Shown piece by piece: positions 1 to 64,000 of a stretch of DNA of 64,000 nucleotides; positions within the stretch are counted from its first letter, which is position 1; every line of letters starts with the position of its first letter. This DNA comes from Herbidospora sakaeratensis (GTDB lineage: Bacteria > Actinomycetota > Actinomycetes > Streptosporangiales > Streptosporangiaceae). The position numbers and the translations under genes were made by a program. Below the pieces are notes generated by a model. It was not told where the DNA came from. It saw nothing but the letters and a program-made list of their open reading frames with translations, and did not search any database. The stretch is taken from assembly GCF_001570525.1 (NCBI RefSeq), contig NZ_BBXC01000011.1:1-64000 (forward strand), given 5' to 3'.

Positions 1-76
1 GCGCCGCTCAACTGGGCCCGCTCAGAGCTGCTGTCCCGCTGAGCTGGCGCTAAAAACCACCGATCCCACTACGACG

Positions 77-112
77 CATATGCCGAAATATCGGGCGGCG
101 AGAGCCGCCCGA
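77..112 (+). repeat. Hairpin repeat, copy 1
   Basis: CATATGCCGAAATATCGG is followed by a perfect 8-bp hairpin: CGGGCGGC (92-99), loop GAGA, GCCGCCCG (104-111). Stem and loop are identical to the inverted copy at 22013-22047. Confidence 0.8.
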
Positions 113-155
113 TTAGGAGCTAGACCTTCTGTACACCCCGCCCGGCGATGGCGTG

Positions 156-187
156 GATATGCCGAAATTTCGGTCGGCCGCCCGACC
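156..187 (+). repeat. Hairpin repeat, copy 2 (covarying stem)
   Basis: GATATGCCGAAATTTCGG is followed by GGTCGG (172-177), loop CCGC and CCGACC (182-187). Relative to copy 1 both arms changed (GGGCGG to GGTCGG, CCGCCC to CCGACC), so pairing is kept by compensatory substitution. Confidence 0.75.
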
Positions 188-230
188 CGGCGCGCTGAAC
201 CTTCGGATCACCTCGCACAAGAGTTGGCGT

Positions 231-258
231 CGATATAACGAAATATCGGGCGGCTCTC
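231..258 (+). repeat. Hairpin repeat, copy 3 (decayed)
   Basis: CGATATAACGAAATATCGG is followed by GCGGCTCTCGC. The left arm and loop are recognisable but the right arm (GCGCACCCC) no longer pairs fully. Confidence 0.6.
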
Positions 259-533
259 GCGCACCCCAGCGCGCTGAACCCTTAGCTCATCCCGCACAGA
301 AGATGGCGTCTAAACAGCACCGCGGGCATGCCAGCCGCTCAACTCACAACGCCGAACCTTCCACATCCCGCACAAGGGTGGCATGGATCTATCGAGACCT
401 CGCGCGATGCCGGCCACCCGACTCAGCCCGCACATCCGGCCCAGGCGGTGGCGTAAATACAAGGAGTCTCAAGCGGCAAGCGCCGCCGGACCCCAGCCCT
501 GGTCTCTCCGCTCCCCACAGAAGCGGTAACCCC

Positions 534-566
534 GATGTGCCGAAATTTCGGGCGGCTCGCCACCCG
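534..566 (+). repeat. Hairpin repeat, copy 4
   Basis: GATGTGCCGAAATTTCGG is followed by arms CGGGCGGC (549-556) and GCCACCCG (559-566) separated by TC, with one C-A mismatch in eight pairs. Confidence 0.7.
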
Positions 567-695
567 AACACCCCTCCGCAGCTGCACACGAAGCCGCTTA
601 CGCAGATCAGGCTCGACCATCCGCTGAAGCCTGAACAGGCCACACGTAGATCTCGACGAAGCCCGATTAACCACTCGTGGCGAAACCGGCAGAAA

Positions 696-2087
696 CTAGA
701 TCCCCGCCGTCAGCGGCGACATCAGCCGTCGGGCCGCCTCGGTGATCGAGCCCGACAGGGACGGATAGACCGCGAACGTGTGGGCCAGCTGGTCGACCGT
801 CAGACGGTGCTGCACCGCCACCGACAGCGCCAGGATCAGTTCCGAAGCGCGCGGAGCGACGACCACCGCGCCGAGGATGATCCCCGTGTTGGGCCGGCAG
901 AACATCTTGATGAAGCCGTCGTGGAAGCCCTGCATCTTCGCCCGCGCGTTGGTCGCCAGCGGCAGCTTCACGACCTTGGCGTCGACTTCCTTGTTCTCGA
1001 CCTGCTTCTGGGTCACCCCCACCGCCGCGATCTCGGGGTCGGTGAAGATGTTGGAGGCCACCGTCGCGAGCCGGATCGGCTGGACGGCCTCACCCAGGGC
1101 GTGCCACACCGCGATGCGGCCCTGCATGGCGGCCACCGAGGCGAGCATCAGGACACCGGTGCAGTCGCCGGCGGCGTAGACGCCGGGAGCCGAGGTGCGG
1201 GAGACCTTGTCGACCTCGATGAAGCCGTTGCGGTCGAGGCGGACGCCGTTCTCCTCCAGGCCGATGCCCGACGTGTTGGGCACCATGCCGACCGTCATCA
1301 GGCAGTGGGTGCCCTCGGCGGTGCGGCCGTCTTCGAGGGTCACCACGACGCCGTCGGCGGTGCGCTTGACCGAGGAGGCGCGCGAGCGGCCCATCACGTT
1401 CATGCCGCGCCGCCGGTAGACCTCTTCGAGGACCTCGGCCGCGTCGGCGTCTTCGTTGGGCATCATGCGGTCGCGCGAGGAGACCAGGGTCACCTCGGAA
1501 CCGAGCGACATGTAGGCGCCGGCGAACTCGGCGCCGGTCACGCCCGAGCCGACGACGATCAGCTTCTCGGGCAGCTCGTCGATGTCGTACATCTGCCGCC
1601 AGGTGAGGATGCGCTCCCCGTCGGGCTCGGCTCCCGGGAGGACCCGCGGGGTGGCGCCGGTGGCGACGATGACCACGTCGGCGCGGATGGTGCGGTCGCC
1701 GGCCCGGACGGTGCCGGGTTCAAGCAGGCGGCCCCGGCCCCGGACGACCTCGACGTTCTCGGCGGCCAGGCGGGCCGCGATGTCGGCCGACTGGGCGCGG
1801 GCCAGCTCCTTCACGCGGCGGTTCACGACGGCCATGTCGGCCACCGCGCCGCCGACGTCGCCGTCGGGGCCGCCGGTGAAGTGGACGCCGAGCGAGGTGC
1901 CGTCGACGAGGGCCTGCTTGCGGACCGAAGTCGCGATCATGGTCTTGGACGGGACGCAGTCGGTCAGCACGCACGCGCCGCCCGGCCCCTCGTCTTCGAC
2001 CACGGTGACCCGGGCCCCGAGTTGGGCGGCGACCAGGGCCGCCTCGTATCCGCCGGGGCCGCCGCCGATGATCACGATCCTTGTCAC
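696..2087 (-). CDS. lpdA: NAD(P)H-quinone dehydrogenase, flavoprotein disulfide reductase family
   Basis: A 463-aa FAD/NAD(P)H oxidoreductase related to M. tuberculosis LpdA (Rv3303c), which in that family reduces quinones rather than acting in pyruvate dehydrogenase. The N-terminal FAD-binding motif GGGPGG, an ATG-type adenine contact (VIVATGATPRVLP), a central NAD(P) Rossmann motif (VVGSGVTGAEFAG) and the motif AAGDCTG are present. The redox pair is intact as CVLTDC before VPSK, but the C-terminal His-Glu dyad of true dihydrolipoamide dehydrogenases (HPTLSE) is replaced by VYPSLSGS. GTG at 2087 is chosen because GGGAGA lies 9 nt upstream; ATG at 2096 is the alternative. Confidence 0.9.
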   Translation of the reverse strand: MTRIVIIGGGPGGYEAALVAAQLGARVTVVEDEGPGGACVLTDCVPSKTMIATSVRKQALVDGTSLGVHFTGGPDGDVGGAVADMAVVNRRVKELARAQSADIAARLAAENVEVVRGRGRLLEPGTVRAGDRTIRADVVIVATGATPRVLPGAEPDGERILTWRQMYDIDELPEKLIVVGSGVTGAEFAGAYMSLGSEVTLVSSRDRMMPNEDADAAEVLEEVYRRRGMNVMGRSRASSVKRTADGVVVTLEDGRTAEGTHCLMTVGMVPNTSGIGLEENGVRLDRNGFIEVDKVSRTSAPGVYAAGDCTGVLMLASVAAMQGRIAVWHALGEAVQPIRLATVASNIFTDPEIAAVGVTQKQVENKEVDAKVVKLPLATNARAKMQGFHDGFIKMFCRPNTGIILGAVVVAPRASELILALSVAVQHRLTVDQLAHTFAVYPSLSGSITEAARRLMSPLTAGI

Positions 2088-2183
2088 ATGTCCCATTCTC
2101 CCGCACCCGAAGAGGTGTAACGGCACGACTACGTGGAACCGCCACGGCCGGTCCCGCGGGCGATCTTGGTTTACTCTGATGCG

Positions 2184-2636
2184 GTGCCTGTATACGCCGC
2201 CTATGGCAGCAACATGGACCCGAAGCAGATGGCCGAGCGGGCGCCCCACTCGCCGATGAGGGGAACAGGCTGGCTGACCGGCTGGCGGCTGACCTTCGGC
2301 GGGGAGGACGTCGGCTGGGAGGGCCCGCTGGCCACCGTGGTCGAAGACGAGGGCTCGCAGGTCTTCGTCGTCCTCTACGACGTGCCCGAGTGGGACGAAC
2401 CCTCGCTCGACCGCTGGACGGGCCTCGACCTCGGGCTCTACACCAAGATCCGGCTGCGGGTGGCCACGCTCGACGGCGACGTGCTGGCCTGGTTCTACGT
2501 GGTCGACTCCTACGAGGGCGGGCTTCCCGCGGCGCGTTATCTCGGCATCATCGCCGACGCCGCCGAGAAGGCGGGGGCACCTGATGACTACGTCCACGAA
2601 CTGCGTGCCCGTCCCTGTAAGTCCCTCGGTGACTGA
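2184..2636 (+). CDS. Gamma-glutamylcyclotransferase-like protein
   Basis: A 150-aa protein of the gamma-glutamylcyclotransferase/AIG2-like fold. The substrate-loop motif YGSN is at residues 7-10. The family usually has a catalytic Glu in an LDRxEG-type turn; here that turn reads LDRWTG, so the Glu appears replaced by Thr79 and activity is uncertain. The gene is divergent from lpdA and 17 bp before deoD, occupying the Rv3304 position in the mycobacterial order. GTG at 2184 follows TACTCT by 6 nt with no Shine-Dalgarno, which would suit a leaderless transcript. Family assignment is firm; enzymatic function is not. Confidence 0.8.
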   Translation: MPVYAAYGSNMDPKQMAERAPHSPMRGTGWLTGWRLTFGGEDVGWEGPLATVVEDEGSQVFVVLYDVPEWDEPSLDRWTGLDLGLYTKIRLRVATLDGDVLAWFYVVDSYEGGLPAARYLGIIADAAEKAGAPDDYVHELRARPCKSLGD

Positions 2637-2653
2637 CTTGTACGCTCAGGAGC

Positions 2654-3454
2654 GTGAGTAACGCATTTTCCCTGGCCGCCGACGCGGCGTCCGCGCTGCG
2701 CGCGAAAACGGGAGTCGACGCGTTCGACGTGGCTCTCGTCATGGGCTCCGGCTGGGTGCCGGCGGCCGACGCCATCGGTGCGCCCCTCGCCGAGTTCCCC
2801 TCGACCGACCTGCCCGGTTTCGCGCCCCCGGCCGTCGAGGGCCACGCGGGACGCATCCGGGCCGTCAAGGCGCCGAACGGGCAGCACGTCCTGATCTTCC
2901 TCGGCCGCACTCACCTCTACGAAGGGCTGGGCGTCGAGCCGGTCGTCCACGGGGTCCGGACCGCCTGCGCGGCCGGGGCCCGGGTGGTCGTGCTGACCAA
3001 CGCCGCCGGCGGGTTGCGGCCGGAGACCCAGAACGTGGGCGACCCGGTCCTGATCAGCGACCACATCAACATGACCGGCGCGAACCCGCTGACCGGCGCG
3101 ACCTTCCTCGACCTCACCGAGGTCTACTCCAAGCGGCTGCGCGCGCTCGCGCGGGAGGCCGACCCGTCGCTCGCCGAGGGGGTGTACGTCGCCTTCCGCG
3201 GTCCGACTTATGAGACTCCGGCCGAGATCCGCATGCTCCGCACCCTCGGTGGGGATCTGATCGGCATGTCGACTGTGCTGGAGGCCATCGCGGCCCGGCA
3301 GTGCGGCGCCGAGGTGCTGGCGCTGTCGCTGGTCACCAATCCGGGCGCCGGGCTCGTCGGGGAGCCGCTGAACCACGAGGAGGTCCTCGAGGTCGGCCGG
3401 GCCACCGCGCAGCGGATGGGCGGCCTGCTGAGCCAGGTCGTCGGCAAGCTCTGA
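2654..3454 (+). CDS. deoD: Purine nucleoside phosphorylase
   Basis: A 266-aa trimeric-type purine nucleoside phosphorylase, converting purine nucleosides and phosphate to free base and ribose-1-phosphate. Family signatures are visible: the phosphate loop VMGSGW near residue 30, VLTNAAGGL, the purine-pocket segment GPTYETPAEIRM near residue 185, GMSTVLEA and the late LVTNPGAG segment. The GTG start is one base after AGGAG and 7 nt after TACGCT, so either a very close ribosome site or leaderless initiation applies. It sits between the cyclotransferase-like gene and pmmB and supplies pentose-1-phosphate to the mutase downstream. Confidence 0.95.
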   Translation: MSNAFSLAADAASALRAKTGVDAFDVALVMGSGWVPAADAIGAPLAEFPSTDLPGFAPPAVEGHAGRIRAVKAPNGQHVLIFLGRTHLYEGLGVEPVVHGVRTACAAGARVVVLTNAAGGLRPETQNVGDPVLISDHINMTGANPLTGATFLDLTEVYSKRLRALAREADPSLAEGVYVAFRGPTYETPAEIRMLRTLGGDLIGMSTVLEAIAARQCGAEVLALSLVTNPGAGLVGEPLNHEEVLEVGRATAQRMGGLLSQVVGKL

Positions 3455-3468
3455 GTTCGGGGACGGCG

Positions 3469-5103
3469 ATGAACGATCTGACGACACGCGCGCGGGAGTG
3501 GCTCGGCCAGGACCCCGACCCGGCGACCCGGGCGGAACTGGAGTCGCTGCTCGATTCGGGCGACCACGACGGCCTGGCCGACCGGTTCGGCGCCAAGCTG
3601 GAGTTCGGCACGGCCGGCCTGCGCGGCGAACTGGGCGCGGGCCCCAACCGGATGAACCGGGTGACCGTGATGCGCGCGGCGGCCGGGCTGGCCGCCGTGC
3701 TGGGCCCGGGGCGTCACGTGGTCGTCGGGTACGACGCGCGGCACAACTCCGACGTGTTCGCGCGCGACACCGCCGCCGTCCTCACCGGCGCGGGCCTCAC
3801 CGTGAGCCTGATGGGCGGCCTGTTCCCCACCCCGGTGCTGGCCTTCGCGGTCCGCCACCTGAAGGCCGACGCCGGGGTCATGGTGACGGCCTCGCACAAC
3901 CCACCGCGCGACAACGGCTACAAGGTCTACTGGGGCGACGGCGCGCAGATCATCCCGCCGGTCGACTCGGAGATCTCCGCGGCGATCGACGCCGCCGGGC
4001 GGGTCGACGAGCTCCCGCTCGGCGAGGGGTGGGCGACCCTGTCGGCCCGCGACATCCTCACCCCCTATCTCGAGGCGGTGACCGCGCTGCCGCTGGGGGC
4101 GGCGCGCGACCTGCGGGTGGCGTACACGCCGCTGCACGGGGTCGGCGGGACCACGCTGGGGCAGGCGTTCATGCTGGCCGGGTTCACCTCGCCGATGAGC
4201 GTGGGGGCCCAGTCGAGGCCCGATCCCGACTTCCCGACGGTGGCGTTCCCGAACCCGGAGGAGCCGGGGGCCATGGACCTGGCCCTCGAACTGGCCTCGG
4301 CCTCGGCGGTCAGCGCCGATCTGGTGATCGCCAACGACCCCGACGCCGACCGCTGCGCCGTGGGCGCGCGCCAGGCCGACGGCGTGTTCCGGATGCTGAC
4401 GGGCGACGAGGTCGGCGGGCTGCTGGCCGAGCACGTGCTGCGCTCGACGAGCGCTCCCGACCGGCTGGTGGCCACCACGATCGTCTCGTCGTCTCTCCTG
4501 GGGAGGATCGCCGAGGCCCATGGTGTACGGCACCGCGAGACCCTCACCGGCTTCAAGTGGATCATGAAGGCGGGCGGCGGGCTGGTCTTCGGCTACGAGG
4601 AGGCGCTGGGATACAGCGTCGGCTCCGACGAGGGCCTGCCCGTCCACGACAAAGACGGCATCGGGGCGGCGCTGACCGTCGCGGCCATCGCCGCCGAGGC
4701 CAAGCAGCGCGGCCTGAGCCTGATCGACCTGCTCGACGACCAGGCCGTCCGCTACGGCCTGCACGCCACCAGCCAGTTGTCCTTCCGCGTCGACGACCTG
4801 GCCCAGATCACCGACGCGATGGCGCGGCTGCGGGCCAAGCCGCCGGCGAGCCTGGGCGGCCGGACCGTCGAGTCGATCGACGACCTGGCGGAGGGCTCCC
4901 CCGACCTGCCCCCGACCGACGGCCTGCGCTACCGGCTGTCGGGCGGCGGCCGGGTGGTGGTCCGGCCGAGCGGCACCGAACCGAAGCTGAAGTGCTACCT
5001 CGAACTGGTGCTCCCGGTCACCGAGATCGCCGAGACCCGGTCGGCCGCCGCCGGCCAGATCGAGGCGCTCAAGGCCGACCTGCGCGCGGTCCTGGCCCTC
5101 TAG
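3469..5103 (+). CDS. pmmB: Phosphohexomutase (phosphomannomutase/phosphoglucomutase)
   Basis: A 544-aa alpha-D-phosphohexomutase moving phosphate between C1 and C6 (or C5) of sugar phosphates. All four family loops are present: catalytic phosphoserine loop TASHNPP, metal loop DPDADRCAVG, sugar-specificity loop GYEEALGY and C-terminal phosphate loop RPSGTEPK. It begins 14 bp after deoD with a GGGGAC ribosome site, so co-transcription is likely. The M. tuberculosis counterpart in the same position is PmmB; a pentose phosphomutase role in nucleoside salvage is an inference from context. It converges on the next gene with only 4 bp between stops. Confidence 0.92.
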   Translation: MNDLTTRAREWLGQDPDPATRAELESLLDSGDHDGLADRFGAKLEFGTAGLRGELGAGPNRMNRVTVMRAAAGLAAVLGPGRHVVVGYDARHNSDVFARDTAAVLTGAGLTVSLMGGLFPTPVLAFAVRHLKADAGVMVTASHNPPRDNGYKVYWGDGAQIIPPVDSEISAAIDAAGRVDELPLGEGWATLSARDILTPYLEAVTALPLGAARDLRVAYTPLHGVGGTTLGQAFMLAGFTSPMSVGAQSRPDPDFPTVAFPNPEEPGAMDLALELASASAVSADLVIANDPDADRCAVGARQADGVFRMLTGDEVGGLLAEHVLRSTSAPDRLVATTIVSSSLLGRIAEAHGVRHRETLTGFKWIMKAGGGLVFGYEEALGYSVGSDEGLPVHDKDGIGAALTVAAIAAEAKQRGLSLIDLLDDQAVRYGLHATSQLSFRVDDLAQITDAMARLRAKPPASLGGRTVESIDDLAEGSPDLPPTDGLRYRLSGGGRVVVRPSGTEPKLKCYLELVLPVTEIAETRSAAAGQIEALKADLRAVLAL

Positions 5104-5107
5104 ACCT

Positions 5108-5707
5108 CTAGACCACGACGAGCGTCACCACGACCAGCACGAGGAACGCCGCCGTCGCCGCCAGCGAGTCGACCGCCCATTTCACGGTCGGCTCGCCGGT
5201 CGACTCGCGTTTCCTGACGGTGGCGAGCTCCTTGATCTCGTCGGCCACCCAGTCGGCGTGGGTGCGGCCGGCCATGGCCTCGCGGGCGGCCCTCTCGCCC
5301 TTGGTCAGGGTCGGCTCGGACGTCGGGTAGCGCCCGCGCTTGACCTGCCGGTTCTGCTGCCGCAGGCTCTTGGCGCGCTCGCGCGCGGTCGGCATCGGCG
5401 TCCAGCAGCGCACGGTCAGCTCGCCGGCCGTGATGGTGATCGCGCCGGTCACGGTGACGTCGTCGATGGACGACCACGGCAGGTAGGCGGTGCGGAAGGG
5501 GTTGCGGATCCGCACGCCGCCCTGCTCGGTGATCGTCGCCGGCCGCAGCGCCAGGAAGTAGGTCATCCACGTGACGAAACCGAGGACGGCCCCCACCACC
5601 AGCGCCGACGGCAGCCTCCCCCGCACGATCAGGTCGACGGTGTTGGCGGCGACGAACACCAGCCAGGCCCAGCCGAAGAACCAGGCCGTCTTCGAACGGA
5701 AGGTCAT
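5108..5707 (-). CDS. Membrane-anchored PH-domain protein
   Basis: A 199-aa membrane protein. Two hydrophobic segments lie at about residues 8-30 and 35-55, followed by a small beta-rich PH-like domain ([16 protein letters not shown] ... LPWSSIDDV) typical of actinobacterial bacterial-PH membrane proteins, a charged region and a third transmembrane segment at the extreme C terminus. The start ATG overlaps the stop of add as ATGA (5704-5707), so the two are translationally coupled. No enzymatic motif is seen and the function is unknown. Confidence 0.75.
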
Positions 5708-6777
5708 GCGCGCCACTTCAACTGCGCGAACCCCGGCTTGATGACGCCGTTGATCAGCGCCAGCCGGTCGTCGAAGGGGATGAACGCCGACTTCATCGCG
5801 TTGACGGTGAACCACTGGAGGTCGTCCCAGCCGTAGCCGAAGGCCTCGACGAGCTGGGCGAACTCCTTGCTGACGGTGGTGCCGCTCATCAGCCGGTTGT
5901 CGGTGTTGACGGTGACCCGGAACTGGAGGCGGCGCAGCAGCCCGATCGGGTGGTCGGCGATCGACTCGGCCGCCCCGGTCTGGATGTTGGACGTCGGGCA
6001 CATCTCCAGCGGGATCCGCTTGTCGCGGACGTAGGCGGCCAGCCTGCCCAGCTTGGCGTCCTCCCCCGAGACGGTGATGTCGTCGATGATCCGCACCCCG
6101 TGGCCGAGCCGGTCGGCCCCGCACCACTGGATGGCCTGCCAGATCGACGGCAGCCCGAAGCCCTCACCGGCGTGGATGGTGAAGTGGGCGTTCTCGCGCT
6201 GGAGGTACTCGAAGGCGTCGATGTGCCGCGTGGGCGGGTAGCCGGCCTCGGCCCCGGCGATGTCGAAGCCGACCACGCCGACGTCGCGGTAGCGCACCGC
6301 CAGCTCGGCGATCTCCATCGAGCGGGCCTGGTGGCGCATCGCCGTGAGCAGCGCGCCGACGCGGATGCCCCGTCCCCGCGACCCGATCCTGAACCCCTCG
6401 TTGACCGCCTGGACGATCTCGTCGAGGGACAACCCGCGCTCGGTGTGCTGCTCGGGGGCGTAGCGGACCTCGGCGTAGACCACTCCGTCGTTCGCGAGAT
6501 CCTCCGCGCACTCCGCGGCCACCCTGACGAGCGCCTCACGGGTCTGCATGACGCCCACGGTGTGGGCGAAGGTCTCCAGATAGCGCTCCAGCGACCCGGA
6601 GTCGGCCGACGCGCGGAACCACGCGTCGAGCTCGGCCGGGTCGGTGGAGGGCAGTTTGTCGTAGCCGGTCTCGCGGGCCAGCTCGATGATCGTTTCCGTG
6701 CGCAGGCCCCCGTCGAGGTGATCGTGGAGGAGCACCTTGGGGGCCTGGCGGATCTGCTCAAAAGTGGGCAGGCTCAT
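5704..6777 (-). CDS. add: Adenosine deaminase
   Basis: A 357-aa adenosine deaminase converting (deoxy)adenosine to (deoxy)inosine, feeding DeoD. Metal and catalytic residues are recognisable: HDHLDGG near the N terminus (His-x-His zinc ligands), IHAGEGFG (His and catalytic Glu), LGHGVRI, EMCPTSN and VNTDNR near the C terminus. The ATG is 5 nt after TACTAT on the minus strand, so a leaderless start is possible, although the upstream efflux gene ends only 37 bp away on the same strand. In M. tuberculosis add is followed by deoA and cdd; here those genes are 15 kb away. Confidence 0.95.
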
Positions 6778-6814
6778 GGGGGCATAGTAGCGTCACCTGC
6801 GCAAATATGATCTG

Positions 6815-8227
6815 CTACACGGTCTCCAGAACCTGTTCCGCAGCGGGTGTACGCCGCCTCCTCCCGGCCACCACCCCGGTGATCGAGATCCCCAGCCCGA
6901 TCAGCGCGAAGACGGCCGAGATGACGATCGCGGCGCGCGTCGACCCCAGCGGGTCGCCGCCCCCGGCGCCCGAGGTGAGGGTGGCCGTCACGATGGCCAG
7001 CACGACCGCCCCGCCGACCTGGCCCGAGGTGTTGATGAGCCCCGACGCGAGCCCCTGTTCCGCGTCGGCGACCCCGTTGGTGCCCTGGATGTTGAGTGAG
7101 GGGAAGGCCAGCGCGAACGCGCCGCCGAGCAGCAGCATCCCCGGGATGACCAGCCAGAGCGACGGGTTCAGGTCGATGTTGAGGAAGACCAGGTAGGCGA
7201 GCACCAGCGACACCGACCCGGCCAGCACGATCTTCTCGGTGCCGAACCGGTCGGCCAGCGACCCGACCCTGGTCGAGAACAGCGCGACGAGCAGCCCGGC
7301 GGGCAGGAAGGCGAGCGAGGTGGCCAGCGCCGACCAGCCGAGCATGTTCTGGAAGTACTGCATGGCGACGAACTGGAAGCCGACGTACGAGCCGAAGAGG
7401 ATGACGAGCCCGAGGTTGGCCCGGCGCAGCGGCGCCGAGCGCAGGATGCCCAAGCGCACCAGCGGGTGCTTGGTGCGCAGCTCCCACCAGACGAACAGGG
7501 CCAGCAGCACCGCGGCGGCGAGCCCGGTGGCGACGGTGCGTCCGACGGCCACTTCGGGGGCCTCGACGACGGTGTAGACGAGCAGCAGCATGCCCGAGGT
7601 GATGGTGAGCGCGCCGAAGAGGTCGTAGCCGCCCTGGCCGCGCTCCTCCGAGCGGGGCAGCAGGCGGGCCCCGGCGATCAGGGCCGCGATGGCGACCGGC
7701 ACGGGCATCAGGAAGGTCCACCGCCAGCCGAGTTCGGTCAGCAGGCCCGACAGGATCAGGCCGAGGGAGAAGCCGCTGGCCGCGCAGGCGGTGAAGATGC
7801 TCAGGGCCTTGTTGCGCGCGGGCCCTTCGGCGAAGGTCGTGGTGATGATCGACAGTGCGGCCGGCGCGGTGAAGGCGGCCGACATGCCCTTGACGAACCG
7901 GGCCGCGATCAGCAGGGCCCCGTTGTCGACGACGCCGCCGAGCAGTGAGGCGACGGCGAACACGGCCAGCGCGACAAGCAGGACCCGGCGTCGTCCCAGC
8001 AGATCGGCGGTCCGTCCGCCGAGGAGCAGCAGGCCGCCGTAACCGAGGACGTACCCGCTCACCACCCACTGGAGCGCCGAGGTCGACATGCCGAGTTCGG
8101 CCTGGATGGACGGCAGCGCGACGCCGACCATCGAAACGTCGAGACCGTCGAGGAAGACGACGGTGCAGAGCACGATGAGGACGCCCCAAAGGGAGGCCCC
8201 CCAGCGGCCCTCACGAGTAGACATCAT
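6815..8227 (-). CDS. MFS efflux transporter, DHA2 (14-helix) family
   Basis: A 470-aa drug/proton antiporter-like permease with about 14 hydrophobic helices. Motif A is present as GGRTADLLGRRR after helix 2, the helix-1 motif LDGLDVSMVGVALPSI is typical of DHA2 exporters, and the C terminus is basic. The ATG pair at 8227/8224 is preferred over an upstream in-frame start that falls inside the operator. It has no clear Shine-Dalgarno but TAACGT lies 8 nt upstream. It is divergent from a MarR gene across palindromic operators, so it is probably derepressed by its exported substrate. Confidence 0.88.
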   Translation of the reverse strand: MMSTREGRWGASLWGVLIVLCTVVFLDGLDVSMVGVALPSIQAELGMSTSALQWVVSGYVLGYGGLLLLGGRTADLLGRRRVLLVALAVFAVASLLGGVVDNGALLIAARFVKGMSAAFTAPAALSIITTTFAEGPARNKALSIFTACAASGFSLGLILSGLLTELGWRWTFLMPVPVAIAALIAGARLLPRSEERGQGGYDLFGALTITSGMLLLVYTVVEAPEVAVGRTVATGLAAAVLLALFVWWELRTKHPLVRLGILRSAPLRRANLGLVILFGSYVGFQFVAMQYFQNMLGWSALATSLAFLPAGLLVALFSTRVGSLADRFGTEKIVLAGSVSLVLAYLVFLNIDLNPSLWLVIPGMLLLGGAFALAFPSLNIQGTNGVADAEQGLASGLINTSGQVGGAVVLAIVTATLTSGAGGGDPLGSTRAAIVISAVFALIGLGISITGVVAGRRRRTPAAEQVLETV

Positions 8228-8240
8228 GGATGGGGACGTT

Positions 8241-8284
8241 ACATGCACATGCATTCAATGCACAAGCATTTAATGCGTTTGCAT
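8241..8284. promoter_or_regulatory. Clustered GCAT palindromes, probable MarR operator
   Basis: Two adjacent perfect inverted repeats, TGCATTCAATGCA (8250-8262) and GCATTTAATGC (8266-8276), are flanked by further ATGCA/GCATA half-sites at 8243-8252 and 8280-8284. They lie immediately upstream of the efflux gene and 50 bp before marR, the classic place for MarR autorepression. Their 16-bp centre spacing means successive sites fall on different helical faces. Confidence 0.75.
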
Positions 8285-8334
8285 AAGCTTGTCCGGGCTG
8301 CTATGGTGCCGCGCAAGGAGATCAGGGGTGCACG

Positions 8335-8730
8335 ATGACCGACAACGAGGTGCTGTCCACCTGGCGTGAGTTGTCCGCCAGGCACGCCGCGATCGTCTCC
8401 GACCTCGAGCGGGAGCTGCAGGACCGGCACGAGCTCGGCGTCAGCGAGTTCGAGGTGCTCGACCGTCTGGTCGAGGGCGTCTGCCTGAGCGCCGACGGGA
8501 AGTTCCGGGTGCAGGAGCTGGCGGCCGGGGTCCACCTGAGCCAGAGCGCGCTGTCCCGCCTGATCGCCCGCTTGGAGAAGGCCGGGTTCGTGCTCCGCTC
8601 GATGTGCGCCGACGACCGCCGGGGCGTCTTCGTGACGCTGACCGACGCCGGCCGCGTCCGCCACTCCGAGGCGCTGCCGACGCAGCGCCGGGTGCTGCGC
8701 GCCCACTTGGCCGCCACCCCCCACGGGTGA
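8335..8730 (+). CDS. MarR-family transcriptional regulator
   Basis: A 131-aa winged-helix regulator. The recognition region LAAGVHLSQSALSRLIARLE and wing DDRRGVFVTLTDAG are characteristic of MarR proteins; the dimerising N-terminal helix precedes them. It is shorter than many MarR proteins (about 140-150 aa) because the C-terminal dimerisation helix is brief. It is divergently transcribed from a DHA2 exporter and is the obvious ligand of the GCAT palindromes between them. Confidence 0.9.
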   Translation: MTDNEVLSTWRELSARHAAIVSDLERELQDRHELGVSEFEVLDRLVEGVCLSADGKFRVQELAAGVHLSQSALSRLIARLEKAGFVLRSMCADDRRGVFVTLTDAGRVRHSEALPTQRRVLRAHLAATPHG

Positions 8731-8828
8731 ATTCGGCCCGCACATAAGGGAAAGTAACTTTCAAACGCACGCGAAGATGCACGTGCAGCGCAAAATGCCC
8801 ACCTTGGGTAATTCGGTGCATTGCGCGA

Positions 8829-8856
8829 CCGATCGTTGATCGGGCAAAATTCTTTT
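8829..8856 (+). terminator. Hairpin with T-rich tail after marR
   Basis: CCGATC (8829-8834), loop GTT and GATCGG (8838-8843) form a 6-bp stem followed by an AT-rich stretch ending TTCTTTT. It lies about 100 bp after marR, so it is a weak candidate terminator. Confidence 0.4.
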
Positions 8857-8929
8857 CGGTTTCGGCGCGCTTCTGAAGGTGCCGGTGGGGAGCCTGACAA
8901 TCCCTATGGCGGAAAGGAGGCCCGGCCCC

Positions 8930-10099
8930 GTGCGCGGCTGGACGCCCCTAATTGATGATCGAACACCCGTGAGCCCCGCAGGACGGGTCCAACCCGGGCC
9001 CTTCCAGGACGACTTCGGCAACCCATTACACGGCCTTTACGCCGGACAACGGGCGGAAAGCGAGTTCGGCGCCTGGACCCGGTTACTGGCTGTCTGGCAC
9101 GGATACCGGATCTGGGATTTCACCGGACCCGCCATGAATGGATTCAGAAGTTCTCTAGTGAGCCCGTGGAACGAGATCCTTTCACAGGGGTTACTAAGAG
9201 ATCTCGCCGACCCGTCTCCTTACGACGGAGCCGCATGGAGTGAACGCTGGATCGCCGGCGCCCTGCTCTCCGGGCGCAAGCCGTTCGGCCGGTTCACGCT
9301 TCCCCTCGACGAGGCCCAGGCGTGGTGCATCCGGGCCCGGAGAGTGGGGCTGGAGTATCACCGCGAACGCGTCGACGGCAACGCCCTGCACATCACCGCG
9401 GGCCGCGAGGAGACGTACGGGGAACTGTTCGAACTCGACGCGCTCGTCGCCTACTACCGCGACGTGCTGCCCCCCGAAGCGGCCGAGACGGCCGCGTGGG
9501 GCCTGCTGTCGCACCGCAAGGAATCACCCGCCAACCACACCTTCGCCGGCATGGACGCCTTCACCGAGCTCCCCAGGGCCGTGCGCGGCCTGACCCTCGG
9601 CTACCCGCCGCTGGCCACCGCCCGCCGGATCCTCCTGGAGAGCGGCGGCGAGAACGAGATCGAGTTCCCCGACGTGCCGCTCGACGCCCCCCGACCCGAG
9701 ACGGTCCCGCCCGACGACGTGCCCGGCTGCGACCACGACCACCCCGTGCCCCGCTTCGAGAACCACGACGACCTGGTCAAGGCGTGTGAGCCGCTCACCG
9801 ACCTGGTGTCCTACTACTGGCAGCTCGACCGCGAGTTGTCGATGTTCGCGCCGCGCATCTCGGGCGTCTACCTGGCCGACTATCCCGAAGCCCTGATCGC
9901 CGCGTTCGAGGCGCACGCCCGTGCGGCCTCCACCGACCGCTATCCGCGCGCCGAGGCCGTCTTCGCGCACCTGTGCTGCGTGCTGCGGCATCTGGGGCGC
10001 GAGCCCGAGGACCTGCTGCGCGGGCTCAGACCGCCATCACTGCGAGCGCCCGGTCCAGGGCCGCTCGACCGCCTTCGGGGTCGTCGCACCGGATCCTGA
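8930..10099 (+). CDS. Unrecognised 389-aa protein
   Basis: I do not recognise a family. The protein is soluble, acidic and rich in Trp, Tyr and Pro, with no signal peptide or transmembrane segment. The N-terminal part holds FQDDFGNPLHGLYAGQ and WHGYRIWDFTGP; a middle region of about residues 90-230 is enzyme-like in composition, and the C-terminal part is helical (SYYWQLDRELSMFAPR). GTG at 8930 is chosen because AAAGGAGG ends 9 nt upstream, the strongest ribosome site in this part of the window. The last 74 bp run antisense into the end of the convergent XRE gene. Confidence 0.7.
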   Translation: MRGWTPLIDDRTPVSPAGRVQPGPFQDDFGNPLHGLYAGQRAESEFGAWTRLLAVWHGYRIWDFTGPAMNGFRSSLVSPWNEILSQGLLRDLADPSPYDGAAWSERWIAGALLSGRKPFGRFTLPLDEAQAWCIRARRVGLEYHRERVDGNALHITAGREETYGELFELDALVAYYRDVLPPEAAETAAWGLLSHRKESPANHTFAGMDAFTELPRAVRGLTLGYPPLATARRILLESGGENEIEFPDVPLDAPRPETVPPDDVPGCDHDHPVPRFENHDDLVKACEPLTDLVSYYWQLDRELSMFAPRISGVYLADYPEALIAAFEAHARAASTDRYPRAEAVFAHLCCVLRHLGREPEDLLRGLRPPSLRAPGPGPLDRLRGRRTGS

Positions 10100-11390
10100 G
10101 GTCGGCGACCCGCATCCACATCGCCGAGGCGCGCTCGCGGGAGGTCATCGTCTCCCAGCGCTCGGCGGCGGCCACGAGGGCCTGTTCGGCCTCCCAGGTC
10201 TCGCCGAGCCGCAGGTGCGCCTCGGCGATGACCTCGGAGGCGTGGACGTGCAGCAGCGCGGCGGTCTCCCCGACGGCCTTGACGACCTCGTTGGCGCGGT
10301 CGATCGCCTGGTGCGGATCGCCCCTGACGATGTCGGCGCGGGCCAGCGCGAGGGCGCAGAACCCCCGGTCGACGATCCCGGCCGCCGCGTCGGTCAGCTC
10401 GGCCTGGGCGCGGCTCAGGACCGGGAAGAGCTCCTCCACCGTCGCCGCGTCGGCCCTGATGAGTTCCCCGGCCATGGTCGCCCGCAGCCGGGCCAGGCCG
10501 AGCGGGTCGTGGTAGCCCGCGCCATACAGAGATAGGGCCTGCTCGAAAAGGCCCCGGGCGGTCGGCGCTAATCCCGACCTCGCCGCCGCGATTCCGTTCT
10601 GCCAAGCGACCGAAATACGCCCGCGGGGCTCGCCGAGCTCGATTGCGGCACTCGTCAGCTCGCTCAGCAGCAGATGCAATCGCAGATGCGAACCATGTCC
10701 GTGTTCTTCCGGATGAGCGTGCAGGTCGACCTGCTCTCCGTACGTGGCGACCAGGGCGCATCCGAGCTCGATCACGCTGGAGGTCCAGCCGGCCGCGCCG
10801 ATCTCGCGGTCGAGCGCGCTCTCGCCGACGGCCACGCTGGCCGAAATGTCACCCGCTTCGAGGTGGCAGCGGCAGAGCACGGTCGCCAGCCGGACGCGGT
10901 AGTCGACGAACTGCGTCCAGTGCCCGCTCGACCGGGCCAGCGACTCGGAGGGCTCGTCGAGGTGGGAGTCGAGCAGCCGCGTCACGCGGGTGATCACCTG
11001 GGGCAGGTCGCCCTCGCGTTCGGCCGCCTGGGCCTGGCCGAGCTCGGCCTGCCGCCAGAGGTCGGGGACCATGCCCAGCGACGGCTGCCGGAGCAGCGCC
11101 GCGTAGCGGTCTCTCGCCTCGGGGAACCGGCCTTCGGCCAGTGCGCCGCCCGCCTTGGCCGCTTCGGCCCGCAGGCCCGCGATCGTGTGCGGGTCAAGTC
11201 CGTCGGTCAACCACAGGGGGGAGCATTGGAGCCCTCGCGCGATGATCCTGATCATGGCCGCGGTCGGTTCGAGGTCTCCGCTTTCAATCCGTTCGATCGA
11301 GTCGGCATCCAGTTCGGACGTCACTTGGAATGGCAACAACCCTCTCTGCAGGCGAGCGGCTCGAACGCGTTGAGCGATCTTCTCGGGCAC
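10026..11390 (-). CDS. XRE-type HTH regulator with TPR-like repeats
   Basis: A 454-aa regulator. Residues 4-65 are an XRE-like helix-turn-helix (IAQRVRAARLQRGLL ... ERIESGDLEPTAAMIRIIA), followed by about 380 residues of alpha-helical tandem repeats resembling TPRs. Such proteins often sense a peptide or partner through the repeats. GTG at 11390 follows GAGGAG at good spacing. It converges on the unknown 389-aa gene with a 74-bp overlap and is divergent from the large HTH-repeat gene. A possible promoter (TTGACG, about 18 bp, ATTTAC) lies near 11415-11444. Confidence 0.8.
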   Translation of the reverse strand: MPEKIAQRVRAARLQRGLLPFQVTSELDADSIERIESGDLEPTAAMIRIIARGLQCSPLWLTDGLDPHTIAGLRAEAAKAGGALAEGRFPEARDRYAALLRQPSLGMVPDLWRQAELGQAQAAEREGDLPQVITRVTRLLDSHLDEPSESLARSSGHWTQFVDYRVRLATVLCRCHLEAGDISASVAVGESALDREIGAAGWTSSVIELGCALVATYGEQVDLHAHPEEHGHGSHLRLHLLLSELTSAAIELGEPRGRISVAWQNGIAAARSGLAPTARGLFEQALSLYGAGYHDPLGLARLRATMAGELIRADAATVEELFPVLSRAQAELTDAAAGIVDRGFCALALARADIVRGDPHQAIDRANEVVKAVGETAALLHVHASEVIAEAHLRLGETWEAEQALVAAAERWETMTSRERASAMWMRVADLRIRCDDPEGGRAALDRALAVMAV

Positions 11391-11744
11391 TGTGCTCCTC
11401 GCCTAACACGGTGCGTAAATCGACGCCTCGATCAAGTGCGTCAAACGGAGCATAGACGTGACAGAGCAACTTGACCACCAGCAAACGTGTTCACGGGACT
11501 AATCAGTGCAGGTTTCTCAGGTCATGCCCATCTCGTCTGGGCCGAAAGCCTGGTTACGGACGGCGGATACCCGCCCACTGCGGCACTGATCTGGGCGCCT
11601 CCCCGGGACGGGCCCCATTTGTGTCAGGTTTCCTGACACGATTATCGAGACGAATGTTTGCATACTGGCCGAATTCGTGTTATTTGGTCGCACGTGGATC
11701 ATTACACGGTCATTGACAAAGATTTGACAAGCCGTCCGCATCGA
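11391..11744. promoter_or_regulatory. Divergent control region, no gene
   Basis: A lower-GC intergenic stretch between the XRE gene (minus) and the large HTH-repeat gene (plus). It contains the GTGTCAGG palindrome at 11621-11639 and two TTGACA hexamers close to 11712-11730; no convincing -10 box was matched to them. Confidence 0.5.
11621..11639. promoter_or_regulatory. Perfect 19-bp operator-like palindrome
   Basis: GTGTCAGG (11621-11628), spacer TTT, CCTGACAC (11632-11639): an 8-bp perfect inverted repeat about 105 bp upstream of the large HTH-repeat gene. It is not followed by a T-run, so a protein-binding site is more likely than a terminator. TGTCAG recurs downstream of the 18.7-kb promoter. 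Confidence 0.55.
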
Positions 11745-14700
11745 ATGCGGGATGTGGACGGACGGGCGTTCCTCGCGTCCCTCCGGACGGCCGCCGTGAC
11801 CCGCGTGGAGGCGGGCGAGCGGGTCGCCCAGGTGAGCCGGAACATGGGTGTGTCCCGATCCTCGGTCTACGAATGGCTGCGCCAGGCCCGCTCCGGGCCG
11901 GAGAAGCTGCAGGCCAGCCCTCTGCAGGGACGGCCGTCGGCGTTGTCGCCCGACGGGCTGCACGAACTGGCGGCCGCGCTGCTGGCCGGCCCGGAGTCAG
12001 CGGGCTTGACAGGACGGTTGTGGACGCGGGAACTCGTAAACGAGCTCGTCTCGCGTGACCACGGCGTCTCGCTGACGCTCACCAGCATCGGGCGTCTGCT
12101 GCGTTCACTCGGTTTATGGCCGCGGCACTCTCTCGTCACGTGGCCCGACGGTTCGGCCCGTTTGTGGAAACAGCGTTACGCGTACATAAAAGAGAAAGCA
12201 CGGGAACAGGACGCGCTTCTGATGCGCGGGGGACTCGTCGACGTCGGCGCGCTCCTCCCCCGATCGTCGGCCCCGGCCGCGCCTTTCGGCTTCCACCTCG
12301 CCTACGCGCTGATCCCCGGCGGGCCGCTGATGTTCCGCGCCTATTCCGGGCCCGCGAGCGCGGCGACGTTCCTCGACTTCGCCGCCGGGCTGGTGGCCGA
12401 GACCGGCCGTCCCACCTGCCTCATCACGGCCGGCCATCCCGTCTTCGACCTCGAAGAGTGCGCGCGTGGCCTGGCCGGGCTGCCGCTGACCGTCTGGGTG
12501 CGCGGCGACGGCGACGCCCGCGAGATCCGGCCGGGGCCCGCGCCGGCCACCGCCTCGGCGCCCGACCTGCGGCCCGCCGTGCTCGGCGGGCCGTCCACCG
12601 GCCTGTGGACGATGGAGCGCCTGGCCGGCCGGCTGGGCGCGCTTTTCGGTCATCCGGTCAGTACCGGCGACGTCGAAGTCCTGTTGTCCGCGCAGAACCT
12701 GTGGCCCGAGGGGCCGCTGCCGCCCGCGCTGCCGCCGGGGTCGCCCGCCGTCGGCCGCTGGTGCCACGACGTGCTGCCGCTGTTCCAGGCCGACGCGGGG
12801 GCGGGCGCGGTCGTGCGCTTCGTCCAGGAGGTGCCGCTGCCCGGCGGCCGCACCCTCCTGCTCGCCGTCTCCCCCGGCCACGACCGCCGCTTCGCCTGGT
12901 ACGAGGAGGCCCGCTACCAGGGCCGCATGCGCGCCTCGACGCTGGCCGACTTCACCCGGCGGCTCCGCGAGGACACCGAAGAGCCGTTGTGCCTGGTCGT
13001 CACCGACGACTCCGGCTGGCACTCCCGCGACCTCGACGCCACCGCCACGACGGTCGGCGACGCCTTCTACTGCACCTGGGCCGACGGGTGCGGCGAACGC
13101 GTCTGGCGGGTGCCCGAACGCGACCCCGTCCAGGCGCTCTGCCGCCGCCACTACCACCAGGGCCGAGGGCCCGCCCCCGACGGGACCGCCTCACTGGAGA
13201 TGGAGCACCCCCCGCGCGGCCCGATCGGCACGGCCGACCGCCAGGTGCGGATCGCCGCCGCCCGGGAACGCGCCCGTGAGCGACCCCTGTCGGCGGGAGG
13301 CCGGTTGCGCGAGCTCGTCCTGGCGGGCCCGCCCGCCCTGCTGACCATGCGGACCCTCACCGCCCTGCTGGGCCGCGCCTACGGCCGCCCCGTGGACGCC
13401 GACCGGGCGCTCGCCGTGTTGCGCGACGAAGGGTTGTGGCCCGAGGACCTCCCCACGGTCGAGCCCGGCCGCTGGGAGCACGAGACGCTGCCCCTCCACC
13501 TCGCGCACGCGGGCGCCGGCGCGGCCGTCCGGTTCGTCGCCGAGGCGCGCCTCGGGGGCGACCTGAGCCTCCTGGTCGCGCTCGACCGCGCCGGGGAGAC
13601 CCGGTTCGCCTGGTATCCGCAGGCGCGTTACCGGGGGCGGATGCGCGCGACCACGCTCGTCTCCTTCGCCGGACTGCTGCTCGACGACGCCAACGGGCCG
13701 CTCTGCCTGGTCGCCGCCGACGAGGGCGGGTGGAAGTCGAAGGAGCTGGCCGCCGCGCTGGCCCGGCGGCCCGTCCTGGTCGTCGCGGCCGGGGTGCCCT
13801 ACCTGTGCGTCTGGCCGACCGGGTGCGGCAACCGCGCCGTCATGGGCGACCAGTGCCGCACCCACGCGCGCCGGTCGCGGCGGCTGGCCGTCCACGGGGC
13901 GCGCTCAGGGCCTCTCCTGGACGCCGTGCGCGCCGCGTCGGCCGACCTCGCCTCCGCCCGCGGGGCGGGCGAGACGGCCCGGGAGGGGTTGCGGGCGGCG
14001 CTGACCGCCCTGCACGCGGCCGGGGCCCGCGACGCCGCTCTGGTCGCCGCCTGGACGGGACTGCCGGAGCACGAGATCCCCTTCGTGTCGGAACCGCTCG
14101 ACCGCGAGCACGTGGAGGCGCTGCGCGCGTGCGTGCGGACCGGGGTGACCAGCCTGGCCGTCCTCGTGCGGGTGAGCGGGCTGCCCGAAGGGCGGGTCAG
14201 GGCGCTCCGGCGGGAGGTGCGGCTGCGGGCGCGGGCCCAGGAGGCCGCGTCGCTGGCGCGGATCGCCGACTCCGCCGCCGCCCTCCGCGACCGGCGGGAC
14301 GAGCACGGCGACGCCGTCCGCCGCGCCTGGCGCGAGGGGCACCGCACGGTGACGACGATGTGCGAGGTGGCGCGGATCAGCCCGTACACGCTGGCCCGGA
14401 TCCTCGAAGGGCTCGGCGCCGACCTGCTGCTGCCGCCGCGCGGCCCCGGCAGGGGCGCGCTGGCCGAGGTGGCCCGCGCCGCGGTCCGGCTCGGCGAGGC
14501 GCGGGCGGCCCGCGACGACGAGGTCCGCGCGGCGCTCCGCGCCGGGGTCAACGTCGTCGGCCTGCTCGCGGAGGCCGGCGGGATGACCCAGGCCCGGGTG
14601 CGGCGGCTGCGGCCCGACCCCACCCGCGAGACGGCCCTGGCGGCCCTCGCGGCGAGCCGGGCCGAACTGGACCGGCGGACGGCGGGCCTGGCGCGGGCCT

Positions 14701-14939
14701 GCCGTCCGCTGCTGGACCGGGTGGCCGGGAGGCTGGCCGCCGTCGCCGAGGCCGCTCACGCCGAGGCGCTGGCCACCGTCGCCCGCGACGCGGCCGTGCG
14801 GGCGGCCTGGGCGGGCGGAGTCGGCGACCCGGCCGTGCTGGCCGTCTGCGCGGGCACCGACTCCCGCACGGTCACGGCGTTGGTCGGCGCGGCAGCGGCA
14901 GCGGACGTCCCGGGTGCTTCTTCGCATACCAGGACGTGA
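11745..14939 (+). CDS. Large multi-HTH protein with degenerate IS630-like modules and Cys/His fingers
   Basis: A 1064-aa protein of unknown function. Residues 15-48 are a helix-turn-helix (QVSRNMGVSRSSVYEWL), like the N terminus of IS630-family transposases. A module of winged helix ending GLWP plus an RNase-H-like strand pattern then occurs three times (about 91-255, 288-440, 532-680); copies 2 and 3 align closely (FAWY-x-ARY-GRMRA, PLCLV). Copies 2 and 3 retain a DNAxxH-like trace (DDSGWHSRDL, DEGGWKSKEL), but I find no complete DDE triad. Each ends in a probable zinc finger: C443/C449/C466/H469 and C688/C694/C704/H707. Residues 751-1050 hold about five HTH-like repeats. The start is uncertain (ATG 11745; GTG 11694 and TTG 11658 are alternatives). 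Confidence 0.75.
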   Translation: MRDVDGRAFLASLRTAAVTRVEAGERVAQVSRNMGVSRSSVYEWLRQARSGPEKLQASPLQGRPSALSPDGLHELAAALLAGPESAGLTGRLWTRELVNELVSRDHGVSLTLTSIGRLLRSLGLWPRHSLVTWPDGSARLWKQRYAYIKEKAREQDALLMRGGLVDVGALLPRSSAPAAPFGFHLAYALIPGGPLMFRAYSGPASAATFLDFAAGLVAETGRPTCLITAGHPVFDLEECARGLAGLPLTVWVRGDGDAREIRPGPAPATASAPDLRPAVLGGPSTGLWTMERLAGRLGALFGHPVSTGDVEVLLSAQNLWPEGPLPPALPPGSPAVGRWCHDVLPLFQADAGAGAVVRFVQEVPLPGGRTLLLAVSPGHDRRFAWYEEARYQGRMRASTLADFTRRLREDTEEPLCLVVTDDSGWHSRDLDATATTVGDAFYCTWADGCGERVWRVPERDPVQALCRRHYHQGRGPAPDGTASLEMEHPPRGPIGTADRQVRIAAARERARERPLSAGGRLRELVLAGPPALLTMRTLTALLGRAYGRPVDADRALAVLRDEGLWPEDLPTVEPGRWEHETLPLHLAHAGAGAAVRFVAEARLGGDLSLLVALDRAGETRFAWYPQARYRGRMRATTLVSFAGLLLDDANGPLCLVAADEGGWKSKELAAALARRPVLVVAAGVPYLCVWPTGCGNRAVMGDQCRTHARRSRRLAVHGARSGPLLDAVRAASADLASARGAGETAREGLRAALTALHAAGARDAALVAAWTGLPEHEIPFVSEPLDREHVEALRACVRTGVTSLAVLVRVSGLPEGRVRALRREVRLRARAQEAASLARIADSAAALRDRRDEHGDAVRRAWREGHRTVTTMCEVARISPYTLARILEGLGADLLLPPRGPGRGALAEVARAAVRLGEARAARDDEVRAALRAGVNVVGLLAEAGGMTQARVRRLRPDPTRETALAALAASRAELDRRTAGLARACRPLLDRVAGRLAAVAEAAHAEALATVARDAAVRAAWAGGVGDPAVLAVCAGTDSRTVTALVGAAAAADVPGASSHTRT

Positions 14940-15123
14940 GCAGCTTCTCCACCGCGACCAGATGGAAGTTGAGCTGGTCGAACAGTTCCCGCACGTCGTC
15001 GTCGGAGGCCGTCAGCCGGAAGGAGTCGACCAGGGTGGTGATGGAGTCGGGGTCGGCGTAGGGACGACGGCCGGCGCGTTCGGCCCGTTCGTCCTCGAAC
15101 GGGCTGAAGATCGAGTGCGTCAT
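14872..15123 (-). CDS. 83-aa conserved-looking small protein
   Basis: A short soluble protein with an acidic N-terminal half and a basic, proline-rich C terminus. The central stretch (DSFRLTASDDDVRELFDQL) is predicted helical. I recognise no family. ATG at 15123 has a good GGGGGAACC ribosome site, and the start is 8 bp after the GNAT-like gene, so it is the third member of the ATP-grasp/GNAT operon. Its last 68 bp overlap the end of the convergent HTH-repeat gene. High GC at third positions in this frame supports it being real. Confidence 0.65.
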   Translation of the reverse strand: MTHSIFSPFEDERAERAGRRPYADPDSITTLVDSFRLTASDDDVRELFDQLNFHLVAVEKLLTSWYAKKHPGRPLPLPRRPTP

Positions 15124-15131
15124 GGTTCCCC

Positions 15132-16352
15132 CTAGGCGGCGAACATGCCGGTCTGTGCGATGAGCCGGAGCAGGGCCAGGTCGTCGACGTCCATGTCCTG
15201 CGCGTACGCGTCGAACAACTCCCCGGCGCGCCTGCGGTTGACCTCGCGGGTGTGCCGGGCCGTCCAGCCGAGCGGCGGGCGCAGCAGCAGCGACCACAGC
15301 GGGAGCAGCCGCGCGCCGCGCCGCAGCTTGTCGGTGAACCCGCCGACGCCGAAGTCGATCTCCTGCAGGTGCCGGGCCAGGCCCATCCTGACCGGGGCGT
15401 GCGACTGCAGGACCGGCTGCTCGGCGAAGTGGCCGGTGCGCCGGGGGTCGAGCGTGATGCGGTGGGCGACCAGGCCGTCGCCGTGCTGGAAGACCAGCCG
15501 GTAGCCGATCGTGGCGCCGTTGTGCGTGCAGAGGATCACGTGGGCCGAGGAGGCCAGCGGCGAGGCGAGGTAGCGGCGCAGCTCGCGCTCGGCCGCCGTC
15601 GCCTCCTTGGGCGTGGGGTGCAGGCGGGCCAGGTCGGGCAGCAGGGCGGCCGTCAGCGGCAGCACCTTGATGGCCCGCGCGCCGTCGGCGAACACCCGTT
15701 CCTCGCGCCGGGCCAGCGTCCGGCTCGACCGCTGCAGCGCGCCCAGGTGCTCCTCGAAGGTGGCGCCCTGGATCCGCATGACCGTCCGCGCGTGGGTCAG
15801 GATGAGGGGCGCGCGCGGGAAGTAGCGGGTCAGCCGGCCGGCCGTGGGGCCGTCGAGGTAGAGCACGGCGGCGCTGCCGTCGTCGGGCATGGCGTACTGG
15901 ACGGCCCGCGCCCACAGGTGCTCGTCGTCCGGGTGGCAGACCGGGACCGTGCGGTATCCGGCCGTCGCGCCGATGAGCGTCACCCGCCCCCACGCCTCGG
16001 GTGTGCGCAACCGCCCGCCCCGCAACATCGACCCGAACAGCCGGGCCGGGTCGAGCATCGGCCGGGCGGGCGCCCGGTCGTAGTGGCTGACCGGCACCAC
16101 GGTCCGCAACGACGGCCGCCCCGCGCCGCCGACCCAGCCGAGGACCACCCCGTGCCAGGCCGCCGCGTCGGGGTCGGCGTGCGCCTGGTGCCAGGCGCGG
16201 CCGTTGAAGAACCCCGCCGCGGTACGGGGGGCGAGCTCGTCCCACCGGGCCGGAGCCGACCGGAGGGGCGCGGTGGTCAGCCGCACCTCCTCGACGCCCG
16301 TCCTCTTCGGCGCCTCCTCGTAGAAGGAGACGGCCGCCGTACCGGCCCTCAC
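15132..16352 (-). CDS. GNAT/FemAB-like acyltransferase
   Basis: A 406-aa protein resembling the large GNAT-fold acyltransferases of the BioF2-like/FemAB-related group. An N-terminal domain carries GFFNGRAWHQAH and RPMLDPARLFG; the C-terminal half carries a GNAT-like core (LGALQRSSRTLARREERVF ... VILCTHNGATIGYRLVF ... QEIDFGVGGFTDKLRRG). Such enzymes transfer an acyl or aminoacyl group from CoA or tRNA. GTG at 16352 overlaps the ATP-grasp-like stop as GTGA (16349-16352), so translation is coupled. With an ATP-grasp-like partner this suggests amide-bond chemistry, which is inference only. Confidence 0.65.
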   Translation of the reverse strand: MRAGTAAVSFYEEAPKRTGVEEVRLTTAPLRSAPARWDELAPRTAAGFFNGRAWHQAHADPDAAAWHGVVLGWVGGAGRPSLRTVVPVSHYDRAPARPMLDPARLFGSMLRGGRLRTPEAWGRVTLIGATAGYRTVPVCHPDDEHLWARAVQYAMPDDGSAAVLYLDGPTAGRLTRYFPRAPLILTHARTVMRIQGATFEEHLGALQRSSRTLARREERVFADGARAIKVLPLTAALLPDLARLHPTPKEATAAERELRRYLASPLASSAHVILCTHNGATIGYRLVFQHGDGLVAHRITLDPRRTGHFAEQPVLQSHAPVRMGLARHLQEIDFGVGGFTDKLRRGARLLPLWSLLLRPPLGWTARHTREVNRRRAGELFDAYAQDMDVDDLALLRLIAQTGMFAA

Positions 16353-18403
16353 CGAACGGCCTTCGCCATGCTGGGCGGCATGACCGGCCGGTCGGCGGCC
16401 TTCTCGGGCGCGTCGTCGGGCTCGGCTTCGGGAGAGGGCTGCGGCGCGGGTTGCGGGGGCAGCGGCGTGGTGAACGGCGTCAGCGCGGGCAACGGCTCCG
16501 ACCGGTCCTGCGGCGCGGCGTCCTCCACGGGCTCCTGCTTGTCCTTCGCCGCCTGGCGGAGCACCGCTTGACGCGCCGCGTTCTCCACGGGCAGCGAGGT
16601 CGGCTGCGACGTCTCGGGCGGCGCCGGCATCGGGTTCGGCGTCGGGTTCGGCATCGGGTTCGGCAGGGGCCCGGGCCGGGTGTGCGCGCCCGGGACCGAG
16701 GGCAGCGGGGGGACGTACTGCGGCGTGGCGGTCTGCACCGGCAGCGGGGTCGAATAGGGCCTCGACGCGGGCAGCGGCTCGGGCGTGGAGTGCGGCGCGG
16801 AGGCCGGCAACGGCTGCGGCGTCGTGTGCATCGGCGTGGCCGGCCGCGGCTGCGGAATCGCGGTCCGGGCGGGCTGCGCGGTCGGCTGCGGGGCCGCCGT
16901 CTGGGCGGGCTGGACCACCGGCTGAGGCGCCGGGGTCTGCGCCGCCTGGGCCACGGGCTGAGGCGCCGGCTGGGGTGCCGGGATCTGCGCCTGTTGCGGA
17001 ACCGAGGTCTGCACCGGTGGGAGGGCCGAGAGCCGGGTCGGCTCCGGTTCCTGGGTCAGGGCCGGGGGGATGGTCGGCTGGAGGTCGTAGGCCGGTTCCG
17101 GTTCGCGGATTCGCTGGATCGACGGCGGCAGGAAGGGCCACTCGGCCGGGATGTACAGATGGGCGGCGCGCATGTGGGCGGCCCTCAGGTGGGCGGCGCG
17201 CAGGGCGCACTCGCGGGGGTTGCGGCCCGTGACCACGGCCCGGCCGCCGGGCTCGTAGCGTTCGAGCCAGCCCGCGTACGGCAGGTCGTCGTCGAGGTCG
17301 GCCAGGCGGGGGGCGCGGATGTCGACCGGGGTGACGATCGCGGCGCGGCGGTGGCGGTGCCGGGCGGCCTCCGGTTCGCGGCCGCAGCTGATGGCCGCGG
17401 CGGCGGCGGGCAGGTTGACCCCGGTGACCAGCTCGACGACGTGGCACAGCAGCGGGTCGGGCGGTCCCGGACGCAGGCCGGTCACGATGGCCGCGTCGTC
17501 GGACAGCAGCAGGCTGACGCCGCAGTGCCCGTCCTGGACGCCGACCGAGGACACCGCGGTCGCGACGACCGCCGCCATGTCGGCGTCGTCGAGCAGCGGG
17601 TCGGCGGCGTCGACGATGTCGTACTCGCCGAAGCGGCGGATCACCGCGACGGCGATCGGCGCGCCCGAACGGACCCAGCACTCCACTGTCACCGGTGCGC
17701 CCACCGGAACCTCCTCCACGAGAACGGCGCCGCTGTCGCCCGTGGCGGCCTGGGCGCCGGCGAATCCGGCGGGGATGCCGGCGAGATCGTCCACCCGCCG
17801 CCGGGACAGGTTCCCTCCGGGGGTCCGGGCGACGAACAGGACGGGGCAGCCGATGAGCTGGGCGGCCCGGTCGGCCTCTTCGGGTGAGACGGCGAGGATC
17901 GAGCGCGGGGTGCGCATGCCCCCGGCGGCGAGCAGGACCTGGGTGCTGACGGGGTCGGCGCTGCCGATGGCGGCGGTCTCCCCGAACGACGGCAGTCCGA
18001 GCCGCACGGCGGCCGCCGCGGCGACCTCCTGGTAGCGCGGCTCCCAGCAGATGACGCCGTCGACGCGGCGGGAGAAGCCCTCGACGGCGGCGGCGACCGC
18101 GGACGGGGTCATGGCCGGGACCCTGAGCCGGTCGGTGTGGCCGGAGCGGCCGGCGGAGACGTCGTCGGTGTCGACGAGCACGACGTCGAAGCCGCCCTGA
18201 CGGACCTGGGCCAGCAGCGACGCGGCGTCCTCGGAGCCGCCGGAACCCACCAGGGCCACGGTGCCGCGGTGGGGGGTGGGGATGCGCGCGCCGCCGCGGT
18301 GCGGCCAGGGAACCCGGCGGGCGAGCGCCCGGCCGGTCACGACGCGACGCCTGGTCAGTCCGTCCCTTTCGCCGTTCATAACGAACAGGTATTGCACGTT
18401 CAC
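16349..18403 (-). CDS. Degenerate ATP-grasp-like protein with long Pro/Gln-rich tail
   Basis: A 684-aa protein. Residues 48-400 follow the layout of ATP-grasp carboxylate-amine ligases: an N-terminal Rossmann-like lobe (VALVGSGG), an ATP-grasp segment (LLAAGGMRTPRSIL, then CPVLFVARTPGG), VLVEEVPVGAPVTVE and GVSLLLSDDAA. Two key elements look lost: the ATP-binding Lys of the PVVVKP strand reads VLFVAR, and the metal-binding ExNxRPGG reads VTGLRPGPP (308-315). RAAH occurs three times at about 402-415. Residues 425-684 are low-complexity Pro/Gln/Ala/Thr. GTG at 18403 has a partial AAAGGCGG site; GTG 18397 and ATG 18379 are alternatives. Confidence 0.65.
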   Translation of the reverse strand: MNVQYLFVMNGERDGLTRRRVVTGRALARRVPWPHRGGARIPTPHRGTVALVGSGGSEDAASLLAQVRQGGFDVVLVDTDDVSAGRSGHTDRLRVPAMTPSAVAAAVEGFSRRVDGVICWEPRYQEVAAAAAVRLGLPSFGETAAIGSADPVSTQVLLAAGGMRTPRSILAVSPEEADRAAQLIGCPVLFVARTPGGNLSRRRVDDLAGIPAGFAGAQAATGDSGAVLVEEVPVGAPVTVECWVRSGAPIAVAVIRRFGEYDIVDAADPLLDDADMAAVVATAVSSVGVQDGHCGVSLLLSDDAAIVTGLRPGPPDPLLCHVVELVTGVNLPAAAAAISCGREPEAARHRHRRAAIVTPVDIRAPRLADLDDDLPYAGWLERYEPGGRAVVTGRNPRECALRAAHLRAAHMRAAHLYIPAEWPFLPPSIQRIREPEPAYDLQPTIPPALTQEPEPTRLSALPPVQTSVPQQAQIPAPQPAPQPVAQAAQTPAPQPVVQPAQTAAPQPTAQPARTAIPQPRPATPMHTTPQPLPASAPHSTPEPLPASRPYSTPLPVQTATPQYVPPLPSVPGAHTRPGPLPNPMPNPTPNPMPAPPETSQPTSLPVENAARQAVLRQAAKDKQEPVEDAAPQDRSEPLPALTPFTTPLPPQPAPQPSPEAEPDDAPEKAADRPVMPPSMAKAVR

Positions 18404-18505
18404 TTGACTGCCGCCTTTACGAAGGAGGGTTCGCGCGGACTTGATGCAAATGATGTTGGAAGCATTGACAAGCGGATGTCAAGAAGAATTGTGACGGAGG
18501 GGGAA

Positions 18506-18607
18506 ATGCATATCTGCCGTGATCCTTTTACGGGATGCCGCACCACATACCAGGACAAATCAGACTCAGGTAACACCGGTCACTCGCATTTCTGTAAAGG
18601 AATTTGA
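18506..18607 (+). CDS. 33-aa Cys/His-containing peptide, candidate precursor
   Basis: A very short frame with an excellent ribosome site: GGAGGGGG begins 10 nt before the ATG. The 33-residue product starts MHICRDPFTGC and ends HSHFCKGI; Cys are at 4, 11 and 30 and His at 2, 26 and 28, so it could bind metal, form a thioether or disulfide, or be a ribosomal-peptide precursor. It lies between a divergent ATP-grasp-like/GNAT operon and a chorismate-lyase-like/exporter operon. Codon use is less GC-biased than in neighbours. It may instead be a regulatory leader peptide. Expression is not shown by sequence alone. Confidence 0.45.
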   Translation: MHICRDPFTGCRTTYQDKSDSGNTGHSHFCKGI

Positions 18608-18697
18608 CAAGAAGTCTTACAGCACGACCGATACCCCGACCTGCACTGACGACGTGCTGGAACGCAACAGCACAAGAGTGACCGAAATCCGACCCTA

Positions 18698-18725
18698 TTG
18701 CGAAAGTGGAGAAAGTAATTAAGAT
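18698..18725 (+). promoter_or_regulatory. Sigma-70-like promoter for the 18.8-kb operon
   Basis: TTGCGA (18698-18703), 16-bp spacer and TAAGAT (18720-18725) give a good housekeeping-type promoter, with a predicted start near 18732 and a leader of about 40 nt. Confidence 0.6.
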
Positions 18726-18734
18726 CTCAACTTG

Positions 18735-18752
18735 TGTCAGATAGTTTGTCAG
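18735..18752 (+). promoter_or_regulatory. TGTCAG direct repeats in the leader
   Basis: TGTCAG at 18735-18740 and again at 18747-18752, 12 bp apart, lie directly after the predicted transcription start. The same hexamer forms the arms of the palindrome at 11621-11639, suggesting a shared regulator. Confidence 0.45.
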
Positions 18753-18771
18753 AACGCGAAAGGAGGGTCAT

Positions 18772-19416
18772 ATGAGCATCCCGGCCGACGCCGTGACCCG
18801 AATGGTCCTCACCAACGACGGATCGACGACGCAATTGCTTTCCGCGTTACTCGGCGTACCGCTGCGCGTCCGTGTGCTCGACCAGCGGGGGCTGCCGTCC
18901 TCGCAAGTGCGGCCCCGCGCGGCCGTCAAGGCACTCGTGGCCGGCGAGGGCGACGCACCGCTCGTCGTCCGTAGATCGCAACTCGTCCGCCCGGACGGCA
19001 GGGCCATCTCGGTCAACACGGTGATCATGACGTCGAGTCATCTGGTCGCCCGCAGCATCGTCGACGGCGGGGGCACCCCCCTCGGCCGGGTGCTGCAGGG
19101 GGCCGTCGAACAGCGACGGGTGATCACCGAGACCGGCTGCCGGATGAGCGAATGGGGCGGTGTCGGCCGGCCCAGCGTCTACCGCTCGTATCTCGTCTTC
19201 GCTGGAGGCAGGCCATTCCTCCACGTCGAAGAGCAGTTCCACCCCGCGATCGTGACGCCCATCAGGGACCTCCCCCTCCTGGAGGAGGACCCCCGCCCGT
19301 GGCCCACGAAGAAACGTCCAGCGCACCCCCGCCGAGGACCCGCGATGCAGACGTACATCAGCGACACCCTGGTCTCCCTCCCCCAACCCACACCCGCCCG
19401 CAAGCCGGCCGAATGA
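18772..19416 (+). CDS. Chorismate-lyase-like protein
   Basis: A 214-aa protein resembling the chorismate pyruvate-lyase (UbiC/DUF98) fold, which makes 4-hydroxybenzoate and pyruvate from chorismate. Family features visible are MVLTNDGSTTQLLSALLG at the start, VVRRSQLVRPDG (Arg pair 67-68), GTPLG near 101-105, Arg116 and the late HVEEQF acid. A proline-rich C-terminal extension is unusual. AAAGGAGGG lies 5-12 nt before the ATG. The stop overlaps the next gene as ATGA, so enzyme and exporter are coupled. Activity on chorismate is inferred from family only. Confidence 0.7.
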   Translation: MSIPADAVTRMVLTNDGSTTQLLSALLGVPLRVRVLDQRGLPSSQVRPRAAVKALVAGEGDAPLVVRRSQLVRPDGRAISVNTVIMTSSHLVARSIVDGGGTPLGRVLQGAVEQRRVITETGCRMSEWGGVGRPSVYRSYLVFAGGRPFLHVEEQFHPAIVTPIRDLPLLEEDPRPWPTKKRPAHPRRGPAMQTYISDTLVSLPQPTPARKPAE

Positions 19417-21182
19417 GCGTTCTCACCCAGCGGCGCGGTGACGACGGCCTTCCCCCGTTGCTCACCGACCCGCCCCGCCGCCTTCAGGGGCGCGGACGAC
19501 CGGCGCCCACCTCGCACAAGCGCAAGACCACCTACCTGCCCGTCGTCGTGTGCGCCGGCATCATGGGCATCACCATGGCCGACACGCTCGCCGCCACCCT
19601 CGGCGTGCCGCAGCTCGCCGAGAGCGGCTTCGGGCCCAAGTCACCGATCGACACCCAGTGGCTGCTGACCGCCTTCGCCCTCCCGTACGCGGCGCTGCTG
19701 CCCGTCGGGGGGCGGCTCGCCGACGTGTTCGGCCCGCGGCGGCTGCTCACCATCGGACTGTCCCTGTTCTCCCTCGCGGCGTTCTGCACCGTCATCACGC
19801 CCCTGTGGAGCCTGCTGCTCGCCGCACGGGCCGCGCAGGGGCTCGGCGCGGCCCTGATGGTGCCCGCCTCGCTGGCGATGCTGCTGGCGACGGTGCCCAC
19901 CACCCGCAGAGCCGCCGCCATCGGCGTCTGGAGCGCGTCGACCGGCGTCGCCGGCACGCTCATGTACGCCCTCGGCGGCTGGTTCAGCCAGAACATGGAG
20001 ATCGGCTGGCGCGTGCTGTTCGTGCCCAGCGCGTTCCTCACCCTGCTCCTGCTGACGTTGTCGATGACGCTCCCCCGGCCGCCCCACACCCGTGGCGCGG
20101 TGCCCGACATCATCGGCTGCCTCCTGCTGGGCGCCGCCCTGGCGATGCTCACCTGGGCGATCGTCCAGTTCCCCCGCCGGGGCTGGGACCCGTACGTCAT
20201 CGGCGCGGTGTCCGGGGGGACGCTGATGCTGCTGGCGACGATGGCCCGCTCGGCCCACCACAAGGCCCCCGCCATCGACCTCGGTCTGTGGCGCAAGGGC
20301 CGCTTCGCCCTCGCCGGAACCCTCTCGGCCCTGTACGGCCTGGTCTCCCTCCCGATCCTGGTGATCATGCCGCTGTTCCTGGGCCAGGCGATGTTCCGCT
20401 CGCCGGAGCTGATCGGCGCCGCCATCGCGCCCAACGCGGCCGGTGTCCTCGTCGGCAGCGTCATCGCCGGCGGGCTGATCAAGCGCCGGGGCCCGCGCGT
20501 GGTCATCTACCTGGGCGCGGTCATCATCGCCGGAAGCTGCATCGGCCTCCTGCAACTGGTCATCGGCACCGGCAGGCCGCTCGACGTCCTGCAGGTGTGG
20601 TTGCCGCTGAACGCCGCGCTGGGCCTGGGCTTCGGCCTGCTCAACGCGGGCTCGTCGGCCGCCGCCGCGCTGACCGCCGGCCCGGAGCGTTACGCCACCG
20701 CGGTCGGCGCGACCATGTCCGTCCGCCAGGTGGGCGGCACGATCGGCATCGCCGTCACGGTGGTCCTGCTCGAACGCCCCCTGGTGGAGGCGCCGATGCC
20801 GGGCTACACGAGCGTCATCCTCGGGTCACTGGCCCTCGCGGTCTTCGCGGGCTGCCTGGGCCTGTTCTTCGGCGCCGCCAAACCCCCGGCCCCGGCCCGC
20901 TCCGCCAAACGCGCCCCGGACCACCCGGAACCCCGCCCGACCCCACGCCCCACACCACGCCCCGCCCCCCGCCCCGACCGTCCGGTCGCCCGCACGCCCG
21001 TCCACCCGCCGATCCCCCTGCCGCGGCGGGCCGTCCCCATGTCGGCCCCCATGTCGACCCCCATGTCCGCGCCGGTGGGCGACGAGGTCGCCGCCGAGAT
21101 GCTGCGCACCCTCAAGGAGACGACCAACCGCATCAACCTCATCGCCGACGTCCTGCTGGACCAGCAGCGACCGACGCGGTGA
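19413..21182 (+). CDS. MFS exporter (DHA2-like) with proline-rich tail
   Basis: A 589-aa permease. About 14 helices lie between residues 40 and 490; GGRLADVFGPRR is the motif-A loop, and an export-type motif C is suggested by VWSASTGVAGTLMYALGG. After the last helix comes a roughly 100-residue cytosolic tail with PRPTPRP and MSAPMSTPMSAP repeats, ending in a short amphipathic helix (ETTNRINLIADVLLDQQ). The start is set by the ATGA overlap with the chorismate-lyase-like gene (19413-19416). Probably exports the product of the adjacent genes. Confidence 0.82.
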   Translation: MSVLTQRRGDDGLPPLLTDPPRRLQGRGRPAPTSHKRKTTYLPVVVCAGIMGITMADTLAATLGVPQLAESGFGPKSPIDTQWLLTAFALPYAALLPVGGRLADVFGPRRLLTIGLSLFSLAAFCTVITPLWSLLLAARAAQGLGAALMVPASLAMLLATVPTTRRAAAIGVWSASTGVAGTLMYALGGWFSQNMEIGWRVLFVPSAFLTLLLLTLSMTLPRPPHTRGAVPDIIGCLLLGAALAMLTWAIVQFPRRGWDPYVIGAVSGGTLMLLATMARSAHHKAPAIDLGLWRKGRFALAGTLSALYGLVSLPILVIMPLFLGQAMFRSPELIGAAIAPNAAGVLVGSVIAGGLIKRRGPRVVIYLGAVIIAGSCIGLLQLVIGTGRPLDVLQVWLPLNAALGLGFGLLNAGSSAAAALTAGPERYATAVGATMSVRQVGGTIGIAVTVVLLERPLVEAPMPGYTSVILGSLALAVFAGCLGLFFGAAKPPAPARSAKRAPDHPEPRPTPRPTPRPAPRPDRPVARTPVHPPIPLPRRAVPMSAPMSTPMSAPVGDEVAAEMLRTLKETTNRINLIADVLLDQQRPTR

Positions 21183-21256
21183 GCCGCGAAACCAGCCTGC
21201 CCGGTGACCCGCTGCTCGGGACACCGGGCAGGCTCTTTCACTGCCAAGATCAGGTC

Positions 21257-21943
21257 GTGGACGTCGACGCCTTCTGGACCCTGATCGAGACCTCGGCCCG
21301 CGAAACCACGGCCAAAGAGGAACGGGCGACGTGGCTGGAAGACCGGCTGGCCGCCCTCACCCCCGAAGAGATCGCCGACTTCGCCTCCTGGTGGACGCTC
21401 GCCGCGAACCGGGCCTGCTCATGGGACATGTGGGCGACGGCACGGAAGATCATGCACACCGGTTCGCCCGACGGGTTCGAATACTTCGTCAGCTGGCTGA
21501 TCGGTCTGGGCCGCGACGCCTTCGAATCGGTGGCCGACCACCCCGACGCCGTCGTCGACCTGCCGGAGGTACGCCGCCTGCTGACGCTGACCCGCTCGTT
21601 CTTCCGCATCCGCCGACGCACGTCACGGTCGGGTGACGGCAGGTTCCGGCTGACCAGCGTCACGAAGACGGACGGCTTCCCCTGGACCGACGAAGACTGG
21701 CCCGTTTTCGAGGCCCTGCAGTACGCCCCCCACGCCGCCTACCAACGGGTGACCGGGCCGGATGCCGACGACCTTTTCGACGCCCTCGACCATCGGGGCG
21801 TGCGTAGCAGGTTCCCGCTGATGTGGACGACCGAGACGAGGCACCCTGGGCAGCCCCACGGCGACGACTGGGACTTCGACGACGAAGCGGAGTTCGCCCG
21901 CCGCCTCCCGCGAACGGCCCACTACTACGCAACCTCGTACTGA
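21257..21943 (+). CDS. DUF4240-type protein
   Basis: A 228-aa soluble protein whose N terminus (DVDAFWTLIE), ADFASWWTLAANRACSWDMW and the phrase GDDWDFDDEAEFARRLP match the DUF4240 pattern common in actinobacteria. Its role is unknown. GTG at 21257 is chosen because family members begin at the xDVDAFW segment; only a weak CAGG precedes it. It starts 74 bp after the exporter and closes the accessory block; the inverted hairpin repeat follows 70 bp later. Confidence 0.75.
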   Translation: MDVDAFWTLIETSARETTAKEERATWLEDRLAALTPEEIADFASWWTLAANRACSWDMWATARKIMHTGSPDGFEYFVSWLIGLGRDAFESVADHPDAVVDLPEVRRLLTLTRSFFRIRRRTSRSGDGRFRLTSVTKTDGFPWTDEDWPVFEALQYAPHAAYQRVTGPDADDLFDALDHRGVRSRFPLMWTTETRHPGQPHGDDWDFDDEAEFARRLPRTAHYYATSY

Positions 21944-22012
21944 CCGCGTCGCTGCGGCAGCCGACTGACTCAAGCTGTCGGGCGCGTCTCGTGCTCAGGT
22001 GGCGCACACACC

Positions 22013-22047
22013 CGGGCGGCTCTCGCCGCCCGAAATTTCGGCATATC
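22013..22047 (-). repeat. Hairpin repeat, inverted copy 5
   Basis: Read on the minus strand this is GATATGCCGAAATTTCGG continuing into arms CGGGCGGC (from the 22025-22032 side) and GCCGCCCG (22013-22020 side) with loop GAGA. Stem and loop match copy 1 at 92-111 exactly, 22 kb away in opposite orientation. Confidence 0.85.
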
Positions 22048-22056
22048 GAGCCCCCA

Positions 22057-22095
22057 CAAAAAGGGCGCCCCCGGCCATCGGCCGCAGGGCGCCCT
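22057..22095 (-). terminator. Terminator of the nucleoside operon
   Basis: On the minus strand AGGGCGCC (22095-22088) pairs with GGCGCCCT (22069-22062) and is followed by TTTTT. It lies just after the deoA stop. Confidence 0.75.
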
Positions 22096-22107
22096 GTTCC
22101 ACGTGCT

Positions 22108-23390
<1,283 letters not shown>

Positions 23391-23391
<1 letters not shown>

Positions 23392-23786
23392 TACTTCCCC
23401 GAAAGATCGTCAGGCCCGAAGGCGAACGGCAGGAACTTCGCCATCGGCCACGGCCCCTCCGGCGTCTCCACCAGCAGTTCGGGGCCGCCGTGCTCGAACA
23501 GCAGCTGACGGCAGCGCCCGCACGGCATCAGCAGTTCCTCGTGCCCGTCGACGCAGGTGAACGCCACCAGCCGGCCGCCGCCCGAGGCGTGCAGAGCCGA
23601 CACCAGGCCGCACTCGGCGCACAGGCCGATGCCGTAGGAGGCGTTCTCCACGTTGCAGCCGGTCACGATCCGGCCGTCGTCCACCAGCGCCGCCGCGCCC
23701 ACGGGGAAGTGGCTGTACGGCGCGTACGCGTTCCGCATGGCCTCCCCCGCCGCGGCGCGCAAGGCGTCCCAGTCGATTCGCGTCAT
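23391..23786 (-). CDS. cdd: Cytidine deaminase
   Basis: A 131-aa tetrameric-type cytidine deaminase producing uridine for DeoA. The zinc site is complete: CAE in GLCAECG (ligand Cys plus catalytic Glu) and MPCGRCRQ (two Cys ligands); the substrate segment NVENASYG is present. The start overlaps the upstream permease stop as ATGA (23783-23786) and the stop overlaps deoA by one base, so it is coupled on both sides. Confidence 0.95.
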
Positions 23787-25048
23787 TTCGCCTGTCCCCT
23801 CCGATAAGGCAGCCCGTCGGCGGCCGGCATCCGCAGCCGTTGCGAGGCCAGCGACAACACCAGCAGCGTCGTCAGGTGCGGCGTGAACGACGTGAACTGC
23901 TCGGGGATCGTGTCGGTGACCGCGAAGACCACCAGGACCGCGATGGCCGCGACACCCGTCAGCAGGGCGGCCCGCGACCGCTGCTGCTTCACGAACTGCC
24001 AGATCGCCACCGCCACCAGCAGCAGCGCCACGACCAGCAGCAGCGCGTGCACCGAGGTGCCGCCCTGCCGCAGCTGGAGCGCGTCGGTGTAGCCGAACAG
24101 CCCCGCGCCGGCCGCCAGGCCGCCCGGACGCCAGTTGCCGAAGATGACCGTCGCCAGGCCGATGAAGCCGCGTCCACCGGTCTGACCCTCACGGTAGGTG
24201 CCCGCGGCGACGATCGCGAGGAACGCCCCGCCGAGGCCGGCGAAGACGCCCGAGGCCAGTACCGCGACGTACTTGTAGAAGTAGACGTTCACGCCGAGCG
24301 ACTCGGCCGCGACCGGCCGCTCGCCGACCGACCGCAGGCGCAGTCCGAAGGCGGTGCGCCAGAGCAGCCAGAAGGTCAGCGGTACGAGCAGCACGCCCAG
24401 CAGCGTGAACAGCGACACGTTCTGGGTGAGCCCGCGCAGCACCCCGGCCAGGTCGGACAGGAAGAACCAGTGCCTGCCCTCCAGGTCGCGCAGCGGGTCG
24501 CCGATGCCCGGGATGCTCACCGTCTGCAGGGCCGGGATGCGCGGCGACTGGGTGTCGCCGCCGCCCGCCATGTCGGCGAAGACCAGCGTCGACAGGTACT
24601 TGGTGACGCCCAGGCCCAGGATGTTCAGCGCCACGCCCGACACGACGTGGTCGACGCCGAAGGTCACGGTCGCGACGGCGTGCAGGGCCGCGCCCAGCGC
24701 CCCGCCGATCGCGCCCGCCAGCACGCCGACCCAGGCGTTCCCGGTCACGATCGCGCCCCACGCGCCGAACCAGGTGCCGAGGATCATGATGCCCTCGAGG
24801 CCGATGTTGACCACGCCCGCCCGCTCCGACCACAGGCCGCCGAGGCCCGCCAGACCGATCGGGACGGCCGCCATCAGGGCCGCGCCGATCGCGCCGCCCG
24901 AGGTGATGTCGTTGGCGCCGGTCAGCACCCGGGCGACCGACAGCAGGAACAGCAGCGCCAGCAGGCCGAGGAGCAGCACCTGCCAGGTCAGCTTGAACTT
25001 CCGCGCAGGGGGCGCGGCGGCGGGGGCGGCCGTTGCGGTGGTGGTCAC
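23783..25048 (-). CDS. Nucleoside ABC transporter permease 2
   Basis: A 421-aa membrane permease of the BPD_transp_2 type used by BMP-dependent nucleoside importers (YufQ/NupQ-like). After a short Ala/Pro-rich cytosolic N terminus there are about 9-10 helices; WSERAGVVNIGLEGIM is the hallmark first-loop motif, and GLRLRSVGERPVAAESLG is the coupling region facing the ATPase. GTG at 25048 has AAGGAG 7 nt upstream and overlaps the previous stop as GTGA (25045-25048). Confidence 0.9.
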   Translation of the reverse strand: MTTTATAAPAAAPPARKFKLTWQVLLLGLLALLFLLSVARVLTGANDITSGGAIGAALMAAVPIGLAGLGGLWSERAGVVNIGLEGIMILGTWFGAWGAIVTGNAWVGVLAGAIGGALGAALHAVATVTFGVDHVVSGVALNILGLGVTKYLSTLVFADMAGGGDTQSPRIPALQTVSIPGIGDPLRDLEGRHWFFLSDLAGVLRGLTQNVSLFTLLGVLLVPLTFWLLWRTAFGLRLRSVGERPVAAESLGVNVYFYKYVAVLASGVFAGLGGAFLAIVAAGTYREGQTGGRGFIGLATVIFGNWRPGGLAAGAGLFGYTDALQLRQGGTSVHALLLVVALLLVAVAIWQFVKQQRSRAALLTGVAAIAVLVVFAVTDTIPEQFTSFTPHLTTLLVLSLASQRLRMPAADGLPYRRGQAK

Positions 25049-26184
25049 GCCGACGCTCCTTCCTTCTGCGGGGTGGACGCGGCGCCGGCCAGCTCCCGGC
25101 TGACCCGCTTCTGCTCGGCGACGCCGCGGTAGCGGTGCGCGAGCTCGTACGCGATGACCACCGACAACACGATGACGCCCTGCATGATCGTGACGATCTC
25201 CGGCGAGATCTTGTGGAGGCCGAGGATGTTGGCCGAGACGTCCAGGAACGCCCACAACAACGCGCCGAACGCGATGCCCACCGGATTGTTGCGGCCCAGC
25301 AGCGCGATGGCGATGCCGGTGAAGCCGAGACCGGGCTGGAAGTCCAGGCTGTAGCTGTACGACGCCCCGAGCAACTGGGGCATGCCGATGAGCCCGGCCA
25401 TGCCGCCCGAGATCAGCATGGCGTACACGACCATACGTTTGACGTTGACCCCGCTGGCCACGGCGGCCTGCTCGGAGCGGCCGGTGGCGCGCAGGTCGAA
25501 CCCGAAGCGGGTCTTGTTCAGCAGCAGATGGAAGCCGATGCCGACGGCGACGGCCAGGAAGATGAGGCCGAACACCTTGAGCGAGGAACCGGGGACGAAT
25601 GCGAAGCCGTCGATGCGGGCCGATTCGGCGATCGGCGGGGTGCCGATGTTGTTGCTGCCGGCGACCGGGACCGCCCACTGGGCCAGCAGGTAGGCGCCCA
25701 GACCGGTCGCGATGGTGTTCAGCATGATGGTCGAGATGACCTCGCTGACGCCCCGCGTCGCCTTCAGCACGCCCGCGATGCCCGCCCAGGCCGCGCCGAC
25801 CAGCATCGAGACCAGGATGATCAGGATCGGGTGGAACGGCGCCGGGAGCGTCACCGCGCCGCCGACCGCCGCCGCGACCAGCGCCGCGAGGCGGTACTGG
25901 CCGTCGACGCCGATGTTGAACAGGTTCATCCGGAACCCGAGGGCCACCGCGAGCGCCGACAGGTAGTAGGTCGTGGCGTTGTTCAGGATCAGCACGAGCG
26001 ACCGGGGCTGGGAGCCGTAGTCGACCATCGTGGTGAGCGTGTCGAACACCGGGTTGCCGGTGAGGGCCAGCACGATCGAGGTGACGACCCCGGCGAACAC
26101 GATCGCCAGGACCGGCGCGGCCAGCGACACCCAGCCGCTCAGCTTCACCCGCCCGAGCAGACGGTCGGTGAATGACGAGGTCAT
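25045..26184 (-). CDS. Nucleoside ABC transporter permease 1
   Basis: A 379-aa permease, partner of the downstream permease (YufP/NupP-like). The motif FRMNLFNIGVDGQYRL corresponds to the family's NIGLEGQ signature, and GFDLRATGRSEQAAVASG is the probable coupling helix. About eight to ten hydrophobic segments are visible. It overlaps the ATPase stop as ATGA (26181-26184). Confidence 0.9.
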   Translation of the reverse strand: MTSSFTDRLLGRVKLSGWVSLAAPVLAIVFAGVVTSIVLALTGNPVFDTLTTMVDYGSQPRSLVLILNNATTYYLSALAVALGFRMNLFNIGVDGQYRLAALVAAAVGGAVTLPAPFHPILIILVSMLVGAAWAGIAGVLKATRGVSEVISTIMLNTIATGLGAYLLAQWAVPVAGSNNIGTPPIAESARIDGFAFVPGSSLKVFGLIFLAVAVGIGFHLLLNKTRFGFDLRATGRSEQAAVASGVNVKRMVVYAMLISGGMAGLIGMPQLLGASYSYSLDFQPGLGFTGIAIALLGRNNPVGIAFGALLWAFLDVSANILGLHKISPEIVTIMQGVIVLSVVIAYELAHRYRGVAEQKRVSRELAGAASTPQKEGASA

Positions 26185-27779
26185 GCTTCCTCCCCGGCGC
26201 CCGTCATGGCCGAGCCGAGTTGTTCGGGGGTGACGGTCGCGGGGTCGAACTCGGCGACGATCGCCCCGCGGTGGATGACCTTGAGCCAGTCGGACAGGCC
26301 GATCAGCTCGTCGAGGTCGGCCGAGATGAGCAGCACCGCGAGCCCGGCCGCGCGGGCGGTCCGCAGGTGGTCCCAGATGGCCGCCTGCGCGCCGACGTCG
26401 ACGCCCCGGGTGGGGTGGGCGGCGATGAGCAGCTTGGGCTCGCCGCTCATCTCCCGGCCGACGATGAGCTTCTGCTGGTTGCCGCCCGACAGGGCGGCGG
26501 CGTCGACGTCGATCCCGGGGGTGCGCACGTCGTAGTCACGCACGATGCGCTCGGTGTCGGCGCGGGCGCCCTTGCGGTTGATCCACCAGCCCCGGACGTT
26601 GACCTTCTCCTTCATGTGGCCGAGGATCCGGTTCTCCCAGAGAGGGGCTTCCAGGAGCAGGCCGTGGCGGTGGCGGTCTTCGGGGATGTAGCCGATGCCC
26701 GCCTCGCGGCGGCGCAGGGTCGTCCAGGAGGTGATCTCCTCGCCGGCCAGCGTGATCGTGCCGGTGGACGGCCGGATGCCCATGACGGCCTCGACCAGTT
26801 CGGCCTGGCCGTTGCCCTCGACGCCGGCGATGCCCAGGACCTCGCCTTTGTGGATGGTCAGCGTCACGTCGTCGAGCACCTTGCGCTCGCCCTCGCCGCC
26901 GATCGTCAGGCCGGTGACCTGGAGCGCGACCACGTCGGTGACGGTCGACTCGCGGGTCTCGGGGCTGGGCAGCTCGCTGCCGACCATCAGCTCGGCCAGC
27001 TGGCGGGCGGTCACGCCCTCGGGGGAGACCTCGGCGACGGTGGTGCCGCGCCGGATGACCGTGATGGCGTCGGCGACCTTCAGCACCTCGTCGAGGTGGT
27101 GGGAGATGAAGATGATGGTGATGCCCTCGCGGACCAGTCCGTGGAGGTTCTCGAAGAGCTCGTCGACCTCGTGGGGCACGAGCACGGCGGTCGGCTCGTC
27201 GAGGATCAGGATGCGGGCGCCCCGGTAGAGCACCTTGAGGATCTCCACCCGCTGGCGGGTGCCGACGCCGATGTCCTCGACCAGGACGTCGGGGTCGATG
27301 CCCAGGCCGTACGCTTCGGAGAGGTCTTTGATCTTCTTGCGGGCGGCGGCGAAGTCGAGGGCCAGGCCGCCCTTCCTCGGCTCGCTGCCGAGGATCACGT
27401 TCTCCAGCACCGTGAGGTTGTCGGCCAGCATGAAGTGCTGGTGCACCATGCCGATTCCGGCGGAGATCGCGTCACCCGGGGTGTGAAAGGTCACCGGCGA
27501 ACCGTTGACGCGGATCTCGCCCTCGTCGGGGCGCTGCATGCCGTAGAGGATCTTCATGAGGGTCGACTTGCCGGCGCCGTTCTCCCCCACGATGGCGTGG
27601 ATGTGCCCCTTTTGGACCGTCAGGCTGATGTCGCGGTTGGCGACGACGCCGGGGAACCTCTTGGTGATCCCCTCAAGCTGGACGGCGACCTCGGAGACGG
27701 TGGTCTCGGTGCTGATGCTGGCCTCCTGCGTAAGCGTGCCAAGAGGCCCGGTGGTGATCACCGGGCCTCTCGACGTCAC
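26181..27779 (-). CDS. Nucleoside ABC transporter ATPase (duplicated cassette)
   Basis: An ATPase of about 511-532 aa with two ABC cassettes, as in sugar and nucleoside importers of the YufO/NupO type. Cassette 1 has Walker A GENGAGKST and Walker B ILILDEPTA, but its signature is VGTRQRVEI; cassette 2 has the degenerate P-loop GVEGNGQAE, signature LSGGNQQK and LLIAAHPTRG. The start is unclear: AGGAGG (27722-27727) is followed 5 nt later by ATC, and the nearest in-frame GTGs (27761, 27779) lie in or before a strong hairpin. Homology begins only near VQLEGITKRFPG. Confidence 0.9.
   Translation of the reverse strand: MTSRGPVITTGPLGTLTQEASISTETTVSEVAVQLEGITKRFPGVVANRDISLTVQKGHIHAIVGENGAGKSTLMKILYGMQRPDEGEIRVNGSPVTFHTPGDAISAGIGMVHQHFMLADNLTVLENVILGSEPRKGGLALDFAAARKKIKDLSEAYGLGIDPDVLVEDIGVGTRQRVEILKVLYRGARILILDEPTAVLVPHEVDELFENLHGLVREGITIIFISHHLDEVLKVADAITVIRRGTTVAEVSPEGVTARQLAELMVGSELPSPETRESTVTDVVALQVTGLTIGGEGERKVLDDVTLTIHKGEVLGIAGVEGNGQAELVEAVMGIRPSTGTITLAGEEITSWTTLRRREAGIGYIPEDRHRHGLLLEAPLWENRILGHMKEKVNVRGWWINRKGARADTERIVRDYDVRTPGIDVDAAALSGGNQQKLIVGREMSGEPKLLIAAHPTRGVDVGAQAAIWDHLRTARAAGLAVLLISADLDELIGLSDWLKVIHRGAIVAEFDPATVTPEQLGSAMTGAGEEA
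27742..27770. promoter_or_regulatory. 12-bp stem-loop between BMP gene and ATPase
   Basis: AGAGGCCCGGTG (27742-27753), loop GTGAT, CACCGGGCCTCT (27759-27770) is a perfect stem without a T-run. Placed after the abundant solute-binding protein gene, it probably stabilises that part of the mRNA or attenuates readthrough into the transporter genes. Confidence 0.65.
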
Positions 27780-27788
27780 GTCGCCGTG

Positions 27789-28859
27789 TTATTCCTTGGG
27801 AACGGTGATCTCACCGCTCGAGATCTTGGCCTTGAAGTCGTCGAGCTGCGTCTTGATGTCGTCGACCTTGCCGCCGGTCGTCGAGTAGTCGACGCCGCCC
27901 GCCTTGAGGTCGTACACCTTGGAGCCGGCCACCACGGAGTTGGTGGTGTAGCTCTTGATGAAGTCGAACACCGCGACGTCGACCTTCTTCAGCATCGAGG
28001 TGATGATGACGTCGGCGACGGTCGGGTCGGCGGTCTTGGCCTGGTCGGAGTCGACGCCGATCGCCATGCCGCCCGCGGCCTTGGCGGCCTCGAAGACGCC
28101 CGCGCCCGAACCGCCGGCGGCCTGGTAGACCACGTCGGCGCCGGCGTCGAACATGCCCTCGGCGGCGGTCTTGCCCTTGGCGGGGTCGCCGAAGCCGGAG
28201 AAGTCCGGCGGCTGGGTCAGGTACTTGGCCTGGATCTTGATGTCCGGCTTGACGGCCTTGGCGCCCGCCTCGTAACCGGCCTGGAACTTCTTGATCAGGG
28301 GGACCTCGACGCCGCCGACGAACCCGATGCTGCCCTTGGTCGACTTCAGCGCCGCCGCCGCGCCGACCAGGAACGAGCCCTGCTCCTCGGCGAAGACCAG
28401 GTTGGAGACGTTGGGGAGCTTGTTGGCCTCGTCGTCGACGATGGCGAACTTGGTGTCGGGGAACTCGGCCGCGACCTTGGCGACCGACCCGGAGTAGGCG
28501 AAGCCGACCGCGATGACCGGGTTGAAGCCGCCCGAGGCGAGCAGCCGCAGGCGCTCCTCCTTGGCCGACTCGGCCTCGCCGTTGCCGGCCTCCAGCTCGT
28601 TGATCTCGACGCCGAGCTCGGCCACGGCCTTGTCGAGGCCGGCCGCGGCGGAGTCGTTGAAGGACTGGTCGCCACGGCCGCCGATGTCGTACGCGAGCCC
28701 GACCTTGACGCCCGAGGCCGCGGGGGCCGACGCGCCGTCGGTCGGCGCGGCGCTGGGGGCGCCCTCGGTGGTGTCGCCGCCGCCACAGGCGGCGGCGGCA
28801 AGCAGCATCGCACCGGCGGCGGCACCGGCGACGACCTTGCCAAATCGATTGCGGAGCAA
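27789..28859 (-). CDS. BMP-family nucleoside-binding lipoprotein
   Basis: A 356-aa substrate-binding lipoprotein of the BMP/PnrA/Med family, which captures purine or pyrimidine nucleosides for the ABC importer. A signal peptide ends at the lipobox LAAAAC (Cys25), followed by a Gly/Thr/Ala/Pro linker. The mature domain has GLAYDIGGRGDQSFND (start motif), VGFAYS, FAEEQGSFLVG and GFVGGVEVPLIKKF, all typical. It uses a TTG start with GGGGAG 8 nt upstream, and is first in the operon. Confidence 0.92.
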   Translation of the reverse strand: MLRNRFGKVVAGAAAGAMLLAAAACGGGDTTEGAPSAAPTDGASAPAASGVKVGLAYDIGGRGDQSFNDSAAAGLDKAVAELGVEINELEAGNGEAESAKEERLRLLASGGFNPVIAVGFAYSGSVAKVAAEFPDTKFAIVDDEANKLPNVSNLVFAEEQGSFLVGAAAALKSTKGSIGFVGGVEVPLIKKFQAGYEAGAKAVKPDIKIQAKYLTQPPDFSGFGDPAKGKTAAEGMFDAGADVVYQAAGGSGAGVFEAAKAAGGMAIGVDSDQAKTADPTVADVIITSMLKKVDVAVFDFIKSYTTNSVVAGSKVYDLKAGGVDYSTTGGKVDDIKTQLDDFKAKISSGEITVPKE

Positions 28860-28929
28860 GGTGGGACTCCCCTTCCGTGACGTTCACTTCCGTCGCACGC
28901 GCGAACAGAACGCACGGCAACCTGCACGG

Positions 28930-28957
28930 AAGATAGTTGTTCCGGAAGGATGCTCAA
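28930..28957 (-). promoter_or_regulatory. Promoter of the nucleoside operon
   Basis: On the minus strand TTGAGC (28957-28952), 16-bp spacer, TATCTT (28935-28930). The leader to the TTG start of the lipoprotein gene would be about 65 nt. Confidence 0.55.
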
Positions 28958-29015
28958 AACGCCAGCACAGCTCCGCAATCAGCCTGTTATGCAGCTCAGT
29001 CCACCTTGTGACCGA

Positions 29016-30299
29016 TTAGGCCAGTAGGGCCTCCGACTCGGAGCCCCGGCGGACCGCCGTGCGCTGGCCGTCCCAGAGGGCGGTCAGGGCCGTCGCGGCG
29101 AGCACCCGGACGCCGACGCCCACGCAGCGCTCGTCGACGTCGAAGGTCGCCTGGTGGATGTCGAGGTCGCGGTGGTCGCCGGGGGTCTTCACGCCCAGCC
29201 GCGCCAGCGCGCCGGGGATCGACTCCAGGTACCACGCGAAGTCCTCGCCGCCGAGCGACTGCGACGTCGGGGCGGGCGAGTCGGGCCCGAGGACCTGGAT
29301 CGCGGCGTCGCGGAACATCTGCACGCTGGCGGCGTCGTTGACCGTCGGCGGCACGCCGCGCCGGTAGTCGAGCTCGGCCTCCACGCCGTAGGCGCCCGCG
29401 ACCCCGTCGAGCAGCGCCTTGATCAGGTCGGGGGCGGCGTGCCACGCCTCGTCCTCCAGGCACCGGACGGTGCCCTCGATCACCCCGTCCTCGGGGATCA
29501 CGTTGCCGACCGACCCCGCCTGGACGCGGCCCCAGACCAGGGACAACGACGAACGCGGGTCGACCCGGCGGGACAACGCCGCGGGGAGTTCGGTGACGAT
29601 CTTCGCGAGGGCGTACACCAGGTCGGCGGTGAGGTGGGGACGGGCCGTGTGGCCGCCCGGCCCGCGCAGGCGGACGGTGAGCCGGTCGCACGCCGCGGTG
29701 ATGCCGCCGGAGCGCAGGCCGAGCTGGCCGACCTCCAGGCGCGGGTCGCAGTGCAGCGCGAACACCCGGTCGAGGCCGCTGATGCCGCCGGCCGCCATGA
29801 CCTCGAGGGCGCCCTCGACGATCTCCTCGGCGGGCTGGAAGATCAGCCGGACCCGGCCCGGCAGCAACCCGGCGGCGGCCTGGCGGGCCAGGAAGACGCC
29901 GGTGCCCGCGAGGATCGCGGTGTGCACGTCGTGGCCGCACGCGTGGCAGCGGCCGGGCTGGAGGGACCGGTAGGGCACGTCCTTCTCGTCGGGCATGGCG
30001 AGGGCGTCCATGTCGGCGCGCAGGCCGATCGTGGGGCCGCCGCCCGAACCGATGTCGCACAGGATGCCGGTGCCCCGGGGCAGGATCTGGGGCTCCAGAC
30101 CTGCCCCCTTCAGCAGGTCGACGACCTTGCCGGTGGTGCGGTGCTCGTTGAACGCGAGCTCGGGGTGCATGTGAATGTCGCGGCGCAGCGCGACCAGCTC
30201 ACTCTCGTGAGCGGCGAGGAAGGCGTCGAGCTCCCCCGTCAGACCATGTCCCTCGGGAGACTCCGTCTCCTGATCATGTCCCTGCATGATCTGCTCCAT
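29016..30299 (-). CDS. M20-family amidohydrolase
   Basis: A 427-aa metal-dependent amidohydrolase/peptidase of the M20D type (N-acyl amino acid or peptide hydrolysis), similar to M. tuberculosis AmiA1/AmiB1, which lie in the same chromosomal neighbourhood there. Metal and catalytic signatures are MHPELAFNEHRT, RADMDALAM, GRCHACGHDVHTA, QPAEE and the late SLGGEDFAWYLE. ATG at 30299 has a GGAAGG site and overlaps the end of the upstream ligase gene by 26 bp, so the two are co-transcribed. The substrate cannot be told from sequence. Confidence 0.87.
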   Translation of the reverse strand: MEQIMQGHDQETESPEGHGLTGELDAFLAAHESELVALRRDIHMHPELAFNEHRTTGKVVDLLKGAGLEPQILPRGTGILCDIGSGGGPTIGLRADMDALAMPDEKDVPYRSLQPGRCHACGHDVHTAILAGTGVFLARQAAAGLLPGRVRLIFQPAEEIVEGALEVMAAGGISGLDRVFALHCDPRLEVGQLGLRSGGITAACDRLTVRLRGPGGHTARPHLTADLVYALAKIVTELPAALSRRVDPRSSLSLVWGRVQAGSVGNVIPEDGVIEGTVRCLEDEAWHAAPDLIKALLDGVAGAYGVEAELDYRRGVPPTVNDAASVQMFRDAAIQVLGPDSPAPTSQSLGGEDFAWYLESIPGALARLGVKTPGDHRDLDIHQATFDVDERCVGVGVRVLAATALTALWDGQRTAVRRGSESEALLA

Positions 30300-31446
30300 C
30301 TGCCTTCCTTGCAGTGACGAACCGGTCTTGGGCCAGCTCGGTTATGGTCGCGTCGACAACGTCTTCAAGAGTTCCACCGGCGGCGAGAATTCCCCGCTGC
30401 CGCTCGCACGAGCTGCCCTGGTCGAGCACGTCGCCCAGAACGGCCAGCTCGTCGGCGCAGCCGAGCCGCTCGGCCACCGGTTCGAGTTCACGCTGGAGTT
30501 CGTACAACATGTCGCGCAGCGGGGCGGTCGAGCCCTTGTCGTCGGTGACGACGACGGCGTCCAGCCCGTAGCGGGTGGCCCGCCACTTGTTGTCGCGCAC
30601 GACCCAGGCCGCCGGGCTCGGAAGCTTGTAGCCCCGGTCGAGCTGCTGGTCGAACTGTGTCACGAGGCACTGTGACAGGGCGGTCACCATGCCGACCTCG
30701 CGGAGGGTCGGGATGCCGTCGAACATGCGGATCTCGATCGTGCCGAAGTCGGGGTGGGGCCGGATGTCCCACCACACTTCCTTGATGCTCTTGATCGTGC
30801 CGGCACGTATCAGGGTCTCCATGTATTCCTCGAACCCCGACCAGTCCGCCAGTAAATGCGGCGGCCCGGCCGTGGGCAGTGCCCCAAAGACGATTGCCCG
30901 ACTGGAGGCGAGCCCGGTGTCTTGGCCGCCCCAGAACGGGCTGGAGGTCGTCAACGCCAGGAAATGCGGCAGGTAGGCCGCAAGTGCGTTGACTATGGGA
31001 ATGACTTTATCTCGTTCCCGCACTCCGACGTGAACATGTACGCCGAATGTTTGGATGCGCCATGCCAGCCACTGCATCTCCTCCACGAGTTCGAGGTAGC
31101 GCTGGTTCGGCGAGTACTCCGCGTCCCGCCAGTCGCTGATCGCATGGGTTCCGGTGCAGGCCAGCGCGATGCCGCGCGGTTCGGCGACCTCCCGGAGCCG
31201 GTTCAGGCTCCGCTCCAGATCCTGGACGGCCTCCGCCGCGGTGTGGCAGATGTCGGTCACGATCTCGATCTGCGACTGCATGAGTTCGTGCATGGCCTTG
31301 GGCCGGGCGTTCTCGCTCAGATCGGGCACCGCGGCGAGGATCTCGCGCGCGTCCTGCCGGAGTCTGCGCGTGTGCGTGTCGATGAGCTGTAGCTCCCACT
31401 CGACGCCCAGAGTCGCACCGCGGGACGGATTGAACTCGATCGGCAC
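30274..31446 (-). CDS. YbdK-type carboxylate-amine ligase (GCS2 family)
   Basis: A 390-aa member of glutamate-cysteine ligase family 2. It has the ATP/glutamate segment TLGVEWELQLID near the N terminus, GTHAISDW, HVHVGV, and HPDFGTIEIRMFDG. Such proteins have weak glutamate-cysteine ligase activity or ligate other amino acids; the substrate is not certain. GTG at 31446 is preferred over the ATG at 31458, because that ATG is itself part of the GGAGG ribosome site 5 nt before the GTG. The next gene, an amidohydrolase, overlaps it by 26 bp. Confidence 0.85.
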   Translation of the reverse strand: MPIEFNPSRGATLGVEWELQLIDTHTRRLRQDAREILAAVPDLSENARPKAMHELMQSQIEIVTDICHTAAEAVQDLERSLNRLREVAEPRGIALACTGTHAISDWRDAEYSPNQRYLELVEEMQWLAWRIQTFGVHVHVGVRERDKVIPIVNALAAYLPHFLALTTSSPFWGGQDTGLASSRAIVFGALPTAGPPHLLADWSGFEEYMETLIRAGTIKSIKEVWWDIRPHPDFGTIEIRMFDGIPTLREVGMVTALSQCLVTQFDQQLDRGYKLPSPAAWVVRDNKWRATRYGLDAVVVTDDKGSTAPLRDMLYELQRELEPVAERLGCADELAVLGDVLDQGSSCERQRGILAAGGTLEDVVDATITELAQDRFVTARKADGADHAGT

Positions 31447-31643
31447 AACAACCTCCATAGTCCATCGTCTCAGGCACTGTCACCCGACGTGGCGTTAATC
31501 GGCCAAACCGAAAGCCCACATCTGATCAAGGCCCCTTGTGCATCGTGACCTCTCATCCCGAATCGGCCAACTGCCCCCAAACGGTCTTTCAACCAGTAGG
31601 GTCCAATGCGTACGCCTGCGATCTTTGGGGGATCTTTCGCGAC

Positions 31644-32744
31644 ATGCGTAGATGTACGAGTGCCCTCGGCCTCGCCGTTCTCACGGTCGCCCTGGTGACC
31701 CCGGCGGTCCCGGCACTGGCGGCCGACACCATCGGCGGCCCTCAGCTGGCCGGTTCCGGGATCATCGTCCCGGCGGGCGTGCAGGCGCCGCCCAAGACCA
31801 AGGCGAGCTCGTACGTGATCGCCGACGCCGACACCGGCGAGGTGCTGGCGGCCAAGAACCCCCACGGCCGGTTCCTCCCGGCCAGCACGCTGAAGGCGCT
31901 GACGGCCCTCACGCTGATCCCGAGGCTCGACAAGAACAAGACGGTCAAGCCCAGCCACGCCGCCGTCAACGAGGAGGGCAGCGCGGTCGGCCTCGTGCCC
32001 AAGCCGATCTACAAGGTGCACGACCTGCTCAGGGCGCTGATGATGGTCAGCGGCAACGACTGCGCCAACGCCCTGGCCGAGGCCAACGGCGGCATCCCGG
32101 CCACCCTCGCCGACATGAACGAGGTCGCCAGGAAGCTCCAGGCCAACGACACGGTCGCCAAGACCCCCAGCGGCCTCGACAAGCCGGGGCAGAGCAGCTC
32201 GGCGTACGACCTGGCGCTGATCGCCCGCGCCGGCCTGAAGCTCAAGGACTTCCGCGAGTACATCTCCACCAAGACCGCCAAGTTCCCGGCGCCCAAGGGC
32301 CACTACGAGATCGGCAACCACAACAAGATGTTGTGGACCTACGACGGCATGCTCGGCGTCAAGAACGGCTGGACGTCCAAGGCCTTCGGCAGCTTCGTCG
32401 GCGCGGCCAAGCGCGACGGCCACACGATCATCGTGTCGGTCATGCGCCACGAGGAGTCGTTCTGGAAGGACGTCGAGCAGCTCATGAACTGGGGCTTCGC
32501 CAACCGGGGCAAGAACGCCGCCGTGGGCGCCCTGGTCGAGCCGCTGCCCGAGGTCCAGCCGTCGCCCGCGCCCTCGGCCCTGGCCGCGCCGGTGCCCGAG
32601 GGCAACGCCGCCGTGTCCGAGCCGGCCCGGCCGGAGAGCGGGAACTCGGGCCTGCTGGCCACGATCGTGCTGGGCGGCGGCGTGGTAGCCGGGGTGGGCC
32701 TGCTCGGCTGGGGCATCCGCCGCAAGCGGCGTCAGACGTCGTAG
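31644..32744 (+). CDS. D-alanyl-D-alanine carboxypeptidase (S11 penicillin-binding protein)
   Basis: A 366-aa low-molecular-weight PBP trimming peptidoglycan side chains outside the membrane. A signal peptide ends near ALAA (residues 24-27). The active-site triad is Ser81-x-x-Lys84 (PASTLK), Ser136-Gly-Asn138 and Lys240-Asn-Gly242, the last reading KNG rather than KTG. A Pro/Ala-rich linker leads to a C-terminal transmembrane anchor (LLATIVLGGGVVAGVGLLG) with a basic tail. The start at 31644 is set by the signal peptide. It converges on the YihY gene with a 13-bp overlap. Confidence 0.92.
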   Translation: MRRCTSALGLAVLTVALVTPAVPALAADTIGGPQLAGSGIIVPAGVQAPPKTKASSYVIADADTGEVLAAKNPHGRFLPASTLKALTALTLIPRLDKNKTVKPSHAAVNEEGSAVGLVPKPIYKVHDLLRALMMVSGNDCANALAEANGGIPATLADMNEVARKLQANDTVAKTPSGLDKPGQSSSAYDLALIARAGLKLKDFREYISTKTAKFPAPKGHYEIGNHNKMLWTYDGMLGVKNGWTSKAFGSFVGAAKRDGHTIIVSVMRHEESFWKDVEQLMNWGFANRGKNAAVGALVEPLPEVQPSPAPSALAAPVPEGNAAVSEPARPESGNSGLLATIVLGGGVVAGVGLLGWGIRRKRRQTS

Positions 32745-33676
32745 CCGTCGTGGGTGGCCGGGACCGGTGACGGCTCGGGGGGCGGGCCCAGGGTGGCGGT
32801 GGCCGTCCAGGCGGCGCTGTAGAAGATCACCCGGGCCGACAGGTTGATCCACAACAGCAGGCCGACCATGACGGTGAAGGTGCCGTAGAGCGTGTTGTTC
32901 GACAGGGTGTGCGCCAGGATCAGCGTCGCGAACTGCTTGAGCACGCCGAACAGCACCGCGCCGAGCAGCGCGCCGCGCAGGATCACCCGGAACGGCTGGG
33001 CGGGCCGGGCCAGCCAGCCGAACATCACGAGGAAGACCAGGGTGTCGGCGGCCAGCGAGGCCGCGATGCCGGCCGCCGCCAGCCCGGCCGAGCCGAGCCA
33101 CGACTCCCCCACCCCGAGCCAGCCGGCGATCAGACCGGCCGCGCCGCCCGCCGCGCCGCTGACGACGGTCGACAGGATCATCGCCAGGCCGATGAGGATC
33201 AGCGCGATCAGGTCGTAGAGCTTGGCGAGGAAGAAGTTGACCGGAGGTTCGCGGTTCATCCAGATGTCACGCAGGGCCGTGCGCAGCGTGTCGACCGCGC
33301 CGAGGCCGGAGTAGAGCAGGCCGATGAGGCCGATGATCGTGGCGGCGCTGCGGGCCTCGGCCAGATAGCTCAGGTTGAGCTTGTCGGCCAGGCCCGGAAG
33401 CTGCTCGTTGATCGCCTGGTTCAGGGTGGTCAGCGCGTCGGGCCGGAAGGTGACGACGTAGCCGAACACCGCGAAGGCCAGCGCGATGATCGGGAAGAAC
33501 GACAGGAACGCGAAGTAGGTCACCGCGCCGGCCAGCCGGTCGCCGTGCATGATCTGGTAGCGGTGGACCGTCCGGATGAGATGGTCGACCCACCGCCAGC
33601 GGATGCGGGCGCGCTCGGTCTGGTCGCGGGTCCACGCCTTGACGGCCTCGACCCGCCTGGTCAACGAGCTGATCAC
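32732..33676 (-). CDS. YihY/BrkB-family membrane protein
   Basis: A 314-aa inner-membrane protein with about six helices and the family's YFAFLSFFPIIALAFAVFG start of helix 1, GLIGLLYSGLGAVDTLRTAL and GVLKQFATL segments. The family was once called RNase BN, incorrectly; its function is unknown. It begins 25 bp after the trpS stop, so it is co-transcribed with it. Confidence 0.88.
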   Translation of the reverse strand: MISSLTRRVEAVKAWTRDQTERARIRWRWVDHLIRTVHRYQIMHGDRLAGAVTYFAFLSFFPIIALAFAVFGYVVTFRPDALTTLNQAINEQLPGLADKLNLSYLAEARSAATIIGLIGLLYSGLGAVDTLRTALRDIWMNREPPVNFFLAKLYDLIALILIGLAMILSTVVSGAAGGAAGLIAGWLGVGESWLGSAGLAAAGIAASLAADTLVFLVMFGWLARPAQPFRVILRGALLGAVLFGVLKQFATLILAHTLSNNTLYGTFTVMVGLLLWINLSARVIFYSAAWTATATLGPPPEPSPVPATHDGYDV

Positions 33677-33701
33677 GCCGGGGGTACTACCCCGGGGAGG
33701 C

Positions 33702-34709
33702 TCAGTGAGTCGGCAGGAAGCCCATCGCGTCGCGCGCCTTCTCCATGGTCTCCTGGGCCACCGCGCGGGCCTTGGCCGCGCCGACCGCCAGCATGCGGTC
33801 GAGCTCGGCCTCGTTGGCGAGCAGCTTCTCGGCCCGCTCGCGGATCGGGGCGAAGGTCTCGATGACGGCCTCGGCGACGTCCTTCTTGAAGGTGCCGTAG
33901 CCGGCGCCGACGTAGCGCGCCTCGAGGTCGGCGATGGTCGTGCCGGTCAGCGCCGACAGGATGCGCAGCAGGTTGGTGACGCCCGGCTTGTTCTCGTCGT
34001 CGGCGACGATCTCGCTGCCGGTGTCGGTGACCGCCCGCATGACCTTCTTGCGCAGCGTGCCCGGCTCCTCCAGGACGTCGAGGATGCCCTGCGGGCTCGA
34101 CGACGACTTCGACATCTTGGCGGTCGGATCCTGCAGATCGGTGATCTTCTCGACCTCCTTCACGATGTACGGGTTGGGCAGCGTGAAGGTCTTCGCCCCG
34201 TAGCGCGTGTTGAAGCGCTGGGCGAGGTCGCGGGTCAGCTCGATGTGCTGCTTCTGGTCGGCGCCCACCGGGACCTGGTCGGTCTGGTAGAGCAGGATGT
34301 CGGCGGCCTGCAGGATCGGGTAGGTGAACAGGCCCACCGAGGCCGAACCCTCGCCGTACTTGGCCGACTTGTCCTTGAACTGGGTCATCCGGCCGGCCTC
34401 GCCCATGCCGGTCATGCAGATGAGCATCCAGGCCAGCTCGGCGTGCTCCCGCACGTGGCTCTGCACGAAGACCGACGACCGCTCGGGGTCGAGGCCGCAC
34501 GCGAACAGCTGTGCGGCGGCGACGCGGGTGCGGGCGCGCAGTTCGGCGGCGGTCGGCGTGACCGTGATCGCGTGGAGGTCGACGACCATGTAGAACGCGT
34601 CGTGGGTCTCCTGCAGCGGGACCCACTGGCGGACCGCGCCCAGGTAGTTGCCGAGGTGGAACGAGTCCGACGTGGGCTGGATGCCGGAAAGAACACGAGG
34701 GCGAGCCAT
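33702..34709 (-). CDS. trpS: Tryptophanyl-tRNA synthetase
   Basis: A 335-aa class I aminoacyl-tRNA synthetase charging tRNA-Trp. The HIGH-equivalent is FHLGNYLGA near residue 17 and the KMSKS loop is AKMSKSSSS near residue 197. Between them are the tryptophan-site segments VVDLHAIT and [12 protein letters not shown]. Length matches bacterial TrpS. It follows the CNNM-like gene by 40 bp on the same strand. Confidence 0.96.
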
Positions 34710-34749
34710 GACGTCATTCTTCCAGCAACCCCGGCCTGGTCGCGACGAT

Positions 34750-36039
34750 TTACGCCTCCGGGGTGGCGGGGGTCACCCGGACCCTGGAGACCCGCCGTCC
34801 GTCCATCTCCGTCACCGTCAGGCGGGCTCCGGGCACCTCCACGGTCTCCCCCACCTCCGGCAGGTGGCCCAGCCGGGCCATCAGGAAACCGCCGATGGTC
34901 TCGTAGGGCCCCTCGGGGAACCGGACGCCGATCTCCGAGTGGGCGTCGACGAGCCGGAGCAGGCCCTCGACCTCGACGTCGCCCGCGATGCGGCGGATGC
35001 CGGGCTCCTCGTGGTCGTACTCGTCGCGGATGTCGCCGATCAGCTCCTCGACCAGGTCCTCCAGGGTGACGATGCCGGCCGTGCCGCCGTACTCGTCGAC
35101 CACGATGGCCAGGTGGTGGCCCTCGTCGCGCATCTCCGACAGGGTGGCCAGCACCCGTTTGGTGCCGGGCACCTGCTTGACCGGGCGGATCGGCACCACC
35201 TCGGAGATCGGGTCGATCCGGCCGGTGAGCACCGGGTCGAGCAGGTCGCGCACGTGCACGAACCCGACGACCTCGTCGTAGGAGTTGCGGTAGACGGGGA
35301 AGCGCGAGTGCGGCAACGAGGCGACCAGCACCGCCGCCTCGGCCAGCGTGGTGTCGGCCGCCATGAACTCGACCTCGGTACGCGGCAGCATCACCTCGCG
35401 CAACTGCCGCTTGCCGGCCGCGAAGACCTCGGCGATCAGGTGCCGCTCGTCGGCGGTCAGCTCGGCGTGCCCGGCCACCATGTCGCGCAGTTCCTCTATC
35501 GTCATCGCCTCGCGGTCGGCCTTGGGGTTGCCGCCGAGCAGCCGCACCACGCCGTCGGTCGACTTCGACAGGCCCCAGATGACCGGGCGCGACAACGCCG
35601 CGATCCGGTCGACGAACGGCGCGACCAGCAGCGCCAGGCCCTCGGCCCGCTGGAGTGCCAGGCGCTTGGGCACCAGCTCGCCGAGCACGAGGGAGACGTA
35701 CGAGATGGCGAGCGTCACCACCAGCAGCGCGACCAGGGGCGCCGCCGACGCGGGCAGCCCCCAGCCCTCCAGGGCGGGGCTCAGCTCCCCCGCGAGCTTG
35801 TCGGCGCCGAAGGCGGCCGAGAGCATGCTCGCCACGGTGACGCCGATCTGGACCGCCGACAGGAACCTGTTGGGGTCGCGGGCGAGCTTGGCCACCCGGG
35901 CGCCGCGGCGGCCGAGCTTCTCCAGCCGGCGCACCTGGCTCTCGCGCAGCGAGACGAGGGCCATCTCGGCTGCCGCGAAGTAGCCTCCGATCAGGATGAA
36001 CACCAAGACGAGGGCGATGTTGGCCGCGAGACTGTTCAC
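34750..36039 (-). CDS. CNNM/CorC-type membrane protein (DUF21-CBS-CBS-CorC_HlyC)
   Basis: A 429-aa protein with a transmembrane DUF21 domain (about 1-190, including [15 protein letters not shown]), two CBS motifs (about 205-330, [13 protein letters not shown] and [17 protein letters not shown]) and a C-terminal CorC_HlyC domain (about 345-425). Relatives handle magnesium or cobalt export; the hemolysin name is historical. GTG start at 36039. Divergent from galE with 111 bp between. Confidence 0.9.
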
Positions 36040-36150
36040 TGGAATGTTTCCGCCTTGGCGACTTCCGATGACGAGAGACCTGAAAGCGTACTCAGTGCGC
36101 GGCTAGGCTGGGCGTCGTACAAAAACGAACATAGTCGAACGGAATCCAAC

Positions 36151-37089
36151 GTGAAGCTACTGGTTACCGGAGGCGCGGGCTACATCGGCAGCGTGACCGC
36201 GGCGCAGCTCGTCGAGGCGGGGCACGAGGTCACCGTGCTCGACGACCTGTCGACCGGCCACGCCGACGCGGTGCCCGACGGCGCGCGGTTCGTCGAGGGT
36301 TCCTTCATGGAGCCGGGCGACCTCTCTGGGTTCGACGCGGTGCTCCACTTCGCGGCCAGGAGCCTGGTCGGCGAGTCCGTCGAGAAACCCGCACTCTACT
36401 GGTCGCACAACCTCGGGGGCACGCTGCGGCTCCTGGAGGCCATGCGCAAGGGCGGCGTCGGCCACATCGTCTTCTCCTCCACCGCCGCGACCTACGGCGA
36501 GCCCGAGAACACGCCGATCAGGGAGACCGACCCGACCCGGCCCACCAACCCCTACGGGGCCTCGAAGCTGGCCGTCGACACCACCCTGACCGCCTTCGCC
36601 GCGATGTACGGCATCGGCGCCGTCAGCCTGCGCTACTTCAACGTGGCCGGCGCCTACGGCCGCTACCGCGAGCGCCACGTGATCGAGACCCACCTGATCC
36701 CCAACGTGCTCAAGGTCGCGCTCGGCGAGCGCGAGTCGATCAGTCTGTTCGGCGGCGACTACCCCACGCCCGACGGCACATGCGTGCGCGACTACGTGCA
36801 CGTCTCCGACGTCGCCAACGCCCATCTCCTGGCGCTGGCGGCCTGCGAGAGGGGCGTCCACAAGATCTACAACCTCGGCAACGGGGCGGGCTTCTCCAAC
36901 CAGCAGGTCGTCGACGTCTGCCGCGAGGTCACCGGCCACCCGATCCCCTCGTCCATCGCCCCCCGGCGGGCGGGCGACCCGGCGGTGCTGGTCGCGTCGT
37001 CCGACCTGATCCAGAAGGAGCTGGGCTGGCAGCCCGAGCACAGCGGGCTGACCTCGATCGTCCAGGACGCCTGGCGAGCAGTTCGGTAA
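36151..37089 (+). CDS. galE: UDP-glucose 4-epimerase
   Basis: A 312-aa extended short-chain dehydrogenase. The NAD site is GGAGYIGS at residues 7-14; the catalytic Ser-Ser-Thr is in [11 protein letters not shown] and the YxxxK pair in NPYGASK. The GalE-specific [20 protein letters not shown] and [11 protein letters not shown] segments are present. GTG at 36151 is the only start giving the usual N terminus; there is no clear Shine-Dalgarno. It interconverts UDP-glucose and UDP-galactose. Confidence 0.93.
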
Positions 37090-37131
37090 TTGTCCGGATT
37101 CACAGCGTGAAAATGTGATTAGGTCTCGACT

Positions 37132-37260
37132 ATGAGGCGAGTGCTGGCATATGCGGGAATCACGCTGCTCGTCCTGCTGGGCAGCCTCGCCTCCGCCGCG
37201 GGGGTGGTGTTCGCCACCGGCGGCGCGCACATGATCATCGGGACGCCGCCCTGTCCCTGA
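37132..37260 (+). CDS. 42-aa small hydrophobic peptide
   Basis: A short frame 42 bp after galE: MRRVLAYAG followed by a hydrophobic stretch (LLVLLGSLASAAGVVFA) and a polar end with a single Cys (TPPCP). It resembles a small single-pass membrane or secreted peptide. No strong ribosome site precedes the ATG. The last 26 bp overlap the end of the convergent DUF11 gene. GC3 is high, which supports but does not prove coding. Confidence 0.4.
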   Translation: MRRVLAYAGITLLVLLGSLASAAGVVFATGGAHMIIGTPPCP

Positions 37261-38026
37261 GCCGCATCGAGGCCTGGTTGTTGGCGGGATGGCGGTCGCC
37301 GCGCCCCTGGGAGCGCACGATCGCCGTCACCGCGCGCTCGCCGCGCCGCACCGCCAGCCGGAACCAGGCCGTGCCGCCGGGCCGGATCGTCGGCACCACG
37401 CAGCCGGTCCGGCCGCCGCAGCGGGCCCCGTCGACGAAGACCATGGCGTCGCGCACCACCCGCGGGCCCCTGTTGCGGACCGCCGCGTGCACGGTCGTGC
37501 GGTGGCCGTCGCGCCGGGCGGCGGAGAGTCTCACGGTCAGGTCGGCCCCTTCGTCGACCTTGGTGACCGACTCGGCCTCGTTGTCGGTGTCGTGGCCGTC
37601 GAGGACCTCGGAGGTGAGCCGGGCCTGGGCGCGCAGCGGGCCGAGGGCGCTGGGCCGCACCACCCCGGTGATCACCACGCCGCCCGACTCGCCGGCCGCG
37701 ACGTCCTTGGGCGAGCGGCACACGACCTCCGACAGGCCGCGTCCGGGCCGGCACTCGGCGACGTCCACGGTCACGATCGTGAAGTCCGTCGGGACGCGGA
37801 CCGTCAGCGTCGGCAGCACCGCGTCGCCCGGACCGAGGTTCTTCACCTGGACGCTGTAGGTCAGCGGCTGCCCCGGCTGGGCGACCTTCGGGTGGGCCTC
37901 GATCGACACCGACAGGTCGGCTCCGCCCCACTGGCCCTCGTGCCCGCCGGGCCCGGCCGCCAGCGCGGGACCGGCGAGGGTCCCTGAGGCAAGGAACGCG
38001 ACCCCCGCGACCATCCATCGACGCAT
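37235..38026 (-). CDS. Secreted DUF11-domain protein
   Basis: A 263-aa exported protein. A signal peptide (MRRWMVAGVAFLASGTLAG, cleavage near ALAA) is followed by an Ig-like DUF11 domain at about 35-150 (PGQPLTYSVQVKNLGPGDA, NEAESVTKVDEGADLTV) and a second beta-rich domain with a Cys pair (ARCGGRTGCVV). Such domains are surface or cell-wall modules; no enzyme motif is seen. An in-frame ATG at 38035 is an alternative start. Confidence 0.75.
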   Translation of the reverse strand: MRRWMVAGVAFLASGTLAGPALAAGPGGHEGQWGGADLSVSIEAHPKVAQPGQPLTYSVQVKNLGPGDAVLPTLTVRVPTDFTIVTVDVAECRPGRGLSEVVCRSPKDVAAGESGGVVITGVVRPSALGPLRAQARLTSEVLDGHDTDNEAESVTKVDEGADLTVRLSAARRDGHRTTVHAAVRNRGPRVVRDAMVFVDGARCGGRTGCVVPTIRPGGTAWFRLAVRRGERAVTAIVRSQGRGDRHPANNQASMRLRDRAASR

Positions 38027-38086
38027 GGCACCCATTGAACGTGCGGGGCGTCGAGATGATCGTTCGGACACGCTACCGTCGACCCC

Positions 38087-38458
38087 ATGGAAGGGACACG
38101 GGACGGCAAAGTCCGCGCCCTGCTCTACGACGTCACCACGATCCTGCTGCTGACCTTCGGCGGGGTGCTGTTCGTCGTCGGCTGGCTCGCGGGCGCCTAC
38201 ATGTTGCTGGCCTCCCGCCGCTGGCGTCCGTGGGAGAAGGCGCTCGGCCTGCTGGTGTGGCCGCTGGGCGTGTTGTGGGTGTACGTCGTGCCGCTCGTCC
38301 TGTTCGACTGCGAGACGGTCGTGGTCGACGGCACCCCGTTCCGGACCACCTGCCCCGCCCACGCCGAGTGGCTGACGCCGACGGTGATGGGGGCGGCGTT
38401 CGCGCTGGAGATCCTGGTGATGATCGTCCTGCTGCTGCGCCCCCGGCGGCGCGACTAA
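38087..38458 (+). CDS. Small three-helix membrane protein
   Basis: A 123-aa protein with three hydrophobic helices (about 16-40, 52-73, 98-116) and an extracytoplasmic loop carrying Cys pairs (FDCETVVVDGTPFRTTCPAH), which could form a disulfide. Unrecognised family. It converges on the receptor kinase with a 4-bp overlap. Confidence 0.65.
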   Translation: MEGTRDGKVRALLYDVTTILLLTFGGVLFVVGWLAGAYMLLASRRWRPWEKALGLLVWPLGVLWVYVVPLVLFDCETVVVDGTPFRTTCPAHAEWLTPTVMGAAFALEILVMIVLLLRPRRRD

Positions 38459-40326
38459 CGGCAGGGCACCTTGACCGGGATGCTCCGATCGGGGGTGAAG
38501 ACGGCGTTGCCGAAGAACCTGGTCAGCAGGCTGCGCGCGGTGCCCGAGTCGAAGAGCTTGACGATGGCGTGCCGGACCGCCTCACAGGTCTCGAAGTCGC
38601 CCTTCGGTACCCCGACCGAATAACGGGCCGACCCGACGCCGAGGCCGAGCACCCGGTACTTCACCGGCTCCCGGTTGGCGAACCCGGCGAGCATGATGTC
38701 GTCGCCGGGGAAGGCGTCGACCTGGCCGGTCCGCAACATGTCCATGCACTGACCCGCGTCGGTGCCCTTGACCGAGGTCATGGCGATCCCCTGGCCGGCG
38801 AGCCATTTCTGGATCTCGGCGGCGTTGGTGCCGGGCCGCACGCACAACCGCTTGCCCCGCAGGTCGGCGGCCGACCTGATATTGGAGTCGTCGACCACCA
38901 GCACGTCGTTGCGCGCCTGGTAGTAGGGGCCCGCGAGGGTGGCCCAGTCGTTCTTGGCCGTCTCCCAGGCGTAGGTCGCCACCACCAGGTCGACCGCGCC
39001 GCTGGTCAGCGCCTGCACCCGGGTGTACGCCGTCACCTCCCGGACCTCCACGCTCGTCGCGCCGAGCTCCTTGGCGAGGTAACGCCCGACCTCGACCTCG
39101 AACCCCGTCGGCGACTCGTCGCCGGGACCGAAGCCCACACCGGGCAGGTCGCCCTTGACCCCGATCACGAGCTTCCCGGTCCGCTCGGCCTTCTCCAGCA
39201 CCGACGTGTAGGGACCGGACCGGCTCGGCGCCGGGCTGGCCTTCGGGACGCCGTCGGGCGAGTTGACCATCAACGTCACCACGACCGCGACCCCGCCGAG
39301 CACCAGCGCGGCGGCGGCCGCCATGGAGGCGGGCAACCACCACTTGGTCCGCTTCGACGGCGGCTTCTGCGGCGGCGCGGGCAGCCGGAACGCCCGGGTG
39401 TCCTCGTCGGCCTCCCTGCTCGCGGCGTCCTGCACGAGGTCCTTCACCACCGGGAACGGGCCGGTCTCGGGGTTGGCCACCAGGGCGCCCTGGGTCATCA
39501 CCACGGTCGAGGCGTCACCGGTCTCGGGATGGCCGAGCAGCCGCAGCAGGATCTGCCCCGCCGTCGGCCGGTCGGCCGGCCGCTTGCTCACACTCGCCGC
39601 CACCACGCCGCGCAGCGGCTCGGGCAGCGGGGTCAGGTCGACGTCGTGGTTGAGGATCCGGTTCAGCACCGCCGCGATCGACTTCGCCCCGAACGCGGCC
39701 TGCCCGGTGGCGGCGTAGGCGATCGTCGCGCCCCACGCGAACACGTCGGTGAAGGCTCCGACGTCGTCCCCGGAGACCTGTTCGGGCGCCATGTACGCCG
39801 GCGTGCCGATCGCCCGGCTGGTGATCGTGCCGGTCGAGTCGAGGATGCGGGAGATGCCGAAGTCGACCACCCGGGGCCCGTCGGTGGCCAGCAGCACGTT
39901 GTCGGGCTTGAAGTCGCGGTGGATGATGCCCGCCTGGTGGATGGCGGTCAGCGCGGTCGCCGTGCCGACAGCGAGCCGTTCGAGGTCGTCGCCGCTCATC
40001 GGCCCCGCCTGGTCGATCTGCTCGCGCAACGACGGGCCGTCGATGTACTCGCTGGCGATGTACGGGGTGTCACCCTCGAGATCGGCGGCGATCACCCTGG
40101 CCGTGCAGAAACTGGCGACCCGCTCGGCCGCCCGTAACTCCCGCGCGAAGCGGGATCGGGCCATCGCGTCGCCGGAGAACTTGACGTGCAGCAGTTTCAC
40201 CGCGGCCCGCTCACCCGAGGCATCGGTGCCGAGGTAGACGGTCCCCTGGCCGCCCTCGCCGATCCGCCCGGACAGGGTGAAGGGACCGAGCTGTTTCGGG
40301 TCCCCCGACCCGAGCGGCTCGATCAT
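38455..40326 (-). CDS. Ser/Thr protein kinase fused to extracellular amino-acid-binding domain
   Basis: A 623-aa receptor kinase. Residues 15-265 are a Pkn-type kinase: GEGGQGTVY glycine loop, Lys44, catalytic HRDFKPDN at 136-143, DFG at 155-157 and APE at 180-182. A Pro/Lys linker leads to one transmembrane helix (about 330-353). Residues 376-620 match solute-binding family 3 (TGKLVIGVKGDLPG, GFEVEVGRYLAKELG, GKRLCVRPGTNAAEIQ, DAFPGDDIMLAGF), which binds polar amino acids. The layout suggests an amino-acid-sensing kinase. All kinase catalytic residues are present. Confidence 0.88.
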   Translation of the reverse strand: MIEPLGSGDPKQLGPFTLSGRIGEGGQGTVYLGTDASGERAAVKLLHVKFSGDAMARSRFARELRAAERVASFCTARVIAADLEGDTPYIASEYIDGPSLREQIDQAGPMSGDDLERLAVGTATALTAIHQAGIIHRDFKPDNVLLATDGPRVVDFGISRILDSTGTITSRAIGTPAYMAPEQVSGDDVGAFTDVFAWGATIAYAATGQAAFGAKSIAAVLNRILNHDVDLTPLPEPLRGVVAASVSKRPADRPTAGQILLRLLGHPETGDASTVVMTQGALVANPETGPFPVVKDLVQDAASREADEDTRAFRLPAPPQKPPSKRTKWWLPASMAAAAALVLGGVAVVVTLMVNSPDGVPKASPAPSRSGPYTSVLEKAERTGKLVIGVKGDLPGVGFGPGDESPTGFEVEVGRYLAKELGATSVEVREVTAYTRVQALTSGAVDLVVATYAWETAKNDWATLAGPYYQARNDVLVVDDSNIRSAADLRGKRLCVRPGTNAAEIQKWLAGQGIAMTSVKGTDAGQCMDMLRTGQVDAFPGDDIMLAGFANREPVKYRVLGLGVGSARYSVGVPKGDFETCEAVRHAIVKLFDSGTARSLLTRFFGNAVFTPDRSIPVKVPCR

Positions 40327-40383
40327 GAATAATTCCCACCGTTTTCGTCATGAATTGGCGAGGCTGACTTTACGGCAAACACA

Positions 40384-40416
40384 AGAGCCGCCCACCGGGG
40401 AAAGGCGAGCGGCTCT
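40384..40416 (-). terminator. Terminator of icd
   Basis: AGAGCCGC (40384-40391) pairs with GCGGCTCT (40409-40416), 12 bp after the icd stop on the minus strand, followed by a T-rich stretch (TTGTGTTT). Confidence 0.6.
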
Positions 40417-40428
40417 GGGGGAAGCGGG

Positions 40429-41643
40429 TTACGCCATCTTCTTCTGGAGGTTCTCGTCGAGCGTGGCGAGGAAGTCCTGGGTGGTCAGCCACTCGGCGTC
40501 GCCGCCGACCAGCAGGGCCAGGTCCTTGGTCATCTTGCCGCTCTCGACGGTCTCGACGCAGACCTCTTCCAGCTTGGTCGCGAAGTCGATGACCTCGGGC
40601 TGGTTGTCGAGCTTGCCGCGGTGCTGCAGGCCACGCGTCCAGGCGAAGATCGACGCGATCGGGTTGGTCGACGTCGGCTTGCCCTGCTGGTGCTGGCGGA
40701 AGTGGCGGGTCACCGTGCCGTGGGCGGCCTCGGCCTCGACGGTCTGGCCGTCGGGGGTCATCAGCACCGAGGTCATCAGGCCGAGCGAGCCGAAGCCCTG
40801 CGCCACCGTGTCCGACTGGACGTCGCCGTCGTAGTTCTTGCACGCCCAGACGTAGCCGCCCTCCCACTTGAGGGACGCCGCCACCATGTCGTCGATCAGG
40901 CGGTGCTCGTAGGTGATGCCGGCCGCCTCGAAGTCGGCCTTGAACTCGCTCTCGAACACCTCGGCGAAGATGTCCTTGAAGCGGCCGTCGTAGGCCTTCA
41001 TGATCGTGTTCTTCGTCGACAGGTAGACCGGGTAGTTGCGCGACAGGCCGTAGCGCATCGACGAACGGGCGAAGTCGCGGATCGACTCGTCGAGGTTGTA
41101 CATGGCCATGGCCACGCCGCCGCCGGGGAAGTCGAAGACGTTGAGCTCGATCGGCTCGCTGCCGTCCTTCGGGGTGAAGGTCAGGGTCAGCGTGCCCTCG
41201 CCGGGGACCTTGAGGTCGGTGGCGCGGTACTGGTCGCCGAACGCGTGACGGCCCACGATGATCGGCTTGGTCCAGCCGGGCACCAGGCGGGGCACGTTCG
41301 ACATGATGATCGGCTCACGGAAGATGACGCCGCCGAGGATGTTGCGGATCGTCCCGTTCGGGGACTTCCACATCTTCTTCAGGCCGAACTCCTCGACACG
41401 GGCCTCGTCGGGGGTGATCGTCGCGCACTTGACGCCGACGCCGTACTGCTTGATCGCGTTCGCGGCGTCGATGGTGACCTGGTCGTCGGTGGCGTCACGG
41501 TGCTCGATGCCGAGGTCGAAGTACTTGAGGTCGACGTCGAGGTAGGGCAGGATCAGCTGGTCCTTGATGAACTGCCAGATGATCCGGGTCATCTCGTCGC
41601 CGTCAAGCTCGACGACCGGACCCGCTACCTTGATCTTGGGCAT
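40429..41643 (-). CDS. icd: NADP-dependent isocitrate dehydrogenase (homodimeric type)
   Basis: A 404-aa enzyme of the eukaryote-like homodimeric class, oxidising isocitrate to 2-oxoglutarate with NADP. Signatures are [12 protein letters not shown] at the start, KSPNGTIRN (isocitrate site), NVPRLVPGW and [13 protein letters not shown], plus the acidic metal-binding DDMVAASL and [10 protein letters not shown]. Its neighbours include citrate synthase and, 9 kb on, sucCD, so several TCA genes cluster. Confidence 0.96.
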
Positions 41644-41692
41644 GCGTGGGGTTCCCCTTCTGAACGAACTATGGCCGGAGTCCTTTTTGAGG

Positions 41693-42007
41693 TCACTGGC
41701 CGACGAGGCTATCGGACGGGCGTACCTGGTCGACGATGAGGTCGGAGGGATGGAGGTCGACCTCCAGCAGGACCCCGGCCGCCACCATCAGCAGCCCGAA
41801 CACGGTGAGGGTGATGGTGTCGGTGAGGCGCGACCGCACCGACAGGCCGCCGGAGTGACGCCGGGGCAGCAGCAGTCGCAGCACCGCGCCCGCGAGAAAG
41901 GCGGCGCCGAGCACGACGCCGCCCAACCAGGGTTCCGGGAGCACGGCGATGAGGATCAGCCCGGTGGCCGCTCCCGCGGCCACCATGACGTAGGCCCCCC
42001 AGGCCAT
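41693..42007 (-). CDS. DUF3017 membrane protein
   Basis: A 104-aa membrane protein with three hydrophobic helices (about 3-20, 27-46, 63-82) and a basic [11 protein letters not shown] loop, matching small DUF3017 proteins that in actinobacteria often lie near folD. Function unknown. Confidence 0.7.
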
Positions 42008-42063
42008 GCGCCTCGCGTTGGTGTTGATGGTCGGTTTCCGTCTCTAGTCAGAATCGCGGTTGG

Positions 42064-43185
42064 TCACCGCTCGTCGATGTGGACCCACTTCTGCTCGCGC
42101 GCGCCGATGTACTCGCTGTCCGGGCGGATCAGCCGGTTGTCGGCGTGCTGCTCGATGACGTGGGCGGTCCACCCCGCCATCCGGCTGACCGAGAACACCG
42201 GGGTGAACAGGTCGGTCGGGATGCCGAGGAAGTGGTAGACCGTCGCGGCGTAGAAGTCGACGTTGGGGTAGAGGCCCTTCTCCGCGAAGACGACCTCCTC
42301 CATCTCCTTCGACATCCGATAGTAGGTGTCGTCGCCGGACGCTTCGCCCAGCTCCTCCGACAGGCGGCGCAGGTGGGTGGCGCGGGGGTCCTCGGTCTTG
42401 TAGACCCGGTGGCCGAACCCCATGATCTTCTCGCCGCCGGCGAGCTTGGCGCGGACCGCGTCGGCGACCCCGGCCGGGTCGATCATCTCCAGGGTGCGCA
42501 TGACCTGCTCGTTGGCCCCGCCGTGCAGCGGCCCCTTGAGGGTGCCGATGGCGGCGACCACGGCCGAGTGCATGTCCGACAGGGTGGCCGCGCAGACCCG
42601 GGCGGCGAACGTCGAGGCGTTCATCGTGTGGTCGGCGTGCAGCACCAGGCACTCGTCGAAGATCTCGACTTCCCGGGGCGTCGGCTCCTTGCCGGTGATC
42701 TGGCGCAGGAAGTTGGCCGCGATCGACTTGTCGGGATCGGGCTCGGGGGCCTCCACGCCCCGGCGGGCCGCGTGGAAGCGGGCCACCAGGATCGGCTGCA
42801 GCGCCGTCAGCCGAGCCGCCTTGCGCAGGTTCGCGTCGGCGGCGTTGGAGTCCTTGTCGGGATCGTCGGCGCTGGTCAGTGAGAGCAGCGTGCGCAGGGC
42901 CTCCATGGGCTCCTGCTTCTCGGCGATCTCCACGACGTTCTGCTCGACGAGACTGCCGAGCGCGCGCCCCCGCACGAGTTCCGCGCCGTAGTCGGCGAGC
43001 TGGTCGCGGTTCGGGAGGGTGCCGTGCTGGAGAAGGTGGGCGGTTTCCTCGAATGTCGTACGGCCGGCCAGGTCGTGGATGTCGTATCCGCGGTAGAACA
43101 ACAGACCGGCCTTGCCGTCGATGTCGCTGAGCGCTGTTGACGCGGCGACGACATCGGCGAGGCCTTTGGTGGGCTTGTCTGCCAT
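42064..43185 (-). CDS. Citrate synthase, short type
   Basis: A 373-aa citrate or 2-methylcitrate synthase condensing an acyl-CoA with oxaloacetate. The catalytic residues are in place: LHADHTMNAST, GPLHGGANE (His), GFGHRVYK (His) and the Asp of NVDFYAATVYHFLG. The short type lacks the N-terminal extension of the hexameric GltA form, and sequence alone does not separate citrate from methylcitrate activity. GGAGGAAA precedes the ATG. Confidence 0.92.
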   Translation of the reverse strand: MADKPTKGLADVVAASTALSDIDGKAGLLFYRGYDIHDLAGRTTFEETAHLLQHGTLPNRDQLADYGAELVRGRALGSLVEQNVVEIAEKQEPMEALRTLLSLTSADDPDKDSNAADANLRKAARLTALQPILVARFHAARRGVEAPEPDPDKSIAANFLRQITGKEPTPREVEIFDECLVLHADHTMNASTFAARVCAATLSDMHSAVVAAIGTLKGPLHGGANEQVMRTLEMIDPAGVADAVRAKLAGGEKIMGFGHRVYKTEDPRATHLRRLSEELGEASGDDTYYRMSKEMEEVVFAEKGLYPNVDFYAATVYHFLGIPTDLFTPVFSVSRMAGWTAHVIEQHADNRLIRPDSEYIGAREQKWVHIDER

Positions 43186-43366
43186 GAGTGTTTCCTCCGC
43201 TTATCTACCGCGAAAGTCTACCCGTGAGCTGCTGAGGCACCCCTCCGGAGTTCCCGACCACCTAGGCGCCGATTCTGGTCAAGGCAAAGGCGATTCCCGA
43301 TCCCCACGTTTGGGTAAGCCGCAGCTGATGTGAAAGTAACGGCGGGCTACCTGGGGAGGAACTGCC

Positions 43367-44029
43367 GTGGAGGGGCCGTTCATACGGATTGAGGACACCG
43401 GCGAGGTGGTGCCCTTGCGCCCCGAGATCACCACGATCGGCCGGGGCCGAGGCGCCGACATCCGGCTGACAGACCCGAGCGTGTCGCGTTTACACGCCGA
43501 GTTCGTCAGGCGGGGACCTTACCTGTATGTCGTTGACCTGGGCTTGTCCCGCAACGGCACACGGGTGAACGGCAGGCCGATCGCCCGGAGGGTCCTCGAC
43601 GACGGCGACGTCGTCTCGTTCGGCGCCGCCCGCGCGCGCGTCGGCGGGATACCTCGCGAAGACCTGGCGCCAGAGGTCGAGTTGCGGCGGGCCGCCGCAC
43701 CCGAGCTCACCCGGCGCGAGGTCGACGTGCTGACGTCGCTCTGTCGGCCGGCGCTGTCGGACGAAGCGTTCGTGGCGCCCGCGACCGCACGCGAGATCGC
43801 CGACGACCTGGTCGTCACGGAGGCCGCGGTGAAGCAGCACCTGCTGCGGCTCTACCAGAAGTTCCGCATTCCCGAGGGCACCAACCGGCGCACCCGCCTC
43901 GCCAACGAGGTGGTAGCGCTCGGACTGGTCCGCCCGACCCCGGTCGTCCCGCCACAGCGGGCGACCGAAGGGAGCGGAACTCCGGCGCATCCCGCCTCGG
44001 CGCCCGCTGCCGGGCGCCGGGCGAGTTGA
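43367..44029 (+). CDS. FHA-domain protein with C-terminal HTH
   Basis: A 220-aa protein. Residues 5-95 are an FHA phosphothreonine-binding domain (TTIGRGRGADIRL, SRLHAEF, LSRNGTRVNG). Residues 110-185 are a winged or LuxR-like helix-turn-helix (ELTRREVDVL, then ATAREIADDLVVTEAAVKQHLLRLYQKF). The tail is Pro/Ala-rich. It may be a DNA-binding regulator controlled by a Ser/Thr kinase, and one such kinase lies 3 kb away. GGGGAGG lies just upstream of the GTG start. Confidence 0.85.
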   Translation: MEGPFIRIEDTGEVVPLRPEITTIGRGRGADIRLTDPSVSRLHAEFVRRGPYLYVVDLGLSRNGTRVNGRPIARRVLDDGDVVSFGAARARVGGIPREDLAPEVELRRAAAPELTRREVDVLTSLCRPALSDEAFVAPATAREIADDLVVTEAAVKQHLLRLYQKFRIPEGTNRRTRLANEVVALGLVRPTPVVPPQRATEGSGTPAHPASAPAAGRRAS

Positions 44030-44085
44030 CGGCGAGCCGATGACCGGCTGACGGGTCGCGGAGCTCGGCGAGGGGTCTCCGCTTT

Positions 44086-44946
44086 CTAGCTCAGCAGACC
44101 CGCGTCCCGCTCCGCGGCCTCGACCACATTGGTCAGCAGCAGGGCGCGGGTCATCGGTCCGACACCGCCGGGATTGGGCGCGACCCACCCGGCGACTTCG
44201 GCGACGTCGGGCGCGACGTCGCCGGCGATCTTCCCGTCGACCCGTGACACACCGACGTCGAGCACGGCCGCCCCCGGCTTCACCATCTCGGCGGTGATCA
44301 GACCGGGCACCCCGGCCGCCGCCACGACGATGTCGGCCCGCCTGACGTGGTCGGCCAGGTCACGCGTGCCGGTGTGGCACAGGGTGACGGTGGCGTTCTC
44401 GGTGCGGCGGGTGAGCAGCAGGCCAAGCGGACGGCCGACCGTGATGCCGCGGCCGATCACCACGACCTCGGCGCCGTTGATCGGCACGTCGAACTCGCGC
44501 AGCAGGTGCACCACGCCGCGCGGGGTGCACGGCAGCGGGGCGTCGACCATGTGCACCAGTTTGCCCAAATTGACCGGGTGGAGGCCGTCGGCGTCCTTGG
44601 CCGGGTCGATGCGCTCCAGCAGCGCCATCGTGTCGAGGTGCCGGGGCAGCGGCAGCTGCACGATGTAGCCGTTGCAGGCCGGGTCGGCGTTGAGCTCGTC
44701 GATGACGTCTTCGACCTGGCCCGGCGTGGCGTCGGCGGGCAGCTCACGCTGGATCGAGTTGATGCCGACCTCGGCGCAGTCGCGGTGCTTGCTCGCGACG
44801 TAGATGTGGCTGGCCGGGTCGTCGCCGACCAGCACCGTGCCCAGGCCCGGCGTGACGCCCGTCTCGGCGAGCTTGCCGACGCGCAGCGCCAGGTCGAGCT
44901 TGATCTTGGCCGCGGTGGCCTTGCCGTCGAGAATCCCTGCGCTCAT
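44086..44946 (-). CDS. folD: Methylenetetrahydrofolate dehydrogenase/cyclohydrolase
   Basis: A 286-aa bifunctional one-carbon enzyme supplying formyl-tetrahydrofolate to PurN and PurH. Motifs: [18 protein letters not shown] (Tyr and Lys of the active site), [13 protein letters not shown], the NADP motif [12 protein letters not shown] and [15 protein letters not shown]. It lies 8 bp after purH and has AGGAGG before the ATG. Confidence 0.96.
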
Positions 44947-44954
44947 CGCCCCTC

Positions 44955-46496
44955 CTAGTGAAAGAAATGACGCGTGCCGGTGAAGTAGAGACTCACCCCG
45001 GCCGCCTGCGCCGCCGCGATGACCTCGTCGTCACGGATCGAGCCGCCCGGCTCCACGATCGCGGTCACGCCGCCGTCGACCAGCACCTGCAGGCCGTCGG
45101 CGAACGGGAAGAAGGCGTCGGAGGCGGCCACCGAACCGGCCGCCCGCTCCCCCGCCCGGGTGACCGCCAGGCGCGCCGAGTCGACCCGGTTGACCTGGCC
45201 CATGCCGACGCCGACCGAGGCGCCGTCGCGGGCCAGCAGGATCGCGTTCGACTTGACCGAGCGAACGGCCTTCCAGGCGAACTCGAGATCGGCCAGCGTC
45301 TCGGCGGAGACCGCCGGACCGGCCTTCAGCTCCCACCCCGCGACGCCGTCGCCGGGCGCGTCGACACGGTCGACGGTCTGCACCAGCAGGCCGCCGTCGA
45401 CGCGCCGGAACTCGGCGGCGTTCCGGGGGCCCTGCGGGCAGGCCAGCAGCCGCAGGTTCTTCTTCTCCTTGAGCACGGTCAGGGCCTCGTCGGCGAACGA
45501 CGGCGCCACGACCACCTCGGTGAAGATGGGCGCGATCTGCTCGGCCAGTTCCTTGGTGACCTCGCGGTTGACCGCGATGACACCGCCGTAGGCCGAGACC
45601 GGGTCGCACTCGTGGGCCTTGCGGTGCGCCTCGACGACGTCGTCGCCCACCGCGATGCCGCACGGGTTGGCGTGCTTGATGATCGCGACGGCCGGGGCGT
45701 CGAAGTCCCAGGCCGAGCGCCAGGCGGCATCGGCGTCGACGTAGTTGTTGTAGGACATCTCCTTGCCGTGCAGCTGCTGCGCGCCCGCCAGGCCGCCGGA
45801 GCCCGTCGAATAGAGGGCGGCGCGCTGGTGGGGATTCTCACCGTAACGCAGCACGTCTTTGAGGGTCCAGTCGGCGCCCATGAAGGTCGGCCACTCGCCT
45901 TCGGGGGCGTAGACGTTGGCGAACCACGAGGCCACGGCCACGTCGTAGCCGGCGGTGTGGGCGTAGGCGGTGGCGGCCAGGCGGCGGCGCTCGGTGACGG
46001 TGAAGCCGCCCTCGTCGATCGCGGCCAGCACCGAGGGGTAGGCGCGCGGGTCGACGACCACGGCGACCGTGCCGTGGTTCTTGGCGGCGGCGCGGATCAT
46101 CGCCGGGCCGCCGATGTCGATCTTCTCCACGCAGTCGGCGTCGGAGGCGCCCGAGGCGACCGTCTCGCGGAACGGGTAGAGGTTGACCACACAGAGCTGG
46201 AACGGCTCGATCTCCAGCTCTTCGAGCTGGGTGACGTGATCGGGGTTGGCGCCGTCGGCCAGCAGCCCGGCGTGCACGCGCGGGTGGAGGGTCTTCACCC
46301 GGCCGTCGAGGCACTCGGGAAAGCCCGTCAGCGACTCGACCTTCGTGACCGGGATGCCGTAGGCGGCGATGGCGGCGGCCGTGCCGCCGGTCGAGACGAT
46401 CTCCACGCCCGCCGCTTCGAGGCCTCGCGCGAGGTCTTCCAGGCCGGTCTTGTCGTAAACCGTGATCAGCGCGCGCCGGATGGCGATCCGAGTCAC
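44955..46496 (-). CDS. purH: Bifunctional AICAR transformylase/IMP cyclohydrolase
   Basis: A 513-aa enzyme for the last two steps of IMP synthesis. The N-terminal MGS-like cyclohydrolase domain (about 5-150) has [21 protein letters not shown] and [13 protein letters not shown]; the C-terminal transformylase has [17 protein letters not shown] and [14 protein letters not shown] at 46496 has AGGAGG 7 nt upstream. Purine operon with purN and folD. Confidence 0.97.
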
Positions 46497-46518
46497 TGTG
46501 TAGCCTCCTGTGTTCTGT

Positions 46519-47127
46519 TCAGAGGGTCGTGCCGAGGCGCACCGTGCGCCCGGAGACCCGCCAGCCCTCGCGGGCCATCCGCCCGACCACCTCGACCAGC
46601 AGCCCGCGCTCGACGCCCTTGATGCGCTCGTGGAGCGTCGCCTCGTCGTCGCCGTCTTCGACGGGCACCGCCGTCTGGGCGATCACCGGGCCGGTGTCGA
46701 CCCCGTCGTCGACCAGGTGAACGGTGCAGCCGGTGACCTTCACACCGTAGGCGAGCGCGTCGCGCACGGCGTGGGCGCCGGGAAAGGCCGGGAGGAGCGC
46801 CGGGTGGGTGTTGACCACCGTGAACCGCGACAGCACGGCCGGGCCGAGGATCTTCATGAACCCGGCCGACACCACCAGATCGGGTTTGTGCTCGGCGATC
46901 TTCTCGGCCAGGGCGGAATCCCACGCCTCGCGGGCCGTATGATCACTTACCCGCTCGGCGAAGGTGGGCAGGCCGGCGCGTTCGGCGCGGGCCAGCCCCT
47001 CGATCGCCGGACGGTCGGCCCCGACGGCCACGACGGTCGCTCCGTAGGCCGGATCTGCCGCGACGTCGAGAAGGGCTTGTAGGTTGGTCCCCGAACCCGA
47101 GACGAGGACCACGAGCCGGGAAGACAG
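46519..47127 (-). CDS. purN: Phosphoribosylglycinamide formyltransferase
   Basis: A 202-aa GAR transformylase. [10 protein letters not shown] binds the substrate phosphate; the catalytic Asn-His-Asp are in [15 protein letters not shown] and [16 protein letters not shown] at 47112 would begin inside the first beta strand and has no ribosome site. In frame, a CTG at 47127 restores the usual RLVVLVSG strand and lies 6 nt after AAGGAG, so I annotate CTG as the likely start. It leads the purN-purH-folD operon. Confidence 0.9.
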
Positions 47128-47222
47128 AGCGGTCTCCTTCGGGGAAGTGAACGGGTGCGTGACAAAGGGTATCGGTCACGCCGTCGTGCGGCGTGAAGGC
47201 CCTATCAGCAAGGCGGGAGATC

Positions 47223-47624
47223 GTGACCACACCACTGCAGACGGCCGCGGAGATGGGCGGGCGCCGGGCGCTGGCCCTCGCTCTGATGGCGCTGATCTTC
47301 ACATTGTTCGTGCCGACGATGGGCCTGGCCCTGTCGGTGTTCGGCCTCGTCGTGGGCGTCCGCGACCTGCGCACGCTCAAGAAGGGCGGCCAGCCGACCG
47401 GGATGGCGACCGGCGCGGTGGTCATCTCCACGCTGGCGTTCCTGCTCGGCGGGCTCACCACGGCCGTGCAGGTCTACCTCGGGACCGAGCTGACGGCGTA
47501 CACCGAGTGCCTGAAGGGGGCCGGCACCGTCACGGCGCAGACCGAGTGCTCCACCGAACTGAAGACGGCGCTGGAGGCCAAGCTCGGCATGCCGTGGCCG
47601 GCGAACATGCCGCTGCCCGGCTGA
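47223..47624 (+). CDS. DUF4190-like small membrane protein
   Basis: A 133-aa protein with two long hydrophobic segments (about 20-50 and 65-90) separated by VGVRDLRTLKKGG, and a polar tail with a Cys pair (YTECLKGAGTVTAQTEC). It resembles DUF4190-type proteins. GTG at 47223 follows GGGAG at short distance; an in-frame GTG at 47193 is possible. Confidence 0.65.
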   Translation: MTTPLQTAAEMGGRRALALALMALIFTLFVPTMGLALSVFGLVVGVRDLRTLKKGGQPTGMATGAVVISTLAFLLGGLTTAVQVYLGTELTAYTECLKGAGTVTAQTECSTELKTALEAKLGMPWPANMPLPG

Positions 47625-47654
47625 GCCGGCCCGTTTGGAGCGATTTATCCAATC

Positions 47655-47673
47655 GCGCCAAATAAGGCGTTTT
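47655..47673 (+). terminator. Weak intrinsic terminator
   Basis: GCGCC, loop AAATAA, GGCGT followed by TTT, about 30 bp after the preceding membrane-protein gene. A second small inverted repeat, CGATT-TATCC-AATCG, lies directly upstream. Confidence 0.4.
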
Positions 47674-47737
47674 GGAATTGCGCGGCACCTGACGCGGACG
47701 CACTCTTCGAGGTACACCACCAACGGGGAGTCACATC

Positions 47738-49045
47738 ATGCGCCGTGTTTTCGCCGTCTTCTTAGGCGTGCTCACCGCAATGTCGCTGGGGGCGGGGGCC
47801 CTTCCGGCGACCGCCTCAGCAGAAGGCCAGATCACCGTCCGATGGGCGGCCAGCACCACGGGCGACGTGGGCAGGCTGACCGTCTACGCCACGTCCGACC
47901 TGCCCGTCGTCACGCTCAAAGCACACGTCCTGGCCGACGACGGCGGTGAGCTCGCCACGGCCGACGACTTCGTCCTCTCCTCGGGCAGCGCCACCGAGGG
48001 CTTCTGGACGACCGCGAGCCGGATCCAGCTCGCCGAGCTGGGCCGCTACCGCGTCGCCGTCGAGGCGACCGATTCCGCCGGCACGCACGTCAGGGCCGAC
48101 CAGGCCGGCTGGCTCGACTACCAGGTGCAGTCGGTCATCGAACCGCTGCGGCCGAGCCGCGAGAACGTCTCCTACGACCGCCGGGACGTCACCGTCAGGG
48201 GCCGCCTGATGGGCCGTCATCCCGGCTCGGGAGAGCTCGGCCCGCTGCCCGGCCAGCCCATCCAGCTCAACATCCTGTACCGGTTCAAGGAGCAGGTCAC
48301 CGACCTGGAGGCGGTCAGTCTCACCACCGACGCCAGGGGCCGGTTCGAGCTCGCCAAGACCCTCCCCCACGGCGCCGAGTTCTGGGCCGACTACTGGTAC
48401 GACATCCTCCCGAACCACCTCCCCGTCCAGTCGGACCACCTCGTGGTGGGCACCAAGGAGCAGCCCACCCAGGTGAGGATCCAGCTCGGCGCCAAGGTGG
48501 TCGACGAGGGCGAGCCGCTGGTGGTGTCGGGTGTGGCCCGCTGGCGGTCCCGCGACGGTTGGTCGCCGCTGGCCGGGGCGACCCTCGTCTACTACACCCG
48601 GTATGACTGGCAGCAGGTCACCACCGACGCCGAGGGGCGCTACTCCTTCACGCACACCGCCTACGGGTCGGACACGATCACCGTAGGGTTCCGCGACGAC
48701 AACGACCCGTTCAAAGCGCCCTCGTCGGACACGGCCGAGTTCACCGTGTTTCATCCGGCGGCCTTCACCGAGTTCACCGCGACCCGGGCGGGCGGCGACG
48801 TGACCGTCTCGGGCCTGCTCGGCTTCCCCGGCAACCGCAGCGCCGCCACCGCCCAGATCGCGATCGAGTTCTCACCCGACGGCCGGCGGTGGACCAGGCG
48901 GGCGCTCGTCCCGGGCGTGCAGAGGGCAGGGGACTTCCTCTTCACGAGCACGATCGCCGAGACCCGGCCGGGCCACTGGCGGGCCACGTTCGAGGGAGGC
49001 GAGACCTACCGTGACGCCGTCTCACCAGCGGTGGCGGTCGGTTAG
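47738..49045 (+). CDS. Secreted Ig-like beta-sandwich protein
   Basis: A 435-aa exported protein. A signal peptide (MRRVFAVFLGVLTAMSLGAG, cleavage near ATASA) precedes about four beta-rich Ig-like domains; KVVDEGEPLVVSGVARWR and GATLVYYTRYDWQQVTTDAEGRY resemble carboxypeptidase-regulatory-like or calcium-free adhesin modules. There is no enzyme motif or anchor, so it is probably extracellular. It overlaps the convergent DUF6350 gene by 4 bp. Confidence 0.7.
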   Translation: MRRVFAVFLGVLTAMSLGAGALPATASAEGQITVRWAASTTGDVGRLTVYATSDLPVVTLKAHVLADDGGELATADDFVLSSGSATEGFWTTASRIQLAELGRYRVAVEATDSAGTHVRADQAGWLDYQVQSVIEPLRPSRENVSYDRRDVTVRGRLMGRHPGSGELGPLPGQPIQLNILYRFKEQVTDLEAVSLTTDARGRFELAKTLPHGAEFWADYWYDILPNHLPVQSDHLVVGTKEQPTQVRIQLGAKVVDEGEPLVVSGVARWRSRDGWSPLAGATLVYYTRYDWQQVTTDAEGRYSFTHTAYGSDTITVGFRDDNDPFKAPSSDTAEFTVFHPAAFTEFTATRAGGDVTVSGLLGFPGNRSAATAQIAIEFSPDGRRWTRRALVPGVQRAGDFLFTSTIAETRPGHWRATFEGGETYRDAVSPAVAVG

Positions 49046-50577
49046 TCGGTTTTGCTGTTCAGATAGGTGACGTGGGCGCCGGTCGGCTCGTCGATCGGCT
49101 CCTCGTCGTCGTCGGGCCTGATCGGGGTCGAGCGTTTGCGGGCGAAGGTCTCGACGGCGTGGTCGTCGGGCTCGACGTCGCGGATCACCGGGATCGGGAT
49201 GGTGTCGGCCTCGGTGGCGTCCATCCAGTGACCGGGCAGGGGCTCCTTCTTGGCCTTGCGCTTCTTCTTGACCTTGGTCACGACCTCGGCGATCGGCTGC
49301 TGCGCGGGCGTGTGGGAGATCAGCCACCAGTTGGCCAGCCCGGCCGAGATGCCGGCCGCCACGCCCACTTCGAGGGTGACCGAGAAGGCCACCTCCCAGG
49401 CCGAGGGGCCGACGGCGGCCATGCGGGCGCCGCCCAGCGGGCCGCCCGACAACGCCGCCAGCAGCCCGGCCACCGCGCCCGAGCTCAGCCCGCAGACGAA
49501 CCCCCACAACGGCGCCGCCTCCAGTGACGGCGTGGGCGCGATGCGGGCGACCACCACCCCGGCCACCGCCCCGGCCGCGAACGGCAGCGCCACCACGGCC
49601 ATCAGCCACGGCGGCACCGGGCCCGACTCGGGCAGCGCGCCCAGCAGCGGCAACGACGGGATCGTGCCCAGTTTCACCCCGGTCGGCGCGACCAGCGTGC
49701 CGGCCCCGATGGCGAACCCGGGTCCGGCGATGTACGCCATCCCCCAGATCCCCGCGTTGAACAGGTAGAGCACCTCGACCAGCGCCAGCAGCGCGCCGCC
49801 CACCAGACCGGGGTTGAGCGCGTCGGTGAGGGCCCTGATCTCGCCGAACTTGACCGCGATCATGCCGAGCACCAGCAGCAGCCCGGCTCCCAGCATCAGC
49901 GACACGGCCACGAACGTGCCGACCACGACCGAGCGCGGCCGTTCGGGCAGCAGCCGGACCATCGCCCGCCACGGCCCGATCGTCCGGGCCACCGCCACCG
50001 AACCGGCCAGGAACGCCAGCAGCAGGTGGCTGATCAGGGCCTCGGCCACGGACGGCTGGGTCACCTCGTTGGCACCCACCAGGGCGATCACCCCGGCCAG
50101 CAGGGCGTAGGGCGCGGCCAGCGAGATGCCGGCGCGGGCGATCAGGATCAGCTGGGCCTTGCGGCGGGCGTTCGCCAGGTCCTTGGACGAGCCCTTCGGC
50201 AACCGCGCGGGCAGCCGCAGCCGCAGGTCGGCGTCGCGGGCCATCCACAACCCGGCCCGGTAGAGCAGGGTGCCCGGCAGGATCATCAGGCCCAGCGGGA
50301 GCAGCCCCACCCGGCCGCCGCCCGGGATCTCGAACCCGGCGTGGTGGGCGGCCAGCCACAACTGGCAGGCGGTCCGGAACACCCCCGGCAGGCCCGAGCC
50401 GAACGTGCCGCGGGGCGCCGCGATCCAGCCGATCAGCGTCAGCGTGGTGAGCACCGCCAGGCCGATGCCGAGCGTGCCCGCCGCGGCCAGCATGCCCGAG
50501 ACCGGCAGCGGACGCCGGTCGTCGTCGCCGAAGACGGCCCGGGGGACTGTCCGAATCTGGTCGAGAAGCGCCGTCAC
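49042..50577 (-). CDS. DUF6350 polytopic membrane protein
   Basis: A 511-aa membrane protein with about 10-12 helices, a short N-terminal cytosolic stretch and a charged C-terminal tail (VVTKVKKKRKAKKEPLPG then an acidic region). Position between sucCD and purN-purH matches the DUF6350 family in Streptomyces and relatives. Function unknown. The start is uncertain: GTG 50577 is used; TTG 50595 is in frame. Neither has a clear ribosome site. Confidence 0.75.
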   Translation of the reverse strand: MTALLDQIRTVPRAVFGDDDRRPLPVSGMLAAAGTLGIGLAVLTTLTLIGWIAAPRGTFGSGLPGVFRTACQLWLAAHHAGFEIPGGGRVGLLPLGLMILPGTLLYRAGLWMARDADLRLRLPARLPKGSSKDLANARRKAQLILIARAGISLAAPYALLAGVIALVGANEVTQPSVAEALISHLLLAFLAGSVAVARTIGPWRAMVRLLPERPRSVVVGTFVAVSLMLGAGLLLVLGMIAVKFGEIRALTDALNPGLVGGALLALVEVLYLFNAGIWGMAYIAGPGFAIGAGTLVAPTGVKLGTIPSLPLLGALPESGPVPPWLMAVVALPFAAGAVAGVVVARIAPTPSLEAAPLWGFVCGLSSGAVAGLLAALSGGPLGGARMAAVGPSAWEVAFSVTLEVGVAAGISAGLANWWLISHTPAQQPIAEVVTKVKKKRKAKKEPLPGHWMDATEADTIPIPVIRDVEPDDHAVETFARKRSTPIRPDDDEEPIDEPTGAHVTYLNSKTD

Positions 50578-50655
50578 AGTAGCCGATGCTCTCAAGGGAG
50601 GGCCGTATCTCGGTCACGCCGCGCCGATGGGCCGTCCCGTTTGTCCTTGGGAAAA

Positions 50656-50688
50656 CGTGAACCCCGGCGCTCGGCGCCGGGGTTCACG
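50656..50688 (-). terminator. Strong terminator of sucC-sucD
   Basis: CGTGAACCCCGGCGC (50656-50670), loop TCG and GCGCCGGGGTTCACG (50674-50688) form a perfect 15-bp stem; on the minus strand it is followed by TTTTCCC, 9 bp after the sucD stop. Confidence 0.92.
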
Positions 50689-50697
50689 GGGAATCCC

Positions 50698-51573
50698 TTA
50701 GCGGTTCTGCATGATCTCCCGCATCAGGCGGGCGGTCTCGCTGGGGGTCTTGCCGACGCGCACGCCGACCTTCTCCAGCGCTTCCTTCTTCGCCTGGGCG
50801 GTGCCGGCCGAACCCGACACGATGGCGCCGGCGTGGCCCATCGTCTTGCCCTCGGGGGCGGTGAAGCCCGCGACGTAGGCCACGACGGGCTTGGTCACGT
50901 TCTTCTCGATGTAGGCCGCCGCGCGCTCCTCGGCGTCGCCGCCGATCTCGCCGATCATGACGATGGCGTCGGTGCCCGGGTCGTCCTGGAACGCCTGGAG
51001 GGCGTCGATGTGGGTGGTGCCGATGACCGGGTCGCCGCCGATGCCGACCGCCGTCGAGAAGCCGAAGTCACGCAGCTCGTACATGAGCTGGTAGGTCAGC
51101 GTGCCCGACTTCGAGACCAGGCCGATGCGGCCCGGGGTGGTGATGTCGGCGGGGATGATGCCGGCGTTGGAGGCGCCGGGCGAGGCGATGCCGGGGCAGT
51201 TCGGGCCGATGATCCGGGTCTTGTTGCCCTTGGCGGTGGCGTAGGCCCAGAACTCGGTCGTGTCGTGGATCGGCACGCCCTCGGTGATGACGACCGCGAG
51301 GGGGATCTCGGCGTCGATCGCCTCCTTGACCGCGCTCGCGGTGAAGGCCGGCGGCACGAAGATGACGCTGACGTCGGCCTTGGTCTTCTCCATCGCCTCG
51401 GCGACGGTCGCGAACACCGGCAGGCCCTCGTGAACGGTGCCCGCCTTGCGCGGGTTCACCCCGCCGACGACCTGGGCGCCGGAGGCCAGCATGCGCAGGG
51501 TGTGCTTGGTGCCCTCGGACCCCGTGATGCCCTGGACGATGATTCGGCTTTTCTCAGTGAGCCAGATGGCCAT
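50698..51573 (-). CDS. sucD: Succinyl-CoA synthetase, alpha subunit
   Basis: A 291-aa subunit carrying the phosphohistidine of the TCA-cycle ligase. [15 protein letters not shown] is the CoA-binding N terminus, [11 protein letters not shown] and KSGTLTYQ follow, and the active His is in [11 protein letters not shown]. The ATG overlaps the sucC stop as TAATG, giving stoichiometric coupling. Confidence 0.97.
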
Positions 51574-52754
51574 TACGCACCTACCGCGGCGAGTTCGGCG
51601 GCGCGCTTGGCCGCGTCGTCCATGGTGTCGACCAGTTCGACGCCCGGGAGGGCGGCGTTCTGCAGGATCTCGCGGCCCAGCGCCGCGTTGTTGCCGTCGA
51701 GGCGGACCACGAGCGGGCGGGTGACCGCCTCGCCCCGGTCGCCCAGCAGCTTGAAGGCGCTGACGATGCCGTCGGCGACCGCGTCGCAGGCGGTGATGCC
51801 GCCGAAGACGTTCACGAACACCGACTTCACGGCCGGGTCGGACAGGATGATCTCCAGCCCGTTGGCCATCACCTCGGCCGAGGCGCCGCCGCCGATGTCG
51901 AGGAAGTTGGCCGGCTTGGGCGAGCCCGGGAACTGCTCGCCGGCGTAGGCCACCACGTCGAGGGTGGACATGACCAGACCGGCGCCGTTGCCGATGATGC
52001 CGACGTTGCCGTCGAGCTTCACGTAGTTGAGGTGCTTCTCCTTGGCCGCCGCCTCAAGCGGGTCTTCGGCCGCCTTGTCGACGAAGACCTCGTGGTCCTT
52101 CTGGCGGAAGTCGGCGTTGGCGTCGAGGGTGACCTTGCCGTCGAGCGCCTTCACCTGGCCGTCGGCCGTGAGGATCAGCGGGTTGACCTCGACGAGCGAG
52201 GCATCTTCGTCGACGAAGACGGCCCACAGGCGCTCGATGAGCTCGGCGGCCCCGTCGAGCGACTTCTCGGGCAGCCCGCCGGCCTGCGCGATCTCGCGCG
52301 CCCTCGCCCGGTCGATCCCGTCGATCGGGTTGACCGGGACCTTCGCCACCTTCTCGGGGGCGGTGTGCGCGACCTCTTCGATGTCCATGCCGCCGGCGGC
52401 GGAGCAGATCGCGAGGAAGGTACGGTTCGCACGGTCGAGCAGGAAGGAGAAGTAGTACTCCTCCGCGATGTTGCTCGCCTCCTCGACCAGGACCTTGTGG
52501 ACCGTGTGGCCCTTGATGTCCATGCCGAGGATCGCCTTGGCCTTGGCCTCGGCGTCGGTGGCGTCGTCGGCCACCTTCACGCCGCCGGCCTTGCCCCGGC
52601 CACCGGTCTTGACCTGGGCCTTGACCACGACCCGCCCGGTCAGTTGGTCGGCCGCCGCCCGTGCCTCAGCCACGGTGTGCGCGACGATTCCGCGCGGCAC
52701 CGGGATGCCGTACGCGGCGAAGAGCTCCTTCGCCTGATGTTCGAACAGGTCCAC
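51573..52754 (-). CDS. sucC: Succinyl-CoA synthetase, beta subunit
   Basis: A 393-aa ATP-grasp subunit binding nucleotide. [21 protein letters not shown] is split across the N terminus, [18 protein letters not shown] binds ATP, and [12 protein letters not shown] and [17 protein letters not shown] complete the family pattern. GTG start at 52754. First gene of the sucCD operon. Confidence 0.96.
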
Positions 52755-52909
52755 GAGGGTCCGTCCCTTTGAATGTCGAGGGCGCCACTGGACAGGGCGC
52801 CGTCGTCCTGCCTGGCATTTCCGCGCAGAAAGCCTAGCCCCAGGCCGTGCGTGGCGCGGTCATAGGGGGGCGTTTGGGGGTTGCCGACTTTCCCGTTATG
52901 TACTAGACG

Positions 52910-52938
52910 TCCGGGATGGGGGTGAGAGGGCTCCCGGA
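52910..52938 (-). terminator. Candidate terminator after the B12-binding gene
   Basis: TCCGGGA (52910-52916) pairs with TCCCGGA (52932-52938) about 30 bp downstream of the minus-strand stop at 52969. There is no T-run. Confidence 0.35.
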
Positions 52939-52968
52939 TACGTACCGAATGGGCGAGTCGGGACCCGC

Positions 52969-53370
52969 TCAGACGGCGGCGGGGATGGTCGTCTTCACCC
53001 AGTCGACGATCTCGTCGGTGGTCGCGCCGGGGGTGAAGATGCCCTTGACGCCCATGGCGCGGAGCTCGGGGATGTCCTCCTCGGGGATGATGCCGCCGCC
53101 GAAGACGACGATGTCGGTGGCGTCCTGCTCGCGGAGCAGTTCCATCACCTTCGCGAACAGGGTCATGTGGGCGCCGGAGAGGATCGACAGCCCGATCGCG
53201 GCGGCGTCCTCCTGGATGGCGGTGCGGACGATCTGCTCCGGGGTCTGGTGCAGACCTGTGTAGACGACTTCCATGCCCGCGTCACGCAGGGCGCGGGCGA
53301 CGACCTTCACGCCGCGGTCGTGACCGTCGAGCCCGGGTTTGGCGACGACGATCCTGATCCTGGATTCCAT
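52969..53370 (-). CDS. Cobalamin-binding domain protein (methylmalonyl-CoA mutase small-subunit type)
   Basis: A 133-aa stand-alone B12-binding domain. The cobalamin motif DxHxxG is present as LDGHDRG, followed by SILSGAHM and [11 protein letters not shown]. As in archaeal-type or isobutyryl-CoA mutases, it should pair with a large mutase subunit encoded elsewhere; none is in this window. ATG at 53370 lies 7 nt after TACAGT, suiting a leaderless mRNA. Confidence 0.9.
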
Positions 53371-53556
53371 GGTTCGCACTGTAACCCGGCGGCCCTGAAG
53401 GTCTCGGTGAAGCCTCGGCTTGACGGACTTTGTTGGTGATTCAAGTGTGAAGATTGTGAAAATAAGCGATAAGTGATCGTTTTGAGATAGATGTTCCGGC
53501 AGAATCCTCCCGTCCCACCTCTCCCATTCAGGGACTCATCCCGGAGGAACCCCACT

Positions 53557-54396
53557 ATGAGGCGAATCCTCGCCATCGCGGCATGCGCCACCGCCGTCGC
53601 GGCAGCCACCGCAGTCGGCGCGGCGCCCGCGCAGGCCGCCCCGAACCCCGTCGCCGCGCTCAAGGCACAGTTCAAGACCGGGCTCGGCGTGAAGTTCAGC
53701 GACAAGTTCAGCCTCGAGAACAAGATCTTCAGCCGCCGGACCGGAACGTTCCAGTTCGGGCGCGCCGGCGTGGCCGCGTCGGACCTCACCACGAAGTTCA
53801 ACCTCAAGGCGGCCGAGATCGCGGAGATGCCGGAGGACATCCAGCCGCTGCTCCGCCCCGAGCAGACCATCAAGATCGGCTCGACGGCGTACATCAAGGG
53901 CGGCATGTTCGCCAGCTTCCTGCCGGAGGGCGCGACCTGGCTGCGTGGCCCCGGAGCCCCCGCCACCGGCCTGACCGGCATCTTCGGCCAGTACATCAAC
54001 ATCACCGAGCCGATGACCCTGCAGAAGCTCGTCAAGAAGAGCAAGCGGACCGGCTCCGTGTACACCGGCAAGATCACCATCGGCGAGATCCTCACGACCT
54101 CGAAGTGGCTCAAGGCGATCCTGCCGTCCGGGGGATCGGCTTCCCAGAAGAAGTCCGTCGTCTCCTACAAGCTCTACGTCAACGGCAAGGGCCTGGTCAC
54201 CCGGCTCGTGACCAGCGCCAAGGGCTCCGCGCTGGGCTTCGACGCCTCGACGATCTCGGTCGACAGCCGTTACGTGTCCTGGGGCACGAAGGTCTCCATC
54301 AAGGCCCCCACCGAGGGCATCGCCGACGTGGACGAACTCGAGGGCCTCGACGAGTTCAGCGCTCCGCTCGCCCGCGTGGTGGGCGAGGCGGCCTGA
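53557..54396 (+). CDS. Secreted protein, possibly LolA/LppX-like
   Basis: A 279-aa exported protein with a signal peptide (MRRILAIAACATAVAAATAV, cleavage near AQAA) and a mature beta-rich domain. KFSLENKIFSRRTGTFQFG and TIKIGSTAYIKGG resemble the curved-sheet lipid carriers of the LolA/LprG/LppX type, but the lipobox Cys is missing, so it would be free rather than anchored. GGAGGAA precedes the ATG. The assignment is tentative. Confidence 0.6.
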   Translation: MRRILAIAACATAVAAATAVGAAPAQAAPNPVAALKAQFKTGLGVKFSDKFSLENKIFSRRTGTFQFGRAGVAASDLTTKFNLKAAEIAEMPEDIQPLLRPEQTIKIGSTAYIKGGMFASFLPEGATWLRGPGAPATGLTGIFGQYINITEPMTLQKLVKKSKRTGSVYTGKITIGEILTTSKWLKAILPSGGSASQKKSVVSYKLYVNGKGLVTRLVTSAKGSALGFDASTISVDSRYVSWGTKVSIKAPTEGIADVDELEGLDEFSAPLARVVGEAA

Positions 54397-54401
54397 CCGT
54401 C

Positions 54402-55331
54402 TCAGGTCGCGCGTGACAACAACCGGCGGGCGTTGGCCGTGGTCAGCGCCCGCCAGGCCGCGTCGACCGACGCCACCTGGGCGGCCACCGCCGGGGGTGG
54501 CGTGAAGCAGTAGTCGCTGCCGTAGAGGATCTGATCGGTGCCGACCGCCTTCTCCAGGGCGGGCGCCTGCCGGGGGAACGGCGTGCCGGCGAGGTCGAAC
54601 CACAACCGCCCGACCTGGTCGAGCACCGACGGATCATCGGGCGAGCCGCCGAAGAAGGCGGTCCGGAACAGCTCCATGCGGTCGGACAGCAGCGGCAGCG
54701 CGCCGCCGCCGTGAGTGAAGATCCACCTGATGCCCGGATGCCGGGTCAGCACCCCCGTGAACACCAGGTCGGAGACGGTCCGGGTGGTGTCGAAGATGAA
54801 CTCCAGCATCGGCCTCGGCCGCCCGATCGCGACCTGCTCGTGGTTCACCGGCGAGGTCGGGTGGACGAACACCACCGCCCGCCGCCGGTCGAGCTCCTCC
54901 CACAGCGGCTCGTAGGCGGCGTCGCCCAGGTAACGGCCGTGGGCGTTGCTCATCAGGGCCACCCCGTCGCTGCCCAGCTCGTCGAGGGCGTGCGCGACCT
55001 CGGCCAGGGCCCCCTCGACGTCGGGGAGGGGCAACGAGGCGAAGTGGCCGAACCGGTCGGGATGCCCGCGCACCAGGTCGGCGGCGTAGTCGTTGACCTG
55101 CCGCGAGAGCTTCCGGGCCGCCGCGTCGTCGCCGAAGTGGGTGCCGGGCGAGGAGACCGACAGGAACGACTTCCGGATGCCGTTGGCGTCCATCAGGTTC
55201 AGGTGGTCGCCGGGCGTCCAGGAGGGCCAGCGGGGCATGCCGTCAGGGGTGACGTGACCCGCCTCGGTGGCGGCGGCGGCGTAGTCGCCGGTCACGAAGT
55301 GGGCGTGCACGTCGATCAGTTCGCCGGCCAT
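54402..55331 (-). CDS. Amidohydrolase, ACMSD-like (amidohydro-rel 2)
   Basis: A 309-aa TIM-barrel metalloenzyme. The metal ligands are DVHAHF at the N terminus, VFVHPTSP, FTHGGGALP and the late Asp in LYGSDYCF, a pattern shared with aminocarboxymuconate-semialdehyde decarboxylase and related decarboxylases or hydrolases. The substrate is unknown. ATG at 55331 follows GAGGATCAC. Confidence 0.85.
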   Translation of the reverse strand: MAGELIDVHAHFVTGDYAAAATEAGHVTPDGMPRWPSWTPGDHLNLMDANGIRKSFLSVSSPGTHFGDDAAARKLSRQVNDYAADLVRGHPDRFGHFASLPLPDVEGALAEVAHALDELGSDGVALMSNAHGRYLGDAAYEPLWEELDRRRAVVFVHPTSPVNHEQVAIGRPRPMLEFIFDTTRTVSDLVFTGVLTRHPGIRWIFTHGGGALPLLSDRMELFRTAFFGGSPDDPSVLDQVGRLWFDLAGTPFPRQAPALEKAVGTDQILYGSDYCFTPPPAVAAQVASVDAAWRALTTANARRLLSRAT

Positions 55332-55517
55332 GTGATCCTCGTCTCTCGGGTGTACGCGTCAGGAAATATCGCATTCCAGACCCATACGTCCCCCATTCCC
55401 GGATCTTGGTTCCCGAGGGCCGTTTCACGCGCGCGGCCGGGAGCGGGCGTCGGCGCCGGATGCGGCGCGGGCCGGGCGCGGCCGGGCGGTGCCGGGGCAG
55501 GCGGAGCCGTAACGGGA

Positions 55518-57704
55518 TCAGAGCTTTTCGAGGGTCTTCGCGTAGTGGGTCATGAGGGTCTTCACGCCCGCGCTGCCGAAGTCGATCTTCGCGCGGGTCT
55601 TCTCGCCCTCGCCCTCGACCTCGAGCACCGTGCCCAGGCCGAACTGGTCGTGGGTCACCCGGTCGCCGGTGGCGTAGTGGACGGCGGGCTTGCCGCCGCC
55701 CCGGCCCGGGAGCGGGCGGGTCTCGCGTTTGGTGGCGGCGCCCCAGGCGTTCTTCTTCGGGTCGGTGCGCCACTCGACCAGGTCGTGGGGGACCTCGGCG
55801 AGGAAGCGGGAGGCCGGGTTGAAGGAGGGGGCGCCCCAGGCGGTGCGGACGGCGGCGCGGGACAGGTAGAGGCGCTTCTCGGCGCGAGTGATGCCCACGT
55901 AGGCGAGGCGGCGCTCCTCTTCGAGCTCCTTCGGGTCGCTCAGCGAGCGCATGTGGGGGAAGACGCCGTCTTCCATCGCGGTCAGGAAGACCACGGGGAA
56001 CTCCAGGCCCTTGGCGGTGTGGAGGGTCATCAGGGTCACCACGCCGCCGCTCTCGCCCTCAGGGTCGGGGATCGAGTCGGCGTCGGCGACCAGGGAGACC
56101 TGCTCCAGGAAGTCGACGAGGGTGCCCTCGGGGTTGGCCGCCTCGAACTCGGAGGCGACCGAGATCAGCTCGTTGAGGTTCTCGATGCGGCTCTCGTCCT
56201 GCGGGTCGCCGGAGGTCTCCAGCTCGGTGCGGTAGCCGGTCGAGGTGAGGATCTCCTCGGCCAGGTCGGAGATCGGCAGCTCCTTGGCCCGCAGGTCGTC
56301 GAGCAGGGTGACGAACTCGCGGATCTGGTTGAGCGAGCGGGTCGCGATGCCATGGGCCTCCTCGGCGCGGCGCAGGCCCTCCCAGAAGGAGACGCGCTCG
56401 CGGGAGGCGAACGCCTCGACCATCGCCTCGGCGCGGTCGCCGATGCCGCGCTTGGGCACGTTGAGGATGCGGCGCAGCGACACCGTGTCGCTGGGGTTGG
56501 CCAGCACCCGCAGGTAGGCGAGCAGGTCTTTGACCTCTTTGCGCTCGTAGAAGCGCACGCCGCCGACGACCCGGTAGGGCAGGCCGGTGCGGATGAAGAT
56601 CTCTTCGAAGACGCGGGAGGCCGAGTTGGTGCGGTAGAAGACCGCCACCTGGCCGGGGGTGACGCCCTCGTCGTCGGACAGGCGGTCGACCTCCTGGGCG
56701 ACGAAGGTGGCCTCGTCGTGCTCGTTGTCGGCGACGTAGCCGATGATCTTCGGGCCGGCGCCCTGGTCGGACCAGAGGTTCTTGGGCTTGCGGCTCTCGT
56801 TGCGGGAGATGACCGCGTTGGCGGCGTTGAGGATCGTCTGGGTGGAGCGGTAGTTCTGCTCCAGCAGGATCGTCTTGGCCGACGGGTAGTCGCGCTCGAA
56901 CTCCAGGATGTTGCGGATCGACGCGCCCCGGAAGGCGTAGATCGACTGGTCGGCGTCGCCCACGACGACCAGTTCGGCGGGGTCGTCGACGCCGACGAGC
57001 TCCTTGATCAGCATGTACTGCGCGTGGTTGGTGTCCTGGTATTCGTCGACCATGACGTGGCGGAAGCGCCGCCGGTAGTGCTCGGCGACGTCGGGGAACA
57101 GCTGGAACAACGTGACCGTCAGCATGATCAGGTCGTCGAAGTCCATCGCGCCGGCCTCGGTGAGGCGGCGCTGGTAGGTGCGGTAGGCCTCGGCGAGGGT
57201 CTTCTCAAGATGGGTCTGCGCCTTGTCGGCGGCGGTCTCGTAGTCGATCAGCTCGTTCTTCATGTTGCTGACCTGGGCGGAGAACGACCGCGGCGGGTAG
57301 CGCTTGGGGTCGAGGTCCATCTCGCGGCAGACCAGGGCCATCAGCCGCTGGGAGTCGGCCTGGTCGTAGATGGAGAAGCTGGTGGTGAAGCCCAGCCGCT
57401 TGGCCTCGCGGCGCAGGATGCGGACGCAGGCGCTGTGGAAGGTCATCACCCACATGGCCTTGGAGCGCGGGCCGATCAGCTTGTCGACCCGGTCTTTCAT
57501 CTCGCGGGCGGCCTTGTTGGTGAAGGTGATCGCCAGGATCTCGCCCGGGTGGACGTCGCGCTCGGCCAGCAGGTAGGCGATGCGATGGGTCAGGACCCTG
57601 GTCTTGCCGGAACCGGCTCCCGCGACGATGAGGAGGGGGCCGCCCTGGTGGACGACGGCCTCCTGCTGCTGGGGGTTGAGGCCGTCAAGCAAGGGATGGG
57701 TCAC
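55518..57704 (-). CDS. pcrA: ATP-dependent DNA helicase PcrA/UvrD
   Basis: A 728-aa superfamily 1 helicase for repair and replication-conflict resolution. Motif I is AGAGSGKTR, Ia ITFTNKAAREMK, II VDEYQDTN, III VVGDADQSIYAFRGA, IV EQNYRSTQ, V TLHTAKGLEFPVVFLT and VI AYVGITRAEKRLYL. The C-terminal 60 residues (GDRVTHDQFGLGTVLEVEG) are the Tudor-like domain that binds RNA polymerase. Confidence 0.96.
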   Translation of the reverse strand: MTHPLLDGLNPQQQEAVVHQGGPLLIVAGAGSGKTRVLTHRIAYLLAERDVHPGEILAITFTNKAAREMKDRVDKLIGPRSKAMWVMTFHSACVRILRREAKRLGFTTSFSIYDQADSQRLMALVCREMDLDPKRYPPRSFSAQVSNMKNELIDYETAADKAQTHLEKTLAEAYRTYQRRLTEAGAMDFDDLIMLTVTLFQLFPDVAEHYRRRFRHVMVDEYQDTNHAQYMLIKELVGVDDPAELVVVGDADQSIYAFRGASIRNILEFERDYPSAKTILLEQNYRSTQTILNAANAVISRNESRKPKNLWSDQGAGPKIIGYVADNEHDEATFVAQEVDRLSDDEGVTPGQVAVFYRTNSASRVFEEIFIRTGLPYRVVGGVRFYERKEVKDLLAYLRVLANPSDTVSLRRILNVPKRGIGDRAEAMVEAFASRERVSFWEGLRRAEEAHGIATRSLNQIREFVTLLDDLRAKELPISDLAEEILTSTGYRTELETSGDPQDESRIENLNELISVASEFEAANPEGTLVDFLEQVSLVADADSIPDPEGESGGVVTLMTLHTAKGLEFPVVFLTAMEDGVFPHMRSLSDPKELEEERRLAYVGITRAEKRLYLSRAAVRTAWGAPSFNPASRFLAEVPHDLVEWRTDPKKNAWGAATKRETRPLPGRGGGKPAVHYATGDRVTHDQFGLGTVLEVEGEGEKTRAKIDFGSAGVKTLMTHYAKTLEKL

Positions 57705-57778
57705 CCGTCTAGCGTAGGGCCGCGCGGTGACAGTTCGCTCAAGTGAACGAACATCCGCGCCTACTTCTGGGAGGACAC

Positions 57779-58498
57779 ATGTTGGACGCCGCGGACATCC
57801 GGACCGTGCTGGTGGTGACCGCCCACCCCGACGACATCGACTTCGGGGGCGCGGGCGCCGTCGCCTCGCTGACCGACCGGGGCGTCGAGGTCGTCTACCT
57901 CCTGGCCACCTCGGGCGACGCCGGTGGCTTCGACCGGGCCGTCGACGGCGTCGGCATGGCCGAGCTCCGGCGGGCCGAGCAGGCGGCCGCCGCGAAGGTC
58001 GTCGGGGTGACCGACATCCGCCACCTCGGCTACCCCGACGGGGCCGTCGAGGCGACCCTGGCGCTGCGCAAGGACATCGCCCGGGTGATCCGCCAGGTCA
58101 GGCCCGACCTGGTGATCACCTCGACGCCGGAGCGCAACTACGTGCGGCTGGGCCCCACCCATCCCGACCACCGGGCGGTCGGCTCGGCCACGCTCGACGC
58201 GGTCTACCCCGACGCCCGCAACCCCTACGCCTTCCCCGACCTGCTCACCGACGAGGGCCTGGAGGCGTGGACGGTCCGGGAGGTCTGGATGATCGGCTCC
58301 CCCACCCCGAACCATTGGGTCGACGTGACCGCCACGCTCGACCGCAAGCTCGCCGCCCTGCGCGCCCACGTGTCGCAGACCGGCCACATGGACGACCTGG
58401 AGGGCTTCGTCTCGGGCTTCCTGGCGGCCAACGCCAAGGCCGGGGGGCTGCCGGAGGGGACGTACGCGGAGTCGTTCCACGTGATGTCAACCGGCTGA
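57779..58498 (+). CDS. PIG-L-family deacetylase
   Basis: A 239-aa zinc-dependent N-deacetylase-like protein. The metal motif is AHPDDIDFG (HPDD) near residue 22, with the third His in THPDHRAVG. Relatives include MshB and Mca of mycothiol metabolism, but the sequence does not show whether this one acts on mycothiol conjugates. GGGAGG lies 5 nt before the ATG. Confidence 0.85.
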   Translation: MLDAADIRTVLVVTAHPDDIDFGGAGAVASLTDRGVEVVYLLATSGDAGGFDRAVDGVGMAELRRAEQAAAAKVVGVTDIRHLGYPDGAVEATLALRKDIARVIRQVRPDLVITSTPERNYVRLGPTHPDHRAVGSATLDAVYPDARNPYAFPDLLTDEGLEAWTVREVWMIGSPTPNHWVDVTATLDRKLAALRAHVSQTGHMDDLEGFVSGFLAANAKAGGLPEGTYAESFHVMSTG

Positions 58499-59230
58499 GC
58501 GGCGCGTCCTCCTGGCGTCCATGCGGCGGGCCCCCCGGGCCGCGACGAAGCCCAGCGAGTTGGTCGCCAGGTGGAGCAGAGCGGGGGCGAGCAGGCCCCC
58601 GCGCCGGCGCAGTTCGTGGAAGCCCAGGCCGGCCAGGGTCGTGGTGGCGACGGTCCCGGCGACCAGGCGGGGGGTGCCCGCCCTGGCGGCGGCCGGGTTG
58701 GCGCGGGCCATGTCGAGGGCCGGCAGCACGTGCCACAACCCGAACAGCAGGTTCGAGGCGACCGAGGCGGTGCGGGGCTTGAAGGAGTGGCCGAACAACT
58801 CCGGCAGCACACCACGGAAGGCGACCTCCTCCAGCAGCACCGTCCCGACCGGCACCTGCAGCAGCGCCTCCTCGAACAGCCGGGCCCGGGTCAGCGCCAG
58901 GGCCCGTTCGTCCATGAACAGGCGGCGGGTCGGGGGCAGCAGCACGCCGCCGGTGTAGCCGGCCGCCACCGCGGCGGCCAGGCCGCCGCCGATCAGCGCG
59001 CCCCTGGCGGGTGAGGCGAAGCCGAGGTCGCGGGCGCCCGCCCCGGCCCCGCGGGCGATCAGCAGCAGCGCGCCCGTCGCCACCGCCGAGGTCAGCGGCG
59101 CGTAGCGGCGGGCCACCGTGTTGTTGAGGACGTTGGCCGCGGCCAGCACGCCCACCGCCGCCCCGAGAGCCGCGCCCGGTCGCCGCGCCCGTCGCCGCCG
59201 GGCCTGTCCACTCGCCATCGCGTGAGCCAT
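58487..59230 (-). CDS. CPBP/CAAX-type intramembrane metalloprotease family protein
   Basis: A 247-aa membrane protein with about seven helices. The family motif EExxxR is LLEEVAFRGVLPELFG, followed by GLWHVLPALD (His) and APALLHLATNSLG (His-x3-Asn). Members are linked to bacteriocin immunity or protein processing. It lies 17 bp after the zinc metallopeptidase gene. ATG 59230 is used; 59218 is an alternative. It overlaps the PIG-L gene end by 12 bp. Confidence 0.8.
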   Translation of the reverse strand: MAHAMASGQARRRRARRPGAALGAAVGVLAAANVLNNTVARRYAPLTSAVATGALLLIARGAGAGARDLGFASPARGALIGGGLAAAVAAGYTGGVLLPPTRRLFMDERALALTRARLFEEALLQVPVGTVLLEEVAFRGVLPELFGHSFKPRTASVASNLLFGLWHVLPALDMARANPAAARAGTPRLVAGTVATTTLAGLGFHELRRRGGLLAPALLHLATNSLGFVAARGARRMDARRTRRSAG

Positions 59231-59247
59231 CAGGTAGGTCTGCCCTC

Positions 59248-59970
59248 TCAGCAGGCCCCGACGCCCTGTTCGAAGCCCCGCGCGAAGTTGAGCTGCCGCT
59301 GCTGCGCGGTCCCGTGCGCCCCCGGCTCCCACCACGCGTCGGTCGGGTCGCCGGCGTTCTCCAGGTTCGCCATCAGCTCGGCGTCGTCGCCCTCCTGCGC
59401 CTGCAGCCGCCGGCCGTCGATCAGGCCCTTGAGGGTGCCGCCGGCGTAGCAGTCGGCCTGGAGCTCGGACTGGACGGAGAACTCGAAGTTCGACATCAGC
59501 TGGTTCTGCACCGAGTGCCCGAACTCGTGCGGGATCACGATGTAGACGGCGGCGTCGCCGAGCTGGTCGTAGAGGCTCTGCAACCAGGTCGCGTCGTAGG
59601 CGATGAAGTGGCCGTCGGGGCAGTAGAAGGCGTTGTTCGGCACGGAGGGCTGCCCGCCGCAGTCGGGGCCGTCGTCGCCGTTGTACTCGACGAACCGGCT
59701 GATCGGCTGGTAGGTGCCGCCGGAGGCGGTGAACTGCTGGGTCCAGAACTCCTCGGTCAGGCACCGGGCCAGGCGGACGTCCTCGGAGAAGGTCTCGCCC
59801 GCGACCTCGCAGTCGCCCGGAGGATCGGTGGACGGGTCGAGCTCGGTCTCGATCGAGTCGGGCGTGGTCACCTCGGGAGCCGGTTGGGCGCCGGGATCGG
59901 GGGCGGTCACGGAACCGCACGACATGGTCAGGGCCAAGAGGGAGAACGCCAGGAGCGCGCGTAATTGCAC
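59248..59970 (-). CDS. Zinc metallopeptidase lipoprotein (YpfJ-like)
   Basis: A 240-aa exported neutral metallopeptidase of the putative zincin family. The signal peptide ends at a lipobox (LTMSC, Cys18). The zinc site is IPHEFGHSVQ (HExxH), followed by SELQADCYAG with a probable third ligand Glu. Four further Cys suggest disulfides. GTG start with GAGGGC close by. Likely attached to the outer face of the membrane. Confidence 0.85.
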   Translation of the reverse strand: MQLRALLAFSLLALTMSCGSVTAPDPGAQPAPEVTTPDSIETELDPSTDPPGDCEVAGETFSEDVRLARCLTEEFWTQQFTASGGTYQPISRFVEYNGDDGPDCGGQPSVPNNAFYCPDGHFIAYDATWLQSLYDQLGDAAVYIVIPHEFGHSVQNQLMSNFEFSVQSELQADCYAGGTLKGLIDGRRLQAQEGDDAELMANLENAGDPTDAWWEPGAHGTAQQRQLNFARGFEQGVGAC

Positions 59971-60021
59971 GCCCTCATCCTGCCCGCCGAAAGGCGGATA
60001 TTTCTTGAGAAGACCGGAGTT

Positions 60022-61479
60022 CTAGCCCCACAGGTGGACGGGTTCGTTGGTGTGCATGTTGGCCATGTACTCCACCGTCATCCGCCGCAGCCCCTCGTGG
60101 CCGCCGCCGTGTTCACGCACCTTCGTGACCTGCCAGGTCGCGCCGGTCACCCCGGTCAGGCAGCGCTGCTCGATGATGCCGAGCAGGCGGTCGCGGCACT
60201 TGGGGTCGCAGCCCCACAGGTTCAGGCCGTCGTGGGCCAGCGGCAGCAGGCGGCGCAGGATCAGCTCGGAGGCGGTGACCTCGCCCAGGCCGGGCCAGTA
60301 GAGCCGGGCGTCGATGCCGTGCCGGGCGGCGGCCCGCAGGTTGTCGGCGGCGGCCGAGAACGACATCTGCGTCCAGACCGGGCGTTCGGCGAAGGGCAGC
60401 ACCCGCATCAGGCCGTAGTAGAAGGCCGCGTTCGCCAGGATGTCGGCCACTGACGGGCCGGCCGGCAGGACCCGGTTCTCGACGCGCAGGTGGGGGAGGC
60501 CGCCGGAGATGTCGTACACGGGGCGGTTCCAGCGGTAGACCGTGCCGTTGTGCAGGGTCAGCTCGCTGAGCGTGGGCACTCCCCCGGCCTCAAGGACCAT
60601 CGCCGGGTCTTCGTCGTCGCAGATGGGCAGCAGCGCCGGGAAGTAGCGGTTGTTCTCCTCGAACAGGTCGAAGACCGAGGTGATCCACCGGTCGCCGAAC
60701 CAGACGCGGGGCCGCACACCCTGGGCCTTGAGCTCGTCGGGACGGGTGTCGGTGGCCTGCTCGAACAGGCTCAGCCGGGTCTCGCGCCAGAGCTCCTTGC
60801 CGAACAGGTAGGGCGAGTTGGCGGCCACGGCCACCTGGGGCCCGGCGATGGCCTGGGCGGCGTTCCAGTGGGCGGCGAAGTTGCGCGGGCTGACCTGCAG
60901 GTGCAGCTGGACGCTGGTGCAGGCGGCCTCGGGGGTGATGCTGTCGGCGTAGGTGTGCAGGCGCTCGACGCCGTCGATCGCGATGCGCAGGTCTTCGCCC
61001 CGGGCGGCGAAGATCTGCTCGTTGAGCAGCTTGTAGCGGGGGTTGGCCGACAACGTGGCCTCGGAGAGGTCGCTCTCCTTCAGCGTCGGCAGGATGCCGA
61101 CCAGGACCATGTGGCCGCCGACCGTCCGGGCCTGTTCCTCGGCGTGGTTCAGGCTGTTGCGGACCGTCTGCTCCAGCTCCACGAGGCCGGGCCCGCCCAG
61201 CTCCCGGGGTTCGACGTTGATCTCGACGTTGAACTGGCCCAGCTCGGTGGCCCAGTCGGGCGCCGAGATCGCGTCGAGGACCTCGGCGTTCTTCATCGCC
61301 GGCTCGCCCCGGTCGTCGACCAGGTTGAGCTCGATCTCCAGCCCAGCCAGCGGCCGCTCGGAGTCGAACCGCGCCTCGCCGAGCATGCGGGCGAGCACGT
61401 CGAGCGAGCGCTTCAGCTTGTCGCGGTAGCGTCGCCGGTCGTCGCGGCTGAACTGCGTAGCGGGTACGTCACGCCCCAT
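60022..61479 (-). CDS. Glutamate-cysteine ligase family 2 protein
   Basis: A 485-aa GCS2-type ligase, longer than the YbdK-type gene at 30.3 kb. Visible motifs are AGLEIELNLVDDRGEP (the ATP/glutamate loop), QFNVEINVEPRELGG, ACTSVQLHLQVSPRNF and LPHLRVENRVLPAGPS. It could make gamma-glutamylcysteine (a precursor of ergothioneine in some actinobacteria) or another gamma-glutamyl amide; no ergothioneine genes are in this window. Confidence 0.85.
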   Translation of the reverse strand: MGRDVPATQFSRDDRRRYRDKLKRSLDVLARMLGEARFDSERPLAGLEIELNLVDDRGEPAMKNAEVLDAISAPDWATELGQFNVEINVEPRELGGPGLVELEQTVRNSLNHAEEQARTVGGHMVLVGILPTLKESDLSEATLSANPRYKLLNEQIFAARGEDLRIAIDGVERLHTYADSITPEAACTSVQLHLQVSPRNFAAHWNAAQAIAGPQVAVAANSPYLFGKELWRETRLSLFEQATDTRPDELKAQGVRPRVWFGDRWITSVFDLFEENNRYFPALLPICDDEDPAMVLEAGGVPTLSELTLHNGTVYRWNRPVYDISGGLPHLRVENRVLPAGPSVADILANAAFYYGLMRVLPFAERPVWTQMSFSAAADNLRAAARHGIDARLYWPGLGEVTASELILRRLLPLAHDGLNLWGCDPKCRDRLLGIIEQRCLTGVTGATWQVTKVREHGGGHEGLRRMTVEYMANMHTNEPVHLWG

Positions 61480-61506
61480 TTGTGAAGCCTGTCACACCCG
61501 GGGGTC

Positions 61507-62145
61507 TCAGACCAGTCGGCGTGCGGTGGCCCAGCGGGACAACTCGTGGCGGTTGGACAGCTGGAGCTTCCTGAGCACCGAGGAGACGTGGGTCTCGACG
61601 GTCTTCACGCTGATGAAGAGCTCCTTGGCGATCTCCTTGTACGCGTACCCGCGGGCGATCAGCCGCAGCACCTCCCGCTCGCGCTGCGTCAGGGAGTCGA
61701 GTTCGGGGTCGATGGGCGGGGCCTCGGTCGAGGCGAACGCGTCGAGCACGAAACCGGCCAGGCGGGGCGAGAAGACCGCGTCGCCGTCGGCCACGCGGGT
61801 GATCGCGTCGGTCAGCTCGGCGCCGCTGATCGTCTTGGTCACGTAGCCCCGCGCGCCGCCCCGGATGACGCCGATGACGTCTTCGGCGGCGTCGGAGACC
61901 GACAGGGCCAGGAACCGGACCTGCGCCCCGGAGCCCAGCACCCGGCGCAGCACCTCGACCCCGCCGCCACCGGGCATGTGCACGTCGAGCAGGACCACGT
62001 CGGGTTCGAGCTCGGCGATCGTGGCCACGGCCGACTCGACGTCCTCGGCCTCGCCGACCACCTGGATGGAGGGGCCGAGCTCGGCCCGCACCCCCGACCG
62101 GAACAGCCGGTGGTCGTCCACGATCAGCACTCTTACCGTCTTCAT
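61507..62145 (-). CDS. NarL/LuxR-type response regulator
   Basis: A 212-aa regulator. The receiver has IVDDHRLFRSG, the phosphorylatable Asp in VVLLDVHMPGG (about residue 54) and the Lys in GYVTKTISG. The C-terminal LuxR HTH runs LTQREREVLRLIARGYAYKEIA to VKTVETHVSSVLRKL. ATG overlaps the kinase stop as ATGA (62142-62145), forming a two-component operon. Confidence 0.94.
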   Translation of the reverse strand: MKTVRVLIVDDHRLFRSGVRAELGPSIQVVGEAEDVESAVATIAELEPDVVLLDVHMPGGGGVEVLRRVLGSGAQVRFLALSVSDAAEDVIGVIRGGARGYVTKTISGAELTDAITRVADGDAVFSPRLAGFVLDAFASTEAPPIDPELDSLTQREREVLRLIARGYAYKEIAKELFISVKTVETHVSSVLRKLQLSNRHELSRWATARRLV

Positions 62146-63329
62146 GGGGTGGTCCTCTTCATCGTCAGCGTGATCTCGGTGCCCTCGCCGGGGGCCGTCT
62201 TGACGCGGGCCGTGCCGCCGAAGCGCTCCATCCGGCCGATGATCGACTGGCGGATGCCCATGCGGTCGTCCGGTACGTCGTCAAGCACGAACCCCTTCCC
62301 GCGATCCCGGACGAAAACGGTGGCCTCGCCGGGTTCGACCTCAAGGTAAACCGATACCACGGGCGATTCGGAATACTTCGCCGCGTTGACCATCGACTGC
62401 CGGGTCGCGTGCACCATCGCCCGCAGGCCGTCGTCGAGGTCGCAGTCGCCCACGCAGACGATCTCGATCGGGACGCCGTGGGCGTCCTCCTCCTCGGCCG
62501 CGGCCCGCCGGACGGCGGCGGCGAGGGTGGCGTCGGCGTCCTGTTTGGGCATGTAGAGCCAGTTGCGCAGGTCGCGTTCCTGGCTGCGGGCCAGGCGGGT
62601 GACCTCGCGGGGGTCGTGGGCGGCGCGCTGGATCAATGTCAGGGTGTGCAGCACCGAGTCGTGCACGTGCGCGGCGACCTCGGCGCGCTCCTCCTGCCGG
62701 ATCCTCTCGGTACGTTCCTTCTGCAGCTCCCGCCACAACCCGGCCAGCCACGGGGCGGCGATCAGCGCGACCCCGCCGAGCACGACCGCGGTGAACACCA
62801 GGCCGGTGCTGGCCTGCGCGAGCTGGTCCTGGGCGGCCAGGAAGCCGATGACGCCGACGCCGACGAGCAGCAGGCCGATGCCCGAGCGCACCCAGGTGGC
62901 GCGCACCCGGCCGACGGTCGAGGTCATCCACTTCTGCCGCCGGCCCGGCTCGGCCTGCTGCCACAGGATGAGGGAGCCGATCCCGCCGACGGCGATCGGC
63001 CACATGGCCAGGCCCCCGGCCGCCGCCCCGCTGACCAGGGCGAGCGCCCCGAAGGCGAACCCGAGGAGGCCGTAGGCGGCCACCTGGCCCCAGTCGCGGC
63101 TGCCGTGGGGGTGTTCGGTCTGCTCGGTCGCGGTGAACATCCACAGGGCGGCGTACGCCACCACCCCGACCCCGTCGAGGATCGTGAGCAGCACGAACGC
63201 CAGCCGCAGCACGACCGGGTCGAGGCGCAGCTGGGCGGCGGCCCCTTGGGCGACTCCGGCGACCACGCGCCCCGCCCGGGGCCTCATCAATCTGGGGGAC
63301 GCCTCAACGGCGCCAGGGTTATCCGACAT
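62142..63329 (-). CDS. PspC-domain sensor histidine kinase
   Basis: A 395-aa kinase. An N-terminal PspC domain (RPRAGRVVAGVAQGAAAQL) leads into about five transmembrane helices, then a HisKA_3-type phosphoacceptor helix (AEVAAHVHDSVLHTLTLIQ, His in HDS) and an ATPase domain (RQSMVNAAKYSES for the N box, VRDRGKGFVL for the G box). PspC domains sense envelope stress; this is the common actinobacterial PspC kinase arrangement. ATG at 63329 follows GGAG closely. Confidence 0.9.
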   Translation of the reverse strand: MSDNPGAVEASPRLMRPRAGRVVAGVAQGAAAQLRLDPVVLRLAFVLLTILDGVGVVAYAALWMFTATEQTEHPHGSRDWGQVAAYGLLGFAFGALALVSGAAAGGLAMWPIAVGGIGSLILWQQAEPGRRQKWMTSTVGRVRATWVRSGIGLLLVGVGVIGFLAAQDQLAQASTGLVFTAVVLGGVALIAAPWLAGLWRELQKERTERIRQEERAEVAAHVHDSVLHTLTLIQRAAHDPREVTRLARSQERDLRNWLYMPKQDADATLAAAVRRAAAEEEDAHGVPIEIVCVGDCDLDDGLRAMVHATRQSMVNAAKYSESPVVSVYLEVEPGEATVFVRDRGKGFVLDDVPDDRMGIRQSIIGRMERFGGTARVKTAPGEGTEITLTMKRTTP

Positions 63330-63445
63330 TGCTCCTGCATCGTCACATGTCGTCTCGCGCGTCCGCATCAGGGCGAGTCCCTGAGAAGGCTTTCAGGGAC
63401 GTCCCCGATGGCGGTCATCCCGGGAAAACGGACAGGATGGGCACC

Positions 63446-64000
63446 ATGACCGAGGCACCACCCGAGGAGATCCAGCTGGCCCGTTCGTCCGACGGGCGCA
63501 TGCTCATGGGCGTCTGCGCCGGGATGGGCCGCTTCACGGGCATGGACCCGGTGCTGTTCCGCGTCGGGTTCGCGGTGCTGCTGCTGGGGTCGGGCATCGG
63601 CTTGTTCCTCTACATCGCGGCCTTCCTGCTGATGCGCGAGCCGGGCGGGGGCCCCGGCCACGTGGAGCAGTGGACGCGCAGGATATTCGAACCCGAGACC
63701 GTGATGGCCCTGCTCGTGGCGGTCTTCACGCTCGGCCTGGTGATCAATTTGGCCTCGGGCGGCATCGACCGGGGCACCATCGTGGTGGGGGTGCTGCTGG
63801 CCATCACGCTGCTGGCGGCCCACGCGCGGGGCGTCGACGTGCTCGGGCTGATCACGTCGATCCCCGAACGCCTCTCGGGGCGGCGGGGCACCACCAAGAT
63901 GGAGCCGCCGCCCGCGACCGCCTCGACGTTCACGCTGGGGGCCTTCACCACGGGGGCGACGGGCGGGAACCTCCGGGAGACGGTGCGGGAGTCGTTCCGC
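63446..64000 (+). CDS. PspC-domain membrane protein (cut by window end)
   Basis: The first 185 residues of a protein that continues past the window. A PspC domain (LARSSDGRMLMGVCAGMGRF then TGMDPVLFRVGFAV) is followed by hydrophobic helices (FLYIAAFLLM, VMALLVAVFTLGLVINLA, IVVGVLLAITLLAA) and a Pro/Ala/Thr stretch. It is divergent from the PspC kinase. ATG at 63437 is an alternative start. Confidence 0.85.
   Translation, partial: MTEAPPEEIQLARSSDGRMLMGVCAGMGRFTGMDPVLFRVGFAVLLLGSGIGLFLYIAAFLLMREPGGGPGHVEQWTRRIFEPETVMALLVAVFTLGLVINLASGGIDRGTIVVGVLLAITLLAAHARGVDVLGLITSIPERLSGRRGTTKMEPPPATASTFTLGAFTTGATGGNLRETVRESFR

Follow-up and report, generated by a model that had tools for sequence, protein, structure and literature searches.

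A triplicated IS630 transposase derivative with a degenerate active site and Cys/His fingers, probably a DNA-binding protein of Herbidospora

The stretch of DNA analyzed here, from the soil actinomycete Herbidospora sakaeratensis (64,000 nucleotides of contig NZ_BBXC01000011.1, hereafter the window) encodes a protein that we consider most likely to be a domesticated, catalytically dead, and internally duplicated IS630 transposase, probably acting as a multivalent, sequence-specific DNA-binding protein that regulates or packages its own locus. The protein opens with an IS630-type helix-turn-helix (HTH) domain, continues with three copies of a unit composed of a winged helix and an RNase-H-like core, carries a Cys/His finger after each of copies 2 and 3, and ends in a row of C-terminal repeats. 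The features are collected in Table 1.

The frame extending from a TTG codon at 11658 to 14939 is a real gene (GC3 0.93). It contains an ATG codon at 11745, from which residue numbers are counted throughout. Translation most likely begins at the GTG codon at 11694, given that the coding similarity shared with the orthologue from NEAU-GS5 (L043) extends back to it, and the product is about 1064-1081 amino acids long. The gene has one match in its own genome and so is not a repeated element. Neither within the left flank nor within the right flank, each taken alone, was a convincing pair of inverted repeats detected.

Table 1. Features of the triplicated gene, its neighborhood in the window, and finger-array relatives (positions prefixed with L refer to other loci)
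Feature	Position	Strand	Evidence or remark
Partner protein "HGY", W-H/N-G-x-R-L/I-W motif	8879..10099	+	Co-occurrence in other genera
Divergent XRE-like HTH + TPR protein, probable co-located regulator	10026..11390	-	Weak HTH_3/TPR
Perfect palindrome GTGTCAGG-TTT-CCTGACAC, candidate operator upstream of gene	11621..11639		0-3 changes in Herbidospora
Whole triplicated IS630-derived gene	11694..14939	+	ORF, GC3 0.93, orthologues in 7/7 congeners
N-terminal homeodomain-like HTH, IS630/Tc1 type, residues 9-61	11769..11927	+	Pfam above cut-offs
Copy 1, winged helix (HTH_33) + degenerate RNase-H-like core, residues 67-255	11943..12509	+	Pfam, hhalign
Copy 2, winged helix + degenerate core + finger, residues 275-475	12567..13169	+	hhalign
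Copy 2 finger, C-x5-C-x16-C-x2-H, residues 443-469	13071..13151	+	Invariant Cys/His
Copy 3, winged helix + degenerate core + finger, residues 515-710	13287..13874	+	AlphaFold, hhalign
Copy 3 finger, C-x5-C-x9-C-x2-H, residues 688-707	13806..13865	+	Invariant Cys/His
About five repeats, long helix + HTH-like triplet, residues 720-1054	13902..14906	+	Self-alignment
Conserved neighbor, acyltransferase-like by eye	15132..16352	-	Syntenic in L043 at 56%
ATP-grasp-like ligase	16349..18403	-	Relatives near family members in g28 and L043
Chorismate-pyruvate-lyase-like protein	18772..19416	+	Pfam Rv2949c-like just above cut-off; relative in g28
MFS efflux transporter	19413..21182	+	Pfam MFS_1 3e-43
g28 finger-array protein	L073:9636-11183	-	Seven fingers + HTH-like repeats
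g28 finger-array protein	L075:8337-9911		Seven fingers + HTH-like repeats
g28 finger-array protein	L076:9503-10873		Seven fingers + HTH-like repeats

Each copy aligned by hhalign with a profile of nine IS630-type transposases, from which the orthologue L008 and two degenerate sequences were left out (E-values of 2.5e-16, 1.7e-10, and 9.5e-9 for copies 1, 2, and 3, respectively). Reversed and column-shuffled control profiles gave E-values of 0.04 or worse. A tblastn search of plasmids with the triplicated protein matched IS630 transposases alone, at its N-terminal part (residues 1-233, E 4e-15). These comparisons indicate that the protein belongs to the IS630 transposases by descent. Searches with the same protein gave no match among phage sequences and nothing useful among PDB sequences, and a PADLOC search for a defense function returned no credible match.

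When aligned with IS630, the first catalytic acid was found to be substituted in copies 1, 2, and 3, and the third catalytic region, LNPxE in IS630, was missing from every copy. The initial annotation was therefore correct that no copy holds a complete DDE triad. Its trace of a DNAxxH motif proved to be a loose resemblance, with MAFFT placing the IS630 Asp one column earlier. All 14 instances of copies 2 and 3 share an unchanged acidic residue in the PLCLVVTD/PLCLVAAD strand. An active IS630 transposase was considered as an assignment and rejected, the DDE/DDD triad being incomplete and the match to NCBIfam NF033545 scoring 68.4 bits against a cut-off of 100.

The three copies are also recognizably related to one another. 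Using profiles of seven homologues, copy 2 aligned with copy 3 at an hhalign E-value of 3.2e-59 and 43% identity (segments 268-482 and 515-722), as had been proposed from inspection of the translation, and copy 1 matched copies 3 and 2 at 5.3e-8 and 1.2e-5, respectively. All three alignments span the winged helix plus the core, and the suggested three-fold repeat thus holds for every pair of segments at an E-value of 1.2e-5 or better. In a tree of the copies, 2 and 3 group together and copy 1 is separate, with full support. The winged helix does occur three times as described earlier, but copy 2 ends in NLWP rather than in the GLWP ascribed to all three. In the H. cretacea orthologue (L045), copy 3 (9531-10145) is missing six winged-helix residues.

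Modeled by AlphaFold with 14 sequences, copy 3 reached a pLDDT of 83.7. Following the winged helix, its predicted secondary structure elements run b-b-b-a-b-a-b, which is the RNase-H-like order, and searches with Foldseek and VIA-align matched the model to retroviral integrase and RNase H domains. The best match was to the retroviral integrase core, with a Z-score of 8.4 over 85 residues at 2.1 Å. The RNase-H-like fold anticipated for the protein is thus predicted for copy 3 from its own model, and for copies 1 and 2 from a full-length model of low overall confidence (pLDDT 60.8), for which the top fold match was Mos1 transposase. A Z-score near 8 can reflect a common arrangement, and so the claim of descent is carried by the sequence homology.

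In place of the lost third catalytic region, copies 2 and 3 end in fingers with exactly the C-x5-C-x(9-16)-C-x2-H spacings originally noted. The putative ligands are Cys-443, Cys-449, Cys-466, and His-469 in copy 2 and Cys-688, Cys-694, Cys-704, and His-707 in copy 3. All are unchanged in seven aligned homologues, one of them at 52% identity, and this conserved pattern suggests that the fingers may bind zinc. No Pfam model reached its cut-off at the fingers of the triplicated protein. Those of the g28 relatives (described below) match Zf_WRKY19, although below its cut-off, and a profile of the g28 fingers lands on the correct finger positions of the triplicated protein, without significance. 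The NEAU-GS5 orthologue (L043:8001-11471) has an additional CxxxxC...CxxC finger after copy 3.

The N-terminal HTH passes the Pfam cut-offs of HTH_29, HTH_23, HTH_28, and HTH_Tnp_IS630. Together with the winged helices, it makes DNA binding by the protein likely. At the other end, the chain continues for some 350 residues beyond position 13870, at which the initial annotation had stopped, and this additional stretch is itself repetitive. Its best internal match scored 62, whereas the highest-scoring of 60 shuffled sequences reached 45. A helix pattern is visible across these C-terminal repeats in the full-length model, in which most block means for this part range from 55 to 90. No Pfam model reaches its cut-off in the repeats, which are related to the C terminus of the Streptosporangiaceae protein L024. 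The earlier account was incomplete in leaving out both these HTH-like repeats and the conserved neighborhood of the gene.

In that neighborhood, neither the partner protein nor the acyltransferase-like neighbor has a match in Pfam or NCBIfam. The XRE-like protein has HTH_3 and TPR matches that fall below cut-off and a counterpart in L043 at 56%. The ATP-grasp-like ligase is a relative of L-amino-acid-ligase-type proteins in g28, where the related protein matches CPSase_L_D2 and LAL_C2. The MFS transporter has an EmrB-type match below cut-off, and its relatives lie near family members in g5, g28, and g91. The palindrome upstream of the triplicated gene is the sole site in the genome within one mismatch, and its chance probability in this stretch, about 0.03, makes it mildly improbable. 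It is not kept in L043, and the palindromes found upstream of relatives revealed no shared operator. The palindrome may belong to the divergent XRE-like gene.

Relatives in other Streptosporangiaceae genera occupy the same neighborhood with the partner gene and have HTH-like C-terminal repeats like those of the triplicated protein. Unlike it, they carry one IS630-derived core or none, such a core being found in L024 and L052 (single core) and in L074. L024, a protein of 505 amino acids with a single core, has relatives in genomes G010 and G114, in G101 and G138, and in five genomes of genus g28. In the g28 proteins, of which three were read completely, the core gives way to seven C-x3/4-C-x9-C-x2-H fingers, followed by HTH-like repeats. 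The partner protein was found in 24 of 201 genomes of the family Streptosporangiaceae, 17 of which also have a member of the protein family, and the partner gene is present in every genome with L024 relatives. Wherever the contig allows, it adjoins the family gene or is separated from it by one small regulator gene; adjacency in G124 and G150 was read from match coordinates, and in G138 the two genes are on different contigs. In the loci fetched, an MFS transporter is near, and the ATP-grasp ligase and chorismate-lyase-like protein are present in some. The shared partner, transporter, ligase, and lyase-like genes point to a conserved, specialized-metabolism-like locus. We suggest tentatively, and with somewhat less than even confidence, that this locus is controlled in several genera by fast-evolving regulators in which IS630 cores and finger arrays interchange on a chassis of HTH-like repeats, the Herbidospora protein, which combines three dead cores with two fingers, being the extreme.

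A 318-residue degenerate IS630-like gene product without the LNPxE region was observed in G332 (L079:8977-9930, + strand), with a relative in G280. It is closely homologous to copy 1 (34% over 251 amino acids), its gene sits between fatty-acid-synthesis genes and dnaJ-grpE-dnaK, and it is possibly another domesticated transposase.

The large number of candidate DNA-binding modules along the chain, and the elongated coiled-coil C terminus predicted by the model, would also suit a nucleoid-associated or architectural protein whose HTH-like modules coat or bridge DNA with little specificity, its gene neighborhood being incidental. We regard this as unlikely, since the narrow distribution (one genus and close kin) and the tight linkage to the partner fit a local role better. 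Less probable still is an accessory protein that serves the metabolic locus and has lost DNA binding, with the pseudo-cores and helical repeats forming a scaffold for partner and ligase. Loss of catalysis, a partner that is a constant neighbor, and the long helical repeats would be in keeping with such a role, but no part of the protein is as well conserved as the N-terminal HTH, which several HTH models recognize.

The triplicated gene was present in all seven Herbidospora species searched, where the orthologues occupy the same family of loci, and in one other Streptosporangiaceae genus (NEAU-GS5, L043). Two of the seven are interrupted by contig ends inside the gene (H. solisilvae, L042, and H. 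galbida, L044), which perhaps mark a GC-rich stretch that is hard to assemble. Every complete orthologue keeps the open reading frame. Within Herbidospora the dN/dS ratio, calculated by NG86 and approximate in these high-GC genomes, was 0.30-0.33 for the gene, with the N-terminal HTH the most constrained part (0.04-0.13) and the C-terminal part at 0.44-0.55. A decaying transposase, i.e. a dead IS630 copy that happened to be duplicated and is drifting to loss, would explain the lost triad and the faster evolution of the C-terminal part but is highly improbable in view of the intact frames, the low dN/dS overall and especially in the HTH, the invariant finger residues, and the synteny conserved in seven species and another genus. 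Rather, the gene is fixed, syntenic, under purifying selection, and apparently non-mobile, and its domestication is well supported. IS630 homology of each copy, loss of the triad, and purifying selection across the genus together justify describing it as a domesticated, duplicated transposase, in agreement with the initial annotation.

For the preferred reading, a domesticated DNA-binding protein, we envisage that an IS630 transposase lost catalysis and underwent internal duplication, with copies 2 and 3 sharing one ancestor and copy 1 keeping the original N terminus. Two Cys/His fingers would have been gained where the third catalytic region was, along with the C-terminal coiled-coil and HTH-like row. 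In the present-day protein, DNA would be read by the N-terminal HTH together with the winged helices, and the pseudo-RNase-H cores could serve as a scaffold or dimer platform. The fingers might stabilize the shortened cores or make further contacts with DNA, and several DNA sites may be held together by the C-terminal repeats. The domains and the neighborhood suggest a regulatory role and its targets, namely that the protein would regulate or locally package its own conserved locus, comprising the partner, the XRE-like regulator, the ATP-grasp ligase, the chorismate-lyase-like protein, and the efflux pump. Autoregulation would be possible via the palindrome. Retention beside the same neighbor genes suggests that a selfish element has been rebuilt into a gene regulator. 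If so, the protein shows bacteria building large multi-domain DNA-binding proteins out of mobile elements, and its gene marks a conserved, unstudied, specialized-metabolism-like locus of the Streptosporangiaceae.

With IS630 elements, which belong to the IS630-Tc1-mariner superfamily, the protein shares the N-terminal HTH, the winged helix, and the RNase-H-like core in the same order. Unlike them, it has no DDE/DDD triad or LNPxE region and has added two further copies of the unit, fingers, and C-terminal repeats. Eukaryotes offer well-known examples of domesticated DDE transposases, CENP-B and SETMAR among them; to our knowledge, few have been described in bacteria. RAYTs, of the Y1 HUH transposase family, are likewise element-derived proteins kept by the host. 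Both RAYTs and TldR proteins differ from the triplicated protein in family (Y1 HUH and TnpB nuclease, respectively) and are not known to have an internal triplication or such fingers. In the literature searched, we found no description of the triplicated protein and no domesticated transposase with a triplicated unit and fingers replacing the active site. TldR proteins have been described as TnpB-related transcription factors that are guided by RNA (PMC13418256). Like the triplicated protein, they are element-derived and kept as host or phage genes, with a regulatory role in that account. ALP1 and ALP2 are described as domesticated eukaryotic transposases (PMC7282668). ALP1/ALP2, CENP-B, and SETMAR resemble the triplicated protein in that transposase domains are reused by the host after transposition was lost, and differ from it in being eukaryotic, in deriving from other transposase families, and, as far as is known, in not being triplicated.
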